From Geomonas agri (lineage in GTDB: Bacteria > Desulfobacterota > Desulfuromonadia > Geobacterales > Geobacteraceae), in contig NZ_JAINZO010000001.1 of assembly GCF_020179605.1 (NCBI RefSeq), positions 124,001 to 188,000 of the forward strand: DNA of 64,000 nt. Reading direction: 5' to 3'. Below are positions 1 through 64,000 of this stretch, in pieces. Every line of letters begins with the position of its first letter. Position 1 is the first letter of the stretch. The notes beneath the pieces are model-generated. The model worked only from the letters and a program-made list of their open reading frames with translations, was not told the origin of the DNA and searched no databases. Made by a program: the position numbers and the translations under genes.

Positions 1-440
1 AAAAAAGCACAGACCATATTTGTGAATAGACTCAGAAGGTCCTTAACGTCAGTGGGAAGTTCACTCTTTCCTTTGGTACACTTTTCTAAACAGTGACGAA
101 AAGGCAGAAGATCCTTATCAGTTACTGTTGCGCTGATATTATGACTGAACTTATTGCGCAGTGAATTCAGGTGTTTGATGGCTGGATTGAAGTCGTATGG
201 TTCTGGGAAAGGTAACTTTGAAACAAGAGAGATCTTCTGTCCAAAAGTAAGTTTTGCCTCTTGCCAGCCGAAGGAAGCGCTAGTGCAGGTTGCAAGATAG
301 TTATCAAGGTAGTGCTCTATGATCAAATGGCAACTTAGCAGATAACCGAGAGTATCGTAGTCAACCGTTTCTATCCTCTGCCATGTGACTTTACCGTCTG
401 TGAAGCCTCCCACAAGTGGTGGTAATCCATGCTTTGTCAT
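1..440 (-). CDS. HEPN-like cassette protein, C-terminus off the left edge
   Basis: The leftward reading frame opens at the ATG at 440 and is still open at base 1, giving about 146 residues of an incomplete protein. It begins MTKHGLPPLVGGF and carries LRNKFSHN near residue 100, which fits the R-x4-H signature of HEPN domains (nucleases or nucleotidyltransferase partners in toxin-antitoxin and abortive-infection systems). The flanking helical sequence (HLIIEHYLDNYL) resembles DUF4145/HEPN-type folds. The start lies 43 bases past an attC site at 483-543 in the same orientation, so this is an integron cassette gene. Seen: frame, motif and attC. Inferred: the HEPN assignment. No partner gene is visible before the window ends. 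Confidence 0.7.
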   Translation of the reverse strand, partial: MTKHGLPPLVGGFTDGKVTWQRIETVDYDTLGYLLSCHLIIEHYLDNYLATCTSASFGWQEAKLTFGQKISLVSKLPFPEPYDFNPAIKHLNSLRNKFSHNISATVTDKDLLPFRHCLEKCTKGKSELPTDVKDLLSLFTNMVCAF

Positions 441-482
441 TTATCCTCTCGTATTGTTTGGACCTATTTGTTTTTTTCTCCG

Positions 483-543
483 CTTCAACAGTTGAGGGCT
501 GACCGGCCGGTTTTGCTATGGCCGGTCCAGCTTTTTGTTGAAC
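483..543 (-). other. integron attC site (leftward array, L1)
   Basis: Read on the minus strand, the site starts with R'' GTTCAAC and ends with R' GTTGAAG. Between them is an imperfect inverted repeat (CTGGACCGGCC / GGCCGGTCAG) around a short loop. It ends the cassette carrying 559-948 and precedes the cassette gene at 1-440. Confidence 0.75.
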
Positions 544-558
544 TGTTAGTCGACCAGA

Positions 559-948
559 TCAACAAATTGGCAGTTCCTGCTCCACGACCTCCCCATTTTC
601 GACTCGAAGTTCAATAAAATGATCTTTCTTTACTTCTCTACTTCCGATTTGAAATTGACCTGAAAAAGCTATAGATTTATGGAACTCAATTAAATTCACA
701 TAGAGATTCAGAAGATAACCAAGAAAGTTCAAGTCGAAGTGGGGAGTGTGCTCCAGAATTTTTTTCTTGAGATAATTTTGGTCTTTCCATTTGCTGGCTT
801 TATATCTACACACTGTCTTAACGAATTTGAAAAACCTTTCCATGTCCGCCCAATGTCCTGAATCCGGAAAATTGTTCATCCATTGGTAGAAACTGTATTC
901 AACAGGATTTTTTATTCTAAAAAGGCTCACGTTGGTTTCCCTTTTCAT
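559..948 (-). CDS. hypothetical integron cassette protein, 129 aa
   Basis: This complete leftward ORF starts with ATG at 948, a few bases inside attC L2. It ends 16 bases before attC L1, the usual one-gene-per-cassette arrangement. The product is a soluble, aromatic and charged protein (Trp/Phe/Lys-rich, beginning MKRETNVSLFRIKNPVEY) with no signal peptide and no motif I recognise. Its base composition is clearly more AT-rich than the chromosomal genes to the right, as is common for cassette genes. No function is proposed. Confidence 0.7.
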   Translation of the reverse strand: MKRETNVSLFRIKNPVEYSFYQWMNNFPDSGHWADMERFFKFVKTVCRYKASKWKDQNYLKKKILEHTPHFDLNFLGYLLNLYVNLIEFHKSIAFSGQFQIGSREVKKDHFIELRVENGEVVEQELPIC

Positions 949-949
949 A

Positions 950-1007
950 AGATAACGGGGTACCCGGTTGACCGGCCATCAGGCCGCGTCTAACTGGCTG
1001 GTTGAAC
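950..1007 (-). other. integron attC site (leftward array, L2)
   Basis: On the minus strand the site runs from GTTCAAC (R'') to GTTATCT (R'), with inner sequence CCAGCCAGTTAGACG and GGTCAACCGGGTACCCC. The inner sequence closely matches the attC at 20985-21059, which places both arrays in the same attC family. The R'' end overlaps the TAG stop of the upstream PH-domain pseudogene. Confidence 0.8.
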
Positions 1008-1475
1008 TATACTTGCCGCTGAGATTGTCTTATCTTGTCATACACTGTCCTCGCGTTTTCGATATTTACAAAAGCGGGCGGAGCATTCCGACCGCCTCCG
1101 GGGATGGAACTTACGGAAGATATCATCAAGCAGGGAAAGGGCCGGTAGTTCCAAAAATAATCGTACCGGTGCGATCTCCTTTTTCTGAGAGTGATATTTC
1201 ACACAGCGTTTTCAAAGAAAGCGACCTGAGACTACGACTGAAAAGCCCGCCACTGATCAGAACGCGCTCGTTAGTGATGGCATAGTTTTCTCACGAGACT
1301 TTGTATCTGCAAAGAACCGCCCAATGACCATATAAAGACCGACCAGCACAAAAGGGATTCCCCAAAGCTTAAAGAAGAACGGCGCATTGGTGGCAATCAC
1401 GGAACTTTCCCAAAATATGGCAAACCCGCACCAAAGGTTGCTAAATGGAATGAAAAAGATGTCTCCTGGAGACAA
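1007..1475 (-). pseudogene. frameshifted PH-domain membrane protein (cassette gene)
   Basis: The first frame (TTG at 1475) gives SPGDIFFIPFS, two hydrophobic helices and GRFFADTKSREKT. This matches the membrane half of a widespread bacterial PH-domain family of the form IPFSLLWGGFAIFWE. About 75 codons in, the family sequence moves to another frame (NYAITNERVLISGGLFSR), then to a third after PFPA (PPAFVNIENARTVYDKIR), ending with TAG at 1009-1007, where attC L2 begins. At least two frameshifts and a missing conventional start make it a pseudogene. The stop position shows it was the gene of the most upstream cassette in the leftward array. Sequencing error is possible for a single shift but less likely for two. 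Confidence 0.65.
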
Positions 1476-1497
1476 ACTACAGGTACTCTCAAGTCAG

Positions 1498-1930
1498 AAA
1501 AATTCAGGCCTACAAGAAATCAACAAACAACATCATCCCCGTAACTCACTGTATTAAAGCGTTTGTCTCTCGGAGCAAATGTTCCATTTGGCCTGATGAG
1601 CGGTTTTATGCTCAATGACCTGCGCCACTTTCACCGCACCAAATGTATAACTTATTTTTAACTGTGGTCAATGTCCAAGATTTCATTCTAACTGTTGCCT
1701 GGAAGAGATTAGCGGGGCGGAACTCATCTCTAGGTACGCGACCATTGTGCCCCTGCAGTCGAATCCTCCTTAGATGTAGGTCCCTTACCATTTTGATCCT
1801 CTTGTATCCCGTGGGATCCACTTGATAGTTTTACCCACGCGATAGCGATTCCTTCATAGGATTGAGAAAGGCGTATTCCCCGTGATGGAAGTTTTCGGAC
1901 GAAGATGCCTCTATTAGATGGGGAGGATTT
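1498..1930. other. gap without a convincing gene
   Basis: I see no supported gene, attC or terminator here. Short frames on both strands lack ribosome sites and coding character. The last 15 bases hold the Shine-Dalgarno sequence (GGGGAGGATTT) of the next gene. Confidence 0.5.
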
Positions 1931-2626
1931 ATGAAACAGAAAAACATCGACTCTCGGCGCGCTTTTGAGGTTGTTCAAGGTGGCAAAAATAGTGGTGGTT
2001 CGAACCAGCTTGCCCTTAGCCGACTCATTGAGCGCGCAGGCACCATAGCTCATCAGTGGTCGAATGGCGAAATAGGGCCTAAGGGCCAGTTGCGCCTGGT
2101 CGAGGCGTTCCGCGAGCGTATGCCTGGGCTTCCTGATGAGGTGATCCAGATCAGCGGCCCGGCGATTCTTCAGGCGATCGTCGACCGTGCGGGGGAGGGG
2201 GGGGGGGACCATGAGGTTATTGCTTTTCTTGCCCACGTCCTCGCGACGCCGAGGTCGCCTAGGGCGAAGGCCGAAGGAGAGGGGTTTGAAGGGGAGGTTC
2301 AGCGGGTCCGCGCCGAGCTCGCACTGATATCCGAGAACTGGGGGCTGCACGTCGACTCTGATGGCGGCTACATCGACGTTTTGGGCGAACCGCGAATGCC
2401 GGCGGGGGGGCAGGAAGGGGAGGGGGGAGAACTACACCCTGTGTACCTACCACACCACCGCATTGCCAGGATCCACCTCCATGGCCCTGAAACGGAGCAG
2501 ATTACCAACGCAAAATTTATTGCGATGGCGCCGCGCCGGGTAGAATGGCTAATTGACTTGATCACGCGGTTGATGGCGGCACTACCAAATAGGGGAGGGA
2601 AGAATGGGTGTGATCCAGCTGGCTAA
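1931..2626 (+). CDS. hypothetical accessory protein with long G tracts, 231 aa
   Basis: A good Shine-Dalgarno (GGAGG, 7 bases before ATG) supports this start. The product is soluble, with an N-terminal stretch (RLIERAGTIAHQWSNGE) and a central region (GLPDEVIQISGPAILQAIV), but I recognise no domain. The gene contains a run of 11 G at 2197-2207 and further G runs near 2404-2430 and encodes Gly/Glu-rich loops there; slippage in them would truncate the protein. It overlaps the next gene by 23 bases, so the two are probably translated together. Function unknown. Confidence 0.65.
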   Translation: MKQKNIDSRRAFEVVQGGKNSGGSNQLALSRLIERAGTIAHQWSNGEIGPKGQLRLVEAFRERMPGLPDEVIQISGPAILQAIVDRAGEGGGDHEVIAFLAHVLATPRSPRAKAEGEGFEGEVQRVRAELALISENWGLHVDSDGGYIDVLGEPRMPAGGQEGEGGELHPVYLPHHRIARIHLHGPETEQITNAKFIAMAPRRVEWLIDLITRLMAALPNRGGKNGCDPAG

Positions 2627-2831
2627 GAAGTGGCGGGAAGAGAAGGGATACATCGACAAAGGCGGCGTCATCGTCATCTTCGATGGTACTGTTAATAGCT
2701 GGGTCAACGAACTCAGCGATCCGAAGCACTGGGCACCCGGCTGCATCGCCGTCGATGAAGCGGGAAACCAGTGGATAACAAAGGACGGTAATCCGCAGGG
2801 CGGTGCCGAGCGGTGGGAGCCGCCGAAATAG
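2604..2831 (+). CDS. hypothetical protein, 75 aa
   Basis: This small acidic, Trp-containing protein (MGVIQLAKKWREEKGYIDKG) has a clear Shine-Dalgarno (GGGAGGG) inside the end of the preceding gene. Its C-terminal half is a compact beta-like sequence (GCIAVDEAGNQWITKDGN). It is followed within 15 bases by a GC-rich hairpin with a T-rich tail, so it ends a two-gene transcript. I do not recognise the family. Confidence 0.6.
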   Translation: MGVIQLAKKWREEKGYIDKGGVIVIFDGTVNSWVNELSDPKHWAPGCIAVDEAGNQWITKDGNPQGGAERWEPPK

Positions 2832-2841
2832 ACGAAAAGAA

Positions 2842-2875
2842 GGGCCCGGGTTATTTGCCGGGCCTTTCGTCTTTT
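2842..2875. terminator. intrinsic terminator, probably bidirectional
   Basis: The stem GGCCCGG...CCGGGCC with a short AT loop is followed by TTTCGTCTTTT. It lies between the convergent 2604-2831 gene and the leftward PLD nuclease gene. Confidence 0.7.
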
Positions 2876-2876
2876 A

Positions 2877-2900
2877 GATTTCTTCTTCTGGGGGCTGTGG
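2877..2900 (-). repeat. recurrent 3'-flank motif, diverged copy D
   Basis: GATTTCTTCTTCTGGGGG is a diverged relative of the GATTTTGTCTTCTAGGGG element found at 7876, 10391 and 25093. It lies 2 bases beyond the stop of the leftward PLD gene, the same placement as the other copies. Confidence 0.4.
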
Positions 2901-2902
2901 AT

Positions 2903-3439
2903 TCAGGCGAGGGGGCAAGGTGCTGCGTGCACCATGTGTTCCTCGAAGTTGCGCAAATACCTTTCTACCAGCGGCCTATTACCCTTCATCACCAGCAGGT
3001 TCTCCGCGTTTTTGACCTCAGCAGCTTTGGTGAAATTAAAACTCCCAGTGATCAGCACCCGCTTATCGATGATCATGATCTTGTTGTGCGCGATCGCGTG
3101 CCGATCGTCGATTAAGACCTGAACGCCAGCGTTTCGTAGGAACGTCGCGGAAGTATAGCGTTCCGAGCGTTGGCTCTTGTCTAGAACCACCACCACTTTT
3201 ACCCCTCTTTTATACGCTCCGAGCAAGGCTTTGGCGATCGGAACCGACGTGAAGCTGTAAGCCTGCACCAGGATCTCAGTTTTGGCTCCGGCGATTTCTT
3301 GGACAACAGCCTCAGTTGCTCCACCTCGTGGGGAGAAGAAGACTTCAACTGTGCCCATCGAAGGCATAGGCGTAGCGAAGGCCAGATTGGTGACTATAGC
3401 GAGAATGATAAAGAGAATTCCGGGCTTCAATGGGCGCAT
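2903..3439 (-). CDS. secreted phospholipase D-family nuclease
   Basis: The 178-residue product has an N-terminal signal peptide (about residues 1-22, ILFIILAIVTNLAFA) followed by a single PLD/HKD domain. The catalytic motif is AHNKIMIIDKRVLITGSFNF (H-x-K-x4-D with the downstream GSxNF) at about residues 117-136. Single-domain, exported proteins of this length match the Nuc/endonuclease subgroup common on conjugative plasmids; such enzymes act as dimers and cut DNA without metal. A good Shine-Dalgarno (AGGAGG) precedes ATG at 3439. Export would place activity in the periplasm or outside. Role in the element (DNA processing or scavenging) is inferred. Confidence 0.85.
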   Translation of the reverse strand: MRPLKPGILFIILAIVTNLAFATPMPSMGTVEVFFSPRGGATEAVVQEIAGAKTEILVQAYSFTSVPIAKALLGAYKRGVKVVVVLDKSQRSERYTSATFLRNAGVQVLIDDRHAIAHNKIMIIDKRVLITGSFNFTKAAEVKNAENLLVMKGNRPLVERYLRNFEEHMVHAAPCPLA

Positions 3440-3531
3440 AACACCTCCTTGTGATTAACGAAATAGCTTGCCACTATACCTTAAAAATAATATAAAAATC
3501 TTGGCCAATGTCAGTTAGTAAGGAGAACCGC

Positions 3532-5376
3532 ATGCAGAGCAAGTACGCCCATTTATCCAAGGAAGAGCTGATTGCCCAACTTATGAAACGCGATGCCGAG
3601 CGCAAGCTTGGACTGGTTTGGGAGCGCAACGCAATAGAGCACGACAGAGCATTGAACGGAGACTTTGTTGCTTTAAATCTTGTTCCTGATCTATCGGTAG
3701 GAGGAGCACCTTACCAAAATCTTGTGATTGAAGGGGACAATTTTGATGCGCTTAGGTATCTCAGTATCGCCTACCGAAGCCGGGTAAAGTGCATCTATAT
3801 TGACCCCCCGTATAATACCGGCAACAAGGATTTCATTTATAATGACCGTTTCGTCGAGAAAGATGATGCATGGAAACACTCCAAGTGGCTCGAGTTTATG
3901 TATCGTCGACTGGTACTGGCGCGGGACCTCCTTAAAGAAGACGGAATCATTCTTGTTTCGATCAATGACGAGAACCGCGCCAAGCTAGAATTATTATTGG
4001 ACCAGGTTTTTCCCGGACGGCGGCTTGGGAGTTTTGTCTGGCGAACAAAGGATACTGGAAACGATGCTGGAGGAAATTTTAGCCAAGTGCACGAACATGT
4101 GCTCGCGTACGCGAATCCTCAGTTCACGTTTAACGGAAAATCTCTAAATCTGGAGAAATACCGGTATGAGGACAAAGATGGCTACAAATACACCCTCAAC
4201 CCCATTACCAAAGCGCATACCTATAAGGAAAGGGAAAACACCTATTATCCTATCCAGGATCCTAAAACCGGCTACTGGTACCCTTGCGATCCCAATGCTG
4301 TCTGGCGTTTTGCCACCAAGGCCAAGCTAAAACCAGGACAAAAGATCCGCACTGAAACCATCGAAGAACTCATCGAGAAAGACCTGATCTTCTTTCCCGC
4401 ATGCAAACCTTCAGAGGTCATGCAGTGGGAGAGTATGGAAGAGCTCCTTGAGTCGATTCGTAAAGGGAAAGGACCTGTCCTTCCAAAGAAAAAAACACCG
4501 CTTCTGCGCGAGGAACTCCCGGATTTAGCGTTCTGGGTCGGTAAGCCAATAGCTCCAGGGCGTCCGTCGAAAAAAGGGTATCTCCATGTAAAAGACAGCC
4601 TCATTGCGCCAATAAGCAGTTGGATCGCGGGCCTGAACGAAGAATTGAATTTAACTGAAGAAGAAATGGAGGGAGAAATCGAGTATCTCCGGTCAGCTCG
4701 GGGGGGGGAAGGGACGGATACCATCAATGAAATTCTCGGAACTAAGGCGTTCAGTTTCCCAAAGCCGCCATCACTGATCCGTGGGCTCATAAGCCAGGCT
4801 ACTAAAGAAGATGACATTGTCCTCGATTTCTTTGCCGGGTCAGGAACCACCGGCCACGCGGTGCTCGGGTTGAATGCAGAAGATCGGAAAAACAGGAAGT
4901 TCATCCTAATTTCCAATACCGAAGCTACCTTGGAAGCCCCGGGTAAAAACCTGTGCCGCGATGTCTGCGCTAAGCGAATATCGCGCGTTATTGAGGGGTA
5001 CAACGGCAAACCTGGCACCGGAGGAGATTTTGCCTATATGGTGGCTCAGCGCATCCCCTTCGACAATCTGCTGCTAGATATCCAGCACGGCCAGGTCTGG
5101 TACACCCTACAACTGGCCCACAACCAGGGTGTAACTCCCTTTATCGAAAATGCCCCTTTCCAACAAGCGCATGGAGCGTCTACGGTGATTTATATCCCTG
5201 AACTCAATCCGGACAGCCGTGCCGCCGTGGTCTCTGCAGCAAACGAAACAAAAATTCCGATGGTCATTTATACCTGGCAGCCCGGGGCACTTGCTCAGAG
5301 CATCTTCAACGAGCATGTTTGCGTTGAGCAAGTTCCCGAGTATCTCACCGAGCGCTTTTTGGGGGGGATCGCATGA
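3532..5376 (+). CDS. mod: Type III-like DNA methyltransferase (Mod)
   Basis: The DPPYNTGNKDF motif (about residue 93) comes before the SAM-binding motif FFAGSGTTGHA (about residue 435), the order of beta-class N6-adenine/N4-cytosine methyltransferases such as Type III Mod subunits. The 600-residue length fits that class. I chose ATG 3532 over 3508 because AGGAG lies 6 bases upstream of it. The gene overlaps res by ATGA, so the two are translationally coupled. A run of nine G at 4710-4718 (within SARGGEG) is placed where slippage would remove the SAM motif, a possible phase-variation switch. The variable middle section would set target specificity; the recognition sequence cannot be read from this. 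Confidence 0.9.
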   Translation: MQSKYAHLSKEELIAQLMKRDAERKLGLVWERNAIEHDRALNGDFVALNLVPDLSVGGAPYQNLVIEGDNFDALRYLSIAYRSRVKCIYIDPPYNTGNKDFIYNDRFVEKDDAWKHSKWLEFMYRRLVLARDLLKEDGIILVSINDENRAKLELLLDQVFPGRRLGSFVWRTKDTGNDAGGNFSQVHEHVLAYANPQFTFNGKSLNLEKYRYEDKDGYKYTLNPITKAHTYKERENTYYPIQDPKTGYWYPCDPNAVWRFATKAKLKPGQKIRTETIEELIEKDLIFFPACKPSEVMQWESMEELLESIRKGKGPVLPKKKTPLLREELPDLAFWVGKPIAPGRPSKKGYLHVKDSLIAPISSWIAGLNEELNLTEEEMEGEIEYLRSARGGEGTDTINEILGTKAFSFPKPPSLIRGLISQATKEDDIVLDFFAGSGTTGHAVLGLNAEDRKNRKFILISNTEATLEAPGKNLCRDVCAKRISRVIEGYNGKPGTGGDFAYMVAQRIPFDNLLLDIQHGQVWYTLQLAHNQGVTPFIENAPFQQAHGASTVIYIPELNPDSRAAVVSAANETKIPMVIYTWQPGALAQSIFNEHVCVEQVPEYLTERFLGGIA

Positions 5377-7865
5377 GCAGTGTGACGACGCCGAAAAGGT
5401 TCCAGCAAGATGCCATTGATAGCGCGGTAAAGGTCCTATCCTCTTGTCTCTCTGACCTAAAAAAAGTCGAAGGGACAGCAAATGAGAAAGCCAGCCGAGA
5501 GCTTCTTTTTGCAAACCGGGGGTGCATACTGATTGAGGCGCCAACAGGGACCGGAAAGACGCTGATGGCAGGCAACGCCATCGAACAGCTTGCCCTGAAG
5601 CACAAGGTGATCTGGTTCTGGTTTGCCCCTTTTGCCGGCCTTATTGAACAGACCATCAAGTCTATCCGAAGGGAGTGCAGGAACTTGAGGGTGAAAGACC
5701 CCACTGTAGAGAGGACGCTTGATAACTTACGTTCTGGCGACATTTTCGTGACTACCTGGCAAAGTGTGGCCGTAGCCAATGCTGAAAGTCGGAAGATACG
5801 GCAGGAATCTGAAACTATGATGTCACTTGATCTTTTTATTGATCAAGCGAGGGCTCTTGGTTTTCACATCGGAGCAGTTATCGACGAATCTCACCACTCT
5901 TTCCGTGGCCAAACCCAAGCATCCGCATTTTTCCATGACGTACTGGAACCATCTGTTGCGATTCTTGCGACAGCTACTCCGAAAGATCATGATGTCGAGG
6001 ACTTCACGCGCAAAAACGGGATCAAGAAGCTTAATCGTATTGCCATTGCGAGGTCACACGGAGTCGATGCCAATCTCATCAAGAAGGGGGTCAAAGTAGC
6101 CGTATTTAAGGCCCCACAGCCCGGCACTGAGGGGTTGATCAACTTTGAACAGACCGCGATCAGGTGCGGCGTTGCCGCGCACAAGCGCATAAAGGATCAA
6201 CTAACCGAACAACAACTTCCGGTCACACCCCTGTTGCTGGTTCAGTTTGACAAGGACAAAGACCACATCATTCAGTGGCTGAAAGACCTCGGCTTTAACG
6301 AGGACGGCATCAAGGTTCACACAGCGAAAGAACCTGACAAGGACCTCATGACTATCGCCAATGACGAGCGAGTCGAGGTGCTGCTGTTCAAGATGGCCGT
6401 CGCTACCGGTTTTGACGCACCACGAGCCTTCACCCTGGTTTCTCTGCGCACTTCGCGCGATCCCGACTTCGGTACTCAAATCGTCGGCAGGATAATGCGC
6501 GTCGACCGCCGCCTGCAGCCTATCCAGGATCTCCCGGAGACGTTGAGGCATGGGTACGTCTTCCTCGCCTATAATGAAGCCCAAACGGGTCTCTCGACGG
6601 CTGCAAATCGCATCAACGCCATAAAAGACGAACTCGCTGAGATCACAGACAATATCGCGATTGTGTCTGTCGGTAATGAGGAGCCTGTGGCACACGCCAC
6701 CGAAAAGGGGCAACTGCCGGTGTATATCCCTGAGCCCACACCGCCCCCCCCCGTGGAGACCGAAAACCAGCCGGTACAGGTCCCCCCTGTGACAGAGACG
6801 GCAGAGCAGCAGGTTTTGGAAGGGTTCGAGCTGGTGCCGCAATCGTGGACCTCAGGGGGGGCAGTTCCTTCGGCCACGTCAGAACGTAAGACAGCTGTGC
6901 AGTTTGGCGGATACTCGTACCCGTTGCGCACAGACCTTATATTCCCCAAGGCGTTTCGCAGGGCCATCATTGCCCCCGATCAAACCAACCTTCTAGCCGA
7001 AGTCGTAAGCCTCTTTAGATTTGACGACGCTCTGATCAATGTAGCTCAACAAAGTGCCACGAGAATCCTAATGGAACAGACGGAGATCTTTGGCAACAGC
7101 AAGGAGCGCACAGAAGAAATACAGGCTCTTTTGGCCCAAAAAGAGGTAGACAGGGCGGCTCAGCTCACACTCGAGTTCGCGAATAAGGATGGCATGCTGG
7201 ACATTCGGAAACTTCACGAAGCCCTCGAAAAACAGCTGAGTGTTGAGTTTGGCAATCGCGGCCTGATCCACTTGCAGACCAAGGAGCAACTGCGGGCGGG
7301 CGTCAACAAAATTCTAGCTCTGAGGAAAACTGCTCTGAAAGCCGCAATCATAGAGGCGACAAAACGGCATGTCGAGGTGCAAGACGCAGATCCTATCCCT
7401 GAAAGGATCTGCAGCGATACCCAGTTGGACTGTTCGCGTCTAAACGTCTACGGCGTCTATCCATCTGATTTGAATCCGTGGGAAAGGGCCTTTGTTGAGG
7501 ATCTGGACAATGACATGTCGGACACCGTCCTTTGGTGGCACAGAAACCCGCCTAGAAAGCCATACTCTGTTGGGATTCCTCTCCCTGGACAGGAAAAGCA
7601 AAAGAACTTCTTCCCGGACTTTATCGCCGGAATTAACGGACGTACCTTGGGTACCGGAATTCTGCTGGTGGAAACGAAAAGGGACCTGAACGATGAGGAG
7701 GGAAATGCACAGGCTAAATCCAAGATCGAGCATCCTGAGTACAAGAAGGTGATGATGCTGTACTGGGAGCGTGAGGAACGATGGATGGTCGTCGAATACG
7801 ACCCTACCCAAGACAAGAACCTCCTGGACAGGGTTTGGTATCCGGGACTAATGGTAGGGTACTGA
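5373..7865 (+). CDS. res: Type III-like restriction helicase-nuclease (Res)
   Basis: An 830-residue SF2 helicase with Walker A APTGTGKT (about 57), motif II DESHHS (about 170) and motif VI QIVGRIMRVDRR (about 370), then a Pro/Gln-rich linker and a C-terminal nuclease region. PDF and ETKR near 747-767 fit a PD-(D/E)xK site. This is the order of Type III Res proteins, which translocate on DNA and cut near an unmodified site with Mod. A run of eight C near 6750 and a run of G near 6856 lie in the linker and could slip. Restriction of incoming DNA is inferred from the mod-res pairing. Confidence 0.9.
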   Translation: MSSVTTPKRFQQDAIDSAVKVLSSCLSDLKKVEGTANEKASRELLFANRGCILIEAPTGTGKTLMAGNAIEQLALKHKVIWFWFAPFAGLIEQTIKSIRRECRNLRVKDPTVERTLDNLRSGDIFVTTWQSVAVANAESRKIRQESETMMSLDLFIDQARALGFHIGAVIDESHHSFRGQTQASAFFHDVLEPSVAILATATPKDHDVEDFTRKNGIKKLNRIAIARSHGVDANLIKKGVKVAVFKAPQPGTEGLINFEQTAIRCGVAAHKRIKDQLTEQQLPVTPLLLVQFDKDKDHIIQWLKDLGFNEDGIKVHTAKEPDKDLMTIANDERVEVLLFKMAVATGFDAPRAFTLVSLRTSRDPDFGTQIVGRIMRVDRRLQPIQDLPETLRHGYVFLAYNEAQTGLSTAANRINAIKDELAEITDNIAIVSVGNEEPVAHATEKGQLPVYIPEPTPPPPVETENQPVQVPPVTETAEQQVLEGFELVPQSWTSGGAVPSATSERKTAVQFGGYSYPLRTDLIFPKAFRRAIIAPDQTNLLAEVVSLFRFDDALINVAQQSATRILMEQTEIFGNSKERTEEIQALLAQKEVDRAAQLTLEFANKDGMLDIRKLHEALEKQLSVEFGNRGLIHLQTKEQLRAGVNKILALRKTALKAAIIEATKRHVEVQDADPIPERICSDTQLDCSRLNVYGVYPSDLNPWERAFVEDLDNDMSDTVLWWHRNPPRKPYSVGIPLPGQEKQKNFFPDFIAGINGRTLGTGILLVETKRDLNDEEGNAQAKSKIEHPEYKKVMMLYWEREERWMVVEYDPTQDKNLLDRVWYPGLMVGY

Positions 7866-7875
7866 GGCGAATCCC

Positions 7876-7902
7876 GATTTTGTCTTCTAGGGGGTTTTGT
7901 GG
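7876..7902 (-). repeat. recurrent 3'-flank motif, copy A
   Basis: GATTTTGTCTTCTAGGGG is identical over 18 bases to the copy at 10391. It lies 5 bases past the stop of the leftward gene at 7907-8374 and just beyond res. Confidence 0.6.
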
Positions 7903-7906
7903 TTGA

Positions 7907-8374
7907 TCATCTTAGGACAGTCGGATGCACCTGCCCTGATCCTTCACAGCGGACGCACTGTTTCCCGTCTATCTTTCCTTCTCCGTCACACGTCCTACAC
8001 GGAACCTTACCCCGCTCCGCGACGTGCAGGTGGATCCAGTCCTCCCGCAGCTGCAGGAAGATTTCGCTGCCGTTGTCGATGACCTGGTGTGGCTCATAGC
8101 AGGTGTCGCGCCGGCCCCGAATCACGGTGATGGCCAACTCGAAGTCGCTGCGATCAAGGTTGTTGAGATCTGTGAGGTTCGCTTGGAAATCGTAGCCGTT
8201 GTAACAGCTGAGCAGGACCTGCGCCGCAGCCTGTCCGCCGTAGGTCGACGTCTGGGCCCGCTCCACGAGCTTATTAACCGCCGCAGCATACACATCGCGG
8301 CTCACGAGGCCCTTTTCTTCCTCTGCGACCTGCCCTGCTAGAGCCTTAGCCCCATCTTGTGCATCGGTTTGCAT
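7907..8374 (-). CDS. DUF7673-like protein with DnaJ-type zinc motif
   Basis: The 155-residue product has a central region (VLLSCYNGYDFQANLTDL, then a DFELAITVIRGR stretch) that resembles a small plasmid/phage domain of unknown function. The C-terminus carries CRTCDGEGK and CVRCEGSGQ, two CxxCxGxG repeats like those of the DnaJ zinc finger. A strong Shine-Dalgarno (GGGGGGAGGAAAG) precedes ATG 8374. It heads towards copy A of the recurrent 3' motif. The family is typical of mobile elements. Function unknown; metal binding is inferred from the four paired cysteines. Confidence 0.75.
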   Translation of the reverse strand: MQTDAQDGAKALAGQVAEEEKGLVSRDVYAAAVNKLVERAQTSTYGGQAAAQVLLSCYNGYDFQANLTDLNNLDRSDFELAITVIRGRRDTCYEPHQVIDNGSEIFLQLREDWIHLHVAERGKVPCRTCDGEGKIDGKQCVRCEGSGQVHPTVLR

Positions 8375-8390
8375 GGTCTTTCCTCCCCCC

Positions 8391-8651
8391 CTATTTTTTG
8401 TCGCTTTTCTGAGCGAAAAAGTTCTGTTCGTGGTCTAGCTGGTTAAGTGCCGCTTCGAGCACCCATTTGGATTTTGGGACGCCTATCCGTTTGCAATGCT
8501 CGTCCACGCTGTTCCACACGTTTTCTTTCATCCTCATAATAAACGGCTTGTCGAGCTTTTCGCTGCCGTCCAGGAGCACCGGTTTCCCGCGCTCCCGAAT
8601 AGGCCAAGAAATAGGGTGTACTTTTTCGTATGTGAAATCGGTTTTTTCCAT
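8391..8651 (-). CDS. small hypothetical protein, ribbon-helix-helix-like
   Basis: I place the start at ATG 8651 because AAGGAGG lies 7 bases before it; upstream codons in the frame are untranslated leader. The 86-residue product ends with a helix pair (MRMKENVWNSVDEHCKRIG then PKSKWVLEAALNQLDHEQ) that resembles the ribbon-helix-helix fold of small DNA-binding or antitoxin proteins. No toxin partner is adjacent. It lies 16 bases upstream of the 7907-8374 gene, probably in the same transcript. The DNA-binding suggestion is weak. Confidence 0.6.
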   Translation of the reverse strand: MEKTDFTYEKVHPISWPIRERGKPVLLDGSEKLDKPFIMRMKENVWNSVDEHCKRIGVPKSKWVLEAALNQLDHEQNFFAQKSDKK

Positions 8652-8764
8652 GATGTATCCTCCTTGGTATGTGTGTATTGTATGGTATATGCAAATGAAA
8701 GAGATAAAACAAGCCATACTTCCGCGTTAAGGAAAAAGCAAGGCGCGCGCCTGGCTCGCTTCGA

Positions 8765-8851
8765 TCAGAATGGCACCTCTCCATCCTGTACTCCTGCCCC
8801 AGCAGGCGCTCCTGCAGCCGGGCGTTTCCCGTTAGTCTGCCTGGTCCGCGG
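8765..8851 (-). pseudogene. possible SSB C-terminal tail remnant
   Basis: One leftward frame without a start ends RPAAGAPAGAGVQDGEVPF, a Gly/Pro/Ala-rich linker followed by an acidic EVPF tip. This is the layout of single-stranded DNA-binding protein tails (usually DDIPF). No OB-fold precedes it; the frame is closed by a stop at 8852-8854. It may be the leftover 3' end of an ssb gene or a chance resemblance. Confidence 0.25.
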
Positions 8852-9032
8852 TCATGATGATGGCCAGGGTGAGAAAGTGGGGAACGTTTCTCACTTTGCT
8901 CTCCGGTGTGTCGGCCTGTACGCGGCTGGCGGGTAGAGAGAGCTCACCCTTTGCGACAGTGTATCGTCCGTCTGGATCGACCTCGTAAACATCGAATCGG
9001 CTGTCTTCTCCCTCGATCTTGAACTTTGACAA
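8832..9032 (-). CDS. hypothetical protein, 66 aa
   Basis: This short leftward ORF begins with TTG at 9032 behind a good Shine-Dalgarno (AGGGAGG). The product (MSKFKIEGEDSRFDVYEVD) looks like a small beta-rich single domain followed by a hydrophobic end. It overlaps the end of the longer frame from 9193, which suggests coupling or a frameshift in that gene. I do not recognise the family. Confidence 0.45.
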   Translation of the reverse strand: MSKFKIEGEDSRFDVYEVDPDGRYTVAKGELSLPASRVQADTPESKVRNVPHFLTLAIIMTADQAD

Positions 9033-9193
9033 CGTACCTCCCTTTGTTGTATCAACTCCTCGCCCTCGAGCATCCAGGCGTAATCCGGAGTCTCTTCGTG
9101 CTCGTATAGGTCGTCAAGGACGCTGCGCCAATATTCCTCGTCGCATAGCGGTATTTCGCACTCAAGGTCCAGTTCGTATTCCTCTGCTTCCAT
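8891..9193 (-). CDS. acidic hypothetical protein, end uncertain
   Basis: ATG 9193 follows a strong Shine-Dalgarno (AAGGAGG). The first 50 residues are very acidic (MEAEEYELDLECEIPLCDEE), typical of small plasmid or phage proteins, including DNA-mimic-like ones. The frame continues to 8891 but its last 45 residues overlap the 8832-9032 gene and lose coding character. Either the real protein once ended near 9035 or one base has been lost. Function unknown. Confidence 0.4.
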   Translation of the reverse strand: MEAEEYELDLECEIPLCDEEYWRSVLDDLYEHEETPDYAWMLEGEELIQQREVRCQSSRSREKTADSMFTRSIQTDDTLSQRVSSLYPPAAYRPTHRRAK

Positions 9194-9298
9194 CGTTCCC
9201 TCCTTGTTGATCCACTTTCTTGTTGCGAACGTCGAAGTTGTGCACTCCGTGGGCAGCGTTTTCCCCGCCTTTTTCGCGAGGGCCTGCCCGTACTTCAA

Positions 9299-9601
9299 AG
9301 CTCTCTCACTTGGCTCTTAGTCTGCAGCCTTCGCCGACGGCCCAGCGTATCCGTTCTTCGCAGGCGCGCGGTCACAATTAGTATTGTGCAGTGCGGCAAC
9401 AGTTGGGGCATTCGCCCTCTTGATACAAAGAGCGGATCCGCACAAAAAAATTCCAAAATAGATATGTCAATTTGAGGTACACCCCAAAACAGCAGGCAGG
9501 ACATCCTATATTTGCTGTCAGGATAGGGTCTTTTTGAAATTAAGTTGACATGTGAAAGGAAATGTCTTAGAGGAAATCTGACACTTTTGTAGGAGGGACG
9601 C
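9299..9601 (+). promoter_or_regulatory. resolvase upstream region, candidate res site
   Basis: No gene is seen in this 300-base stretch. It holds ATGTCAATTT at 9464, CTGTCAGGATAGGG near 9518, AAGTTGACAT near 9542 and TCTGACACTTTTG near 9577. These spaced half-sites of the form TGTCA/TGACA resemble the subsites that serine resolvases bind next to their own gene. An ACTGTCAGGGCTCGTGAC box also lies downstream of the gene near 10206. The exact subsite boundaries are not resolved. Confidence 0.35.
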
Positions 9602-10156
9602 GTGAAAGGACAAAAAGTAGGGTATGTCAGGGTATCAACCGAGGACCAAAATACCGATAGGCAGCTCGAGGGAGTGGAACTCGACAAGACCTTCACCGAC
9701 AAGATCTCGGGAAAGGACACGAACCGGCCCGAGCTTCAACGGATGCTCGAGTTCGTTCGCGAAGGCGACATCGTCATCATTCACAGTATGGACCGTCTCG
9801 CGCGTAACCTCGACGACCTGAGGAAGATGGTGAAGGACCTCACCGGCAAAGGGATCAAAGTTCAGTTCATCAAGGAGAACCTGATCTTCACCGGCGAGGA
9901 CTCTCCGATGTCGAACCTTCTCCTCTCCCTCCTGGGCGCCGTGGCCGAATTCGAGCGCGCGCTGATCCGTGAGCGGCAGAGAGAAGGAATCGCGGCTGCG
10001 AAGAAAAGGGGGGCGTACACCGGCCGGAAGAGGGCGCTACAGCCTGAGCAGGTAGTTGAACTGAAGCGTAGGGTAGGGGAAGGGGAGAAGAGGGCGGTGC
10101 TGGCACGCGAGCTCGGGATCTCGCGCGAGACCCTGTACCAGTATCTGCGGGCCTAA
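9602..10156 (+). CDS. serine recombinase (resolvase/invertase family)
   Basis: The 184-residue product is a full-length small serine recombinase. It has GYVRVST near the N-terminus with the nucleophilic Ser, the conserved MDRLARNLDDL segment, LLSLLGAVAEFERALIRERQ before the long E helix, and a C-terminal helix-turn-helix (VLARELGISRETLYQYLRA). It starts with GTG at 9602 behind AGGAGG. The length and architecture match Tn3-type resolvases and DNA invertases, which resolve multimers or cointegrates. On a plasmid-derived segment, multimer resolution is the likely role. No companion transposase is present. Confidence 0.92.
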   Translation: MKGQKVGYVRVSTEDQNTDRQLEGVELDKTFTDKISGKDTNRPELQRMLEFVREGDIVIIHSMDRLARNLDDLRKMVKDLTGKGIKVQFIKENLIFTGEDSPMSNLLLSLLGAVAEFERALIRERQREGIAAAKKRGAYTGRKRALQPEQVVELKRRVGEGEKRAVLARELGISRETLYQYLRA

Positions 10157-10390
10157 AGCGATATGACAAGAACAGCATATTTTGCAAATATGACTTCTTT
10201 GCCATACTGTCAGGGCTCGTGACCGAAAAACGTTGCATGCCTAAATCCTGTGCAAAAAGCTAGGCGGCCGAAACTGTCTGAGGTAGGCCCGGCGATCAGA
10301 GACAAAATGAGACAGCTTTCCACAGCGATTGTGGAAGGGGAGGGGAGGAGAGAGTATGTCGATGGCGGAAGTTCAGAGCCTGTCTTTCCT
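10157..10390. other. gap, no gene seen
   Basis: This stretch between the resolvase and the next leftward gene has a short AT-rich segment with CATATTTTGCAAATATG (a near palindrome around 10178-10194) and the resolvase-like box near 10206. I see no coding signal. Confidence 0.4.
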
Positions 10391-10417
10391 GATTTTGTCT
10401 TCTAGGGGTCGTTGAGG
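10391..10417 (-). repeat. recurrent 3'-flank motif, copy B
   Basis: GATTTTGTCTTCTAGGGG is followed by TCGTTGAGG. It is identical to copy A over 18 bases and lies 38 bases past the stop of the leftward gene at 10455. Confidence 0.6.
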
Positions 10418-10454
10418 GGTGCTGACCTCTCGGTCCTCCCCCGACTCCTTCATC

Positions 10455-11051
10455 TTAATCGTCAAACCCAATCCCGCATCCGATAGAATCGGTCCCAAAC
10501 GAATCACAGCTGCCGATCGAATCGGTACCAAACGAATCGAAACTGATGCTGCCGAAGTCATCATTACTGATGAAGCCGCTGTCGAACGGGTCGCTAAAGC
10601 TAAACGACTCGCCAATGTGATCAGGGTTAAAATCCCCGGCCATCCCCCCTTGTCCGGTGGGATCAATACCACCGTGTATTGTGTCAATAAAGCCATCTGA
10701 CGGAATAAAGTCGTTGGACTCCATAAAGTCGTGACCAAGAAAAGAGGATTCATCCGATCCTATCCCGATCTCATCTTCCGCAAAGAGAGACTTGTTAAAA
10801 TCCGAGCTCCAGCCACCCATTAAAGCCGCTCCGGTGACAGCTGCTCCGGCTCCACGGTACGCCTGGCGACGGGATTGTCGCGGTGGCGGCAGGTAAATTT
10901 TCGGCCACTCCGTCGGCTCATCCGGTGCTGGCTCTGTTGCCGCAGATACCTTTTCCTTCTCTTTCGACTTTCCGGGTAGAACGATTGCCCCGAAAATGAA
11001 CGGAATTGAAAACCACCCGATGAGAATCAGCCATATCTGTAAGTCACTCAT
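10455..11051 (-). CDS. membrane-anchored Gly/Ser/Asp-rich repeat protein
   Basis: ATG 11051 follows GGAGG and overlaps the end of the upstream gene region by translational spacing. The 198-residue product has one N-terminal membrane helix (IWLILIGWFSIPFIFGAIV), a charged linker, a Pro-rich stretch (PKIYLPPPRQSRRQ), an AG-rich segment and a low-complexity C-terminal third. That third repeats DSFGTDSIG-like units and is rich in Asp, Phe, Ser and Gly. It looks like a surface- or periplasm-facing repeat tail. Copy B of the recurrent motif follows it. Function unknown. Confidence 0.65.
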   Translation of the reverse strand: MSDLQIWLILIGWFSIPFIFGAIVLPGKSKEKEKVSAATEPAPDEPTEWPKIYLPPPRQSRRQAYRGAGAAVTGAALMGGWSSDFNKSLFAEDEIGIGSDESSFLGHDFMESNDFIPSDGFIDTIHGGIDPTGQGGMAGDFNPDHIGESFSFSDPFDSGFISNDDFGSISFDSFGTDSIGSCDSFGTDSIGCGIGFDD

Positions 11052-11053
11052 AC

Positions 11054-11661
11054 CTACCTCCTCGCCGGCGCCGGGCCGGTGATCATCGCGTGCAGCTGGC
11101 GCAGAAGACCCACCGCTTGCGGTTTGCTGTTGAGGTGGTTCTTTATGGTCGTGAGAGCGCTCACCGCATCGTCCCTGGTCGGTTTCGCATCTTGCCAATT
11201 GCAGGAGACCGACAGCGCTTTGAACACCTCGGCGGCGTACAGAAACCCGCCTTCCCTCAGCGACACATTGTGGGAAACCTCCCCCCGCTGGCAGGCGAGG
11301 GCATATCCGCTTTTCTCGCCGCGCACCCACTTCTCGATGGTGAGGTTTGTCATGGTGTCCTTGCCGTCTTTGGAAAACTTGTGCGGCTGGAGCTTGTCCT
11401 TGACGGCCACCTGGGAGCGGGAGACCTTGATCATCCGCATGTAGACCTCGACGGCCTCGGCCGGCTCCATGGTGTAGCGGATCTGGGTCTCTTTCAGCAT
11501 GGTCGTATTGAAGAAGCGGACGACCACGCGGCCTTCCTGGTCGGCATAGCTGTCAGTGAGCTTTTTGCTGACTCGAGGCCGACGCGCTGTTCCTTGCCGG
11601 CCTTGTCTCGAAATTTACAGTAGAACGGATAAATGGCTTTTATCACGGTCGGCCCCTCCAT
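11054..11661 (-). pseudogene. hypothetical element gene with an internal frameshift
   Basis: The sequence reads well from ATG 11661 (EGPTVIKAIYPFYCKFRDKAG) for about 28 codons. Coding character then moves to another frame near 11575, giving RVSKKLTDSYADQEGRVVVR and about 150 further residues to a TAG at 11054. The downstream frame opens right after a stop and has no good start of its own, so a one-base change has probably split one gene of about 200 codons. Only the longer 3' part may still be made (from 11527). No domain is recognised. It is followed directly by the 10455-11051 gene. Confidence 0.5.
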
Positions 11662-11836
11662 GATTTTTCTGCCCTATACAGATAGGAGGGAAATATACGG
11701 GAAAAATTCCAAAAAAATGAAAAAAACTTTCTCTGCTCTACTTCTAATTTGTTGCTGTCACGCACAATAAGAAATAGAAGCCGGAAACGAGGAAAGTGCC
11801 CTCCCACTCGCCAACACAGCATTGAGGGAGGGTGGC

Positions 11837-12165
11837 ATGAAAGCGGTCAAGATCTGCAAAACAACTGGCGAAGTGAAATTTTTTGAATGCTCGGAACTCA
11901 GGAAGGTGAAGGGCTTCGTGGTCGCTGAGATCACCGCCGACGGCTGCTGGGTGCCGAAAAAGAAACCCACTCCCGCCGGCTATATGCTCGCCTCCTGGGG
12001 CGACGTTTCCCACCCTGGCGCACAACATCGTGAAGCAGTTCGTGGACATGCCGGCGATCACCGCGGCCCTCAAGGACCCCGAGCTGATCCGGATCGTCGA
12101 GACCACCCGCTCCCTGCCGACCGGCTGGGAAGGGCACCATATCTGCCGTATCTGGTTATCTACTT
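11837..12165 (+). pseudogene. frameshifted and truncated hypothetical gene
   Basis: ATG 11837 follows GGGAGGG. The first 54 residues (KAVKICKTTGEVKFFECSEL then KKKPTPAGYMLASW) read in one frame. From about 12003 the coding-like sequence moves frame (TFPTLAHNIVKQFVDMPAIT, then LKDPELIRIVETTRSLPTGW). The gene runs directly into the transposase remnant at 12169, so its 3' end was probably lost together with the insertion. I do not recognise the family. Confidence 0.45.
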
Positions 12166-12168
12166 CGC

Positions 12169-12695
12169 TCAAGTTGGCGATAGGCCCGAGGTCACGAGAG
12201 CGCCTGTGATTGGTTTTGAGGCAGCCGCGAACTGAGCAATGCGCCAGAACCGTTTGCCAGGAGATTTTGTGCTCCGGCGATTGAAACGAAAGACATATTC
12301 GTCTAGGTACCTCTGTAGATACTTTACTTCATAACGTCCCTGGAACGTTCCAAGGATTAATCGCTTCACTAACGAGGCAACCAGATGGACTCCAGGCAAT
12401 ACAGATTCTTTGTCTTCAGTTTTGGTCTGAAAGATTCTTCTGTGTTGGAGTCCCTCTTTCTCAAGTCCGTTATACCCGGCCCAACCATCGGTAGTAACGG
12501 TGCTACCGGAAGTAACATTATTGGCCACGAAAGGAACCAGTTCTTGTGCAGAACATCGAGTAATGACCTGCATTCTAAGCCGGCCCAGCTTCTTTCCTTT
12601 CCGCTCAACAGCGATTGCTACAGCAGACTTAAACGGAGAGCCACGGCCTTTTTTGCCACGTACGCCTCCAAGATAGAATTCGTCTACTTCGATAA
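12169..12695 (-). mobile_element. IS1595-family (ISXO2-like) transposase remnant
   Basis: The leftward frame gives LIEVDEFYLGGVRGKKGRG, then VTTDGWAGYNGL and HLVASLVKRLILGTFQGRY, and ends near RFNRRSTKSPGKRF. These are the successive acidic and His motifs of the ISXO2/IS1595 DDE-type domain. The N-terminal zinc-ribbon part is absent: upstream of about 12695 the sequence is integron integrase. No terminal inverted repeats are evident on either side. The remnant is joined head-to-tail to the integrase fragment, and its other side abuts a truncated rightward gene, so insertion was followed by a deletion. Confidence 0.8.
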
Positions 12696-13255
12696 GCCTT
12701 GACATCTGCAGTGGACAAATCATGGGGAGGCTTTTTACACAGGAACCGTAGAAATTTCCGGGTCCACAGTGCATAGGTCTTGAGGGTCTTTCGGGAATAA
12801 TGTCGCACCTTGATTTCAGCTGCCAGCGCCGCGAGCGCCTCGTCCCATTCAGGGGAATCGGATTTTGGCTCGTACCCAACATCAGAATAATGCGACTTTC
12901 GAATGAGTACAGGTTCGGGGATCAAAGCAGACGTAATGTCCCCTGGCGTTGCTGTGTTCGGCTCAGCTTTGTCGCCGTTCTTGTCCAGAGGCACATTCAG
13001 CCTTAGCAGGCCGAAATAGAGTGAGATGGCATTGGCGGCTCGATTCAGCTGTACTTGGGACCGATTTTCGGCTCGCAGTTTCTGAATAAATAGACGTACA
13101 CGCTCTGATTTTGTTTCTGGGGCCGGGGTTTCATTGAAGAATTCTAGGTAGAGGCGAAGCCACCTAACGTACTCCTGTATGAGGGGGCCAGTAAGTTTGC
13201 GTTTGTTGAGATGTGCAACATACTTCACATAAAGGGCATTCGGAATTAGAAACAT
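12695..13255 (-). pseudogene. intI: integron integrase IntI, catalytic half deleted
   Basis: ATG 13255 follows GAGAGGTGG. The first 90 residues (LTGPLIQEYVRWLRLYLEFF and following) form an extra SAM-like core-binding domain. EWDEALAALAAEIKVRHYSR and KTLKTYALWTRKFLRFL then match the N-terminal DNA-binding domain of integron-type tyrosine recombinases (VRHYSRKT corresponds to the usual LRHYSxxT). The match stops at STADVKAY near 12695 where the transposase begins, out of frame. The catalytic Arg, HxxR and Tyr are all gone, so no recombinase activity can remain. It is divergent from the cassette array that begins near 13.4 kb, as expected for intI. Confidence 0.8.
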
Positions 13256-13399
13256 AAGCCACCTCTCATGCTGGAGCTAGGGCAGGTAAACAACGATTCT
13301 CGTTATCGCGCTGAACCGGGACAGAATATGTCCCAAGCAAAAGGTGGAAGGTGATCTCAATACGACAATAAGCAATTTTTCATTGACCGAAACCTAAAG

Positions 13400-13480
13400 C
13401 CGTTATAAATTCGGCTTGCTGAAGGTGTCACGGCATGTTGTACAGAAAACCGCTTCATCAAGCCAGCTAGAACATTTATC
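13400..13480 (+). other. candidate attI region of the rightward integron
   Basis: Between the divergent intI remnant and the first cassette gene there are GTTATAA at 13402 and GTTGTAC at 13437-13443. The second is the same core sequence that closes the attC at 15877-15945. The 13256-13599 stretch otherwise has no gene, and it should contain attI and any cassette promoter. Which core was used cannot be decided by eye. Confidence 0.4.
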
Positions 13481-13599
13481 CCGAGAACAAAGCCTTTTAA
13501 TACAGTGACCTATCGAAATGGCTCCCTTTGGGACATCTTTGCAGAACGGGATTTTGTCGAACTTGTAAGGACCCGGTGAATAACCGATTTACGAAGATC

Positions 13600-13625
13600 A
13601 GCGGTTCACGCGCGCGTGAACCGCT
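13600..13625. promoter_or_regulatory. perfect 26-base palindrome before the first cassette gene
   Basis: AGCGGTTCACGCG is followed immediately by its exact reverse complement, with no loop. It ends 38 bases upstream of the ATG at 13663. A loop-free perfect palindrome suits a dimeric operator or a cruciform better than a terminator; there is no T tract. Confidence 0.55.
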
Positions 13626-13662
13626 CAATAAGTAGTTGGCGATGAACAAAGAGGAGGAAGGA

Positions 13663-13875
13663 ATGATAGAAGCAGCATTAAAAGGCGCAGTCTCTGCGGC
13701 TCTAGTGGTAGGCATTATGTCCTTTGCCCGTTTTCTCAAGAGTAAGCCGGTTAACCGAGAGGAAAAGCCGGTCGAACCTCAAAGTGAAATTCGTGATGAA
13801 AGGCCAGAGTATGTCAAAGAGTTAGAAAAGAAGCTCGACGATCATGGAGTTGAGTCAGAACGAGACTTACTTTAA
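13663..13875 (+). CDS. small membrane-anchored protein, first cassette
   Basis: I chose ATG 13663 because GAGGAGGAAGGA lies directly before it. The 70-residue product has one N-terminal membrane helix (GAVSAALVVGIMSFARFL) followed by a charged, Glu/Lys-rich tail (EYVKELEKKLDDHG), probably a short coiled coil in the cytoplasm. It lies at the intI end of the array, where a cassette would be best expressed. I do not recognise it. Confidence 0.55.
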   Translation: MIEAALKGAVSAALVVGIMSFARFLKSKPVNREEKPVEPQSEIRDERPEYVKELEKKLDDHGVESERDLL

Positions 13876-14173
13876 GCTGACATCCAAGAGGTCCCAACCA
13901 AAACGTATTTCGAGGATTTCGCGGTGCCGGGCATTGATAATTGATAAATGGCTAACTGCCTGTGCGGTGTTCCATCCTTCCCTCTATCATGAAGACGGAG
14001 GGCCTTTGTCCCGCGTACCGTCAGGGTGAGTTTCGGAACGCGCCCCGGAACAGCCCGGTACTATTACCCCCTGTAGTAAAGCAGGCGGGGCGCAGGAGAT
14101 ATGGGGGCAGCCATTGATAATCGGATAACTTCTCGCCCTGAGGGGAGACCAACAGAAAACGCCAAAAAGCAAC
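13876..14173. other. non-coding part of the first cassette
   Basis: No gene is seen. GGCATTGATAATTGATAA (near 13929) and GCCATTGATAATCGGATAA (near 14109) are related short sequences about 180 bases apart. They may be the edges of an older small cassette or insertion. Confidence 0.35.
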
Positions 14174-14236
14174 GCCCAACCAGCGCCTTGGACGCGGACG
14201 GCTGACGCCGCCGGTCAAGGCGGCGCGCCGTTGGAT
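14174..14236 (+). other. integron attC site R1
   Basis: The site runs from GCCCAAC (R'') to GTTGGAT (R', a full match to GTTRRRY). The inner arms are CAGCGCCTTGGACGCGG and CCGGTCAAGGCGGCGC. It closes the first cassette. Confidence 0.85.
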
Positions 14237-14242
14237 TGAGAA

Positions 14243-14557
14243 ATGATGAAAAAGAATTTTTTCGTAATAGTTGCTGGAGCTATGGCAATTCCGTTCTTCA
14301 TTTGGGGATGGGACCGCTATCAGGACCAGCAAATCAAAGTCTCCGTCGTTTCTGCAACTCCACTTTATTCCAGCGAAGTTGATGCCGCATATGGTAGCCA
14401 AAAGCCTGTCAGGACACTAAAACCCGGAGAAAAGCTGCAAGTAATTCGTGCGACTTACGGAAAGGACTATTGGGCGATACTTGTTGAGACTGATGCTGGG
14501 ATTCATGCCTGGGTTGCATCAGGGCAGCAGGCGCTTATCATCCCGCGTCCAAAGTGA
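14243..14557 (+). CDS. exported or anchored SH3-like cassette protein, 104 aa
   Basis: The N-terminus (MMKKNFFVIVAGAMAIPFFI) is a signal peptide or anchor. The remaining 80 residues (VRTLKPGEKLQVIRATYGKD, then YWAILVETDAGIHAWVASGQ) have the alternating pattern of a bacterial SH3-like domain with a conserved Trp near the end. It starts 7 bases after attC R1. The role is probably periplasmic binding to peptidoglycan or protein, inferred from fold resemblance only. Confidence 0.65.
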   Translation: MMKKNFFVIVAGAMAIPFFIWGWDRYQDQQIKVSVVSATPLYSSEVDAAYGSQKPVRTLKPGEKLQVIRATYGKDYWAILVETDAGIHAWVASGQQALIIPRPK

Positions 14558-14576
14558 TCCTCTATTGGAGAAATCT

Positions 14577-14822
14577 GTGTATTGCTGTGACCGTTTTCGA
14601 GAAAGTGTGGCAGAGGGGAAGATCGAAAAGGCAAATGATTTGCCTGATGAAACAGAATGGCTTCTTCCAGAGTGGCTACACATCTATTATTGCCCGTTCT
14701 GCGGGAGTTTCATAAAAGGTGAAGGATTCGGTACCTATCATGAAGAAGCAAAGAAAGCCAGAATCCAACAAGGACAGATGCACCTGACCGAAAAGCCGTC
14801 AGGTGATCTCCCGGCCCGTTAG
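14577..14822 (+). CDS. small cysteine-rich cassette protein, 81 aa
   Basis: GTG 14577 is preceded at the right distance by TTGGAG, and it gives MYCCDRFRESVAEGKIEK. CC near the start and YYCPFCGSFIKGEGFG later make a plausible four-cysteine zinc site. The last 20 codons lie within attC R2 and the stop overlaps its final core, as often seen in cassettes. It shares a cassette with 14243-14557. Function unknown. Confidence 0.55.
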   Translation: MYCCDRFRESVAEGKIEKANDLPDETEWLLPEWLHIYYCPFCGSFIKGEGFGTYHEEAKKARIQQGQMHLTEKPSGDLPAR

Positions 14823-14824
14823 CT
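14763..14824 (+). other. integron attC site R2
   Basis: ATCCAAC (a full RYYYAAC match) to GTTAGCT, with the inner inverted repeat CACCTGAC/GTCAGGTG around nine bases. It encodes the end of the preceding gene. Confidence 0.7.
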
Positions 14825-14849
14825 GCAACAAAAATAATGGACGATCACA

Positions 14850-15881
14850 ATGAATGTTACTGATGCTGAATTACGAAATTACGTCGAAAAATTTATTAAG
14901 ACTCTTGAGGAAACCGCCCAGCAGTATCTTCCAGAGGAGCTTCAGAAGAAGCTTCTACACTTATCCCTTCTCCCGTCCAAAATTACTGGCTACGTGTCCA
15001 CTCAGTTTGGCGTGGCTATTGAGTACACTCCAAGCGCGAATACAGAAATTGTCATCGTAAGGGGAAGCGCACGAGTCGAAGATTTGTTCCTACAAGCACC
15101 CGCTCGTCTGAGGGGTACTGGTCCAATGTTTTCAATAGGTGGCGCTGATACAGGTATCTATAAACTTACCCTGTCTGGTGCCTTCCCCTTCAGGCTCACA
15201 CGAACCCAAGCCAATGTCTCTATTGGCGATGTACAATTTGAAGCGGGACCGTGGAAACGAACCATCCACTTTGCAGAAGTCTTCGGCGACCGATCATCCG
15301 AGATGTGGAGCCTAGAAAAAGCTGTTTTGCGTGCCAAGGATGAGGTCTTGGCTGCCATGGTTGAAGTGAAACGAGCGGATGAGAAACACGTTTCCGTTTC
15401 AGAATATATCGACCAATTCAAGATGAAGACGGTACTTGTCCTTGGTGACTATGATGAAGCGGGTTTAGCTCGTCTACAGAATATTTCGCGATGTCTCGCA
15501 AAACTAGGTTATGAGCCATTGTTTATAAAAGACATCCCTGATCATCCTCACCAGGATTTGCCACAAAAGGTCGTAGCGATCGGTGCTATATCTCGTTTTG
15601 TAGTTGTCGACGATTCATCAAAATCTGGACATTTACTTGAAGTCCAACTGTGCAAACAGAACAACTGGGTTACTATTTTACTTCGCGCTGGTGGCCAGGG
15701 TGGCTCTTGGATGAGCGCAGGCGCGGCTCATCTGAGTAATGTAATCCTTGAAAAACCTTACGATCCAGACTTTCCAGATGTTGCCATAACAGAGGTATCT
15801 GAATGGTCCGAAAGTAAGCTGAAAGAGCTTCAAGTGAAATTTGACTCCACCTATCCATGGCGTGCCAACACCAACAGCTAA
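14850..15881 (+). CDS. cassette protein with TIR/deoxyribosyltransferase-like C-terminus
   Basis: The 343-residue soluble product has two parts. Residues 1-185 are a beta-rich region without a recognised family. From about residue 190, KTVLVLGDYDEAGLARLQNI, then GYEPLFIKDIPDHPHQDL, FVVVDDSSKSGHLLEVQLC and WVTILLRAGGQGGSWM follow the alternating beta-alpha pattern of TIR and nucleoside 2-deoxyribosyltransferase-like folds. Glu in SGHLLEVQLC sits where those enzymes carry their catalytic Glu. If correct, it could cleave a nucleotide such as NAD, as defence effectors do; this is inference from pattern only. It is the only gene of its cassette (between R2 and R3). Confidence 0.75.
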   Translation: MNVTDAELRNYVEKFIKTLEETAQQYLPEELQKKLLHLSLLPSKITGYVSTQFGVAIEYTPSANTEIVIVRGSARVEDLFLQAPARLRGTGPMFSIGGADTGIYKLTLSGAFPFRLTRTQANVSIGDVQFEAGPWKRTIHFAEVFGDRSSEMWSLEKAVLRAKDEVLAAMVEVKRADEKHVSVSEYIDQFKMKTVLVLGDYDEAGLARLQNISRCLAKLGYEPLFIKDIPDHPHQDLPQKVVAIGAISRFVVVDDSSKSGHLLEVQLCKQNNWVTILLRAGGQGGSWMSAGAAHLSNVILEKPYDPDFPDVAITEVSEWSESKLKELQVKFDSTYPWRANTNS

Positions 15882-15945
15882 CCATCGGCGGCAGACGGTC
15901 GTCGCGATAAGGCAGCGCCGCCGCTGCGCCTCACTACCGTTGTAC
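15877..15945 (+). other. integron attC site R3
   Basis: The site runs from AGCTAAC (overlapping the stop of the preceding gene) to GTTGTAC, with the arms CGGCGGCAGACGG and GCGCCGCCGCTGCGCC. The left end could lie a few bases earlier (ACCAAC at 15870). Confidence 0.7.
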
Positions 15946-15956
15946 AAAAGGGAAAA

Positions 15957-16604
15957 ATGATGTGGACGAGTTTCATTGAAATCCGCAGAAAGTGTACACT
16001 GTGCAGTTGTGACGGACTCTTGAATGAGGGAGCTTTCGTAGTATTTCAGAAAAATGCTCCGCGATCATTCGACATCCTGTTCATCCTTGAAGCACCAAAT
16101 CGCGATGACACCTACAACCCAAAGAAAGGCTACCTGACGGTTGACCCCAATACAGATCCGTCAGGTAAATTTTTCTGTGATCTATTCACAAACGAACTCA
16201 AATTTCCTTTGAACGACCTGTTTGTAACGAATAGCGTCCTTTGTCTGCCAGCGGAGAAATCAGGAAAATTTCCGGTCTCAGCGCTACAAAGAAAAAATTG
16301 CCTACTAAATCTACGACTATTAATCGACACATTTAACCCCATGATTGTTTGCCCTATGGGGACTAAGGCATTGAAAGCTACAGACGGAATATGCAACCAC
16401 GGCCTCAGAACTATGGCGACGGCGGTGGCGAATCCGTTGAATTGGTACGACAGGGTTTTATTCCCTCTGTTTCACACAAGTGCTCAAGCAAGAAATCCTA
16501 GAAATGGTCGCATTGAGCCGCAGCAACGTGCAGATTGGCGTAAGCTGCGAGCCGTTTGGGATCAGACACAATGCACAACCAGCGGCGACAGCGGTCTCCG
16601 CTGA
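15957..16604 (+). CDS. uracil-DNA glycosylase-fold cassette protein
   Basis: The 215-residue product has FDILFILEAPNRDDTYNP near residue 40, then TVDPNTDPSGKFF, DLFVTNSVLCLP and a late LFPLFHTSAQARN. This is the order of motif A, the motif B-adjacent strand and the catalytic-loop His of the uracil-DNA glycosylase superfamily, in a divergent branch often found in islands. Cysteines at CTLCSC near the N-terminus recall the iron-sulfur or zinc cysteines of families 4 and 5. The canonical GExPG is replaced by LEAPN, so base-excision activity is uncertain. Its C-terminus lies inside attC R4. Confidence 0.75.
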   Translation: MMWTSFIEIRRKCTLCSCDGLLNEGAFVVFQKNAPRSFDILFILEAPNRDDTYNPKKGYLTVDPNTDPSGKFFCDLFTNELKFPLNDLFVTNSVLCLPAEKSGKFPVSALQRKNCLLNLRLLIDTFNPMIVCPMGTKALKATDGICNHGLRTMATAVANPLNWYDRVLFPLFHTSAQARNPRNGRIEPQQRADWRKLRAVWDQTQCTTSGDSGLR

Positions 16605-16636
16605 CGTTCCGCTGCTGGCGCCTCGAAACGTTGGAC
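16573..16636 (+). other. integron attC site R4
   Basis: The site runs from GCACAAC to GTTGGAC (full GTTRRRY match). The inner arms are CCAGCGGCGACAGCGG and CCGCTGCTGG. Confidence 0.85.
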
Positions 16637-16713
16637 GCAAGAAAAGGAAGATATCATTCTATGCTGCCGCCTTAGTTATAGGGGAGGAATAATCTGCACA
16701 AGGTGAGGTGGCT

Positions 16714-17982
16714 ATGACATTAAAAGATGAAGAAGTGTACCGCAGAAAAAAGGAACTACTTGCCAGAGCGTTGCACAAAGCCGATGAAGCCGATCTTCTT
16801 GACCGGTCTGCAACGAAAGCCAAGACAGCATCATGGGAGAGTAGTATGAGGGATGGAATGGGCCTTGCGACAAATCAATCTGCATGGGAACCGATAGTCG
16901 AAGTTGGAGCCGAAGGCGGCTCCATTACACTTTATGGGCACCCGGACGTAAAAGGGCAATGGTGGTTTTGCCTCGATTGGGATGAACGCACCCTCGCAAT
17001 GTTTCTTGATGAGATTAACCACGACCTTCTCTCAGACCGTTCAGGAGTTGTCACCGGGTGGGAAGAAGGGCTGAAACTTCTGTACCAATATCCGTGGTGC
17101 CATCTTCATCCTTGTTTCGTTCACCATGAATTTCGGAAACTAGTACTTGCTGAAATTGTAGCCAGGCAATCTGAGTTGGATGACTACGAGGTGCAGGCGT
17201 GGCAGAGAATATGTTCAGATAGTTCAAATAATACAACTTCAAATAATACAAAAGACGATCAAGTATTCCGTCTTGTGGAAGAGAAGCCACGTCGCAAGAT
17301 GGCGACTTTGGTTAAGGAATACCTCAAGAAAAAGCGACCGCTGACGGTGGTGAAACTCACTGACGTGTACACACTCGCCCACAACAAAAAGGAACAGGAT
17401 AGTATCAGGGCAGCGCTGCATAGGGTCAGCGTCGGCACGGCCGTTTTTAAAAACTCTACTCCCTCGACGTCCTATGCAGTCCGTCTTTGCCTTCTCAATA
17501 ATGAGGAAGTGTTCCTATCCCTACCCGGTGTTCCCACGAGAGAGCTGCGTACTGAAAAAGCGGAAAAACAATACACAAAGGAAATATTCAAAAGATTTGC
17601 CGAAAAATACGGGGCCGAAACTATCAAGTATTGGGTTCAATCTGCCCAGCATCGTTCGGTGGTGCAAGCGGCGTGTGGGATGAGGCATGCCAAGAAACGG
17701 GATGGCCGGAACTGTATTCTATGCGAGGTGGAAGGAATCGCGGACGGTAGGGACGTTTTCGCTTGCCATGTTGTTTCGAGAAAAGTCCTATTTTGGGAGG
17801 CCATAGAGGAGGTAGAGAACATCAAAAAGACTATTTTCACCGATGAGGCCGTTTTGCTGCTCCGAAAGAAGTTGAAGAACAGTCCACGCCATTCCGACTC
17901 AGAATATATTGTGACGCTGTGCCGCGAGCACGATAATTTATTGGCCAATACAATCTCAGAGTCAATAGGGAAAAGTCAGTAA
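16714..17982 (+). CDS. HNH-type cassette protein, 422 aa
   Basis: ATG 16714 follows AAGGTGAGG. Residues 1-175 (GGSITLYGHPDVKGQWWFCL and following) resemble small uncharacterised cassette proteins. A Ser/Asn/Thr-rich linker (SSNNTTSNNT) follows, and the C-terminal third has RHAKKRDGRNCILCEVEG, ACHVVSRK and YIVTLCREHDNLL. This is a Cys-pair, His, Cys-x2-His arrangement of an HNH endonuclease with structural zinc. The layout suggests a fusion of a cassette domain with a nuclease domain, perhaps with the middle EYLKKKRPLTVVKLTDVY segment as a winged-helix linker. A restriction or defence role is possible but unproven. Confidence 0.75.
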   Translation: MTLKDEEVYRRKKELLARALHKADEADLLDRSATKAKTASWESSMRDGMGLATNQSAWEPIVEVGAEGGSITLYGHPDVKGQWWFCLDWDERTLAMFLDEINHDLLSDRSGVVTGWEEGLKLLYQYPWCHLHPCFVHHEFRKLVLAEIVARQSELDDYEVQAWQRICSDSSNNTTSNNTKDDQVFRLVEEKPRRKMATLVKEYLKKKRPLTVVKLTDVYTLAHNKKEQDSIRAALHRVSVGTAVFKNSTPSTSYAVRLCLLNNEEVFLSLPGVPTRELRTEKAEKQYTKEIFKRFAEKYGAETIKYWVQSAQHRSVVQAACGMRHAKKRDGRNCILCEVEGIADGRDVFACHVVSRKVLFWEAIEEVENIKKTIFTDEAVLLLRKKLKNSPRHSDSEYIVTLCREHDNLLANTISESIGKSQ

Positions 17983-18013
17983 CAAAAAGGAACCTGAATT
18001 TGCAGGAAAGATG

Positions 18014-18079
18014 TCCCAACGAGAGCAGTGGACCCGATCGCGTTAAACCCGCGCCGGGTCACCGGCCGGCCCGTTGAAG
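18014..18079 (+). other. integron attC site R5
   Basis: TCCCAAC to GTTGAAG, with arms GTGGACCCGATCGCG and GCGCCGGGTCACCGG. The last base of the final core departs from the consensus. Confidence 0.75.
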
Positions 18080-18095
18080 GATAAAAGAGGGAATT

Positions 18096-18656
18096 ATGGA
18101 CTCGCACTATTGGGAAGGACCAGAAAACAATAAGATTGGATTCGTATTAAGCACTCCCGGCCAAGATGAAGAAAATGCAAAACGCCCAGCTGCAGGCGCG
18201 ACAGGTGAGAATATGAATTCTATTTTGACCCATTTGCACAATTGGAATGCTGCCCTTTTCCCGAGTACTGATCGGTACCAATATCGTATTACAAATGCAT
18301 CTACAAAAATTATGTATGCTGGAAAAGGAGATGGTAAAACCCAAGATGAAGACAGTAACATTATCACAAAAACTAATATTGATCGCATAAACGAGCAGAT
18401 GTCCATCTGTGAGGTCATAATCCTCTGCGGAGCCAAGGCACAATTAATAGAGAACCACATAATAGGCAGAATTGTTGTCAAGGCACCTCATTTGGGAGCA
18501 AAGGGATTACACAATGAATACAACAATAGACACCCAGACCTTATAGTTATTAACGACGGGAAACTGCGTGAAATTACTAGACATAAACTATGCGCCGAAA
18601 GAATCATAAGTCAGATTGAAGAGCAACTGACGATTAATAACAAAAATAAGTACTAG
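18096..18656 (+). CDS. second uracil-DNA glycosylase-fold cassette protein
   Basis: This 186-residue protein has GFVLSTPGQDEENAKRPAAG near the N-terminus (STPG in place of GExPG), YQYRITNAS, VIILCGAKAQ and VKAPHLGAKGLHNEY. These are the motif positions of a different branch of the uracil-DNA glycosylase superfamily, unlike the 15957 protein in sequence. ATG 18096 follows AGAGGG. It is followed after 8 bases by a lipoprotein gene in the same cassette. Whether it is catalytic is unclear; HLG could supply the late His. Confidence 0.7.
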   Translation: MDSHYWEGPENNKIGFVLSTPGQDEENAKRPAAGATGENMNSILTHLHNWNAALFPSTDRYQYRITNASTKIMYAGKGDGKTQDEDSNIITKTNIDRINEQMSICEVIILCGAKAQLIENHIIGRIVVKAPHLGAKGLHNEYNNRHPDLIVINDGKLREITRHKLCAERIISQIEEQLTINNKNKY

Positions 18657-18664
18657 GGGGAAGA

Positions 18665-19294
18665 ATGAAAACCTTGAATTTGTCCGTTTGCGGACTGTTG
18701 CTACTCGTGCTTATGTCAGGGTGTGCGACAATTGATGCAACAACTACTCGCTTCTATTCACCTGACTACAAAAATAACGGAACAATTGCTGTTCTCGCTT
18801 CTGCTGCAGAGGTAAATAATTCTTTAGAATTCTCCTTTTATAAAGCAAAGGTAGAAAAAGCGTTTGCATCTAATGGCTATACGATCGTTAGCAGTTCTTC
18901 TGAAGCTAAATATGTTGCTTTAGTAGCGTATGGAATTGACGAAGGTCAAAGTGGGGTTGTTTCTACTCCTATATTTGGTCAGACCGGTGGTGTAACTACT
19001 ACTTTTTCTTCTTTTGGTGCCAGCTACTACACCATGCCAACCTATGGAATTGTCGGATCATCCACCCAATCAGTAAGCAGATATAGTCGAGCAATAGCAA
19101 TAGATATCGTTGAGACAGCTACCATAAAAGAAGGAAAGCCCAAAAAAGTTTTTGAAATACGGACTAAAAGTGTTGGTTCCTGTAGTTCTATTGCCGGAGT
19201 ATTCGACGATATGTTGAAAGCTATGTTTATAGATTTCCCCGGTGAAAACGGAAAAGCAATATCTGTTACATTACAATACACCGGTGACTGCTAA
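18665..19294 (+). CDS. lipoprotein, 209 aa
   Basis: The signal peptide ends with the lipobox LMSGC (Cys at residue 19), so the product is lipidated and probably sits in the outer membrane. The mature part (TRFYSPDYKNNGTIAVLASA and following) resembles DUF4136-like lipoproteins that share a central beta sheet, with a Ser/Thr/Gly-rich middle (GQTGGVTTTFSSFGASYYT). GGGGGAAG precedes the ATG. It shares a cassette with the glycosylase-like gene. No partner is known. Confidence 0.7.
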   Translation: MKTLNLSVCGLLLLVLMSGCATIDATTTRFYSPDYKNNGTIAVLASAAEVNNSLEFSFYKAKVEKAFASNGYTIVSSSSEAKYVALVAYGIDEGQSGVVSTPIFGQTGGVTTTFSSFGASYYTMPTYGIVGSSTQSVSRYSRAIAIDIVETATIKEGKPKKVFEIRTKSVGSCSSIAGVFDDMLKAMFIDFPGENGKAISVTLQYTGDC

Positions 19295-19348
19295 CCCCTA
19301 TCAAGGGAATGTTCCTAAAGTGTGCTCTCCAAATCCCAAAAGGGCAGC

Positions 19349-19408
19349 GTTCAACCAAGCGCGGCAGACGGTCGGCTGACGCCGCCGCTGCGCTCTCAGC
19401 CGTTATGT
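19349..19408 (+). other. integron attC site R6
   Basis: GTTCAAC to GTTATGT, with arms CCAAGCGCGGCAGACGG and GCCGCCGCTGCGCTC. A second core-like GTTAGAA begins at 19409. The arms resemble those of R3. Confidence 0.8.
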
Positions 19409-19435
19409 GTTAGAAATCAGCCCAAAGGACGACCT

Positions 19436-19861
19436 ATGGAAGATTCGACAGTAAATTCAATAATTGCCCTCTTAGGCGTGCCTATTGGTGTTCTGACATA
19501 TTATTTCAACAAGTTATGGATGGAACCGTACTTTGAGTACGAAAAACTACGAGCAAGAATAAACTCAGATTTGCTGTACTACGCCGACGCGGTTGAAATA
19601 GACATGAAGAATACAGAGTGCCTACTTTACAAAAAGTATGGTGAGCGTATGAGCGCCTTTCACAGACACGCAGCTGATCTCTTGGCCCTCTACCCTCTGC
19701 TGCCCGCATGGCATCGCATCAACTATTTTGAGACTCGGGAGTACCCCGACAAAGCCGTCGGGCAGCTTCTTCGCTACGCCAAACACCCCGACCCATTTGA
19801 GGCAAGAGAAGCCGAAAAAGAAATAAAAGGACTCTTGAGATTACCCACGATACTGTCTTAA
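19436..19861 (+). CDS. small membrane-anchored cassette protein, 141 aa
   Basis: ATG 19436 is chosen because the longer frame upstream reads through attC R6. One N-terminal hydrophobic segment (SIIALLGVPIGVLTYYF) is followed by a helical cytoplasmic part (FNKLWMEPYFEYEKLRARIN, then HAADLLALYPLLPAWHRINY). The sequence resembles small uncharacterised inner-membrane proteins. It is the first of two genes in its cassette. No function is proposed. Confidence 0.6.
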   Translation: MEDSTVNSIIALLGVPIGVLTYYFNKLWMEPYFEYEKLRARINSDLLYYADAVEIDMKNTECLLYKKYGERMSAFHRHAADLLALYPLLPAWHRINYFETREYPDKAVGQLLRYAKHPDPFEAREAEKEIKGLLRLPTILS

Positions 19862-19918
19862 ACTTTCTGCATCCTATTCTTCCGGTGTCATTGTATTCTT
19901 TTCTATTGGAGGCATGTT

Positions 19919-20488
19919 GTGTCTGAAACCAGTCAATCTCTTTACAAAAAAGCTTACGACGCCCACTACAAAGAATGTGACTACGGAAAAGCACTACCAA
20001 GTTACAATGCCGTCATAGAAGAATTTCCTGACAGTGCAGAAGCAACATACGCTCGAACTCAGCTTGAAAATCTTGAAAACTCAAAAGACAAATTAAATAA
20101 GCAACGCATTAAAAGTGCCGAGGCCCCTCCTGAATCTTTCTATGAGCCCGCTGTTATTCTTACGACTGCTCCGTGGCTAGAAGGATACCGCGTAAAAGAA
20201 ACAGTAGAAGTTATTACATCTGAGTGCGTACTTGGAATTGATTTTATTTCTGATTTCATCGCAAAAATCACTGACGTAGTAGGTGGTCGTAGTGGCATTA
20301 CCCAAAATGCACTTAGAAATGCGCGTAAGGCTTGCCTATCTGAACTAAGACAAGAGGCAGGCAAGCTCGGAGCTAACGCTGTCATTGCCGTGACACTGAA
20401 TTACAACGAATTCAGCGGCCAGGGGAAGTCAATGCTATTTCTTGTGGCGTCTGGAACAGCAGTAAAAGTAGAGAAGATGGCAGATTAG
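19919..20488 (+). CDS. TPR-like plus YbjQ-family cassette protein
   Basis: GTG 19919 follows TTGGAGG. Residues 1-50 form a TPR-like helical hairpin (KKAYDAHYKECDYGKALPSY). Residues 75-185 match the YbjQ/UPF0145 heavy-metal-binding-like family: VITSECVLGIDFISDF, then RNARKACLSELRQEAGKLGA and NAVIAVTLNYNEF. YbjQ proteins form pentamers and their role is unknown. The fusion to a TPR unit is unusual. It is the second gene of its cassette and ends just before attC R7. Confidence 0.75.
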   Translation: MSETSQSLYKKAYDAHYKECDYGKALPSYNAVIEEFPDSAEATYARTQLENLENSKDKLNKQRIKSAEAPPESFYEPAVILTTAPWLEGYRVKETVEVITSECVLGIDFISDFIAKITDVVGGRSGITQNALRNARKACLSELRQEAGKLGANAVIAVTLNYNEFSGQGKSMLFLVASGTAVKVEKMAD

Positions 20489-20494
20489 AGCCGC

Positions 20495-20557
20495 ACATAA
20501 CTTGCGCCTGGACCAGTCTCCACTTCGTTTCGCTTGGTCAGACTTGTGGCGTTGGCC
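20495..20557 (+). other. integron attC site R7
   Basis: ACATAAC to GTTGGCC. The arms GCGCCTGGACCAGTCTC and TGGTCAGACTTGTGGC give the strongest asymmetric fold in the array. Confidence 0.8.
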
Positions 20558-20586
20558 GGAAAAAGACTAGAAAAAACCAGGAAATC

Positions 20587-20970
20587 ATGGGCGCTTTTCA
20601 ACTCGGCATGAAGATCTATGGTGTCATCGTAATGTACACCGCTTTTACACTGATGGCTGGAAGTTGGATAGGTTCGGTCGTTGCGGCGATGATCATTAGG
20701 AAACGATTTCCGGACCTATGGACCAAGCTAGGAAGTCCCACAAACTGGATTTACGGTAACATTACAGCGGTAACATGGTCCTTTGGCGCTGGAAGTAACA
20801 TCGATAGTCACTTTTTCACGTTTCTGGACAAGAAAATATTTCAAGAAACAGAAAACAAGCCATTCATCCGATATTGCAAACTGCTTCGAATCGGCTGGTA
20901 TGCGGGGCTGGCGCTATTTCTATTGATGTTTCTAACTGTCGCACCGTATCTGGTGTACATAAATACCTGA
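20587..20970 (+). CDS. two-helix membrane cassette protein, 127 aa
   Basis: ATG 20587 opens a protein with an N-terminal membrane helix (YGVIVMYTAFTLMAGSWIG), a loop with a Trp-rich segment and a C-terminal helix (WYAGLALFLLMFLTVAPYLV). It is the last complete cassette gene, between R7 and R8. It has the general shape of small inner-membrane stress proteins, but I cannot name a family. Confidence 0.6.
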   Translation: MGAFQLGMKIYGVIVMYTAFTLMAGSWIGSVVAAMIIRKRFPDLWTKLGSPTNWIYGNITAVTWSFGAGSNIDSHFFTFLDKKIFQETENKPFIRYCKLLRIGWYAGLALFLLMFLTVAPYLVYINT

Positions 20971-20984
20971 AAATAGGGAAAAAC

Positions 20985-21059
20985 GTCCAACCAGCCGATT
21001 GGACGCCGACCGGGGCTGAGAGCCGCCCCGGCGCGGGTCAACCGGGCACCCCGTTATAT
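20985..21059 (+). other. integron attC site R8, end of array
   Basis: GTCCAAC to GTTATAT. The arms CCAGCCGATTGGACGCCG and GGGTCAACCGGGCACCCC match L2 at the left edge of the window closely. Nothing cassette-like follows, so the array ends here. Confidence 0.85.
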
Positions 21060-21169
21060 CGCTAATCCCACCTCAAAGCATACTTAGTGTCCTTTAGCAG
21101 TTGTAGGTGCTACGCCTGTCGGGTCATCTCTGCCCCTCCAAGATTTTAGGCTCCTCTTATATCTCAAAC

Positions 21170-21400
21170 CAAGATTGTGAGCTCGTGCGTGGGGAGAAGT
21201 GGAACCTTCACCGATTCATCACCACCAGGGCGACGGCCCGGAGCTCTACGCCGCGGCGTGCAACCAGGGGCCGAGGGGATCGTGAGCAAGCGGATTGACT
21301 CACCGTACCGCGCAGGCCGCCGGACGAAGACTTGGCTCAAGACCAAGGATCCGGAGTACGACCAAGCACTCGCGTGGAAGTGGTGGTTGAAGGTGGGGTG
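21170..21400 (+). pseudogene. LigD-type ATP-dependent DNA ligase fragment (C-terminal part)
   Basis: Two frames together give GDGPELYAAACNQG and then EGIVSKRIDSPYRAGRRTKT followed by WLKTK. This is motif IV-V of bacterial LigD-type ATP-dependent ligases (EGIVSKR...SPY...WLKxK). One frameshift separates the parts and neither end is intact. It points right, opposite to the adjacent fragment at 21480-21905. Confidence 0.7.
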
Positions 21401-21479
21401 AAGTTCTGATAGATCCTGTCTGGGTAAAACCCATAAGTCGATCAAAGAGGGTACAGCAGGAAATCAAGCACTTACCCGA

Positions 21480-21905
21480 TCATGCAAAGGCTGATTTCGC
21501 TGCATAGAAGAGGCAGAGCGGGCTTTCCTCTCCAATAGCTGGACCGCCCGCAGATCCCGGTCCATGTGCATGATGTCGAAGGCATGTTACACCAGGTGTC
21601 ACCTGGTCGAGCTTGGCAATCGCGGTCTGCAGCGCACCGAAGGACGATCGGCCCTCCTCAGCCATCACCACGATTTCGCCATCGAGCCAAAGCTGGCCAG
21701 CCGGCAGGCGCCGGATCTCCGCGGCGATTGCCGAGAAGCTCCACCGGTGGCCGTTGCGGGTGTAGAAGTCCACCCGGCAGCCATCTTTCCGGCAGCAGAG
21801 GAGCCGGAAACCGTCCAGCTTGATCTCGTGCAGCCAATCAGGACCTTCAGGAGGGCCAGAAGGGGGGGGAGGAGAGTTGCGTTGACATGGTTGGGAAACA
21901 ATGTG
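21480..21905 (-). pseudogene. LigD-type DNA ligase fragment (N-terminal catalytic part)
   Basis: The leftward frame reads PPEGPDWLHEIKLDGFRLLC, with the nucleotidylated Lys in the KxDG motif, then LPAGQLWLDGEIVVMAEEG and FGALQTAIAKLD. A frameshift near 21575 moves the match to FDIMHMDRDLRAVQLLERKA. The start of the gene is missing. Together with the rightward 21170-21400 piece this shows a ligase gene broken and inverted by rearrangement. Confidence 0.7.
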
Positions 21906-21911
21906 GGCCAT

Positions 21912-22227
21912 CGTACCCGAAACGGGCGGAAAAGGGCAAGGAGGGGCTTTTTGGGTATATGGCGGACCCTCTCGCGCGGTGGCAAGAACTCCAGTTCTGC
22001 CGAAATATGCACCCAGTGGGCGGCTAACGAGCCGTAGACCCGACGAAGCAGACGGCCAATTCCTGCCACGAACTCGCTAAAGGGCGTAAGGGAGAAAGGG
22101 GCTAGGCGGGAAAGTCCCGTTAAAAGCGAAATTTGGAGGTTTCAGGTTTTAAGGAGGGCCGAAAGAGGGTGAGACGGGAAAGGAAAGCCCCGGGGAGGCC
22201 GGGGCGGTTCGTGTGGCGTCCTGGAGG
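21912..22227 (-). terminator. gap with a terminator-like hairpin for the leftward unit
   Basis: No gene is seen here. GCCCCGG/CCGGGGC (22187-22205), read leftwards, is followed by TTTCC. It lies 23 bases past the stop of the small gene at 22228. Confidence 0.4.
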
Positions 22228-22323
22228 TCAGTTCGCGCTGGGAAGAAAATCTGAGATGTCGAGTATTTCTTCTAGTTCCTCGTTGGAATACGGAGGGAAA
22301 ATTTGTTCGTCCGGTTTGTCCAT
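22228..22323 (-). CDS. very small acidic protein, 31 aa
   Basis: ATG 22323 follows AAAAGGAGAAGG. The product begins MDKPDEQIFPPYSNEELEEI and continues with an Asp/Ile/Leu-rich end; it is too short for a fold assignment. The ribosome site is strong and the gene sits between a larger leftward gene and a terminator-like hairpin, so it may be real. It is not similar to anything I recognise. Confidence 0.4.
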   Translation of the reverse strand: MDKPDEQIFPPYSNEELEEILDISDFLPSAN

Positions 22324-22412
22324 GGTCCTTCTCCTTTTCTCTTTAGCTCCGGGTCCGCCCGGTGCGCGTGCTCTGCTTTTATTGTCCGGTGCAGCAACCC
22401 CTAGGCTGCGAG

Positions 22413-22823
22413 CTAGACGGTTCCAGCGAAGTTCTTTCCGGCAACCAGAGCGCTGCGGCCGCCGTAGACAGTCTGGTGAGCCACCAGGGCCTCGGCGTGC
22501 AACTCGATGTAAGCCACTGCCATGTTTTTGCCGAATTTTTTGTAGTATTTGGTCGGCAGCGCAATGATGTGTTTTACGAGTTTCGCCCGAGACCGCAGTT
22601 TTTTCGCTCCCCACATCATAATCTTGGCGCAATCTTCTGCCATCTGGTACACGTCAAGCCTTTCCGCCTGGGTGAGCGGCCGCCTGTGGCGATATTCTCT
22701 TTCTAAGGTGCGCCTGGTCCGCAGGTAGTCGTACAGCGCGTACTTGTCCTCGGCAATATTGCTGTCGCCGTAGATCTCCAGTGCTGCCTTCTTCGCTTTC
22801 TGGAAAGATTCGTCTTGTGCCAT
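22413..22823 (-). CDS. hypothetical element protein, 136 aa
   Basis: ATG 22823 follows GGGAGGGTGAGGAG. The product is helical and basic (QKAKKAALEIYGDSNIAEDK, then RRTLEREYRHRRPLTQAERL). A Met/Lys-rich middle is followed by a hydrophobic C-terminal helix (KNMAVAYIELHAEALVAHQT). It is probably a DNA-associated or regulatory protein of the element. It is transcribed away from the repeat block and lies 130 bases downstream of a direct repeat that may be its operator. Confidence 0.6.
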   Translation of the reverse strand: MAQDESFQKAKKAALEIYGDSNIAEDKYALYDYLRTRRTLEREYRHRRPLTQAERLDVYQMAEDCAKIMMWGAKKLRSRAKLVKHIIALPTKYYKKFGKNMAVAYIELHAEALVAHQTVYGGRSALVAGKNFAGTV

Positions 22824-22956
22824 CTCCTCACCCTCCCTGCCCGATCGGGCCTTAAGTGGTTGTTGCTTTGTGTAATTATTTGTACGGGTCAGCAACACCA
22901 AACGTTCACTTTGTGCCTTTTTTCCCTAAAAAAAAGTTGGCCACCCACGCATTTAC

Positions 22957-23006
22957 GTTGCACAACTGCACATAAATCCCTGTTTTTGTTGCCAAGCTGC
23001 ACATAA
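22957..23006 (-). promoter_or_regulatory. 19-base direct repeat, operator candidate
   Basis: GTTGCACAACTGCACATAA at 22957 and GTTGCCAAGCTGCACATAA at 22988 match at 16 of 19 positions. They are 31 bases apart (about three helical turns), upstream of the leftward gene at 22823 and at the edge of the repeat block. Confidence 0.55.
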
Positions 23007-23109
23007 TCGAAATTCGCTTAAATTCAAGTGATTCCAAACGCTAAGGCGCTGAAATAGCCACGAAACGGTCCTTTTGGCGAGGAATAGCCCGTAAAAGCCA
23101 CGCGAAAAG

Positions 23110-24803
23110 TTGAATAATTACGAGTGATTGCGACAATGGGCCACGCAGGGGCGGGAAACGGCAGAAAAATGGGCATCAGGATCGCCCAGGGCGCGGGGAT
23201 CGCCGGGATCGAGGAGGGGATCTGGATCGGGCAGGCAGGGAGGATTCGGAGGAAGGAGGCGGGCCGGGCGCACGGAAAGAGGAAAACGGGGGATTTTGAA
23301 AAACGCGGGACGCCGGTAGGGTGACGTACGGGGTCCCGCCAGGGAACCCGGGAGGCACCCCGGGTCGGAGGTTTTGCGGAGGTTTTTGGGGAAAGCGAGC
23401 GGGAGGGCGAGCCTCCGAGCTGGAGGGCGGCCGCAGCCGGCCGGAGGCGAGGGTAAGGAGGTGGTGTCTTCGGGAAAGAGTGGGACGGAGCGCCGGGAGC
23501 GCGACGGGGAGGAGGTGGCGCAGTTGGGCGGGAAGGCGAGGCCTTCGGCAAGGAGGCGCGGGTGGCGCGCCGGGGTGGACCGTCGGGAGGAGGTGCTAGC
23601 GGTGAGGCGCTGGCGGGCGGAGCTGGGGAAGTTGGGGCCGTTGGGGAGCGGTTGTGGGAGGTTCGGCGATCGGGCGCCTGGTGGCCAGGTGGCGGTGACC
23701 AGGTGGAAGGGAGTGGGCAGGTGGTGAGGCGCGTGGATCGCGCCGCTGGGAAACGGTGGGGATGCTGCGAGAGCGGAGGCCGCAGCCGGAGCTGGGATCG
23801 CGGGAGCAGGTGGTGAGCTCGGCGACGGCGGCCGGAGCCGCCGGCTTGGGGCCGGTGCCGCTGCCCGTTCGGGACGCCGGTGCCGTTGCGGGTAAATGGT
23901 GGCATTCGGCGGGAAGTGCGTGCAGAGGCTGAGTGCCGTGGGGGCGCGAGGGGCCCAGGGCGGCGGGTGGCGGTGCCTTGCGAGAAAGCCGGAGGTAGAG
24001 CCAGGGCCGGTTCCTTGCGAAAGCAGGCGGCGCGGCGGCGGGTATCTATTTCTTCCACAACTTCTACTCTCCTGCCGTCTTGCTGGGGCTGGTGGCTGGC
24101 GAGAACGGCGGGGGTAAGGCCAGCGGTGGTGCCTTGCGAAAGCAGGGCCGGTGGAGCAAACGCCAGATTTGGCGTTAGGCGGTGATGCGGTGCCTGCGTG
24201 CAGATCCGCGGCGTGCTCCGTGTCGATGCTTGTGCGTTCCAAAGGACTGGAGGACGTGCGCGGGTCGGTGCCTGACGAAAGGGCCGGAGGTCAAGCCAGT
24301 GTCGGTTCCTTGCGAAAGCAGGGGGTGGTGCCGGGGGTATCTCTCGTTTCCACATCTTCCGTCTGTTCGCCTCTATCTGCGTGCCTTCGGCCTGCGTTGG
24401 TGATCATGCTCCGTGTCGGATCTGTGCCTTGCGAAAAGAGTTGTGGACGTCGCGTCTGCTCGTGCCGTTGATGTTCTGCCTGTGCCGTTGTCCCGCTCCA
24501 CTTTGGCGTCTAGCAAGCCGCCGTCGTTTCGCTCTACCCTGCCTTCGACTATCTCCCCCTGGTCGTTCGTTCCCCTTCGTCTCTCCATTCGTCCTCTCCT
24601 GTCGTGCTGTAGGTGGTGCGGTGGCGGGTTGATGGTGGTGATCTGCTCGGTGTGAGAGTTGTGCGTTCCAGTAGGCTTGTGGACCTGCGCGTCCGGTGCC
24701 GTTGGGGTGGGGTGGTGGTGCCTGCGATAGGCAGCGTAGAGCCGGTGAAATGCTCGGTGGGGAGAGTTGTGCCTACGAAAAGGGTGGGGGACCTGCGCGG
24801 GTG
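23110..24803. repeat. GC-rich degenerate repeat block, probably non-coding
   Basis: About 1.7 kb of strongly strand-biased (G-rich on the plus strand) sequence. Two families of imperfect direct repeats are visible in the 3' half. Family 1: copies at 23972-24064 and 24267-24360, sharing CGGTTCCTTGCGAAAGCAGG and a later GGGTATCT...TTCCACA. Family 2: units near 24211, 24405, 24641 and 24750 with TGCTCGGTG...GTTGTGC...GTGGACCTGCGCG. Long open frames on the minus strand are Pro/Arg/Ala-rich, overlap in two phases and repeat only because the DNA repeats. No Shine-Dalgarno supports them. Confidence 0.6.
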
Positions 24804-24808
24804 CAAAC

Positions 24809-24960
24809 AGGCATATTTGGACAGTTGTTTATTAAAGCCGTGGATACCTTTTAGAAAGAGGCATGCAAAAGTGGCGAATGGTATCATTGGTGTACTGATT
24901 TATATCTTGTCCAGAAAGGCATGTTTGTACGGCTATTTATTAAAGGTGTGGATACCTTTC
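24809..24960. repeat. 45-base direct repeat in an AT-rich segment
   Basis: Copies at 24809-24853 and 24917-24960 share AGGCAT-TTTG-AC, TTTATTAAAG and GTGGATACCTTT. They are 108 bases apart, at the AT-rich end of the repeat block. The pairing of AT-rich DNA and direct repeats fits an origin or a site bound by a replication protein. Confidence 0.55.
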
Positions 24961-25092
24961 AAAATGTACTAAAAGGATTTTTGCTCAGCAGATCGGTGAG
25001 TAAAATGGATATATTTGCACAAGTAACATAAGGCCCCCGGAAGAGAAGCTGCTTAAAGCAGCACAGGAGGCCTGAAATGGGTTGGGAATCGC

Positions 25093-25118
25093 GATTTCTC
25101 TTCTAGGGGCTGTTGAGG
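25093..25118 (-). repeat. recurrent 3'-flank motif, copy C
   Basis: GATTTCTCTTCTAGGGG is followed by CTGTTGAGG. It shares the core and the GTTGAGG end with copy B and lies 113 bases past the stop of the leftward gene at 25231. Confidence 0.55.
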
Positions 25119-25180
25119 TTTATCAGATCCCCTAGGAAGATCTTTCCTTAGCCGTAACTATTGGAAAAATAACAGGTGCT

Positions 25181-25250
25181 ACATTGGTGTGTACAAGTGT
25201 GAAACTCGTACACATTGGTCGCACATTGGTTCACATGTGATTCACATTGG
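25181..25250 (+). repeat. four iteron-like ACATTGG repeats
   Basis: ACATTGGT occurs at 25181, 25212 and 25223, and ACATTGGG at 25244. All are in the same orientation, with complementary TACACA/CACATGTGA sequence between them. The last copies overlap the 3' end of the leftward gene at 25231. Short same-strand repeats of this kind are typical of iteron origins or transfer origins; no gene lies between 25.0 and 25.2 kb. Confidence 0.5.
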
Positions 25251-25695
25251 GCTCTTTCTGCATCCTTTTTTCGACCATGATCCGCAGCAGCTCGAGGCGA
25301 TACTTGATGTATGCGGTCGGCTGGACCCGAAAACGCTTCTGCAGGTGACCCAGAACTTTACCGATGGTGACCTCTTCACCCTCCCCGGTTTCGAGATATG
25401 CGGCTATAAACATGCTAATTGCCCTGCGCTCCCACCTTTTGTACTTGGCAGCGTCGTCGCAATGCTCAACAAGTTGCCCACGCTCCCACTTTCCCAAGCG
25501 CTTCAGCTGGATTCTTAGCAGAATCGGGTCGGTCATGAGGGACTTCATCGCCCTCAGCACTTTGATGTGCTCGTCGGTGATTTCGGCAACGTTGCGCGGC
25601 ACGACGTAGAGCCGCTGAAACACAGCCAGCGCGTTCTGGTGCAAACCACAACGCTTTGCTATCACCTGGTGCGGTGTCAGTTCTCTCTTTTCCAT
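25231..25695 (-). CDS. hypothetical element protein, 154 aa
   Basis: ATG 25695 opens a basic, helical protein (MEKRELTPHQVIAKRCGLHQ). Its N-terminal 30 residues look like a helix-turn-helix. The rest is charged (RLGKWERGQLVEHCDDAAKY) without a known domain. It is the last gene of a leftward operon starting at 27233. Its 3' end runs into the iteron-like repeats. It may bind DNA, possibly those repeats, but that is speculation. Confidence 0.65.
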   Translation of the reverse strand: MEKRELTPHQVIAKRCGLHQNALAVFQRLYVVPRNVAEITDEHIKVLRAMKSLMTDPILLRIQLKRLGKWERGQLVEHCDDAAKYKRWERRAISMFIAAYLETGEGEEVTIGKVLGHLQKRFRVQPTAYIKYRLELLRIMVEKRMQKEPNVNHM

Positions 25696-25696
25696 C

Positions 25697-26104
25697 TTAA
25701 TGCCCCTCCCTTTTCTCTTTTTCGATCCCCCGCTGCGCCCTACCCCGGGCCGCCCGGCGGATCCCTCCCAGCTCTGCGACTTCAGCTGCCCCCAGGATAA
25801 GCGAGTCTTTCAACCAGGTTGTCAGCTCGCGGATCGACATGCCGTACTCATTGCCGCCCAGGGCCGCGTTGTAGTAATTTTCGTACTCCCAGGCCGCCGT
25901 TGCTCTCCAGCCGCTTTGCCGCGGTGCCAGCAGCTCGGCCCGATCTTCTTTAGCCACCATGGCGACGCCGGCCTCGATGTACTTCCGGTTGCCCCAGCAG
26001 CGGTTCAGGATCGCCACGATCCGCGGATCCTCGACCTGGAGTTCCTGCAACCGTTCCATGGCACCTTTCGGCAGCCTGTTTTCGTTCGTGATATGTCTAC
26101 CCAT
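25697..26104 (-). CDS. hypothetical element protein, 135 aa
   Basis: ATG 26104 follows AGAAAGAAAA and overlaps the stop of the HD-domain gene by a few bases, so translation is probably coupled. The product (MGRHITNENRLPKGAMERLQ, then YENYYNAALGGNEYGMSIRE) is soluble and mixed alpha/beta and ends with a strongly charged Lys/Glu/Arg tail. No domain is recognised. It lies one base upstream of the next gene's start region, a tight operon. Confidence 0.65.
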   Translation of the reverse strand: MGRHITNENRLPKGAMERLQELQVEDPRIVAILNRCWGNRKYIEAGVAMVAKEDRAELLAPRQSGWRATAAWEYENYYNAALGGNEYGMSIRELTTWLKDSLILGAAEVAELGGIRRAARGRAQRGIEKEKREGH

Positions 26105-27233
26105 TTTTCTTTCTTCCTTTTTTCCAAAGCCCGGTGTTGGGGTAAATTTTGGTGATGTTGCGCAGCAGGGGGCTTCCCTTTTTCCGTTTCTCAAGGGCTA
26201 CGATGTCGCCGCCCAAAGACCTGGTACGAATGGGGATGTAGAACATTCCCACGCTCGTCTTGCTCGTGTTGTACTGCGTGATGACCCTAAACTTCCTGTG
26301 TGTGTATTTCTCGTTTGGCGGCAGCTCGTGCTCGGCCAGCGCGCCAAATTCGCGGAGTTGATGGCCGATGAAGTGCGCGACATTGTTTCTGCGATTCATA
26401 TCTCGCGCGATTGCCTCAACGAGCTCGCCGTGACCAACCTCATGGCCCCATTCGCGGACGATCTTGAATGCGCGGTAAGTGGTGACGTAGCACACGCCGG
26501 ACGGCATACTCACCGCTTCGGGCCCTTTGCCGGTGTAAGCGTCCATGCTGTTGATTTCAGGCAGGAGGCGCACAAGAAATTCGACAGGTTCGAAAAACGG
26601 CAGTTTCTCAGCGTAGGGATCAGGCGCTTGGATCGGCGGCAGATCGCACTCCCGTTTCACGGACTCCGGACCTTCGCCCCGCTCGATCATTCTGCGACCC
26701 TTCAGCTCTTTTGCGGGCATCTGGTTCAGCTCGTTCTGCCGCGCTGCTTTATCCGCGCGGATGAGGAAGCCGAGGACCGTTTTCTCTTGTTCGTGGCCCG
26801 GCTCGTGGTGTAAGTCGATCGCCTTCACCACCATATCCAGTTCCTCCTGATCTTGCAGATAATCGCGGAGCCATTCCTGACAGCGGCGGGCAGACACGAT
26901 GGCGTGAACTCCCTCGTAATATTCGTCCTTTTTGCGGTTGATATACCCCCTCATCTTACAAATGTCGTGCCCCAGGGCGGCGAGGACGAGCAGCTGATAA
27001 GTCGAGAATTCTGGGTGTTTGTCGAGCTTCATGGCCATTCTGGCAACGCCGATGGTGTGGTCGATAAGGTTGACTTTAACGTACGGAGATTCGGACCAGA
27101 AGAATGTCACAACGGTCGAGATGTCCCCACCCTTGTCCAGCTTCCTAAGCAGGACTTCCGCAGCAGCCTTTCTGTCCTCCCTAAACCACTGGATCTCCCG
27201 CCAAAACTTTTCGATTTCCTCGTGCTTGAACAT
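26097..27233 (-). CDS. HD-domain protein (TraI/MobI-like), 378 aa
   Basis: Residues 45-160 carry the HD signature: NLIDHTIGVARMAMKLDKH, LAALGHDICKM and KAIDLHHEPGHEQ, i.e. the H...HD...H...pattern of metal-dependent phosphohydrolases. The C-terminal half (FEPVEFLVRLLPEINSMDAY, then AHFIGHQLREFGALAEHELP) resembles the region seen in integrative-element HD proteins related to TraI. GTGAGAGGTGAG precedes ATG 27233. It begins the leftward operon with two smaller genes. A role in element DNA processing or nucleotide signalling is inferred from family; no relaxase motif is seen. Confidence 0.8.
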   Translation of the reverse strand: MFKHEEIEKFWREIQWFREDRKAAAEVLLRKLDKGGDISTVVTFFWSESPYVKVNLIDHTIGVARMAMKLDKHPEFSTYQLLVLAALGHDICKMRGYINRKKDEYYEGVHAIVSARRCQEWLRDYLQDQEELDMVVKAIDLHHEPGHEQEKTVLGFLIRADKAARQNELNQMPAKELKGRRMIERGEGPESVKRECDLPPIQAPDPYAEKLPFFEPVEFLVRLLPEINSMDAYTGKGPEAVSMPSGVCYVTTYRAFKIVREWGHEVGHGELVEAIARDMNRRNNVAHFIGHQLREFGALAEHELPPNEKYTHRKFRVITQYNTSKTSVGMFYIPIRTRSLGGDIVALEKRKKGSPLLRNITKIYPNTGLWKKGRKKNG

Positions 27234-27400
27234 TTCTCACCTCTCACTATCAATTGTGCGAGCCAGCAACGCTTTTTGAGCGGATATGACATCAAAAAAA
27301 CACTCCCCACGAAGAAAAGATCTGATCAACCCTTCTCTTCTTGCCTTCCTGTTCGGAACAACGCTATATTGCTGAGTATTTTTCAGACAGGAGGGGATTC

Positions 27401-27673
27401 ATGACGAAGGCGGATATAGCGGAAAGAATGCAGAGGGAGCACGGGATCACCAAGCTCCAAGCCGTGGAGTTGGTGGAGAGCGTGCTGGATTTGGTGAAGG
27501 ACGCCTTGGTGCAGGGCGAGGAAGTGAAAATCGCCGGATTTGGAAAGTTCACCGTGAAGGCGAAGGCGGACAGGAAGGGGAGAAATCCGCAGACGGGGGA
27601 GGACATCACTATTGAGGCGAGGCGGATCGTTACCTGGCGGCCGTCTACGATATTGAAGGGGCGGCTTAACTGA
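27401..27673 (+). CDS. IHF/HU-family DNA-bending protein
   Basis: ATG 27401 follows GGAGGGGATTC. The 90-residue product is a full-length bacterial histone-like protein: MTKADIAERMQREHGITKLQ at the N-terminus, VKIAGFGKFTVKAKADRKGR, then GRNPQTGEDI at the tip of the DNA-binding arm. The pattern is closest to IHF alpha. It is divergent from the HD-domain operon and presumably binds the element's repeats or origin. Because a copy lies on an accessory region, it is likely an element-encoded paralogue. Confidence 0.9.
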   Translation: MTKADIAERMQREHGITKLQAVELVESVLDLVKDALVQGEEVKIAGFGKFTVKAKADRKGRNPQTGEDITIEARRIVTWRPSTILKGRLN

Positions 27674-27678
27674 TCGCT

Positions 27679-27876
27679 GTGGTCGAGAGCGATAAGCGAA
27701 AGAAGCCCGGCTTCCCGCACGATGCTAAGACCAACCTCATCCTTTGCCCTCACTGCGGTAAGAAGACGGACAATCTCTCCTCTCTCTCGAGCTACAAGAC
27801 GGGTTCCAAGAAGAAAAAAGGCTCAGTTGTGGCGGTTTCTGGTGGTGGTACGAATGGGATCCGGAACAAGCGTTGA
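27679..27876 (+). CDS. small basic protein with a CPHCG pair, uncertain
   Basis: GTG 27679 lies 5 bases after the IHF-like stop. The product (65 residues) has LILCPHCGKKTDNLSSL and is Lys/Ser/Gly-rich at the end. A single CxxC pair is not enough for a zinc ribbon unless it dimerises. No strong Shine-Dalgarno is present. It could be a small element protein or the remnant of a longer one. Confidence 0.35.
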   Translation: MVESDKRKKPGFPHDAKTNLILCPHCGKKTDNLSSLSSYKTGSKKKKGSVVAVSGGGTNGIRNKR

Positions 27877-27931
27877 CGGAAAGCCGCCTCAACCAGTGCG
27901 GCTAAGGCGGCCCATTTGCTCTCGGAGAGCG

Positions 27932-28333
27932 TCAATCCCCGCCTTGGGTTCCCTTCACGAGGGTAAGCCTAGCTTTAGCGATCTGTGCCTTCTCTTCAAC
28001 GGCTCTGCTTTCCGCCATCTCGCTCCCGGCTCGCAGTGTGATGTAGTCGATGATCTCTTGGCGAGAATTCCAGATCCACGCTTCGAACATTTCCAGTCGT
28101 CCGCAACTGCAGCCGAACACCACCTTTTTGCCTTCCAATGCTCCCACTTCGAGTTGAGCTTCGTCCGGATGCTCAAAGACTTTTGCGTGACCTTTTGTCA
28201 CTTGGGCAATGCCAAGGACGCCATGCGGCCATAGCGAAAGGTCGCTTGATGCATAGTTGAGGGTATGGCAGAACGGGCAAACCGCGTACAACTGCTCTTG
28301 TGCGTCAATTGCTAGTTTCCACTCGTAGCTCAT
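27932..28333 (-). CDS. hypothetical protein with paired cysteines, 133 aa
   Basis: ATG 28333 follows AAGGGGGTAG. The N-terminal half has YAVCPFCHTLNYASSDLSLW and a central FGCSCGRLEMFEAW, together four cysteines that could bind zinc. The C-terminal half is a long charged helix. It ends just before a 58-base intergenic stretch. The sequence is element-like and not recognised. Confidence 0.6.
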   Translation of the reverse strand: MSYEWKLAIDAQEQLYAVCPFCHTLNYASSDLSLWPHGVLGIAQVTKGHAKVFEHPDEAQLEVGALEGKKVVFGCSCGRLEMFEAWIWNSRQEIIDYITLRAGSEMAESRAVEEKAQIAKARLTLVKGTQGGD

Positions 28334-28358
28334 TTTCTACCCCCTTCGTGTCGAACTT

Positions 28359-28949
28359 CTAGTCCCTTCGGCGAAATTTTACCGAAGTTAGCAGCTCGCA
28401 TTCGCACAGAACACGGTGCTCGTATTCGTCAAGAAATGACATGGAAAAGAGCGGGATAGGAGGGAGTCTGCCGGCACAGTTTAAGAGAGTGACTGCGAGT
28501 GCAACTTTGATTTTGCACTCCGAGATGTAGCACTTCATGGGCTGGGCAATGATGTTACTGCCCACCTCCTCATGGAGCCTTAGCTTCAGTCCGAGGACCA
28601 TCAGTTGCTGGAACTCATCTGGATTTTTTTTCGCCAGGTACAGTAGTGCTCCTGCCTCTTCCGGCTCTAGCTTGTCTAAAGTTATTATATAGTTGTTCAT
28701 TGCCCACCCGACGATGTCGTACGGGGTCGGTGTTTTACGCGCGAGCATAGTGCACCTCGTGTGTTGGGGGTGTGAGTGGAGATCAGGCCGCATATTTGCA
28801 GCGTAAGATAGCAGGCCCAGGACGGCATCGTAATTCTTCGCATGGCCATATTCGTCGCCAGTTCTGGTTAGTGTGATAGGTTGCAGATAGATACGGCGGA
28901 ACTGCGCGCGCAGCCAAGCGGCGGGGCCAAACGTCAGCCTGTACGACAT
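28359..28949 (-). CDS. hypothetical protein, possibly continuing the upstream gene
   Basis: The frame opens near the ATG at 28949 (MSYRLTFGPAAWLRAQFRRI) and shows strong coding character to its stop: YGHAKNYDAVLGLLSYAANM, then DIVGWAMNNYIITLDKLEPE. It overlaps the preceding gene by 167 bases. No good Shine-Dalgarno precedes it, so it may be translationally coupled or the two may have been one gene before a frameshift near 28945. No domain is recognised. Confidence 0.5.
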   Translation of the reverse strand: MSYRLTFGPAAWLRAQFRRIYLQPITLTRTGDEYGHAKNYDAVLGLLSYAANMRPDLHSHPQHTRCTMLARKTPTPYDIVGWAMNNYIITLDKLEPEEAGALLYLAKKNPDEFQQLMVLGLKLRLHEEVGSNIIAQPMKCYISECKIKVALAVTLLNCAGRLPPIPLFSMSFLDEYEHRVLCECELLTSVKFRRRD

Positions 28950-29805
28950 CGCTGAATGGAATCTTCGTCGTAAAACGTGCTTCTGTAACTTCACCGGCTC
29001 TCATCAGGTGCTCAGAGATGTCGACGACTTTGGCCATTCGTGCCTGGGCCTCCATTTGGGGGGACTGGGCATCAAGATATAGCTCAATAGTCTCTTCACA
29101 TACCACTTCTGCTTCGGCGATAGACTCCATAATTGCTATAGGAAGCGACACGGCCTTTGCAGTTTTCCTCGGTTTCCTTTTCACGTTGTTGACAACATAA
29201 AGAAGTTCCGGATCGAGCTCCTCCAAATCTTGGCGGAGGCGGCGATTTATGGTTTGGACACTGCACCCATGGCGCTCAGCCACCTCTGCGAAGGTGTCGC
29301 CGTTTAGAATTTGTAGGGCCATCGCTTTTACTTCAGGGGCAATGCGGGGATTTGCGAGGTACGCGGAAGTTCGTTCGTTGAGGCCGCTAGGGTTAAGAGG
29401 ATTGAGCTCGGCTACAGCCTGATCCCACCCTTCTTCTTTTAAGGCTTCGTAGGATATGTGAGTTACCCGTGGGCGGTAAAGGTCCTCAACCTTCTCGATC
29501 TCTTCTCTAGTCGGGTTGTAGCCTAGCTCCCGCAAGGCCGAGGTATAGGAACCAGTCTCGGCAATGCAAAAGCGGCCTAGCGTAGTCTCCTCTGTAGCGA
29601 GGGCCTGTTTGAAAAGGAAGGTGATGGCGTAGTTATAAGCCTGAGCGATGTGCTTGTACGGGAAATTGCGGGTAAGAAACAAAACCTTCACCTCGGAAAA
29701 GACATCTTCGGAGGCTACTTTATCCGACATTCGCAACCTGATTTTTCTCTCTACCTTGAGCTCGATCTCTCCCCAAATTCTCAACGTCTCAGCAGAAATT
29801 GCCAT
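28783..29805 (-). CDS. sigma-like helix-turn-helix protein, 340 aa
   Basis: ATG 29805 follows GAAGGGG. The middle carries a region-4-like helix-turn-helix (GDTFAEVAERHGCSVQTINR) after a helical N-terminal part (MAISAETLRIWGEIELKVER, then KHIAQAYNYAITFLFKQALA) that resembles sigma-factor region 2. The last 55 residues overlap the next gene and look non-coding in this frame, so the true end may be near 28945. A 16-base palindrome lies 75 bases upstream of the start. It probably regulates element genes, but a true sigma factor cannot be claimed. Confidence 0.55.
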   Translation of the reverse strand: MAISAETLRIWGEIELKVERKIRLRMSDKVASEDVFSEVKVLFLTRNFPYKHIAQAYNYAITFLFKQALATEETTLGRFCIAETGSYTSALRELGYNPTREEIEKVEDLYRPRVTHISYEALKEEGWDQAVAELNPLNPSGLNERTSAYLANPRIAPEVKAMALQILNGDTFAEVAERHGCSVQTINRRLRQDLEELDPELLYVVNNVKRKPRKTAKAVSLPIAIMESIAEAEVVCEETIELYLDAQSPQMEAQARMAKVVDISEHLMRAGEVTEARFTTKIPFSDVVQADVWPRRLAARAVPPYLSATYHTNQNWRRIWPCEELRCRPGPAILRCKYAA

Positions 29806-29877
29806 GCGGTAACCCCTTCGCCCTCGGGCCCTCTCGGTGGTGCATTATTGATCAGTATGTTGCATATTATACCATAT

Positions 29878-29893
29878 GATTGTATATACAATC
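29878..29893. promoter_or_regulatory. 16-base palindromic operator candidate
   Basis: GATTGTATATACAATC is a perfect palindrome in an AT-rich promoter-like stretch (TTGCATATTATACCATATGA) upstream of the leftward regulator gene at 29805. The wider gap 29806-30619 has no supported gene. Confidence 0.6.
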
Positions 29894-30370
29894 AAGTTTG
29901 TGGTTCTGCTCCTGCGGCAGTAACCATGAGTTTACAGTTTAGATCAACGCCTCAGCCCTGCTCGGTGGGGGGGCTCAGATCTCAACCGGCATGCTCTAAA
30001 CAAGAACGCCAAGCACCCCGGCCCTCGGGGGGGGAGAAACCTTGGCAGCTAAAAACATTAATAAAAAAGACCAACAGCAAAGGCCACCGCGGATCTCTCC
30101 TCGGTGGCTTGCTCATTTGTGGTGTCGTGCTGATTTTCGTAAACAGGCAACCCGAGGAAGGAGTGTAGAAATTTTAGGAGTGTGCCTAAACTAAATGTCT
30201 TGGCTTAAACCACCGAGGTGGACGTATCCCTCTTACCCACTTTAATATCATCTCCCCGGCCGCCCGGTCGGGGGATCCCCCCCCATTTTCAGTCTCGTCG
30301 TTGCCGGCCTGTCCAATACCAAATGTGCCCCCTATCAACACATCTTTCAAGCAATCCAGATAAATTGAAC

Positions 30371-30398
30371 AAAAGTGGCTGAGAGGGCCACTTTTTTC
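30371..30398 (+). terminator. intrinsic terminator in a gap
   Basis: AAAAGTGGC, a 7-base loop, and GCCACTTTTTT form a textbook hairpin. No rightward gene ends directly before it, which hints at an unrecognised transcript (29.9-30.37 kb) or a bidirectional element. Confidence 0.65.
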
Positions 30399-30619
30399 GT
30401 TGCTGTCCCGCCCAATAGCTCTTGAAGAGTCCTTCTTCACCCGAATCCTATTTGCTCCCTGGACCGGCCAGTCCAGGGAGTACCTCGAATGGGCATCGGG
30501 GCATTGGGATCCGGGGATCTTAACCCCCTTGAAAAAAATCTGACAAGGCTGCACACGCTACCCGCGAGTTTTCCTCGTGATTTCGGGCATTACGTGCCAA
30601 CGCCGTCACGAGGGAGATT

Positions 30620-31987
30620 ATGATTCCTGTATTAAACACTGCCAAAACCCTCACAGAACCGCACCAGCTTGAACTTTTTGGTTACCACTCACTCCATCGG
30701 GGTGGCTTTTTCTCCCTCGTCACCAAAACGAACGTAACACGACAAAAATCCTATCCGATGAATGCCCTTCCTGTCGTTATAAGGTCAGTTAACCCTAAAA
30801 TCGATACCTACCTCTCCCAGGCTGAATTTTTCCGGCCGAATCGGCGAATCGTTAACCTGGCCCACCTTGGTGTTTCGTTCGTCGACCTGGATTCCTACAA
30901 GACGATCACGTACAAGGAAATTTCGTCTGATCAAATGGTCGGAGAATTGCTTCTGCATTGTATTGACTGCGACATACCTATGCCGTCTGTGATTCTATTC
31001 AGTGGGCAAGGTTATTACGCCAAGTGGTTTTACACTAGAGCCATTCCGCGCCAGGCGCTGCCTCGCTGGAACGCCCTACAAAATGAGCTCTGCCAACGAT
31101 TCGTGAAGTTTGGTGCTGATCGGAAAGCGCGAGATGCTTCCAGGATCCTCCGTCTCGAGGGTACCTGTAACACAAAAACGGGTGGCTATTGCCGGGTGAT
31201 CTGGCCTGACGCTGGCAAAGAGCCAATACACTACGATTTCGATGCGCTTTGTGACGCTGTGCTGCCGTTCTCCCGTGACGAACTCACCGACCTGCGTGAC
31301 GAACGTGCTGCAAAAAAAGTCATCAGGGATGCGGAAGTCGCCGCTAGGAGGGCCAGCCTTACCTTGGTCAAGGGGGGTGGCAAGGCAGGAAACCTGCGGC
31401 GGTTTAACCCACTCCAGCTTTCATGGGACCGTTTGGAGGACCTTCGTGCTCTCGCTAAGCTGCGCGGCGGCGTCCAGGTCGGAATGCGTGACGAGTTCCT
31501 TTATCTTGCGACATGTACTCTCGCCCACATTGTCGATCCTGGGACGCTAAAGTTAGAACTGCACCAACTCGCGCATGAGTTTGCGCCGAGTCTCACAATC
31601 TCCGAGGTCGTGGGGTATACCTCAACGGCTGTCAAACGCGCAGAAGACGCTGCCACGGGTTCCAAAATCAATTTTAACGGCAAGCTTGTAGATTCCAGAT
31701 ATAAGTTCCGAAACTCCACGCTGGTTGACCGCCTGGAAATCACGCCAGACGAGGAGCGCCACCTCAAAACCATCATTTCCGAAGCAGAAGCTCGTCGCCG
31801 TGACGCTGCCCGTAAATACGACCTTCGTCATGCAGCCGGCGCGACCACCCGATCCGAATACCTCGCCCAAGCCGAGCGCAACCGAGAAAGGGCCATCATC
31901 CTCCGCAGTCAGGGGCTCAAGATCAAAGTTATTGCGCAGGACCTTAAGGTTAGCGTGAGTGCGGTGGAAAAGTACCTGAAAGCGTAA
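30620..31987 (+). CDS. primase-like replication protein, 455 aa
   Basis: ATG 30620 follows GAGGGAG. The N-terminal 230 residues resemble RepB-like/archaeo-eukaryotic-type primases of mobile elements: VSFVDLDSYKTITYKE, then GYYAKWFYTRAIPRQ, RKARDASRILRLEGTCNTKT and GYCRVIW. The C-terminus has a helix-turn-helix (AIILRSQGLKIKVIAQDLKV, then VSAVEKYLKA). This layout fits a plasmid-type replication initiator with a C-terminal DNA-binding domain. The presence of repeats and an IHF-like gene in the same region supports a replicating or formerly replicating element. The origin it would act on is not settled. Confidence 0.75.
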   Translation: MIPVLNTAKTLTEPHQLELFGYHSLHRGGFFSLVTKTNVTRQKSYPMNALPVVIRSVNPKIDTYLSQAEFFRPNRRIVNLAHLGVSFVDLDSYKTITYKEISSDQMVGELLLHCIDCDIPMPSVILFSGQGYYAKWFYTRAIPRQALPRWNALQNELCQRFVKFGADRKARDASRILRLEGTCNTKTGGYCRVIWPDAGKEPIHYDFDALCDAVLPFSRDELTDLRDERAAKKVIRDAEVAARRASLTLVKGGGKAGNLRRFNPLQLSWDRLEDLRALAKLRGGVQVGMRDEFLYLATCTLAHIVDPGTLKLELHQLAHEFAPSLTISEVVGYTSTAVKRAEDAATGSKINFNGKLVDSRYKFRNSTLVDRLEITPDEERHLKTIISEAEARRRDAARKYDLRHAAGATTRSEYLAQAERNRERAIILRSQGLKIKVIAQDLKVSVSAVEKYLKA

Positions 31988-32069
31988 AAGACAGAAGCAC
32001 AGGGTCCCCACTTATATACATACGGACGGACTTTACGGGGTCATGAATCAGGTTCTGAGGGGCATTCCT

Positions 32070-32693
32070 CTAACCGTCAAAATTAGATAGCTCCCTCTCC
32101 ATGCGGTCTTTGAGAGCCGCTTCTCTTGTTGCACGGGCAGTAGTGATTTCGTCTTTGCTTAATCTCCTGCCTCCAGATTTAGACAACGTTATCTCTCCGG
32201 CGGTCTCGGCAGCATGAGAGGCATACAACCAAAAGCGATTGGTGCAATCTTTCATATAACGTATATTATTGTTAAGGCATCGTATTTCGCCAAGAGTGTC
32301 TGTAAAACGAGTCTTATATTCGCGCACGACCTTCTTAAAGTACCGCTCATCCAAGACGGTAAGGCGCGGTTCCAACCGCGTGAGAATATCTTCGACGCTG
32401 GCTTGTTGATATTCGATAATTTTTTGTCGCGACATCGATTCCATCTGCAACTCAACTATGTAGTTGGACACAAGAAAATAAATCTCTTCACGTCGACGAT
32501 CTTCCCCCCTGATTTTACGGATGATACGACATATGATCTCAGTGCAAACTAGGGATTGATTGATACTTGTATTAGGCATAACTAAGAAGTGAAGCCATGT
32601 GTCAGAAAGGTGCATTGGCAGATAACATTGTGGCTCAGGGATACCCGCCTCGCCTATCTCTTTAAAAAAATCTTCGATTATTTCTGCAAGCAT
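32070..32693 (-). CDS. hypothetical helical protein, 207 aa
   Basis: ATG 32693 follows GGGGGGAG. The product is soluble and helical (MLAEIIEDFFKEIGEAGIPE, then EYQQASVEDILTRLEPRLTV) and basic at its C-terminus (RRLSKDEITTARATREAALK). It converges with the replication gene, with an 82-base gap. I recognise no domain and no motif. Confidence 0.65.
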   Translation of the reverse strand: MLAEIIEDFFKEIGEAGIPEPQCYLPMHLSDTWLHFLVMPNTSINQSLVCTEIICRIIRKIRGEDRRREEIYFLVSNYIVELQMESMSRQKIIEYQQASVEDILTRLEPRLTVLDERYFKKVVREYKTRFTDTLGEIRCLNNNIRYMKDCTNRFWLYASHAAETAGEITLSKSGGRRLSKDEITTARATREAALKDRMERELSNFDG

Positions 32694-32891
32694 GTACTCC
32701 CCCCTCTGTCCCTCGGTTTTCTACCCTTATCGTCCATTATCACCATTTCTTGAAGTGCGCCTGAATTCTGTGAATCGGATTCAAATTCTGACTCAGGATG
32801 GGCACCATCGTTGACCCACCACAACATGCGCTCATCTAGCCAGTTACGCATCAAGCTGGTTACGGTTCAGTGCCTTTGCAGGGTAGATTGG

Positions 32892-33158
32892 TAGCCGGAT
32901 CACAATAGCCTCATCGACGTGATCAACGAGTGCGAGCTGGCGCCTGAGGAAAATCAACTTCTCCTGAATACGCAAGCGGCACACTACTACAACTTCATCC
33001 TGACCAACCTGGGCCAGGGGGGGGGCACGAGGCAAAGATCTCCAACAGCGGCAGACGTAAACGGCTCCGCCAGCGCCTCGGCTCTGCTCGACAAGGGCTC
33101 CCTGAGTGTCGAAGAAGTCCAGGCCGTTAACTCTACTAATGGGATCGTGCTTCAGTAG
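32892..33158 (+). pseudogene. decayed coding remnant in a 590-base gap
   Basis: Between 32694 and 33281 one frame without a proper start reads PDHNSLIDVINECELAPEEN, then LLLNTQAAHYYNFILTNLGQ, with good coding character for about 45 codons. It then runs into a G-rich tract (33010-33018) and low-complexity sequence. A stop lies just upstream. It is probably the remnant of a larger gene. Confidence 0.3.
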
Positions 33159-33225
33159 CGCCTGTTTCCCAGTGGGCTTCAGCGGCTCAGGAAGCCGGGG
33201 GGACAACGGCCGGCACCTTAGAACG

Positions 33226-33262
33226 GAAGATGCCGGCTGCACAGATGGCAGCCGGCATCTTC
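33226..33262. terminator. long perfect hairpin
   Basis: GAAGATGCCGGCTGC, a 7-base loop and GCAGCCGGCATCTTC form a perfect 15-base stem. It lies 18 bases past the stop of a small leftward gene. A clear T run is missing on both sides, so it could be a transcript-stabilising hairpin or a site rather than a terminator. Confidence 0.5.
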
Positions 33263-33280
33263 ATCCTTCTTGGCGTCTTT

Positions 33281-33370
33281 TCAAAGCCACCTAAGCCCCG
33301 TATGGAGCACTGCATCCATGATGCCTTTCCCTTTTTTCATCTTATCCCAGGTGTTTTCGAGATTCTTCAT
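33281..33370 (-). CDS. very small basic protein, 29 aa
   Basis: ATG 33370 follows AGGAGACTAAGGC. The product (MKNLENTWDKMKKGKGIMDA, then VLHTGLRWL) is an amphipathic, basic peptide with a hydrophobic C-terminus. The ribosome site and the strong hairpin after the stop support it as a real small gene. Function unknown. The 33371-33807 stretch upstream holds short frames on both strands that I do not support. Confidence 0.35.
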   Translation of the reverse strand: MKNLENTWDKMKKGKGIMDAVLHTGLRWL

Positions 33371-33807
33371 GCCTTAGTCTCCTGAGTGTGTCCTCCCGCG
33401 CGGCTGGGATTTCGAGCAGGTGCAGAACGAGGAACACTAGGACAGCTGAAGGACTGGAGGTCATGGGGGAGCGTACGTGACTTAGCCACGGTCGCCGGGA
33501 TTGCCCATGGCTGCGGAAGGCTCCCATAGTTCCACCATGGGAGGTATGCCGCCGGGATGAACGCTCACTGGGGGGATGTGTTCGTCTCCGGTATTGTCGT
33601 GGGGCGGCTGATTGACATGCAAGCCGCAGCAGTAATTGACGCTGTGAAGAATCATCATTTCCTGTCGGGGGGGCTGTTCACTTGGTGCTTCGGGAAGCGG
33701 ACTGGCTCGCCCGGGAAATGGAAGATCTGCAGGTTGTTGACTTGCTGGCCAAGGGGAGCTGTTGCTGGCCTCACCAGTAAAGAGAAACAACAGGAAGGGA
33801 GGATTGT

Positions 33808-34038
33808 ATGGGTGAGGAGAGAAATAGACGCGCGGCTGCCGGCCCGCGCTGTAGGGTGTGCCACAGAAGGCTTACCTCCAGTGCCACAATCGCGGCTGGG
33901 ATTGGCAAGCAATGCTCGAGGAAAGAAAGGGGTATCACAAGCAGGTCCCCCAGGCTGAAGATCGGCAGCGCGATGGTAGAAAGCCACCCTGATCAGCTAG
34001 AATTCTCGTTTGCTGAAGTCTATATCAAATCGGATTGA
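33808..34038 (+). CDS. DUF6011-like zinc-finger protein, 76 aa
   Basis: ATG 33808 follows AGGAAGGAGGATTGT. The core CRVCHRRLTSSATIAAGIGK and the following QCSRKE match a small phage/plasmid family in which CxxC(G)RxL is followed by a GIGPxC element. The three or four cysteines probably bind zinc. The remaining C-terminal half (HPDQLEFSFAEVYI) is not recognised. It lies 130 bases before a terminator and ends the plasmid-like block. Confidence 0.65.
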   Translation: MGEERNRRAAAGPRCRVCHRRLTSSATIAAGIGKQCSRKERGITSRSPRLKIGSAMVESHPDQLEFSFAEVYIKSD

Positions 34039-34170
34039 GCTTTGCTCCGGAGCTCTTAAGGGTGCAAGCTTCCGGCGTTGAAGGAGCATCGGCATTGTAA
34101 TTTGGGTTGATGCCGCCAGACTGGAAGACCCAGTATCAAAGTCGATTTGATCTGAGTAAGGGTAGTATCA

Positions 34171-34195
34171 GCTACTTCTAGTAGCGGGTTTTTAT
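34171..34195 (+). terminator. intrinsic terminator
   Basis: GCTACT, a TCT loop, and AGTAGC are followed by GGGTTTTTATT. It lies 133 bases after the zinc-finger gene and 90 bases before the next gene. Confidence 0.6.
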
Positions 34196-34285
34196 TAATG
34201 CATTTTTTGCTTATTGCTGTTATAAAACGTCCGTTGTGGTCCGTTACTGTCGGACATATTTTCTAAACAAAAGGCAGAATGAGCA

Positions 34286-35320
34286 ATGGAGCGTTCCATC
34301 GATGGGTTTGGAGGTGGTGGGCCGGCAGATCTTAAAGGAGACCTGCAACACATCCAGGATGTGTCCCTCGCCATTAAGGCAGATAGGAATTACTGGTTTA
34401 TCAGAACTGACGGTGGGTTCTACTACCGCCTCTTTGTCGAGAAGGGTATCGTGGCCATTGGCTACACCAAAATTCAGGTGCCGGAACCGGCGGACGGGAC
34501 CACGAAAAAAAGTATCCTTGGTGATGTCCTAGAGCAGGTCCGAAAGCGGCATCCAGAAGCGAAGCGGCCTGGGCAGATTGCCAAGCAGGTCATGACCTTC
34601 ACAAACCTTATACAGGCGGGAGATGTCGTCATCATCCCAGGAGTTAACTCCACAGTATTAAGTTTCGGCATCGTCGTTGATGATTTGGTTGAGGACGCTG
34701 TGATCCGCGAAGGTGACGATGCTTTTGAGCTTCGCACCAGGAAGGTCCACTGGGTTAAGTCGATACCCAAGCGAGCCCTAAATCCTTACCTCTACAGCAT
34801 GTTCTTTGCTCACCAGACGATCTCCAACGGGAACGAATACGGCAAGTATATCGATAACACGCTCAGCGACTTTTTCGTAAAAGACGGGAAGGCCCATCTG
34901 CAGCTCCAGGTTGAAAAGAGCGACGACATCAATGCCCGGGCACTCTTCCAGGCGTGCCTCGACCTTTTGAACCTCACGGATGATTGTCTCCAGTATGTGG
35001 GGCTTCCGGAGCGTACGGACAATGTTGAAGTGAAGGTCAACATAAATTCCCCTGGAACCGTAGACTTTATGGCCCACAGTTTCAACGCCATTGCGGTTCT
35101 GGGCATCCTGATTTTTGCCGTGACTGGTGCTAATTTCAGCCTAAAAATCGGCGGAAGTGTGGTAGAGTTTAAGACCGAGGGATTGATTTCTAAAGTGAGG
35201 GAGTTCCTTGCTCAAAGGAGTAAAAACCAAGCCCTCGACGCAATGGTGAAAGAACTTCAGTCGTTAGAGATGAAGAGCCCGAAGGATATCGTTGAGGTCA
35301 TCAAAAAAGTGGTGAAATGA
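34286..35320 (+). CDS. unknown protein with PUA/EVE-like front and membrane segment, 344 aa
   Basis: Residues 25-155 (NYWFIRTDGGFYYRLFVEKG, VAIGYTKI, then TFTNLIQAGDVVIIPGVNST and SFGIVVDD) follow the beta-barrel pattern of PUA/EVE-type or restriction-associated sensor domains. About residues 268-290 (FNAIAVLGILIFAVTGANFS) form a likely membrane helix. The last 50 residues form a charged helix. It overlaps the next gene by ATGA, so the pair is co-translated. A sensor-plus-membrane unit of this kind fits accessory defence genes, but no known system matches. The start is ATG 34286 with a weak AAGG upstream. Confidence 0.7.
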   Translation: MERSIDGFGGGGPADLKGDLQHIQDVSLAIKADRNYWFIRTDGGFYYRLFVEKGIVAIGYTKIQVPEPADGTTKKSILGDVLEQVRKRHPEAKRPGQIAKQVMTFTNLIQAGDVVIIPGVNSTVLSFGIVVDDLVEDAVIREGDDAFELRTRKVHWVKSIPKRALNPYLYSMFFAHQTISNGNEYGKYIDNTLSDFFVKDGKAHLQLQVEKSDDINARALFQACLDLLNLTDDCLQYVGLPERTDNVEVKVNINSPGTVDFMAHSFNAIAVLGILIFAVTGANFSLKIGGSVVEFKTEGLISKVREFLAQRSKNQALDAMVKELQSLEMKSPKDIVEVIKKVVK

Positions 35321-35532
35321 GCATGGCCTTTTCAGACATTATGGCAAAAATCGGTATGTCGATGGCCTATTACGGGAGCTTTGGGGCAGCTGCTTCCTTC
35401 TTCGCCAAAATAATACCGAACGAGGTGATTGGGGGGGCAGTGGTTCTGTCATCCTTATGCCTTGCGTACATCCTCAAAAGGACCCTGCACATTACATTCA
35501 TCGGTTCAGGGATGAACCGGCAGACACACTAA
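35317..35532 (+). CDS. small membrane protein, 71 aa
   Basis: The start overlaps the stop of 34286-35320 (ATGA). The product has two membrane helices: MAYYGSFGAAASFFAKII and IGGAVVLSSLCLAYIL. A short basic C-terminus follows. It is probably the membrane partner of the upstream protein. It is the last gene of the accessory region. No family is recognised. Confidence 0.65.
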   Translation: MSMAFSDIMAKIGMSMAYYGSFGAAASFFAKIIPNEVIGGAVVLSSLCLAYILKRTLHITFIGSGMNRQTH

Positions 35533-35654
35533 TGCTTTGATGGTGTTTTTGGTGGTATCACGAACAACTAAATATGTAAAAACGTTAAAAGTTGAGGTGT
35601 TATCTAGTTAGTGTGATACCCCTCTCTGCACCATATTGAAATTTTTAGGTAAAG

Positions 35655-35698
35655 AAGCGGGATTGGTCTTATGGCTAATTCCGCTTTTCCGTTTTTTG
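35655..35698 (+). terminator. intrinsic terminator
   Basis: AAGCGGGATTGG and CTAATTCCGCTT pair around an 8-base loop and are followed by TTCCGTTTTTT. It ends the preceding unit. The rest of 35533-35936 holds the promoter region of the NO reductase; no clear regulator site is seen. Confidence 0.65.
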
Positions 35699-35936
35699 GA
35701 TGAGTGCCCACGCACGGCGCTACCCGCTGCGCTCACCCAATGCTGTGATCGTGGATAACGGTTCCGGTAGTGGGCGCATCCTCCCCTCATGTTTGACACA
35801 CGAAGAGAGACTGATACATTCTTCGTTGTGGTAATTCGAACACCCCTCCTCCAAATCCCCTAATAACAGTACAGCCTCGTGCAGAGTCATGAAGTGTTGA
35901 ACCGGTTGTCGTTAAAACATAGTAATGGAGGTTTCC

Positions 35937-38192
35937 ATGAACGTGCGCGATAAAAACTTGGTTCTCTCACCCCGGTGGCTAGTGACTGCAGTGGTCACTT
36001 TCCTCTTCGGATTTTCCGTGATGGGCTACCTCGCCTACCGCAACGCCTACGAGGGGCCGCCGGTCCCGCGGGAGGTGCGGGTGACGGACGGCACGGTGCT
36101 CTACACCGGCGACGATGTCATGGCCGGACAGCAGATCTTCCAGAAGCTGGGGCTCATGCAGTACGGGACCATTTTCGGCCACGGCGCATACCTGGGCCCG
36201 GACTTTACCGCCCAATACCTGCACTTAAGCGGCGAGAAGCAGGTGGGGTACTATGCGGGGCAAGGACTTTCCGCAGCGGATGCGGCAGCCAAGGTGCGCA
36301 CCGAGTTCAGGGGTAACAGCTACGTCCCGGAAAGCGGCCAGCTTACCTTTTCTCCTGCCAGGGCACGCGCGCACTCGGAACTCATCGACTACTACCGCGG
36401 CTGGTTTGGACCGCTGCAGACCCAGCAGGGTTTGAAGCGTCCTTACCTGAGCGACCCGGAGGAAATCAGGAAGCTCACGGCCTATTTCTCTTGGGCCGCC
36501 TGGACCAGCACCGCACAGCGCCCCGGCACCGAACACTCCTATACCAACAACTGGCCCCCGGATGATCTTGCCGGCAACCGACCTACATCGGGGGCACTGC
36601 TTTGGAGCGTGCTGAGCCTGATCGCCCTGCTCTGCGGCACCGGTGCCACCCTCTTCGTATTCGGGCGCTACGAGTTCCTGGGGTGGCATACGGCAGACGA
36701 ATATTCGTCGAAGATGGGCGCGCCGGAAAAGGTGCAGCTCACCCCGTCGCAACGCACGGTGGCCTGGTACTTCCTGGTGGTTTCCGGGCTATTCCTCCTG
36801 CAGGGGCTTCTGGGCGGTGTGAACGCCCACTATCACGTCGAGCCGGCAGGTTTTTACGGCTTCTCGCTGGGTGACATCCTGCCGTATAACCTCTCCCGCA
36901 TGTGGCACGTGCAGCTCGCCCTCTTCTTCGTGGCCTCGAGCTTTCTCGCCATGGGGATCTTCCTGACCCCCATGATCGCGGGAAAGGAGCCGCCGCATCA
37001 GGAGAAACTGGCACTCGTCCTTTTGGGTGCGCTCGTGGTGGTGGTACTGGGGAGCCTCGCCGGGGAGGCGATGAGCCTGAAGGGGATCCTTTCCACTGGC
37101 GGCCCATGGTTCTACGTGGGGTCACAGGGGTGGGAGTACCTTGATCTCGGGCGGTTGTGGCAGATACTGCTGACGGTTGGGATGCTGATCTGGCTGGTGA
37201 TCCTGGTGCGCGGCATGAGGGAACGGCTGCATGGGGAGCATCCGGGAAACATGCCGTGGCTTTTCGTCTACAGCGCCATCTCCATCCCGCTTTTCTACGC
37301 AGCCGGCATGCTGTACGGCAAGACGACCCATTTCAACCAGGTGGAGTTCTGGCGCTTCTGGGTGGTGCACCTGTGGGTGGAGGACTTTCTGGAGCTCTTT
37401 ACCACCATCATGGTTGCCTACGTCTTCATGCTGATGGGGGTGGTGCGCGTGAGGGTCGCCACCACCATCATCTATCTGGACATCATCCTCTACTCCATCG
37501 GCGGGGTGCTCGGCACCATGCATCATCTCTACTTCAGCGGCCAGCCCGAAGTACACATGGCGTTCGGTGCGTTCTTCTCCGCCATGGAGGTCATCCCCCT
37601 GCTGCTTTTGACCTACGAGGCGTGGAAGTTCATGGGCCTTGGTGCTCCGGCCGGTACTTCCATGCTCAGCACCACGGCGGACATGTTCCCGCACAAGTGG
37701 GCGGTGATGTTCCTGATCGCGGTCGGGTTCTGGAACTTCCTGGGCGCGGGGGTGTTCGGCTTCCTGATCAACCTTCCCATCGTGAGCTACTACGAGATCG
37801 GCACCCAGTGGACCGCCAATCATGGCCATGGCGCCATGATGGGGGTGTACGGCATGCTCTCCCTGGGCTTTTTCATGTTCGTGGCGCGTTACTTCGTTCC
37901 ACTTGACCGGGCAAGCAATCGCGCCATGGCCATCGCCTTCTGGTGCACTAACCTGGGGCTCGCCTGCATGCTCTTTCTGAACCTCTTCCCGGTGGGGCTG
38001 CTCCAGTTGAGACAGATCCTCACCACTTCCTACTGGCAGGGGAGGCAGCCGGACTTCTTCACCGATCCCATGGTGCGCGTATTTGAGTGGCTGCGCCTGC
38101 CGGGTGACACCCTCTTCATCATAGGGATCTTGCCGGTGGTCTATCTTGCCGTGCGCATGTTCCTGAACCGGAACCGGCCGCGTGTCATGTAG
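35937..38192 (+). CDS. norZ: quinol-dependent nitric oxide reductase (qNOR)
   Basis: I chose ATG 35937 because GGAGG lies 6 bases before it (an upstream in-frame ATG overlaps it). The 751-residue product fuses a NorC-like N-terminal domain, with one helix and a large periplasmic loop (YTGDDVMAGQQIFQKLGLMQ), to a 12-helix NorB/cytochrome-oxidase-like core. The core shows HLWVEDFLELFTTIMVAYVF, GTMHHLYFSGQP and NHGHGAMMGVYGMLSLGFFM, which carry the His ligands of the haem and non-haem iron. The reaction is 2 NO to N2O with quinol electrons in the inner membrane. It is a single gene, probably for NO detoxification; no other denitrification gene is nearby. Confidence 0.93.
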   Translation: MNVRDKNLVLSPRWLVTAVVTFLFGFSVMGYLAYRNAYEGPPVPREVRVTDGTVLYTGDDVMAGQQIFQKLGLMQYGTIFGHGAYLGPDFTAQYLHLSGEKQVGYYAGQGLSAADAAAKVRTEFRGNSYVPESGQLTFSPARARAHSELIDYYRGWFGPLQTQQGLKRPYLSDPEEIRKLTAYFSWAAWTSTAQRPGTEHSYTNNWPPDDLAGNRPTSGALLWSVLSLIALLCGTGATLFVFGRYEFLGWHTADEYSSKMGAPEKVQLTPSQRTVAWYFLVVSGLFLLQGLLGGVNAHYHVEPAGFYGFSLGDILPYNLSRMWHVQLALFFVASSFLAMGIFLTPMIAGKEPPHQEKLALVLLGALVVVVLGSLAGEAMSLKGILSTGGPWFYVGSQGWEYLDLGRLWQILLTVGMLIWLVILVRGMRERLHGEHPGNMPWLFVYSAISIPLFYAAGMLYGKTTHFNQVEFWRFWVVHLWVEDFLELFTTIMVAYVFMLMGVVRVRVATTIIYLDIILYSIGGVLGTMHHLYFSGQPEVHMAFGAFFSAMEVIPLLLLTYEAWKFMGLGAPAGTSMLSTTADMFPHKWAVMFLIAVGFWNFLGAGVFGFLINLPIVSYYEIGTQWTANHGHGAMMGVYGMLSLGFFMFVARYFVPLDRASNRAMAIAFWCTNLGLACMLFLNLFPVGLLQLRQILTTSYWQGRQPDFFTDPMVRVFEWLRLPGDTLFIIGILPVVYLAVRMFLNRNRPRVM

Positions 38193-38343
38193 GCATCGCG
38201 GTAGCGGCTCGTAGCTCTACTAGTGAAATCATGGGACATTTGTGAATTGTTTCGTGGACAGACGTCGTTGATGGAGGCGTTAAAAAGGAAAGGCAAAGCC
38301 CCATAAAGTTCAAGTCCCCTCTTTTGCACTACCTACCATCCAC

Positions 38344-38374
38344 AAAGGGCCGCCCGGTATCGGGCGGCCCTTTT
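38344..38374. terminator. intrinsic terminator
   Basis: AAAGGGCCGCCCG, GTAT loop, CGGGCGGCCCTTTT: a perfect 13-base stem with a T tail, 150 bases past the qNOR stop. Confidence 0.85.
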
Positions 38375-38471
38375 GCGTTGTCTGTTCTTGTCATCGCCCT
38401 ATCTGCAAGCAGGTCCGAAAATAGCCGGTTTTTTGCGAGCGGATGTTGTATCTTGCTACAAGAGGTGGCGT

Positions 38472-39935
38472 ATGGCACAGCATGAAGAACGGATATGGTA
38501 TGCAGCACTGAAGGCGAAGGACGCGAGGTTCGACGGACACTTTTTCGTCGGGGTCTCCTCGACGGGCATCTATTGCCGGCCGATCTGCAGGGCGAAACTC
38601 CCCAAGCCGGAAAACTGTACCTTTTACACGACGGCTGCCGCTGCGGAGCAGGCGGGTTTCCGTCCCTGCCTTTTGTGCCGGCCGGAACGCGCCCCGGGGA
38701 CCGCTCCGGTCGATGCCACTCTCGCCCTGGTCCATCGCGCCAAGGTACTGCTGGAAGAAAACTGCGGCAGCGGGGTGAGCGTCGAGGCAATCGCCGAGCA
38801 ACTCGGCTGTACCGACCGTCACATGCGCCGTGTTTTTTCGGCCGCCTACAACGTCACTCCTGTTCAATACCTGCAAACCTGCCGGTTGCTGCTGGCTAAA
38901 AGCCTGCTTACCGATACCGACCTTTCGGTCATCGACGTGGCGATGGCGGCCGGTTTCGGCAGCTTGCGGCGCTTCAACGACCTCTTCAAGACGAGGTACC
39001 GCATGGCGCCCACGGCCTTTCGCCGGCAATCCCCCACTACCAAAAGCCGGGATAACGCCATCGTGCTCGCCTTGGGGTATCGTCCTCCCTACCAGTGGCG
39101 GCAGATGCTGGACTTTCTCGCCCAGCGCGCCATTGCCGGGGTGGAGACGGTAATCGACGGCGCATACGTGCGCACGGTGCATCTCGTCAGCGCAGAGAAG
39201 GGGCACGTGTTTGGCTGGGTACGGGTGGGGCACCGGCCGGAAAGCAACGTGCTGACGGTAACGGTGGACGGCGCGCTGCTGCCGGTACTGACCCAAGTGC
39301 TGACCCGGATCCGGCACCTCTTCGATCTGTTTTGCGATCCCGATGCGGTGTATGAAGTCCTTGCCGCAATGAACACCATTAGCCCCAACCTGTGCACGCC
39401 GGGAACCCGCCTGCCCGGTTGTTTCGATCCCTTCGAGATGGCGGTGCGGGCGGTGCTGGGACAGCAGATTACCGTGAAGGCGGCCCGCACCCTGGCTGCC
39501 AGGCTGGTCTCCGCCCACGGCACCCCCGTGGCGACCGGTATCGAGGGGCTCACCCACGCTTTCCCGTCACCGCAACAGGTCATCGCGCTGGATGGCCCCA
39601 TCGACGGTCATCTCGGCCCCCTCGGCATCACCGGGGCACGGGCGCGCACCATCCTCGAGTTGGCGCAGGCCATGGTGTGGGAAAAGATAAATTTCAACTT
39701 CGGCGCCGAACCGCACACGGAGCTGAAAAAGCTGATGGCGATTCCCGGCATCGGCCCCTGGACCGCGCAGTACATCGCCATGCGAGCCATGGGATGGCCC
39801 GATGCCTTTCCCGACACCGATTTCGGGGTCAAAAAGGCATTGGCGCCGCGCACTGCAAAGGAAATATCGGCCTTGGCCGAAACGTGGCGCCCCTGGCGCA
39901 GTTATGCAACGGTTAATTTATGGAACTCGCTGTAA
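38472..39935 (+). CDS. alkA: Ada-AlkA bifunctional alkylation-repair protein
   Basis: ATG 38472 follows AAGAGGTGG. Residues 20-75 hold the Ada methyl-phosphotriester zinc domain (GIYCRPICRAK and CLLCRPE supply four Cys). An AraC-type helix-turn-helix follows (VSVEAIAEQLGCTDRHMRRV), and the C-terminal half is an AlkA-type 3-methyladenine glycosylase with helix-hairpin-helix KKLMAIPGIGPWTAQYIAMR and the catalytic Asp in PDTDFGV. The protein would sense methylated DNA and excise alkylated bases in the cytoplasm. It lies 29 bases upstream of ogt in the same operon, together an adaptive-response-like unit. Confidence 0.92.
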   Translation: MAQHEERIWYAALKAKDARFDGHFFVGVSSTGIYCRPICRAKLPKPENCTFYTTAAAAEQAGFRPCLLCRPERAPGTAPVDATLALVHRAKVLLEENCGSGVSVEAIAEQLGCTDRHMRRVFSAAYNVTPVQYLQTCRLLLAKSLLTDTDLSVIDVAMAAGFGSLRRFNDLFKTRYRMAPTAFRRQSPTTKSRDNAIVLALGYRPPYQWRQMLDFLAQRAIAGVETVIDGAYVRTVHLVSAEKGHVFGWVRVGHRPESNVLTVTVDGALLPVLTQVLTRIRHLFDLFCDPDAVYEVLAAMNTISPNLCTPGTRLPGCFDPFEMAVRAVLGQQITVKAARTLAARLVSAHGTPVATGIEGLTHAFPSPQQVIALDGPIDGHLGPLGITGARARTILELAQAMVWEKINFNFGAEPHTELKKLMAIPGIGPWTAQYIAMRAMGWPDAFPDTDFGVKKALAPRTAKEISALAETWRPWRSYATVNLWNSL

Positions 39936-39964
39936 GCGCACCAGACGGTGCAGGAGGTGGATAG

Positions 39965-40501
39965 ATGTTTGTCACACGTTATGACTCACCCTTGGGTAGG
40001 ATCATGCTCGCCAGCGACGGGGACAGCCTGGTCGGATTGTGGCTGGAGGGGCAGAAATATTTTGCGGCGACCCTGGCGGAAGAGACGGAGGAAAAAGCGG
40101 ACCTCCCGGTATTCGTGGCGGCGCGACGCTGGCTGGACGGCTATTTTCGAGGGGAGCGACCAGCCGTTACCGACCTCCCACTGGCACCCAAGGGGGGAGC
40201 GTTCCGCAGGGCCGTCTGGGACATCCTGTGCGAGATCCCCTACGGTGAAGTCGTCAGCTACGGCGACATCGCCAAAAGGATCGCCGCGCGGACCGGCAAG
40301 GCGAGCATGTCCGCGCAGGCTGTCGGCGGGGCGGTGGGGCACAACCCCATCTCGATCGTGATCCCGTGTCACCGGGTGGTGGGGGCAGATGGCAGCCTGA
40401 CCGGTTATGCTGGGGGCATCGGCAAAAAGATCACACTGCTGCAGCACGAGGGCGCGGACCTGTCGCGGTTGCGCACGCCCGCGCGCGGGACGGCTCTTTG
40501 A
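39965..40501 (+). CDS. ogt: O6-methylguanine-DNA methyltransferase
   Basis: The 178-residue product has the active-site motif IPCHRVVGADGSLTGYAGG (Cys in PCHR accepts the methyl group) and the helix-turn-helix around VVSYGDIAKRI. It is the standard length for Ogt-type suicide repair proteins. A strong Shine-Dalgarno (AGGAGGTGGATAG) follows the alkA stop by 16 bases. It completes the direct-reversal and base-excision pair with the upstream gene. Confidence 0.93.
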   Translation: MFVTRYDSPLGRIMLASDGDSLVGLWLEGQKYFAATLAEETEEKADLPVFVAARRWLDGYFRGERPAVTDLPLAPKGGAFRRAVWDILCEIPYGEVVSYGDIAKRIAARTGKASMSAQAVGGAVGHNPISIVIPCHRVVGADGSLTGYAGGIGKKITLLQHEGADLSRLRTPARGTAL

Positions 40502-40531
40502 GCGGCAGATCCGTCCAGAACGGGCGGTCCC

Positions 40532-41401
40532 TCAGTACTCATCGGACATAGAGAGGGCGCGTTCTACCTTCACGGAGAGGGTGGCTTCGCGCAAGGGCTT
40601 GGGGATGAAGTCGAAGAAGCCGCGGCGCAGGGCAGTGGCTTCTTCATCGACGGTGGCGGTGGAGGTGATCAGTATCACTGGGACGCTGGCGGTCTCGGGG
40701 AAGGTGCGCAGGCTCTCCAGGACGGCGTAGCCATTCAGCTTGGGCATCTCCTTGTCCGTGATCACCAGGTCGAAGCGGTTGGACATGATCTCTTTGAACG
40801 CTTCCATGCCGTCGCCGGCACAGACGACGTGGTACCCCTTGCGCCTGAGCGACGAACTGATGAACTGGCTCACCGCCTGGTCGTCGTCCACGATCAACAC
40901 GCTCTTCTTGTCGGAGGCGGCCGCCGGAGCGGATTTGAGGTAGTGCACCTTGATCGCCAGCATGATCTCCCGGCGGGGGGCCACGAAGGGGACTATGCCC
41001 ACGTTGTGTTCCTCGGCGATGCTGCGCAGTACCTCGGTAAGGGTCGGATCGCCGATGGCGACGGCGAGTTTGCCGTCCTGATGCTTCAGCGGGAAGATCA
41101 GGTTGGCCATGGCCACCCTAGCCGGGACCATCTTGAGCAGGTCGTTGGCATACCGGTAGTGGTGGAAGTCCCCCAGGTATTTCATACCGTGCTGCTGCGC
41201 CAGCGCCTGAGCCAGTTCGTCTGGCGTGACCAGTTCCAACTCCTCGAGCACTGTGCCGAAGCGCTTACCTTTCTTGCGTGCGTAAGCTACCAGTCTTTCC
41301 ACGGTAACGGCGGAAAGTATCCCCCTCTCCACGAAGATCTCTCCCAGCTTCTTCCTGGTGCTGTGCTCGTTGCGCGGTACCGCCTGTTGTGCAAGCTCCA
41401 T
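40532..41401 (-). CDS. MshEN-like plus receiver response regulator
   Basis: ATG 41401 follows AAGGGGATCTC. Residues 10-150 (KKLGEIFVERGILSAVTVER, then VTPDELAQALAQQHGMKYL) match the MshE N-terminal/GSPII_E domain, known to bind cyclic-di-GMP in some proteins. The C-terminal half is a receiver (SVLIVDDDQAVSQFISSSLR, ITDKEMPKLNGYAVL with the phospho-acceptor Asp, and PVILITSTAT). There is no output domain, so it acts through protein contacts. It sits behind a GEMM riboswitch, so a cyclic dinucleotide may control both its synthesis and its activity. It converges with ogt. Confidence 0.85.
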   Translation of the reverse strand: MELAQQAVPRNEHSTRKKLGEIFVERGILSAVTVERLVAYARKKGKRFGTVLEELELVTPDELAQALAQQHGMKYLGDFHHYRYANDLLKMVPARVAMANLIFPLKHQDGKLAVAIGDPTLTEVLRSIAEEHNVGIVPFVAPRREIMLAIKVHYLKSAPAAASDKKSVLIVDDDQAVSQFISSSLRRKGYHVVCAGDGMEAFKEIMSNRFDLVITDKEMPKLNGYAVLESLRTFPETASVPVILITSTATVDEEATALRRGFFDFIPKPLREATLSVKVERALSMSDEY

Positions 41402-41447
41402 GAGATCCCCTTGGTCGCCGCCGACTCCCGCGTCTGGACGCAAAAAA

Positions 41448-41487
41448 GCCGGGGCCGAATATCGTGTGATATTTCGGCAACCCGGCT
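41448..41487 (-). terminator. intrinsic terminator overlapping the riboswitch
   Basis: Read leftwards: AGCCGGGTTGCCGAAATATC, an ACAC loop, GATATTCGGCCCCGGCT and TTTTTTG. The left arm shares its first bases (GCCGGGTTGCC) with the closing strand of the riboswitch. This arrangement suggests transcription control. Confidence 0.8.
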
Positions 41488-41545
41488 GTCTCGTGGAGAC
41501 CCTTTAGGCTTTCCGTCCCATCCTCGCGAATGGTTTAGTATTATC
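41480..41545 (-). promoter_or_regulatory. GEMM-I riboswitch (cyclic dinucleotide)
   Basis: Read leftwards: TAAACCATTCGCGAGGATGG, then GACGGAAAGCCTAAAGGGTC, TCCACGAGACAGCCGGG and TTGCCG. The AAACC, GGGACGxAAAGCC, GGGTC...GA and AGCCGGGTTGCCG blocks are the hallmark of GEMM-I aptamers, found widely in Geobacter. Some members of this class bind 3',3'-cGAMP instead of cyclic-di-GMP. Which ligand applies here cannot be read without a structural model. It is followed by a terminator and the response-regulator gene at 41401. Confidence 0.85.
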
Positions 41546-41773
41546 GTATATCGCTAATTAAGTTTTTACCGTGCTTACACTCACAAGCACTCGCTTGTCA
41601 AGCGTAAACAACTGAGGACACTGGCAAAGAAGGAATCAGCACGACATTGGCGCTGGTTTTTGTGGTTAATAGTGGGAGAAGATTTCCCTTTTCCTGACTT
41701 AAGAATGAAGTCGTCGGTCCGATGAGTGAATCTTGATGCAAGAACTGTCAAATAAACTCATCCAGGAGGGACG

Positions 41774-42064
41774 ATGAAACGACTGGCTTTATTCGTGTTG
41801 CTGTCCAGCGCCGTAGCTGGCTGTGCCACAACCACCCCCGTGGTACTCAATGACGGTGTCAGGAGCCGCACCTTCATTCCCTGCACTACCGATTCTCTGT
41901 GCTTTCGTGACGGGTACAACGTGACCTGGGACAACTGGTGCTCTAACATCAACCGCGACTACCCTGTCTCCTACCGGTTGAAGCAGTTCGAGTACATGTC
42001 CAACCGCGTCGAGTACATCCTGCAACCGCGCACAGAGATCGGGCGCGAGGGAGGTGACCTGTGA
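41774..42064 (+). CDS. small lipoprotein, first gene of FlgO-like operon
   Basis: Signal peptide with lipobox SAVAGC (Cys 17). The 96-residue product has four conserved Cys (IPCTTDSLCF, then NWCSNINRDYPVSYRL). ATG 41774 follows AGGAGGGACG. It overlaps the next gene by GTGA. It is an outer- or inner-membrane lipoprotein of unknown role, cotranscribed with two FlgO-like lipoproteins. The 41546-41773 stretch upstream holds the divergent promoters. Confidence 0.75.
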   Translation: MKRLALFVLLSSAVAGCATTTPVVLNDGVRSRTFIPCTTDSLCFRDGYNVTWDNWCSNINRDYPVSYRLKQFEYMSNRVEYILQPRTEIGREGGDL

Positions 42065-42795
42065 GATACCACGTCAAGGCACTGGCACTTATAGCCGCCG
42101 TCGGGCTGTTTTCGGCCTGCGCCAACTCCGCCACCATGGGCCCTGCTTCCATGCACCGGGACGCTGACAGCTACCAGAAAGAGAGCCTCGCTTCGGACCA
42201 GCGCTACATCGTGGACGAGCCGCTGCAGGTTCAGGACAGCCTCACCCAAGTGGGCAAATTCAACGCCCGGATGATCTTCATGACCGACCAGCTGGAGAGA
42301 AACGCCGACCGCAAGAGCCTGGAGAATACCTTCATCGTCACCAGTTTCGTCAATCTCGACAACCTCAACGAGACCACTTCCTTCGGTAGGCTGGTCGCCG
42401 AGGACGTCATCCACGAGCTCCAGGTGCGCAAGTGGAAGGTCTACGAGGTGAGGCTTGCCAAGGACACCACCGTCAACGAGCACGGCGAGTTTTCCCTGAG
42501 CCGCGACATTCAGAAGATCCGGGCCCTGTACAAGATCGGCGGCGTGGTCACCGGTACCTATTCCGTTGCCGACAACCACCTGGTCGTCAACGCCAGGGTC
42601 ATGGACATCGGCACCGGCCTGGTGATCTCCTCGGGGCAGATCCATCTCCCCAGGAACCACTACATTGACAGCCTGCTTTTCCGCGAGGACAGGCTGAGCA
42701 CCATGAAGATCGTCGGCGATACCCCCTACAGCTGCCGGGACATCCCGACCTGTTGGGGCGGCCAGAGTCCGGCCGGCGAGGGGAGCCGTAAATGA
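42061..42795 (+). CDS. FlgO-like outer-membrane lipoprotein
   Basis: GTG 42061 overlaps the upstream stop. The N-terminus is a signal peptide (VKALALIAAVGLFSACANS) with lipobox FSAC. The mature part (TFIVTSFVNLDNLNETTSFG, RLVAEDVIHELQVRKWKVYE, then IRALYKIGGVVTGTYSVADN) is the FlgO domain, a fold associated with flagellar outer-membrane rings and with surface organelles. It is not next to flagellar genes here. The operon probably builds an envelope structure. It overlaps the next gene by ATGA. Confidence 0.8.
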   Translation: MRYHVKALALIAAVGLFSACANSATMGPASMHRDADSYQKESLASDQRYIVDEPLQVQDSLTQVGKFNARMIFMTDQLERNADRKSLENTFIVTSFVNLDNLNETTSFGRLVAEDVIHELQVRKWKVYEVRLAKDTTVNEHGEFSLSRDIQKIRALYKIGGVVTGTYSVADNHLVVNARVMDIGTGLVISSGQIHLPRNHYIDSLLFREDRLSTMKIVGDTPYSCRDIPTCWGGQSPAGEGSRK

Positions 42796-43412
42796 AACCG
42801 GTGCGCCTGGTGCTCCTTGCCCTCATCGCCGGTTCCCTGTTGTCGGGATGCGCGGGTACTCTTCCCGTCAACGTGGGGGGGGACTGCCACAACAAGACCC
42901 TGCCCATGCTGCTCGACGCTACCGACATGAAGACCCTGTTCCATGACATGGCCCTGGAGCTGTGCACCGACAAGTGCGCCGACCGACAGACCTGCGGCGC
43001 GCCCGCCTCCTGCCAGGAGCCGACCGGGGGGAGGGCGACGGTCATGGTGACCGATTTCGCCGACCTGCAGAGCCTCGTCCCCAGCCAGTCGGGGATGCTC
43101 ATGGGCGAGCTGATGCGGGGCGGGCTGAATTCGGTGTGCTGCTACAAGATCGTGCAGGCGGAGTTCGCCAAGTACTTCAAGCTGTCCGAAAACGGGCTGG
43201 TGGTGCTGACCCGCAGGGCCACCGAGGTGAAGAAAAACGAGTACCAGCAGCCCGAGGCGGTGGTGGGGACCTATACCTACCTGAGCAACAACAAGGTCCT
43301 CATCTTCGCCCGCAAGATGGACACCGAGACCGGCACCATCTCCAAGATGGTGACCAGGGAGCTCACCTATTCCTGCGGCGGGAGCTCGGTTATCAACTAC
43401 ACCGTCAAGTAA
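42792..43412 (+). CDS. FlgO-like lipoprotein with cysteine-rich insert
   Basis: Lipobox LLSGC (Cys 20). The mature protein resembles the preceding FlgO-like protein in its second half (EVKKNEYQQPEAVVGTYTYL, then NKVLIFARKMDTETGTISKM). The first half has several cysteines (CTDKCADRQTCGAPASC) that could form disulfides. It ends 27 bases before a terminator. It is the third of three overlapping lipoprotein genes. Confidence 0.75.
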   Translation: MKPVRLVLLALIAGSLLSGCAGTLPVNVGGDCHNKTLPMLLDATDMKTLFHDMALELCTDKCADRQTCGAPASCQEPTGGRATVMVTDFADLQSLVPSQSGMLMGELMRGGLNSVCCYKIVQAEFAKYFKLSENGLVVLTRRATEVKKNEYQQPEAVVGTYTYLSNNKVLIFARKMDTETGTISKMVTRELTYSCGGSSVINYTVK

Positions 43413-43439
43413 ACGGGGTGCCATGCACAGCTAAACGAT

Positions 43440-43472
43440 AAAAGGCTTACCTTCTGCGAGGTAGGCCTTTTT
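43440..43472 (+). terminator. intrinsic terminator
   Basis: AAAAGGCTTACCT, TCTGCG, AGGTAGGCCTTTTTT. It ends the three-gene lipoprotein operon. Confidence 0.85.
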
Positions 43473-43590
43473 TATAGATGTTTCATTTTGAGGACTTTCG
43501 GTCACAGTGGATCACGTTGTAACTAATGCTCAAACTGATAATCTCTAGCATGACCTCGCTCATATAGTTGCTCACACTCAAGTAGGAAGC

Positions 43591-44823
43591 ATGATGGACA
43601 TAAAGACCCTGATACTCACCTTGTCGTTCGGAAACGCCATCTTTTGTCTGGTGCTTTACATCTTTCAACGAGCTGAGGCCCGGGAACAAAGGAATAGCGA
43701 CTGGACGCGGGGCAAGCTGCTCCAGTCATGCGGGTGGTTTCTTCTGTACTGGCGCGGTACCATCCCGGAGCTGCTCAGCTTCACTATCGGCAACATCATC
43801 CTTATCCTCGGTTTTGCTTACGAGACATGGGCCATCTTGCGCATAGCGGGAACGACCGTCCCCTTAAGGTTGCGCACCGCCTCCTTCATCGCTGTCATCG
43901 CCATCTGTGTCTTGGTCACTCCGCTCCCCAGCCCGCTGCGCATCGCGGCCGCGTCCCTTTGCGCCGCCTTCTTCCTCGCTACCAGCGGTTGGGTCCTCCT
44001 GCAGCGCCCAGTCAGGAAATCGCCACTGCGCGCTACTCTTGGGTGGTGCATCTGCTTTCTTGCCCTCATCATTGCTGCACGCGGCATCCTCGCCTTCCCC
44101 AGCCATGAGTTCAACCTCTTCACCGACAACCTGATTCAGAAGGTTTCCTTTCTCACCATGCTGGCGGGACTTCTGGTCAACGGATTCGGGATCCTTTTGC
44201 TTACCAAGGAGGAGGCAGACCAGGAGATAGCGGAGCTTTCCAGGGAGCAACATGCCATCCTGGAAGCGCTGCCGACGGGGCTTTGCATCCTGAAAGACCG
44301 GGTCATCTACCGCTGCAATCCCGCTGTCGAGGCGATGTTCAGTTTTGCTGCCGGAGGGCTGAACGGTCGCGACGCCCGGTGCCTGTTCGAAAGCGAGGAG
44401 AAGTACCGGGACTACGGCGGGAAGCTGTATGCCGCCATCGAGGCGGTGGGGCGCTTCTCGGGCGAGGTGGAGTACATGCGCCAAAACGGTGAGACGTTCT
44501 GGGCCCTGGATCACGCCGTCAAGGTTTGTCCCGAGCAGGGGGATTCCCTGGTCGTCTTCTCGGTGACCGACATCTCGGCTCAGAAGCGGCAGCAGGAAAT
44601 GCTGACGCGGCAGAAGGAGGAACTCCAGGAGACCCTAGCCAGGACCAAGCGGCTGGAAGGGATGATCTCCATCTGCATGCACTGCAAGAAGATCCACGAC
44701 AACAACCAGAGCTGGGAGCAGTTGGAGAAGTACCTGACGGAAAACTCCGACGCCCAGTTCAGCCACGGTATTTGCCCTGATTGCTACAACAGGCATTATT
44801 CGGAGCAGGGGGGATGCAATTAG
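43591..44823 (+). CDS. membrane PAS sensor with conserved Cys-rich C-terminus
   Basis: The 410-residue product has six or seven N-terminal membrane helices (residues 1-215), then a PAS domain (ILEALPTGLCILKDRVIYRC, then FWALDHAVKVCPEQGDSLVV) and a coiled coil (MLTRQKEELQETLARTKRLE). The last 50 residues contain ISICMHCKKIHDNNQSWEQL and ICPDCYNRHY, a short Cys-rich element common at the end of Geobacter-type PAS proteins. It has no kinase or cyclase domain, so it must signal through a partner. The membrane part could sense a small molecule or redox state. Confidence 0.75.
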   Translation: MMDIKTLILTLSFGNAIFCLVLYIFQRAEAREQRNSDWTRGKLLQSCGWFLLYWRGTIPELLSFTIGNIILILGFAYETWAILRIAGTTVPLRLRTASFIAVIAICVLVTPLPSPLRIAAASLCAAFFLATSGWVLLQRPVRKSPLRATLGWCICFLALIIAARGILAFPSHEFNLFTDNLIQKVSFLTMLAGLLVNGFGILLLTKEEADQEIAELSREQHAILEALPTGLCILKDRVIYRCNPAVEAMFSFAAGGLNGRDARCLFESEEKYRDYGGKLYAAIEAVGRFSGEVEYMRQNGETFWALDHAVKVCPEQGDSLVVFSVTDISAQKRQQEMLTRQKEELQETLARTKRLEGMISICMHCKKIHDNNQSWEQLEKYLTENSDAQFSHGICPDCYNRHYSEQGGCN

Positions 44824-45066
44824 GGACACTGCAGGTGTGAAGAGCAACGGTTGGGATAGAGACAATCAACGCATTTCGACAACGGCGCGATGTGCAGAAC
44901 CTTTCACTGCGAGGTGAAACCGTTTGCACCGACTTTGGGGGGAGCTGGCCCGGCAGGCCGCTGTAACTGTCGGTAATCACAACCGGCAACACAAATCAGC
45001 GTGCGTGGCATGGCTTGTGTAAAAAACAGACGCAGCAGCAACAATCCCTTCAAAGGAGTAGGACCC

Positions 45067-45513
45067 ATGAAAAGAACGTTTGCGATTTATGCGGTGACCG
45101 CGATAACCTTGCTTTCATTTGCCAGCCAGGGCATGGCCCGGGGCGGGATGGGTGGTGGCGCTGGCCACGGTGGCGGAATGGGCGCAGGGTCCGGTGCCGG
45201 GACTGGTGCAGGAATGGGTGCCGGGACTGGTGCAGGAATGGGTGCCGGGACTGGTGCAGGAATGGGGGCCGGGAGCGGTGCAGGGATGGGAGCCGGGAGC
45301 GGTGCGGGAATGGGGGCAGGGAACGATGCGGCCGGTACAGGCGCAGGGATGAACGCCGGCATGTCCGGCGCCGCATCGAGCGGGATGGCCAAGGGATCCA
45401 AGGGGACGCACGCGAGTATGGCGTCCCAGGCGAAGACGACCATGCCGCAATCGATGCAGGACCGCGCACTCGCCATGCACCAAACTGCAACACAGACCCC
45501 GACTACTCCCTAG
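45067..45513 (+). CDS. exported Gly/Met-rich tandem-repeat protein
   Basis: ATG 45067 follows AAAGGAGTAGGACCC. The signal peptide (MKRTFAIYAVTAITLLSFAS) is followed by at least nine GAGTGAGM/GAGSGAGM-like octapeptides (about residues 30-90), then a Ser/Met/Thr-rich tail. The DNA repeats have a 24-base period and will expand or contract easily. Such sequences form unstructured surface or periplasmic proteins, some linked to metal binding through Met. No fold is visible. It ends 75 bases before a terminator; 44824-45066 upstream shows nothing else. Confidence 0.6.
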   Translation: MKRTFAIYAVTAITLLSFASQGMARGGMGGGAGHGGGMGAGSGAGTGAGMGAGTGAGMGAGTGAGMGAGSGAGMGAGSGAGMGAGNDAAGTGAGMNAGMSGAASSGMAKGSKGTHASMASQAKTTMPQSMQDRALAMHQTATQTPTTP

Positions 45514-45588
45514 CAGGGCACAGCGTAGAGGAAAAATCCGCTTGAAGGGCAAGAACGGGGCCCGACAGCGAACCTCTCGGAACTGGAT

Positions 45589-45623
45589 AAAAAGGCTTAC
45601 CTCTCACGAGGTAAGCCTTTTTT
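45589..45623 (+). terminator. intrinsic terminator
   Basis: AAAAAGGCTTACCTC, a short loop, GAGGTAAGCCTTTTTT. A strong hairpin ends the repeat-protein gene; its sequence resembles the 43440 terminator. Confidence 0.85.
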
Positions 45624-45853
45624 CGTGTCGGGCGCTGTGTGACTTGGCCGTTCTTCCCGTCTCCTTCTCTCGATGATGGTTGTGAACTGGATATTTTTTA
45701 AAGTTATGTAATAGTTGTTGCGTTTGTCCCGCGACGACACCTTTACGCAAACTGTCAGGAGGTTGTCTTCTACTTCAGGCACTGATCACTGTGACAACCT
45801 GCTCATCGCCTCATCCCACATAGCTGCAGAAGTCATCCAACAGGAGGTTAAGC

Positions 45854-46333
45854 ATGCAGAAGTTGATTCGCGTCGAGCCGTCCAAGTGTATCGGGTGCAA
45901 GAACTGCGAGATGTCCTGTTCCTTCAAGCATCGAGGGGAGTTCGCACCGAGCAAGTCCCGCATCGTGAACGAGGTCTTCATGGAGGAGGCCCAGTTCATC
46001 ACTGTCACCTGCATGCAATGCAACGACCCGTGGTGCCTGAAGGCGTGCCCAAAGGGCGCCATCGACAAGGACGTCACCTCGGGCATCGTCACCGTCGATG
46101 ACGTGAAGTGCGTCGGCTGCCGCACCTGCGTCAGCGCCTGCCCGTTCGGCATGATCAAGTACCTGGACGAAACCGGCAAGGCGGACAAGTGCAACCTGTG
46201 CGGCGGCGATTTCCCGGAGTGCGTTGCCTTCTGTCCGACCCACTGTCTCATGTATTCGGAGGAGGACCTCCCCTTGCGGGAGAAGGTGTTGCGATTCGCC
46301 AGGACCATGAAAGACGGACAGGGGGAGGTGTGA
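45854..46333 (+). CDS. aorA: AOR electron-transfer subunit (4Fe-4S polyferredoxin)
   Basis: The 159-residue product has the repeated cysteine motifs [37 protein letters not shown] and [15 protein letters not shown], enough for four [4Fe-4S] clusters. It lies directly before the catalytic AOR gene and is the counterpart of AorA in the AorABC aldehyde oxidoreductase. It would carry electrons between the tungsten subunit and the FAD subunit in the cytoplasm. AGGAGGTTAAGC precedes ATG. The aorA name follows gene order and is inferred. Confidence 0.88.
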
Positions 46334-46334
46334 T

Positions 46335-48137
46335 ATGGGAAACGGCTGGCACGGTAAACTGCTGCGCGTGAATCTGACCGACAAGAGCTGCACCATTGAG
46401 CCGCTCAACCTGGAATGGGCCGCCGCCTACGTTGGCGGCCGCGGCCTGGCGTCGAAGTACCTGGCGCAGGAGGTCGATCCCGCCATCGATGCGCTCAACC
46501 CCGATAACAAGCTAATCCTCGCAACGGGGCCGCTCACCGGGACCTACGGGGCGGCCAACGGCCGCTACATGGTGGTGACCAAGTCCCCGCTCACCGGCAC
46601 CATCGCCTGCTCCAACTCGGGAGGGTACTTCCCCTGCGAGCTGAAGTATGCCGGGTACGACCTGGTCATCATCGAGGGGAAAGCCGAAGCGCCCCTGTAC
46701 CTGAAGATCCACAACGACAAGGTGGAACTGGCCGACGCCACGCACCTGTGGGGCAAGACCACCGACGAGACCGAGGACGCCATCCGCGCCGAATTCCACG
46801 GCGACGCCAAGGTCGCCTGTATCGGGCCGGCGGGCGAGAAGCTGGTCCACTTCGCCTGCATCGTGAACGACAAGCACCGGGCCGCGGGGAGAAGCGGTGT
46901 GGGCGCGGTGATGGGGAGCAAGAACCTGAAGGCGGTGGCGGTGCGCGGGACCGGCGGCGTGACGGCGGCTGACAAGGCGGCCTTCCGCGAGGGTGCGCGC
47001 GAGACCTTGAAGATGCTGCGCCAGCACCCGGTTTCGGCGCAGGGGCTTCCCGCTCTGGGGACGGCGGTCCTGGTCAACATCATCAACCAAAGCGGCGCGC
47101 TCCCCACCCGCAACTCGCAAAGCGGCACCTTCGACAAGGCCGAGGATATCTCAGGGGAACGCCTGGCCCAGACCTATCTCAAGCGCAACAAGGGATGCAT
47201 GGGGTGCGTCATCGCCTGCGGGCGCGTCACCAGGCTCACCGACCCGCGCTTCTCCGGCAGCGGCGAGGGGCCGGAGTACGAGACCCTCTGGGCACTGGGG
47301 GCCGACTGCGGCGTGGCCGACCTGGCCGCCATCGTCAAGGCAAACTACCTGTGCGACGAGTACGGCATGGACACCATCACTATGGGGGCGACGGTGGCCT
47401 GCGCCATGGAGTTGTACGAGAAAGGGCTCTTGACCGACGCCGACACCGGCATGCCGCTGAAGTTCGGCGACGCCGACGCCATGGTGCGGCTGGTGGAGAT
47501 GACCGGCAAGGGGGAAGGGTTCGGCACGAGGGCAGGGCAGGGCTCGTACCGGCTGGCCGAGAGCTGCGGCGCTCCCGAACTCTCCATGTCGGTCAAGAAG
47601 CAGGAGTTCCCCGCCTACGACGGCCGCGCCATCCAGGGGATGGGGCTCGAGTACGCAACCAGCAATCGCGGCGCCTGCCACGTACGCGGCTACCTGGTGT
47701 CGCCGGAGATCCTCGGTGTCCCGGAGAAGCTTGCCCCGGAGGCGGTCGAGGGTAAGGCTGCCTGGGCCAAGGCCTTCCAGGACGTGACCGCGGTGGTCGA
47801 TTCCGCCGGGGTCTGCCTCTTCACCACCTTCGCTATCGGCATCCCGCAGGTGACAAGGCTCTTCAACGCGGCGACCGGGCACACCCTGACTGAGGAGCAG
47901 ATGCTGGAGGCGGGGGACCGGATCTACACCATGGAGCGGCTCTTCAACCTGAAGGCGGGGATCGACCCGTCCCAGGACACCCTGCCCAGGCGCATCCTGA
48001 GCGAGCCCTTGCCGGACGGGCCGATGAAGGGGGCGGTGTCGCACCTTCCCGAGATGCTGTCGGAGTACTACCGCGCCCGGGGGTGGGAGCAGGGGATTCC
48101 GAGCGCGGAGAAGGTGAAGTCGCTGGGGATTTCGTAA
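46335..48137 (+). CDS. aorB: aldehyde:ferredoxin oxidoreductase, tungsten catalytic subunit
   Basis: The 600-residue product matches the AOR family throughout: [15 protein letters not shown] at the start, [20 protein letters not shown] for the pterin-binding N-terminal domain, [30 protein letters not shown] for the cluster Cys, and [11 protein letters not shown] later. The enzyme oxidises aldehydes to acids, or reduces acids at low potential, with a bis-pterin tungsten cofactor and one [4Fe-4S] cluster. It starts one base past the upstream stop behind GGGGGAGGTG. The surrounding genes provide the electron chain and possibly cofactor maturation. Confidence 0.93.
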
Positions 48138-48139
48138 GC

Positions 48140-48262
48140 ACATTCTCCCTCTCCCTTTGGGAAAGGGGCGGGGTGAGGGCGCAGCATCATGCTCCGGAGT
48201 CACTTCGTGGCAGCGCCCTCACCCGGCTTTCGGCCACCCTCTCCCGAGGGGCGAGGGAAAAG
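48140..48262. repeat. intergenic palindromic repeat (REP-like)
   Basis: CCCTCTCCCTTTGGGAAAGG, GGGTGAGGGCGC and, after about 35 bases, GCGCCCTCACCCGGC and CCCTCTCCCGAGGGGCGAGG form a large nested inverted repeat. This family of intergenic hairpins occurs in many genomes. It separates aorB from the FAD gene within one operon and may alter their relative expression. Confidence 0.7.
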
Positions 48263-48287
48263 ACAGATGTTCCTGGAGGAACGTGGC

Positions 48288-49508
48288 ATGCAGCAGTTTG
48301 ATATCGTCATCGTCGGCAATTCGGCGGCGGGGTTGCAGGCGGTGCGCACCATACGCCGTCACTCGAGCCGGGTGAGCGTCGCCCTGGTGGACCGGGAAGC
48401 GTGCCCGGCCTATTCCCGGGTGCTGACGCCGTACTTCATCGGCGGCAAGACTGGCAGGGAAAACCTATTCATCGTCGACGAGACTTTCTACCGCGACATG
48501 GGGGTGACCACGTTGTTCGGGCAGGCGGCGCTCTCCCTCGATGCCGACCGGCGCGAACTGCGGCTGGCCGGCGGGAGCGTGCTCGGCTTCGGCGCGTTGC
48601 TCCTCGCCCTGGGAAGCGAGGCGCGCCAGTTCCAGCCGGGGCTCGAGCGGGTCAGCACACTGCGCCATCTTGCGGACGCGGACCGGCTTGCCGCGCTTTT
48701 GCAACGGGCCAGATGCGTCACCGCGCTCGGCGCGGGGCTGGTCAGCGTACCGGTACTCTCCCACCTCCCGCCCGAGGTCGAGCGGCACCTGGTGGTCGGC
48801 TCGGACCGGATCTTCAGCCGCCTGCTCGATGCCGAGTCGGCGGCGGTCCTGGAGGAGCATTTCCAGGCGGCTGGGGTGGTGCTACACAAGCGCGAGGATA
48901 TCACCGGGGTGCGGGAGGGGGAGCGGCTGCGGCTGTCGCTCGCCTCGGGCAAAAGCCTCGACAGCGACGTGCTGCTGGTGGGCAAGGGGGTGCTCCCCAA
49001 CACCCTGCTCGCCCGGGAGGCGGGGCTTGCCGTCGCCGACGGCATCCTCGTCGACGACTGCTGCCGGACCAGTTGTCCCGCTATCTATGCCGCGGGGGAC
49101 GCGGCCCAGGGCAGGGACTATGTGACCGGCGCGACCACGGTCCAGGGCAACTGGATCACGGCGGTCGAGCAGGGGGAGGTCGCCGCACGCAACATGCTAG
49201 GTCTGCAGCAGTGCTATGAAGGGAGCATGAAGAACAACATCACCGAGGTATTCGGCCTTGACGTGGCGGCAATCGGCTATTGCTCCGACGACGCGCCGCG
49301 GACCGTTGTGCACGGCTCGCTGGCCTCGCGCCGCTACCGCAAGCTCTTCCTGGACGGTAAAGAGCGCGTCATTGGCGCCGTGCTAATCGGGGAGACCAAC
49401 GACTCGGGCGTCTACTACCACATGGTGCGGACGCGGCTCTCCTTCCCGGGGCGGCGGCTCGTGCAGGGGGATGCCGGCTACGGAGCCTTCACCCGGCAGA
49501 TCGCCTGA
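48288..49508 (+). CDS. aorC: FAD-dependent NAD(P)H oxidoreductase of the AOR operon
   Basis: ATG 48288 follows TGGAGGAACGTGGC; longer frames start in the repeat upstream. The 406-residue product is a pyridine-nucleotide-disulfide-family flavoprotein: FDIVIVGNSAAGLQAVRTIR (FAD-binding GxxxxG), RVLTPYFIGG, a central NAD-binding region (TALGAGLVSVPVLSHL) and the second FAD motif IYAAGDAAQG. It is the counterpart of AorC, the NADH-linked subunit of AorABC. The order aorA-aorB-aorC is as in the known three-subunit enzyme; complex formation is inferred. Confidence 0.82.
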   Translation: MQQFDIVIVGNSAAGLQAVRTIRRHSSRVSVALVDREACPAYSRVLTPYFIGGKTGRENLFIVDETFYRDMGVTTLFGQAALSLDADRRELRLAGGSVLGFGALLLALGSEARQFQPGLERVSTLRHLADADRLAALLQRARCVTALGAGLVSVPVLSHLPPEVERHLVVGSDRIFSRLLDAESAAVLEEHFQAAGVVLHKREDITGVREGERLRLSLASGKSLDSDVLLVGKGVLPNTLLAREAGLAVADGILVDDCCRTSCPAIYAAGDAAQGRDYVTGATTVQGNWITAVEQGEVAARNMLGLQQCYEGSMKNNITEVFGLDVAAIGYCSDDAPRTVVHGSLASRRYRKLFLDGKERVIGAVLIGETNDSGVYYHMVRTRLSFPGRRLVQGDAGYGAFTRQIA

Positions 49509-49519
49509 GGGGAGACGCA

Positions 49520-49804
49520 ATGGTACGGCTCCAGTTTTACGGCACGCTGCGGCTGGCCCTGTCCGGCAGGGAGTACGCCGAGCTTCCCTGGCAGGAGGGG
49601 GACACGGTGGCCTCGCTCCTGGAGCGCTTCCAGGCGACCGAGCGCGTTCCGGTGACGGGGAAACTGTTCAGCGGCGACAACCTGCTGCACATCGGCACCA
49701 TCATCCTTTTGAACCGCAGGAACATCCTGCACCTGGACAAGCTGGAGACCGAGGTCAAGGACGGAGACGTTCTGGCACTCTTTCCGCCGGGAGCGGGAGG
49801 GTGA
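49520..49804 (+). CDS. MoaD/ThiS-like ubiquitin-fold protein
   Basis: The 94-residue product has the beta-grasp pattern (RLQFYGTLRLALSGREYAEL, then GDTVASLLERF) and ends FPPGAGG, the C-terminal diglycine that is adenylated and thiocarboxylated as a sulfur donor. It lies 12 bases past aorC and 4 bases before the E1-like gene. In this context it most likely supplies sulfur for the pterin dithiolene of the tungsten cofactor in a dedicated manner. MoaD-like genes next to AOR genes are a recurring feature of such operons. Confidence 0.85.
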   Translation: MVRLQFYGTLRLALSGREYAELPWQEGDTVASLLERFQATERVPVTGKLFSGDNLLHIGTIILLNRRNILHLDKLETEVKDGDVLALFPPGAGG

Positions 49805-49807
49805 GTC

Positions 49808-50476
49808 ATGGCTGACGACCGCTACGCCAGGCAGCAGCTGTTCTGGGGAGAGGAACAACAGCGCAGGATCGCATCGACGACGCTGGTGGTGGCAGGGGTC
49901 GGCGGGCTGGGGGCCACGGTGAGCCAGGTGATGGCGCGCGCCGGCGTCGGCAGGATGCACCTCATCGACGACGGCACGGTCGAGCTGTCCGACCTGCACC
50001 GGCAGAGCCTGTACGGGGAATGCGACCTGGGACAAAAGAAGGTACTGGTGGCGCGGCAGCGGTTGCAGGCGATCAACTCCTCAGTCGAGATCGTCAGCCA
50101 TGACCTTAGGATAGACGGGAGCTTCCGCGTGCCCGGGGAGGCCGTGGTGGTCGCCGACTGCCTGGACAACTTTGCCGGCCGCTTTGCCCTCTATGCCGCA
50201 CTGCCGGACGGATGCCGCTTCATCCACGGCGGAGTGCAGGGTGATCGCGGCCAGGTGCTGACCCTCATCAAGGGCGAGTCCCAGCCGCTGCAGGAGATCT
50301 ATGCCGGGAGCCGCCAGCCGGCGGGACCGATCGAGGTGACCCCCTACAGCGTGTTCGTGCTGGGGGGCTTGATGTGCCACGAGCTCTGTGCCGTCATGGC
50401 GGGTGCGCCAAGGCTCCTGAACCGGCTGCTGGTGGTCGACCTCACCGACCTTTCCCTTTCCTTCATCGAGGTGTGA
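49808..50476 (+). CDS. E1-like (ThiF/MoeB) adenylyltransferase
   Basis: ATG 49808 follows GGGAGGGTGAGTC. The 222-residue product has the nucleotide-binding VVAGVGGLGATVSQVMARAG, the conserved Arg/Asp region (LIDDGTVELSDLHRQSLYG) and the ADCLDNFAGRF helix. It would adenylate the C-terminal glycine of the adjacent MoaD-like protein. It is shorter than MoeB, lacking the CxxC zinc pairs and the rhodanese part, as in ThiF-like partners. It is the last gene of the operon before a decayed duplicate region. Confidence 0.85.
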   Translation: MADDRYARQQLFWGEEQQRRIASTTLVVAGVGGLGATVSQVMARAGVGRMHLIDDGTVELSDLHRQSLYGECDLGQKKVLVARQRLQAINSSVEIVSHDLRIDGSFRVPGEAVVVADCLDNFAGRFALYAALPDGCRFIHGGVQGDRGQVLTLIKGESQPLQEIYAGSRQPAGPIEVTPYSVFVLGGLMCHELCAVMAGAPRLLNRLLVVDLTDLSLSFIEV

Positions 50477-50514
50477 GAACGCCGGACCCGATGGCGCAGG
50501 ACGCCAGCGTGGAT

Positions 50515-50668
50515 GCACGGTGCCGAAGTGCTTGCCTTTCTTGCGTGCGTAGGCGACCTGTCTTGCCACGGTAACGGCGGAAAGTATCCCCTCTCCACCA
50601 AGACCTCTCCCAGTTTTTCCCTGGTGCTGCGCTCGTTGCGCGGCGCCGCCTGTTGTGCAAACTACATG
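50515..50668 (-). pseudogene. decayed copy of the MshEN response regulator gene start
   Basis: This stretch is clearly homologous at DNA level to 41250-41405. On the plus strand GGTAACGGCGGAAAGTATCC, then CTCTCCC, CTGGTGCTG and CTCGTTGCGCGG recur in the same order. The start codon is kept but the second codon GAG is now TAG (ATG TAG), one C of a C run is lost, and the homology ends inside the first domain. No protein can be made. It lies about 9.2 kb from the intact gene. Confidence 0.85.
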
Positions 50669-50705
50669 AGATCCCCTTGGCCGCCGCCGACTCCCGCGTC
50701 TGGAC

Positions 50706-50800
50706 GCAAAAAAGCCGGGGCTGAATATCGTGTGACATTTCGGCAACCCGGCTGTCTCTTTCCGCCCCATCTTAACGAATTGTCTCGTATTATCGTCCAT
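50706..50800 (-). promoter_or_regulatory. decayed copy of the GEMM riboswitch and terminator
   Basis: Read leftwards: ATTCGTTAAGATGGGGCGGA, then AAGAGACAGCCGGGTTGCCG and AAATGTCACACGATATTCAG, then CCCCGGCTTTTTTGCG. The terminator arms and the final AGCCGGGTTGCCG are kept. Compared with the intact copy, about 18 bases (GCCTAAAGGGTCTCCACG) are missing from the conserved stem. It precedes the pseudogene at 50515-50668 and is probably non-functional as an aptamer. Confidence 0.75.
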
Positions 50801-50970
50801 CGGAAATATGTCTGTAAAACAGGCTTGCACTCTTAGATACTTCCTCGTCAAGGTTAATCGCGGAAGGAAGACTGGCAAAGCGATAAACCATATGCATGAA
50901 AGCGTTCAATGTGCAAACCACTGCCGGATACGTCTGCGTGTCGGCGACACGGTCGAGATACGCACAAGGC

Positions 50971-51028
50971 GGCCCGGCAGGATGAACCTGCCGGGCCTAA
51001 GGGAGGTGCCGGGTGTGCCCCGGCACCA
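50971..51028 (-). terminator. tandem terminator hairpins
   Basis: GGCCCGGCAGG/CCTGCCGGGCC (50971-50997) and GGTGCCGGG/CCCCGGCACC (51005-51028) lie just past the stop of the giant leftward gene at 51051. Confidence 0.7.
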
Positions 51029-51050
51029 ATCAGGGTGAGTGGAATACGGG

Positions 51051-54000
51051 TTAGGGAGCTATCAACGCAAAGGACGGGTCAATGGTGTGGTTCGCGTTAA
51101 TGTCGCTGAAGGTGTAGGAAGTAAGCGGGCCTTGGAAAACGCCGTCCACCTCCACGTTCAGCACCTTGTACCCCGCGTCTGGAGTGATGGTGTAGGTAAT
51201 GCTTTCACCGCCATTTACAATGGTTTTCCCGGCCGGGGTAATGGTGCCATTGGGTTCCGTGACGGCGTTGATAGTATAGGTGTTCTCGGTGAAGGTTACC
51301 GCAATGTCATGGTTTGCTGCGATCTTGCTGAAGGTATAGCTGGACGGAGTCCCGACGGAGTTGCCGTCCACGGTAACAGCGGCGATGCGGTACCCGCTGT
51401 CTGGCGTGAAGGTGAAGGCCGGGCTGGTCCCGGTAAGCACGCTCACGGCCCCGGAGGGGGTGATAGTCCCTCCTGCCCCGGCACTTGCCGTCACCGTGAC
51501 TGTGGGATTCGCCTCAAAGATCGACTCGATCGTGTGGTTTGCGGTGATGTTGGTGAAGTTGTAGCTCGTCACCGGTCCCACGGATGTACCGTCGACCAGT
51601 ACATCCTTCACGTGGTACCCCGGGTTCGCGGTGATCGTGCAGTACTGGCTGGCACCGTAGGTGGGGTACAGCGGATAGGCCGGCGACATCGAGCCGTTGG
51701 CGCCGATGATCGGGGTTATCGTGAAGGTTTGCAACCTGAACGTGGCGCTCAGGACGTGGTTCGCGGTGACGTTGGTGAAGGTGTAGGTATAGGGTGCGGT
51801 GGGGCCCTTCGCCAACGGTTTCCCGTTATCTCCGACCGATACGATCAGGTAGCCGAGGTCCGGGGTTACCGTGTACATGGGGCTGTCCCCCCCTTTGGCG
51901 ACGGTGACATTGGCGGAAGGAGAGATGCTCCCTCCTGCTCCGGCGGTGGTACTGATGATGTAGGAATCGAAGGTGAAGGAAACCGTGATGGTGTGGTCCT
52001 GAGCGGAGACGTTGGTGAAGGTGTAGCTGTTCAGCGCTCCCTTGGAGACGTTGTCCACCACCACGTCGGCAACGCGGTACGCTGCCGCAGGGGTGAAGGT
52101 GAAGGTGATGCTCTTGCCGGAAACGACGGACACTGCTCCGGCAGGGCTAATGGTGCCGTTGTCACCGGCAGTCGCGGTGATGATTACGGTGGGGTTCAGC
52201 CCGAAAACGGACTGGATGGTATGGTCAGCGGTCACGTTCGTGAAGGTGTAGGTGGACACGGCGCCAACCGACACGCCATCCACCAGGACATCGGTCACGT
52301 GATACCCGGGACTTGGCTGAATGGTGTACGTCGCGTTGCCGCCGTAGCCGATGTAGGCTGTGGTGTTGGGATAGTTCACGCCCCCCTCGCCCGCGGACTG
52401 GGTGATGGTGTAGGTGATCTGCGTGAAGCTCACACTAATGGTGTGGTCGGCCATGATGTTAGTGAAGGTATAACTATCGGCCGCTCCCTTAGATGAACCG
52501 TCGACGACGATGCTGGCCACTTTGTACCCGAGTGCAGGGGTGAAGGTGTAGGTGAGCGATGCACCCGGGGCGATGTTGGTGGTGACGCCTGAAGGCGTGA
52601 TGGCCCCGTTAGCGCCGGCGGCAGCAGTGATGGTGTAGACATTGAGCGTGAAGGAGACCGCGATGGTGTGGTTGACCGCGGACACCTTGGTGAAGGTGTA
52701 GCTGGTGAGGGCCCCTTTGGAGACGCCATCGACGACCACGTCGGCTACCCGGTACCCGGGCGCCGGTGTCATTGTGTAGGTTACGTTGCTGCCGCTCAGC
52801 ACGGAGCTGTCACCTACAGGGCTGATGCTGCCGTTAGGCCCAGCGCTGGCGGAGATGGTGATGGAGGCGTTTGCTTCGAACTTGGCCTCTATGGTGTGGT
52901 TTGCGGTGATATTGGTGAAATTGTATCCGTCCACCGGCCCAAGCGAGGTGGTGCCGTCGAGCACGACGTCGCCGATGTGGTATCCGGCGGCGGGCGTGAA
53001 CCGGAAGTAGTAACTCGACCCGTAGGTCGGGGAAACCGGGTACGCCGGCGAGATGGTGCCATTGCCGGTGGCAATGGGGGTAAGGGTGAAGGTAGCGAGC
53101 TGGAAGCTCGCGGTAAGCGTGTGCGCCTTAAGGACGTTGGTGAAGGTGTAGGTGTACGGCGCTGCAGGGCGCCTGGCGATCTGTACCCCGTTGTCCCCTA
53201 TGGATACAATGACGTAACCGGTATCCGGAGTTACCGTATAGACGGGGCTGTTGGCTCCCTTGAGGACATTGGTGGTCCCTGCGGGGGTGATATTTCCGCC
53301 CGAGGTGGTCGTGCTGGCGGTGATGGCGAAGTAGTCAACCCCGGCCACCAGCGGTTCGAAGCTGGCGCTGATGGTGTGGTCAGCAGAGACGCTGGTAAAG
53401 GTGTAACTTGACAGCTTGCCGGCGGAGACGCCGTCCACCTGCACGTCCGCGATCCGGTACAGGCCGATGGGGGTAATGGTGTACGTTATGCTCGCGCCAC
53501 TGTTCAGTACGCTCTCCCCTACCGGGGTGATGCTGCCGTTCGCATCGGCAGAGGCTGAAATGCGGTAGGTTATCGGAACGAACGCCGCCGTGAGGGAGTG
53601 GTTTGCCGTAACGTTGCTGACGGTGTAGCTCTGGACAACGCCGAGTGACTTGCCGTCAAGCTGGACATCAGCAATCCGGTAGCCGGCAGCAGGGGTGATG
53701 GTATAGGTGACGCTGCCTCCGTAGGGGACCTCGCTGGTGCCGGCGGGGGTCACGTTTCCGTTTGCCCCGGCTGTCGCAATCACTTCGTAGGTCTTGATGG
53801 TGAAGGATGCGGTGATGGTGTGGTTGGCTGTGACGTCGACGAAGCTGTAGCTCGTTATCGGCCCCATGGCAACACCATCGACGGTGACCTGGGCAATGTC
53901 ATATCCCTGGGCGGCTGCGATACTGTAAACCGGGCTGTTTTCGTGGGGATAGAGCACGCTGTCACCTGCGGAGCTGATGCTCCCTCCGAAGCCGGCAGTG

Positions 54001-57000
54001 GCGGTTACGACGAAGTAGTCGAGGCTCGCCTCCAGCGGAGTGAAGGCGGCAGTGATGGTGTGATCCGCTGTGACGTTGGCGAAGGTGTAGCTTCTTAACG
54101 CCCCCACCGACTTGCCGTCGACGAGGACCGCGGCGACCTTATAGCTGTCGGTCGCGGTGCTGCCGGTGCTGGGGGTGATGGTATAGGTGATGGAGGAACC
54201 ACTGGCTATGCTGGTCGCCCCTACGGGCGTGATGCTCCCGTTGGTACCGGCGCTGGCGCTGATCTGGTACATGATGGGCGTGAAGGTCGCGGAGATGGTG
54301 TGGTTAGACGCGACGTTGACGAAGGTGTAGCTGGTGACGGCGCCGACGGAAGAGCCGTCCACCAGGACGTTGGCTACCTTGTAGTTCGGCGACGGGGTGA
54401 TGGCGTAGCTATGGGTGGAGCCGCTGACGACATCGGTGGAGCCCGCCGGGGTCACGCTGCCATTGGCGTCCGCGGCGGCAGTGATGGTGTAGATGATGGG
54501 GGCGAAGGTCGCCGCGATGGTGTGATCGCCGGTGATGTTACTGAAGGTGTAGCTCGTGGTGGCGCCCACTGACTTCCCATCGACGACGACATCGGCGATC
54601 TTGTAGTTGGGGAGCGGCGTGATGGCGTAGACCGCGCTGGTACCGCTGTTCACCTCCCTCGGTCCCACCGGGTCGATGGTGCCGTTGGGGCCGGCGCTAG
54701 CCGTTACGGTGTAGACGATGGGGGTGAAGGTTGCGGCAATGGTGTGGTTGGCGGCGATGTTTTCGAAACTGTAGCTTGACACCGCGCCTACGGAAAGTCC
54801 GTCGACCTGGACATCGGCAATACGGTAGTGTGCATCGGCGAGGATGGCGTAGACCTTGGCGGTGCCGCTGTTTACGCTGCTAGCTCCGGCCGGATCGATG
54901 GTACCGTTTACCCCAGCTGTTGCCGTGATCGTGTAGACAATGGGGGTAAAGGTGGCGCTGAGCGTGTGGCCGGCACTGATGTTGGTGAAGCTGTAGCTCG
55001 TAACAGGCCCAACCGAGGCCCCGTCGACGAGCACGTCGGCCACCGTGTAGTTGGCGGCGGCGGTGATGGTGTAGCTTTGGTCGGAACCGGCGTTGACCCC
55101 CAAAGCCCCGGCGGGGTCGACCGTTCCATTGGGCCCGGCGCTGGCCGTGATGGTGTACACGATGGGGGCGAAGGTGGCTGCAATGGTGTGGTTAGCGGTT
55201 ACGTTGGCGAAGCTGTACGTCGCCACCGGCCCCAGGGATACACCGTCCGCTACCACATTGGCCACTTGGTAGTTGGCTGCGGCGCTAATGGAATAGCTCT
55301 GGCTGCTACCGCTGTTCACTTGGGTAGTCCCGGCGGGGGTGATGCTCCCGTTGGCTCCAGCAGTGGCCGTGATGGTGTAGATGATGGGGGTGAACGTTGC
55401 GGCAATCGAGTGGTTGGCGGTGATGTTTTCGAAGCTATAGCTTGTTACCGCACCTACCGAAACGTTGTCAACCACGACATCGGCCACCTTGTAGTTGGGG
55501 GCGGCAGTGATGGTATATATCCGGCTCGTGCCGCTGTTGACACTCGTCGTTCCTGCTGGGCTGACACTCCCGTTGGGGCCTTCAGTGGCCGTGATGGTGT
55601 ACACGATGGGAGTGAAGGTGGCGGCGATGGTGTGGTTTGCGTTCACACTGAAGAAGGTGTAGCTTGTCACCGCCCCAGCGGAAACGCCGTCGACGACGAC
55701 GTCAGCCACCTTGTAGTTCAAAGCGGGGGTGATGGTGTAGCTCTGGTCAGTGCCGCTTTTGACCCCGGTTGCCCCCTCGGGGGTGATGCTCCCGTTGGCG
55801 CCGGCGCTTGCCGTCACGGTATAGACAATAGGGGTGAAGGTGGCTGCGATGGTGTGGTTCGCGGTCACGTCGCTGAAGGTGTACGAGGTTACCGCCCCCA
55901 CCGAGGTGCCGTCGACGACGACGTCCTTGACCTGGTAGTTTGCGGCGGCGGTGATGGTGTAGCTCTGGTTTGAACCGCTGGTGACACTGGTTGGCCCTTC
56001 CGGCGTGATGGTTCCGTCGGGTCCAGCCGTTGCGGTAATGGTGAAAACTGATCGGGCGAAGGAGGCGGTGATGCTATGATTCGCCGTCACATCGGTGAAA
56101 GTGTAGTCCGTGACCGCACCGACCGATGCGTTGTCGACGATAAGGTCCTGAATGGCGTACCCGGCAGCCGGGGTCGCGGTGAAGGATTGGCTGTTCCCGG
56201 TCTTGACCGAGACTAGTCCGGAAGGGGAGATGGAACCGGTGGCCGGGTCAGCAACTCCTGCAGTTATGGTGAAGGCGCCATCGAGGGCGAAGGTCGCCGA
56301 GATGGTATGGGATTCCTTGACGTTGGTGAAGGTGAACGTGTCAATGGCCCCGAGATCGTTACTGCCGTCTACCAGCACGTCTTCAATGTGGTAGCCGGTA
56401 TCGGCAGTGATGGTGTAGGTCAAGTTTCCGAATCGGTCCACCAAGGTTATTCCCGCGGGGGAGATGGTCCCGTGGGGGCCAGCCGTTGCGGTAATGGCAA
56501 CCTGGTTTGCACTGCCGGATGCTGTGACACCGGTGCTCTTCAGTTTGACCAGCCGGTTGTCGTTCATGGCCACGCTGCAGACGGTCCCCGACGTGGAGTC
56601 GCACCCTGACCACCCCAGAAACTGGGAGTTTTCCGAAAGGACCGGCGAGAGGTTCACCATAGTGCCGGCGGGGAACCACTGGTTGCAGGTACCTGAACAT
56701 TTCTCACCGGGGGAGAACCCGACGGTGACGTCATCATTTCCCACCATATTCAGCAGGAGCTTGTAGGTTTTCTTCGGCAACTCCGGGTTGAAAATCTCTG
56801 CGCTACTCGCTGCGGAAAGGCCGTTCCAACCGCCAGTGATAAGGACGGTTCCGTTCTGAAGAAGGATGGCCGAGTGAACGTCGCGAACCGAGGTCATGTT
56901 TACCGTGGGGACAAAGGCCGCGCTGGCGGGGTCGAAGACCTCGGCACTGTTTAGGTAGCCTTTCTCGTCGCGTCCCCCGGCAACCAGGACCGTGCCGTTG

Positions 57001-57902
57001 GGCAAAAGGGTGGAGGTGCAGTCGGAGCGCCCTGAGCTCAGTGCAGAGACTGCGGTGAAACTGCCGGTGGCGGGATCAAAGACCTCCGCGGTTTGCAAGA
57101 TGTTGGCCCCGTTGCGTCCGCCGACGATCAGTACCTTGCCGTCTGCGAGCAGCGTGGCGGAGTGGGCGGAGCGAGGTGTGGTCATGGAACCGGTGACTGC
57201 GAATTTACCGGTAGTGGGGTCGAAGATTTCTGCCGTTGCGACGTAGACGTCGTCTTGCAGGCCGCCGGTGATCAGGACCTTGCCATTTTGCAGTAAGATT
57301 GCGTTCTGGTTAATCCGCGGCGCGGATTTGGAGGGAAGCGCGACAAAGGAGTCAGTCTTGGGATCGTAAATTTCGGCTGTCGTTGCCGGTGCGTTTCCCG
57401 TGGTGCCGCCCGAAATAAGTACCTTGCCGGAGGGGAGCAGGGTGCTCGAGTGTCCGATACGATCGAGGGGTGTTCCTTTGGTCTTGTTGAAGACGCCGGT
57501 GGCGGGATCAAATATTTCGGCAGCGTTTACTGTCTCCAATCCATTGCGTCCCCCGACAATGAGGACTTTTCCGTTTGCCATGAGGGTGGCGGAATGATCC
57601 TTGCGGGGAAAGAGCATAGGGCGTGCCTTGGAAATAGCTCCGGTCTTGGGGTCGTAGATGTCGGCGGAGTTGAGGCACGAGGTGTCGTTGTAGCCACCGG
57701 CGATCAAGACCTTGCCGCTTGGCAGCAGCGTGACGGAGTGGCCGTAACGCATCGACCCCATCTCGGCCTGGTAGGTGAAGTTTTGCGCCAGCGCCGGTTG
57801 TGCCGTGAGAGTGACAGCGCATAGGGTAAGAATCAACAGATTGAGCAAAAGCCGAGGCCAGTCGGCAGTTTTGCCGTACCATCTACACCGTGCAATATCC
57901 AT
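51051..57902 (-). CDS. giant secreted repeat protein, Kelch-like front, 2283 aa
   Basis: The N-terminus has a signal peptide (LLLNLLILTLCAVTLTAQPALA). Residues 45-365 hold about six Kelch-like blades (GSMRYGHSVTLLPSGKVLIA; repeated SATLLADGKVLIVGG and AEIFDPATG), probably a beta-propeller. From about residue 440 onwards some 24 copies of a 76-residue repeat follow (YTITATAGANGSITPAG; then ANYKVADVVVDGVSVGAVTS and YTFTNVTANHTIAATF), the InlB B-repeat/bacterial repeat family. There is no sorting signal or autotransporter domain at the end, so export past the outer membrane needs another system. It is probably an adhesin or extracellular matrix-binding protein. The 228-base DNA period makes repeat number variable between strains. 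Confidence 0.85.
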   Translation of the reverse strand: MDIARCRWYGKTADWPRLLLNLLILTLCAVTLTAQPALAQNFTYQAEMGSMRYGHSVTLLPSGKVLIAGGYNDTSCLNSADIYDPKTGAISKARPMLFPRKDHSATLMANGKVLIVGGRNGLETVNAAEIFDPATGVFNKTKGTPLDRIGHSSTLLPSGKVLISGGTTGNAPATTAEIYDPKTDSFVALPSKSAPRINQNAILLQNGKVLITGGLQDDVYVATAEIFDPTTGKFAVTGSMTTPRSAHSATLLADGKVLIVGGRNGANILQTAEVFDPATGSFTAVSALSSGRSDCTSTLLPNGTVLVAGGRDEKGYLNSAEVFDPASAAFVPTVNMTSVRDVHSAILLQNGTVLITGGWNGLSAASSAEIFNPELPKKTYKLLLNMVGNDDVTVGFSPGEKCSGTCNQWFPAGTMVNLSPVLSENSQFLGWSGCDSTSGTVCSVAMNDNRLVKLKSTGVTASGSANQVAITATAGPHGTISPAGITLVDRFGNLTYTITADTGYHIEDVLVDGSNDLGAIDTFTFTNVKESHTISATFALDGAFTITAGVADPATGSISPSGLVSVKTGNSQSFTATPAAGYAIQDLIVDNASVGAVTDYTFTDVTANHSITASFARSVFTITATAGPDGTITPEGPTSVTSGSNQSYTITAAANYQVKDVVVDGTSVGAVTSYTFSDVTANHTIAATFTPIVYTVTASAGANGSITPEGATGVKSGTDQSYTITPALNYKVADVVVDGVSAGAVTSYTFFSVNANHTIAATFTPIVYTITATEGPNGSVSPAGTTSVNSGTSRIYTITAAPNYKVADVVVDNVSVGAVTSYSFENITANHSIAATFTPIIYTITATAGANGSITPAGTTQVNSGSSQSYSISAAANYQVANVVADGVSLGPVATYSFANVTANHTIAATFAPIVYTITASAGPNGTVDPAGALGVNAGSDQSYTITAAANYTVADVLVDGASVGPVTSYSFTNISAGHTLSATFTPIVYTITATAGVNGTIDPAGASSVNSGTAKVYAILADAHYRIADVQVDGLSVGAVSSYSFENIAANHTIAATFTPIVYTVTASAGPNGTIDPVGPREVNSGTSAVYAITPLPNYKIADVVVDGKSVGATTSYTFSNITGDHTIAATFAPIIYTITAAADANGSVTPAGSTDVVSGSTHSYAITPSPNYKVANVLVDGSSVGAVTSYTFVNVASNHTISATFTPIMYQISASAGTNGSITPVGATSIASGSSITYTITPSTGSTATDSYKVAAVLVDGKSVGALRSYTFANVTADHTITAAFTPLEASLDYFVVTATAGFGGSISSAGDSVLYPHENSPVYSIAAAQGYDIAQVTVDGVAMGPITSYSFVDVTANHTITASFTIKTYEVIATAGANGNVTPAGTSEVPYGGSVTYTITPAAGYRIADVQLDGKSLGVVQSYTVSNVTANHSLTAAFVPITYRISASADANGSITPVGESVLNSGASITYTITPIGLYRIADVQVDGVSAGKLSSYTFTSVSADHTISASFEPLVAGVDYFAITASTTTSGGNITPAGTTNVLKGANSPVYTVTPDTGYVIVSIGDNGVQIARRPAAPYTYTFTNVLKAHTLTASFQLATFTLTPIATGNGTISPAYPVSPTYGSSYYFRFTPAAGYHIGDVVLDGTTSLGPVDGYNFTNITANHTIEAKFEANASITISASAGPNGSISPVGDSSVLSGSNVTYTMTPAPGYRVADVVVDGVSKGALTSYTFTKVSAVNHTIAVSFTLNVYTITAAAGANGAITPSGVTTNIAPGASLTYTFTPALGYKVASIVVDGSSKGAADSYTFTNIMADHTISVSFTQITYTITQSAGEGGVNYPNTTAYIGYGGNATYTIQPSPGYHVTDVLVDGVSVGAVSTYTFTNVTADHTIQSVFGLNPTVIITATAGDNGTISPAGAVSVVSGKSITFTFTPAAAYRVADVVVDNVSKGALNSYTFTNVSAQDHTITVSFTFDSYIISTTAGAGGSISPSANVTVAKGGDSPMYTVTPDLGYLIVSVGDNGKPLAKGPTAPYTYTFTNVTANHVLSATFRLQTFTITPIIGANGSMSPAYPLYPTYGASQYCTITANPGYHVKDVLVDGTSVGPVTSYNFTNITANHTIESIFEANPTVTVTASAGAGGTITPSGAVSVLTGTSPAFTFTPDSGYRIAAVTVDGNSVGTPSSYTFSKIAANHDIAVTFTENTYTINAVTEPNGTITPAGKTIVNGGESITYTITPDAGYKVLNVEVDGVFQGPLTSYTFSDINANHTIDPSFALIAP

Positions 57903-58475
57903 TCGTGTCTCCTGTTAAATAGTTTAAATGTGACTAAATTGAGTAAGCTGGTTTAGCAGTAAACATGCCAATGTAACGGTGTTCTGTAGGAAGAGTGTTT
58001 GTTGTCCATCCGAGCTAGGGATGTAGCGCATGGCAGTTGGGGGGCAAATGGGACTCTGGTTCAGCCTAAAGGCGGATTATTTTTCTATCTATTCCGTACC
58101 AGCTCAAAGTCTCAAAGGCAGCACCGGCAGGGTACACGTAAAGTTTTGCGAATTTTTTGTGTCGCAAAACCTTAGTTATTAAATGATTAAAACGTAATCG
58201 AATATTTTAATTAGTTGATATGTCGCTTGTTTTTGGTAACTAAAGCCCCCGGTGAAAAAACTGTGCTCTCCGCCACTTGACGGCATAACAATTTTTAATT
58301 GGAGAGTTTACCGATACGACTCCAACGGAGACGAGCTGGACGCCGTTGCGCGAACCCTTCTGCACCCCGCCTGAGTGCTTTTTCCTGTACTGCATTACGC
58401 CATTACACCATCGGCTCAAGCTCTGCCTGCACCCTGCCGATAAGACAGGCAATCTCAACCGCGCGGAGCCATCAC
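57903..58475. other. divergent regulatory region
   Basis: The 570 bases between the leftward giant gene and the NtrC-type regulator hold AT-rich promoter-like sequence (near 58180-58240). The first 350 bases have no coding signal. GGAGAGTTTACCGATACGAC near 58300 lies in the leader of the regulator. I see no riboswitch or confident operator here. Confidence 0.4.
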
Positions 58476-59861
58476 ATGCCTCACACCACCAACATACTTG
58501 CCGTCGATGACGAGCCCGTATTCCGCTTCCTGCTGGAGCGCCAACTGCGCGAGATCGGCTACAACGTACTGACCGCGGCCGACGGGCTACAGGCGCTGGA
58601 GGTCCTCGAGCAGCAGGCGGTCGACCTGGTGCTCTCGGACCTGATCATGCCCCGTTTGGACGGCCTGCAACTGATCGGTATGGTGCAGAAGCTCTATCCC
58701 GCGACGCCCGTCATCGTGATCACGGCGCACGGCAGCGTGGAGAGCGCCGTGGAGGCGATGCGGCGCGGTGCCTACGATTACCTGGAGAAGCCCTACAACC
58801 CGGACGACCTGCGCATCACCATCCGTCGTGCCCTGGATTACCAGCGCGTGGTGCAGGAGAACGAGCAGATCAAGGGGCTGTTGACCGAGCGCTACACCTT
58901 CCAGAGCGTCGTCACGGTGAACCCCGCCATGAAGCAGGTGCTGGAGCTGGCTTCTCGGGTCGCCGCGGCGCGGCAGACCACGGTGGCGATCTACGGCGAA
59001 AGCGGTTCGGGTAAGGAGGTGCTGGCGCGGGCGATCCACTTTGCCGGCAACGGGCTTCCTGCCGAGTTCGTTGCGGTCAACTGTGCCGCCATTCCCGAAC
59101 ACCTGATGGAGAGCGAGCTCTTCGGGCACGTGCGCGGCGCCTTCACCGGGGCCGACCGCGACCGTGAGGGGAAGTTCAGCCTGGCCAGGAAGGGGACCAT
59201 CCTTTTGGACGAGATCGGGGACATGCCGCTCTCCCTGCAGGCTAAGCTGTTGCGGGTGCTCCAAGAGCGGGTCTTCGAGAAGATCGGCAGTAACACCCCC
59301 ATTCCGGTCACCTGCCGCGTCATCGTCGCCACCAACCGCAGCTTGGCCGACCTGGTCGCGGCGGGGCGGTTCCGGGAGGACCTGTATCACCGGATCAACG
59401 TCTTCCCGCTGACCATCCCCCCTTTGTGCCAGAGAAAGGATGACATCCCGATCCTTTGTGGTCACATCCTGGAGCAGCTGCGCCAGCACCTGGGCAAGCC
59501 GCTGCCGGGGATCTCTCAGCAAGCCATGGACCTGATGCTGGAGTACCGCTGGCCGGGCAACGTTCGGGAGCTGCGCAACTGCCTGGAGCGGGCCGCCATC
59601 CTGACCGACAACGAGATGATCCGTCCCGTCCACCTGGGGCTTACCGGCGCCGCTCCGGAGGCGGTGCAGGAGGCAGGCGGAGATACGGGTGGCGCCGATG
59701 CGAGCCGCGTGAGCTATCATCTCACCCTTCCCGTCGAAGAGCTTTCTCTCGACGCATTGAACGAGCAGATCCTGGAAATCACCCTGGAGCGTTGCGGCGG
59801 CAACAAATCCAGGGCGTCTCAACTGCTTAAGGTTAACCGTAAGGCCTTTTACCGCAGCTGA
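58476..59861 (+). CDS. NtrC-family sigma-54-dependent response regulator
   Basis: ATG 58476 is chosen by the receiver start (MPHTTNILAVDDEPVFRFLL). The 461-residue product has the phospho-acceptor Asp55 (LVLSDLIMPRLDG), an AAA+ domain with Walker A GESGSGKE, the sigma-54 contact loop GAFTGAD and Walker B ILLDEIGDM. The C-terminal Fis-type helix-turn-helix (NKSRASQLLKVNRKAFYRS) is slightly short. The adjacent MCP gene has a sigma-54 promoter flanked by TGTCCC palindromes, which are plausible binding sites for this regulator. No kinase lies directly beside it, although the kinase at 62206 is close. Confidence 0.92.
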   Translation: MPHTTNILAVDDEPVFRFLLERQLREIGYNVLTAADGLQALEVLEQQAVDLVLSDLIMPRLDGLQLIGMVQKLYPATPVIVITAHGSVESAVEAMRRGAYDYLEKPYNPDDLRITIRRALDYQRVVQENEQIKGLLTERYTFQSVVTVNPAMKQVLELASRVAAARQTTVAIYGESGSGKEVLARAIHFAGNGLPAEFVAVNCAAIPEHLMESELFGHVRGAFTGADRDREGKFSLARKGTILLDEIGDMPLSLQAKLLRVLQERVFEKIGSNTPIPVTCRVIVATNRSLADLVAAGRFREDLYHRINVFPLTIPPLCQRKDDIPILCGHILEQLRQHLGKPLPGISQQAMDLMLEYRWPGNVRELRNCLERAAILTDNEMIRPVHLGLTGAAPEAVQEAGGDTGGADASRVSYHLTLPVEELSLDALNEQILEITLERCGGNKSRASQLLKVNRKAFYRS

Positions 59862-60219
59862 CCCCGCCTCGATTCGTCCTCCTGGCGCTGTTCCCTCTGT
59901 CTTTGGCTCTTCCGGAATTACTCAACTGCATCTTTATCCAGCAACCGTGCACGGCACAGGTGTTCCCCTTTGCGAATGCCGTCGTACAGCCGCGAACCGT
60001 GGAGTAGGGTGCCCACGAGGCGCTGTACGTGCACTTGGCCTCAGCTTGCGAAGGCTCACGCAGCAGATCCGAGACATGGATGTGCTGGCCATTAACCACT
60101 GCAGATGAACAAGAGTCCTCCCCTTTGCGAAAGGGGAGGACGCGGGGGCTCGTGCTGCGCTACGTGGACACAGATCCTCCCTTGATTTACCGGATGCATC
60201 TCTGCCGCGGGCAGGCGGA

Positions 60220-60366
60220 TGTCCCGCTCGCGCACACTCTGTCCCGCTGCGGGACAACCGGGATGTCCCGATTTTGTTCAACGTGCCGGAATAACGCCGG
60301 TTATGTTTTTGGCACCGGCTATGCTCATACAAGATCAAGGTGGTCCTAATTGTCCCGCATGGGACA
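60220..60366. promoter_or_regulatory. TGTCCC palindromes, enhancer-like sites
   Basis: TGTCCCGCTGCGGGACA (60240-60256) is a perfect 17-base palindrome. TGTCCCGCATGGGACA (60351-60366) repeats the arms with another centre, and half-sites TGTCCCG lie at 60220 and 60264. They flank the sigma-54 promoter at 60310, as binding sites for an NtrC-type activator often do. The rest of the 59862-60438 gap holds CTCCCCTTTGCGAAAGGGGA near 60118, an unrelated hairpin. Confidence 0.75.
60310..60325 (+). promoter_or_regulatory. sigma-54 promoter of the chemoreceptor gene
   Basis: TGGCACCGGCTATGCT matches the -24/-12 consensus (TGGCAC-N5-TTGCW) at all but one position. The GG and GC dinucleotides are ten bases apart, as required. 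It lies 114 bases before ATG 60439. Confidence 0.8.
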
Positions 60367-60438
60367 GGGCGACGGTACCGGCCACCAACCTCCCTCCGGG
60401 GGGGCTGCCGCCACTACTTCAGACACGGGAGACATGAC

Positions 60439-62070
60439 ATGAAAACGATCAGAGATCTTAAAGTAGGGGTCAAACTGGCAGCAGGGTTTGCCTGTGTGGC
60501 CATCATAGCTGCGGTTATCGGGTACATCGGCATCAGGGTCACCAACAACCTCAACAGGGAAGGCAAAAGAACCTATGAGACGGTGACAGTCCCCCTGAGC
60601 CAGCTGGCGAGCATGGCAGTGTCCTTCCAGCGGGTGAGGATCAATGTGCGAGACGCCCTGGAGACGACCGATACGGTCAAGCGCAAGGAGTACGTGGATA
60701 CCGCGGTAGCGCTGCGGAGGAAAATTTCCGAGCTGTCAGCTCAGTACGAGAAGACCATCGCTAGTGAGGAGGGGCGCAGGCTCTACAACGAGTTCACTGT
60801 GGCGCGTGCGGACTACCTCAAGTACGTGGACCAGATGTTCGAGCTCGATCGTGCAGGAAAGGGCAGCGAGGCTAAGGAGATTCTCCACGGCGTGGGCAAG
60901 GATGCCGCCCTTCGCCAGCAGAAACTGCTCGACCAGTTGATCCAGCTGAAGGAAACCCAGGGGCAGCACACCGCGCGCAAAAACGAAGAATCAGCCACCC
61001 AGGCCGCGAGGATGATAGCAACATTGCTTGCGCTTGGGCTCATCCTTGCGCTGGTGCTGGGCGTGGTCATCACGAAGCTGATCACCCGCCCGCTGGACAA
61101 GGCGGTGCAGGTGGCGAACCGGTTGGCCGAGGGGGATCTGACCGTCGAGGTGGTGGTCGATTCCAAGGACGAGACTGGCCAGCTTCAGCAGGCCATGGGG
61201 CACATGGTGCAGGGCCTGCGGGGCCTGGTGTCACAAACCGTGCAGATTTCCAGCAGCATCGCGTCCGCTTCGACCCAGTTGCAGGGTACCTCCGCCCAGA
61301 TTGCCACCGGCGCCGAGGAAGTCGCTTCCCAGACCGGAACCGTGGCCACCGGCAGCGAGGAGATGGCCGCTACCAGCGCGGACATCGCCCGCAATTGCGT
61401 CCTGGCCGCCGAGGCATCGCGCCAGTCCACCGAGTCCGCCAACCAGGGGGCCAAGGTGGTGCAGGAAACCATCGTCGGTATGGAAGAGATCGCCGGCCGC
61501 GTGCGCAGCACCTCGAAGACTGTTGAAGCGCTCGGGCATCGTTCCGAGGAGATCGGCGACATCGTCGGGACCATCGAGGATATCGCGGATCAGACCAACC
61601 TCTTGGCCTTGAACGCCGCCATCGAGGCGGCCCGGGCCGGCGAGCAGGGACGCGGCTTCGCGGTCGTGGCCGACGAGGTGCGGGCGCTGGCCGAGCGGAC
61701 CAGCAAGGCGACCAAGGAGATTGGCACCATGATCAAGGCGATCCAGGACGAGACCCGCGAGGCGGTGCGCGCCATGGACGAGGGGGTGCAGGAGGCCGAG
61801 AAGGGTGCCGCATCGTCGCAGCGCTCCGGCCAGGCACTGGCAGAAATCCTCAGGTGCATCAGCGAGGTGTCGCTGCAGGTGAGCCAGATCGCCACCGCCG
61901 CGGAAGAGCAGACCGCCACTACCACCGAGGTCACCTCGAACATCCAGCAGATCACCGACGTGGTGCAGCACACCGCGAACGGTGCCGAGGAAACCGCCAT
62001 GGCAGCTGCACAGCTGGCCCAGCAGGCAGACGAACTGCAGACGCTGGTCTCCCGCTTCAGGGTTGTTTAG
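60439..62070 (+). CDS. methyl-accepting chemotaxis protein
   Basis: ATG 60439 follows CGGGAGACATGAC. The 543-residue product has an N-terminal helix ([20 protein letters not shown]), a four-helix-bundle periplasmic ligand domain (residues 35-190), a second helix ([20 protein letters not shown]), a HAMP domain, and the signalling hairpin with [20 protein letters not shown] and [20 protein letters not shown] at the tip. It localises to the inner membrane and controls a CheA kinase. The gene is probably driven by sigma-54 with the upstream NtrC-type regulator. The ligand is unknown. Confidence 0.92.
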
Positions 62071-62089
62071 TGCCCCAGCTGAAGGAAAA

Positions 62090-62131
62090 CCGGGAACCGC
62101 GACATTGCCCTCAAGGGCGGCGCGGTTCCCC
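62090..62131 (+). terminator. hairpin after the chemoreceptor gene
   Basis: GGGAACCGCG, an inner GCCCTCAAGGGC hairpin, and CGCGGTTCCC form a branched stem 20 bases past the stop. There is no T run, so termination is uncertain. Confidence 0.4.
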
Positions 62132-62205
62132 CCGAAATAAGAACTACGTCCCCCGGATCGGAGCGATGGCGACCGAGACAGGTTGAAACATACAGAGGTG
62201 GCGTC

Positions 62206-64000
62206 ATGAACGCGGAACGCAGCCTGAAAATAACCATAGTAAGTACGCTGGCGCTGGTGGTCCTGCAGGGGGGACTCACCTGCCTTTTCCTGGAAAAGCT
62301 GAGGGGAGGGGCTGCCGGCCTCGACCTGAGGCAATCGGCCCTGCTGCTCATCGCCGTCGCCTGCACCGTCTTCGGATGGTTCTTGGCCTGGCACTACATG
62401 GTCCGGCGCGATGATCCCGGTGTCGCTGAGAGCGGGCCGCACGCCTCACTGCTGCTGCAGTCGGTCGAGGAGGGGGTGGTTTCGGTGGATGGCACCGGGT
62501 ACGTCACCTTCGCCAACCAGGCCGCTCACGAACTGCTGGGGTACCGGGAGGGAGAATTGGTGGGGCGGGACCTGCGCGAGGTAATGCACCACGGCCAATC
62601 TCCCCACTGCAGTCATTGCGCCAAGGAGAGCTGCCTGCTGAACTCCGCCTTCGCCGGCGGCAGCCGGCAGCGTTCACGCAACGAACTGCTCTGGCGCAAG
62701 GACGGCAGCTCCTTCAGCGCCGACTTCAGTAGCAGCAAGCTGGCCGGTGGCAGGCGCCCCGGCGCAGTACTCACCTTCCGGGACGTCAGCGCACGGCGGG
62801 AGTTCGAGGACCGGTTGCGGCTGCAGGGTGCGGCGCTTGAGGCGGCGATGAACGGCATCATCATCGCCAACAGGCAGGAACGGATCATCTGGGTGAACCA
62901 GGCGCTATGCCGGATCCTGGGGCGCACCCCAGAGCAGTTGCTCGGCAAGGATCCGCGCTCGCTCTTCAGCACTGATGGCGACCCCGACGTCCTGGCAGGG
63001 CTTGTCGAGAGCCTGGAGGAGAGGCACCCCTGGCAGGGCGAACTGGCGGGGCGCCGCGGCGACGGGACCGTGCTGGAGCAGGAAGTAACGGTTACCCCGG
63101 TCCTGGACGAGGCCGGGGAGCCGACCGACTTCATCTGGATCATGCTGGATATCTCACAGCGCAAGGCCAGCGAGGCGGCGCTCCAGGAGAGCACCCGCAT
63201 GCAGGAAGAGGCCAACCGGCAACTGGTCAGGACGGTGCAGCGCGCCAACGAGTTGGCGGTCAAGTCCGCCCGCGCCTCCGCCGCCAAGAGCGAGTTCCTG
63301 GCCAACATGAGCCACGAGATCCGCAACCCCATGAACGCCATCGTCGGCGCGGGGCACCTGCTGCAGGGGACAGAACTCACGCCGCGGCAGAACGAATACC
63401 TGCAGACGCTGATGGTCTCGGCGGACCTCCTGTTGGGGATCATCAACGACGTGCTGGACTTTTCCAAGATCGAGGCGGGCAAACTCATGATCGATCGGAT
63501 CACTTTCTCGCTGCAGGACGTGGTGGCCGAACTGTTGGCGGTCTACGCGCCCAGGGCGCGTCAGCAGGGGGTCGACCTGCGCGTCGAACTGGACGCCCAG
63601 ATCCCGGAACTGCTGATCGGCGACCCGATGCGGCTTGCCCAGATCCTCAACAACCTCTTGAGCAACGCCCTCAAATTCACCCGCCACGGCAGCGTACAGC
63701 TCGCGGTGAAGCTGGCGCGCAAGGAGCCGGGCTCCGCCGAACTGATCTTTGCGGTACGCGACTCCGGCATAGGCATCCTGGCCGAGGACCAGGTCCAGCT
63801 GTTCCAGGCCTTCACCCAGCTGGACGGCTCGATCACCCGCAGCCACAGCGGGACCGGCCTGGGGCTCGCCATATGCAAGCGCCTAACCGCCATGATGAAG
63901 GGCGAGATCTGGTGCGAGAGCATACCGGGGCTCGGGAGCACCTTCTCGTTCTGGCTCCCCTTCTGCATCGCCTCCGCCGACAGCAAAGTGGAGCGGAAGA
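62206..64000 (+). CDS. membrane PAS histidine kinase, C-terminus off the right edge
   Basis: ATG 62206 follows GAGGTGGCGTC. The frame is open to base 64000 (598 codons). Two N-terminal helices (LALVVLQGGLTCLFLEKL and LLLIAVACTVFGWFL) are followed by a PAS with CSHCAKESC, a second PAS (GAALEAAMNGIIIANRQERI), HisKA with the phospho-acceptor His in SEFLANMSHEIRNPMNAIVG, and the HATPase motifs ILNNLLSNALKF, DSGIGI and SGTGLGLAICKRL. Receiver and Hpt domains commonly follow this kinase type beyond the ATPase domain, but the window ends there. It is an attractive partner for the NtrC regulator, which has no adjacent kinase; that pairing is inferred. Confidence 0.9.
   Translation, partial: MNAERSLKITIVSTLALVVLQGGLTCLFLEKLRGGAAGLDLRQSALLLIAVACTVFGWFLAWHYMVRRDDPGVAESGPHASLLLQSVEEGVVSVDGTGYVTFANQAAHELLGYREGELVGRDLREVMHHGQSPHCSHCAKESCLLNSAFAGGSRQRSRNELLWRKDGSSFSADFSSSKLAGGRRPGAVLTFRDVSARREFEDRLRLQGAALEAAMNGIIIANRQERIIWVNQALCRILGRTPEQLLGKDPRSLFSTDGDPDVLAGLVESLEERHPWQGELAGRRGDGTVLEQEVTVTPVLDEAGEPTDFIWIMLDISQRKASEAALQESTRMQEEANRQLVRTVQRANELAVKSARASAAKSEFLANMSHEIRNPMNAIVGAGHLLQGTELTPRQNEYLQTLMVSADLLLGIINDVLDFSKIEAGKLMIDRITFSLQDVVAELLAVYAPRARQQGVDLRVELDAQIPELLIGDPMRLAQILNNLLSNALKFTRHGSVQLAVKLARKEPGSAELIFAVRDSGIGILAEDQVQLFQAFTQLDGSITRSHSGTGLGLAICKRLTAMMKGEIWCESIPGLGSTFSFWLPFCIASADSKVERK

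Follow-up and report, generated by a model that had tools for sequence, protein, structure and literature searches.

A G-skewed noncoding repeat block in a probable tRNA-Leu island of Geomonas agri, with copies in two other Geomonas genomes

Several described systems share features with the G-rich repeat block analyzed here, which lies in a 64,000-nucleotide stretch of Geomonas agri DNA (the window, to which positions refer unless a contig is named) and has copies in two other genomes of the genus, G014 and G009. With iteron-type origins (oriV), the block has in common noncoding DNA, helix-phased short direct repeats (four CACAT units at 25211-25247) and an element that carries a plasmid-type Rep. 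It differs from them in that no cognate rep gene is adjacent, the Rep lying at 30620 rather than beside the array, and in the 2 kb of skewed DNA that adjoins the array; the usual iterons are also longer than its 10-11-base units. The parC-type plasmid centromeres of ParMRC systems are built of 11-base direct repeats, which the block resembles in its short direct repeats at 10-11-base spacing and in the inverted sets of the G009 copy. Unlike them, it has no ParM- or ParR-like gene among the neighbors scanned; a scan of window proteins turned up no partition family, and of the three copies only the one in G009 has an FtsZ-like ORF nearby. OLE, GOLLD and ROOL are large bacterial noncoding RNAs; the block is likewise long, noncoding and within mobile DNA, but it has no Rfam match and a weak fold signal. 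Immunoglobulin switch regions and other R-loop-forming G-rich repeats share with the block kilobase-long repetitive DNA, a G-rich non-template strand and degenerate units; they differ in being eukaryotic and in their recombination role, and the R-loops of the block are predicted ones. Finally, the chromosomal basal unwinding system of DnaA boxes and DnaA-trios (PMC8287927) is evoked by a match in the G014 copy to a TAC-bearing sequence just upstream of dnaN in the genus, although no DnaA box was found beside that match and the window and G009 copies lack it. The DNA-level features of the block resemble parts of origins or centromeres, with full membership found for neither.

The block is GC-rich and extremely G-skewed, the + strand being the G-rich strand, and a DNA search finds it in single copy in its own 4.68-Mb genome. 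The features of the block and its 3' side, and one ORF of the relatives, are:

23110-24803, + strand: G-rich, G-skewed noncoding repeat block (composition and skew profile, shuffle test, frame comparison)
23379-23509, + strand: sub-region alignable with both relatives at 75-76%, holding the invariant 22-mer
23486-23507, + strand: invariant 22-mer, in the same strand sense in all three copies
23963-24064, + strand: 102-base repeat, copy 1 (self-comparison, shuffle test)
24082-24146, + strand: third, partial copy of the 102-base family, 65 bases (self-comparison)
24209-24280, + strand: second repeat family, unit 1
24249-24719, + strand: longest stretch common to the window and G014
24258-24359, + strand: 102-base repeat, copy 2 (self-comparison, shuffle test)
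24404-24475, 24638-24709 and 24745-24811, + strand: second repeat family, further units
24801-24856, + strand: 56-base direct repeat with TTAAAGCCGTGGATACC, copy 1 (self-comparison)
24909-24964: 56-base direct repeat, copy 2 (79%)
25211-25247, + strand: array of four CACAT units at 10-11-base spacing, overlapping the last codons of a 154-aa ORF on the other strand
L020:5554-5420 (G014) and L021:9859-9725 (G009), minus strand: 45-aa ORF

In 500-base windows, the G skew of the block reaches +0.43 at 71-74% GC, against a largest absolute value of 0.29 in the 1041 other such windows of the 64,000 nucleotides and their 44-kb neighborhood. The skew is the most extreme within the region examined, which bears out the strong G skew noted in an earlier sequence-only reading of this DNA. 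The two repeat families described there, of 93 and 50 bases, likewise match repeats found here. Against 200 shuffled versions that kept local dinucleotides, the best self-match of the block scores 83.3 bits (shuffle maximum 38.3), and four self-matches reach at least 35 bits (shuffle mean 0.01, maximum 1); the degenerate repeats are real and beyond shuffle expectation. The 102-base pair is 77% alike, with starts 295 bases apart (23963 and 24258), and the second family has units of ~50-70 bases near 24214, 24407, 24638-24654 and 24744-24762. Tandem Repeats Finder, suggested as a check, gave no entry inside the block, but self-comparison recovers the interspersed copies, which are 73-80% alike. 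Further repeats run past 24803 to ~25250, and the feature does not end at 24803.

Genomes of two related species do carry the block, a point on which the sequence-only reading had made its proposal depend. Blastn with the G014 copy found it in 2 of the 18 other Geomonas genomes (G009 and G014) and gave no match in the other 16, a search that scores few candidates per genome and could miss diverged copies. With the block itself as query, 7 of 58 genomes matched: its own, G009, G014 and four with short GC-rich matches. The G009 copy matched 6 of the 141 genomes of the order, again these three and G026, G027 and G032, where 32-40 bases align in a GAGGAA run. We rejected the latter three as carriers from the coordinates of their matches in that run, and G003, G012, G040 and G050, which offer only 36-67 columns of GC-rich sequence. 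The invariant 22-mer occurs, with one mismatch allowed, in 3 of the 277 genomes of the class, its own included. Within the limits applied, plasmid and phage collections and viral contigs yielded no similar block; one hit among the viral contigs was set aside as a coincidence of 16 bases inside a long ORF that belongs to a phage contig. Our literature searches met no paper on the block, though one may exist, and none on genomic islands of Geomonas.

The gene surroundings of the three copies differ, apart from HU in two of them. On a 9.3-kb contig of G014, the copy is flanked by an HU gene and by a weakly CoiA-like ORF; its G009 counterpart has a metallophosphoesterase gene on one side and, on the other, an ORF recognized by eye as an IS3-type transposase. 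Block-internal ORFs aside, HU is the only window ORF with a relative beside another copy (52%, G014). Past the transposase ORF of G009, L021:4948-5889 encodes a protein with an FtsZ C-terminal domain and, by eye, a twin-arginine-like start. At ~21 kb from the G009 copy, L057:11603-12367 encodes a 254-aa DnaA ATPase-domain protein in which the DNA-binding domain of DnaA was not matched.

The similarity of the copies does not follow that of the species. In the dnaA-dnaN region, the G. agri genome (G000) and G014 are 90.6% identical and G014 and G009 83.2%, whereas in BLAST alignments of the block the first pair shares 81% over 482 columns plus fragments and the second nine pieces, ~2.4 kb in all, the longest of 1097 columns at 82.3%. 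The block therefore has a history of its own, as expected of mobile DNA, and is very probably mobile. Conservation between G014 and G009 is unequal, with 135 of 140 positions identical in the best 140-column stretch and 102-133 of 140 in windows taken every 70 columns.

The anatomy of the copies is shared in part. Peak G skew is +0.43, +0.39 and +0.35 in the three, always in the block's own + sense, and in G014 and G009 the skew dips to -0.25 at ~500 bases upstream of the G-rich part. Both of these copies hold 23-base GGTACAAAGCT-type repeats and arrays of 10-base units, which in G009 form an inverted pair with 50-base arms, 70% complementary, and in G014 have arms of 15 bases. The window and G009 have TTAAAGCCGTGG units in common, TTAAAGCCGTGG being the core of the 56-base repeat and occurring twice in the G009 copy. 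A tRNA-like nature of these units was considered and dropped, as ARAGORN and Rfam gave nothing. A scan of 17 loci, 256,265 bases in all, found CACAT arrays of at least three units at 10-11-base spacing in just two places, window 25211 and the G009 copy, each time on the G-rich strand; by eye, the G014 copy has only two CACAT units. The parts are ordered differently among the three copies.

The surrounding region is probably a tRNA-Leu island of ~41.5 kb, from C1:120761 to window 38322. A cluster of four tRNA genes lies ~3 kb upstream of the window and ends with tRNA-Leu (C1:120761-120845), which is adjoined by a tyrosine integrase with an Arm-DNA-binding domain, ~25 kb upstream of the block. 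Fifteen bases of the 3' part of tRNA-Leu recur at window 38308 (22 of 26 matching, by eye), and we infer the right border from this repeat together with a rise in GC. The island holds a resolvase, HU, an HD-domain protein, a plasmid-type replication protein and two UDG-like proteins, one of them just under the Pfam cut-off, and a DNA methylase and helicase pair that resembles type III restriction. The neighbors discussed here are:

22413-22841, - strand: ORF of 142 aa, no family match
25231-25695, - strand: ORF of 154 aa, no family match
27341-27673, + strand: HU-family DNA-binding protein (an HU gene 52% identical adjoins the G014 copy)
30620-31987, + strand: plasmid-type replication protein (phrog_9432; ~41% to plasmid proteins, of which some are annotated as replication proteins)

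The replication protein matches 491 plasmid records, every one below 60% identity; its gene starts at a distance of 5.8 kb from the block, and searches of G009 and G014 did not find it. Together with the integrase, it supports in part the plasmid-like operons that had been seen on either side of the block. Searches gave no relatives of the 154-aa, 142-aa and HD-domain neighbors in viral contigs, of the 154-aa and HD-domain neighbors in plasmids, or of the HD-domain neighbor in phages. The HD-domain protein (26097-27233) has a below-cutoff likeness to the Cas3 HD nuclease. Within the island, the motif GATTTTGTCTTCTAGGGG occurs at window 7876 and 10391, with variants at 2877 and 25093, on one strand throughout and for the most part close to the ends of ORFs. 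At up to one mismatch, it is found three times in its own genome, always in the island, and in none of the 18 other genomes of the genus; the reversed pattern, used as a control, occurs 0-1 times per genome. The window also holds a c-di-GMP-I riboswitch (41473-41549, minus strand), eight 222-base tandem repeats within a 2283-codon ORF (54224-55991) and a 24-base array (45193-45322).

A lead to replication, short of proof, comes from one of the three copies. As a query, the 5' section of the copy in G014 matched 12 of 141 genomes, all of them Geomonas: ten, the block's own genome included, match upstream of dnaN only, G014 matches there and in its own block, and G009 in the block only. In all 11 dnaN-upstream loci, the matched sequence lies 68-75 bases before the same start sequence, and in one of them (L060) we read the flanking dnaA and dnaN ORFs. 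The G014 copy carries a 26/27 match to the chromosomal origin sequence of the genus, running from TCAACAGG through the TAC trinucleotides, a layout that resembles the one described for DnaA-trios (PMC8287927). The 27-base match is absent from the window block and the G009 copy. A DnaA-trio unwinding element would place at least three NAN trinucleotides beside a DnaA box; the G014 27-mer has no box at one mismatch nearby, the one DnaA-box-like site of that copy at one mismatch being ~2.5 kb away. Three one-mismatch boxes in 2.4 kb of the window were not taken as meaningful.

R-loop potential was predicted with our own script, which applies the rules of published R-loop predictors. The block contains 10 of the window's 25 predicted sites and all five of its zones of at least 1000 bases, with none on the window's minus strand, and by prediction it has the G-clusters followed by a long one-strand G-rich zone of an R-loop-forming sequence. 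On the G-rich strand of the relatives, zones extend up to 1000 bases in G014 and 600 in G009; unrelated DNA in L028 gave zones of up to 800 bases. The prediction expresses the skew in other terms and gives no independent evidence.

We considered three other explanations of the block. A protein-coding region, such as a 443-codon open frame on the minus strand, is scarcely credible. Several phases do carry long open frames, and substitutions between G014 and the window are slightly uneven by phase (30/23/38; 469 columns, 80.6% identity), but seven of the eight gaps in this alignment are out of frame. Between G014 and G009 (1038 aligned columns, 86.2% identity), 14 of 15 gaps are not multiples of three and substitutions are even (47/50/46), and 11 of 13 gaps in three shorter stretches are out of frame. 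By eye, a repeat within one ORF is read in more than one frame, and Pfam gave no match for the three block ORFs tested. Because most gaps between relatives break the frame, we judge the block not to be protein-coding and reject coding on either strand; this agrees with the earlier view that it holds no credible gene, for which a coding signal in relatives was the counter-evidence to look for. The sole coding-looking place is a 45-codon ORF upstream of the G-rich part in G014 and G009, 71% identical and gap-free. Its AGGAG-like site and shared direction with the G-rich part would suit a long noncoding RNA with recurring hairpins, or the gene of one, transcribed in the direction of the G-rich strand, yet the ORF has no counterpart in the block's own genome (nothing in the window better than E 1.1) and no convincing relative; of the 33 genomes that matched, all 31 besides G014 and G009 did so at E 0.024 or weaker. 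Such an RNA is a serious rival, less probable than the control region described below, and folding supports it weakly. A hairpin in a ~200-base domain beats shuffles in G014 (z -3.2) and G009 (z -2.9), but it is not kept in our copy, which folds otherwise (z -1.3), and the conserved 145 bases beside it fold no better than shuffles. Consensus folds of the 5' G014/G009 alignment give z -0.9 on the + strand (4/23 below -2), compared with -0.4 (3/49) on the + strand and -0.3 on the minus strand of core genes; the minus strand is nearly equal to the + strand (-0.8; 2/23), and the 3' alignment, at -0.3 on both strands (1/8 below -2), is no better than core genes. In 160-base windows, the block's + strand has a mean z of ~-0.5 with 1 of 21 below -2, and ten repeat units folded singly give -0.7 to +1.3, which leaves a globally stable RNA unsupported. 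GNRA-type hairpins can be seen by eye in the units, but such hairpins were lost under fold and covariation tests: RNAalifold found both-sided changes in 2 of 6 pairs with ten units, 0 of 8 with eight units and 2 of 35 in a third alignment, all drawn from three genomes only. Rfam placed no family in any of the three copies, its sub-threshold lines being chance. The structured RNA that the sequence-only reading had raised, with RNA-fold covariance as its check, is therefore weakly supported, by the mild conserved folding of the ~200-base domain and not by the block-wide folds or the unit alignments.

Functionless, decaying repeat DNA in mobile islands, grown by slippage and local duplication, is likewise a serious rival of lower probability than a control region. 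The copies of the block are indeed degenerate, G009 has a longer GAGGAA run than G014, the 10-base arrays vary in length, and 16 of the 18 other genomes of the genus gave no match. Against such decay stand the unequal conservation between G014 and G009, the invariance of the 22-mer and the strand skew common to all three copies, and the identical CACAT spacing in two of them.

The best explanation, which we hold tentatively and at less than even confidence, is that the block may be a noncoding control region of a Geomonas mobile-element family, one that would act as DNA, in replication or inheritance. Within this control-region explanation, an origin- or centromere-like nature is most likely, and a centromere- or incompatibility-type function is a candidate that offers the most economical reading because the short phased array adjoins the block. 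The probable island with its integrase and plasmid-type Rep, the copy similarity that does not track species similarity and the differing gene surroundings point this way, as do the common strand skew, the phased CACAT arrays, the inverted 10-base arrays of G009, the G014 origin match and the predicted R-loop zones. Set against a control region are the distance of the Rep and the failure to find it in G009 and G014, an array of just four units here, an origin match in the G014 copy alone and ~2.5 kb from its one DnaA-box-like site, the two CACAT units and 15-base arms of that copy, the differing order of parts, the lack of a similar block in plasmid and phage collections and the long R-loop zones of the unrelated L028 DNA. 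A search for sigma-70-like promoters around the block in its own genome also gave none, where 0.4 would be expected by chance.

If the control-region explanation holds, a protein would bind the short arrays, in phase with the helix, at the 3' side, and transcripts that enter the block and run along the G-rich strand would stay paired to the C-rich template as an R-loop. Over the skewed kilobase, this R-loop could expose single-stranded DNA for priming or loading, and in the G014 copy the borrowed piece of chromosomal origin might serve the same opening step. A bolder version, which we regard as improbable, would make the block a mobile-element origin of a new kind: the long G-rich R-loop region and the CACAT arrays, joined in one lineage by the DnaA-trio piece, would let the integrated island be opened and copied through the host initiator.

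Should the block be a maintenance or replication locus, the plasmid and phage collections searched contain nothing comparable, and the piece of chromosomal origin in the G014 copy would offer a natural test of DnaA-trio action outside oriC. If it is instead an RNA, it would be a long one outside all Rfam families, and if it is neither, it would show how strong base skew can last in DNA that has no genes.
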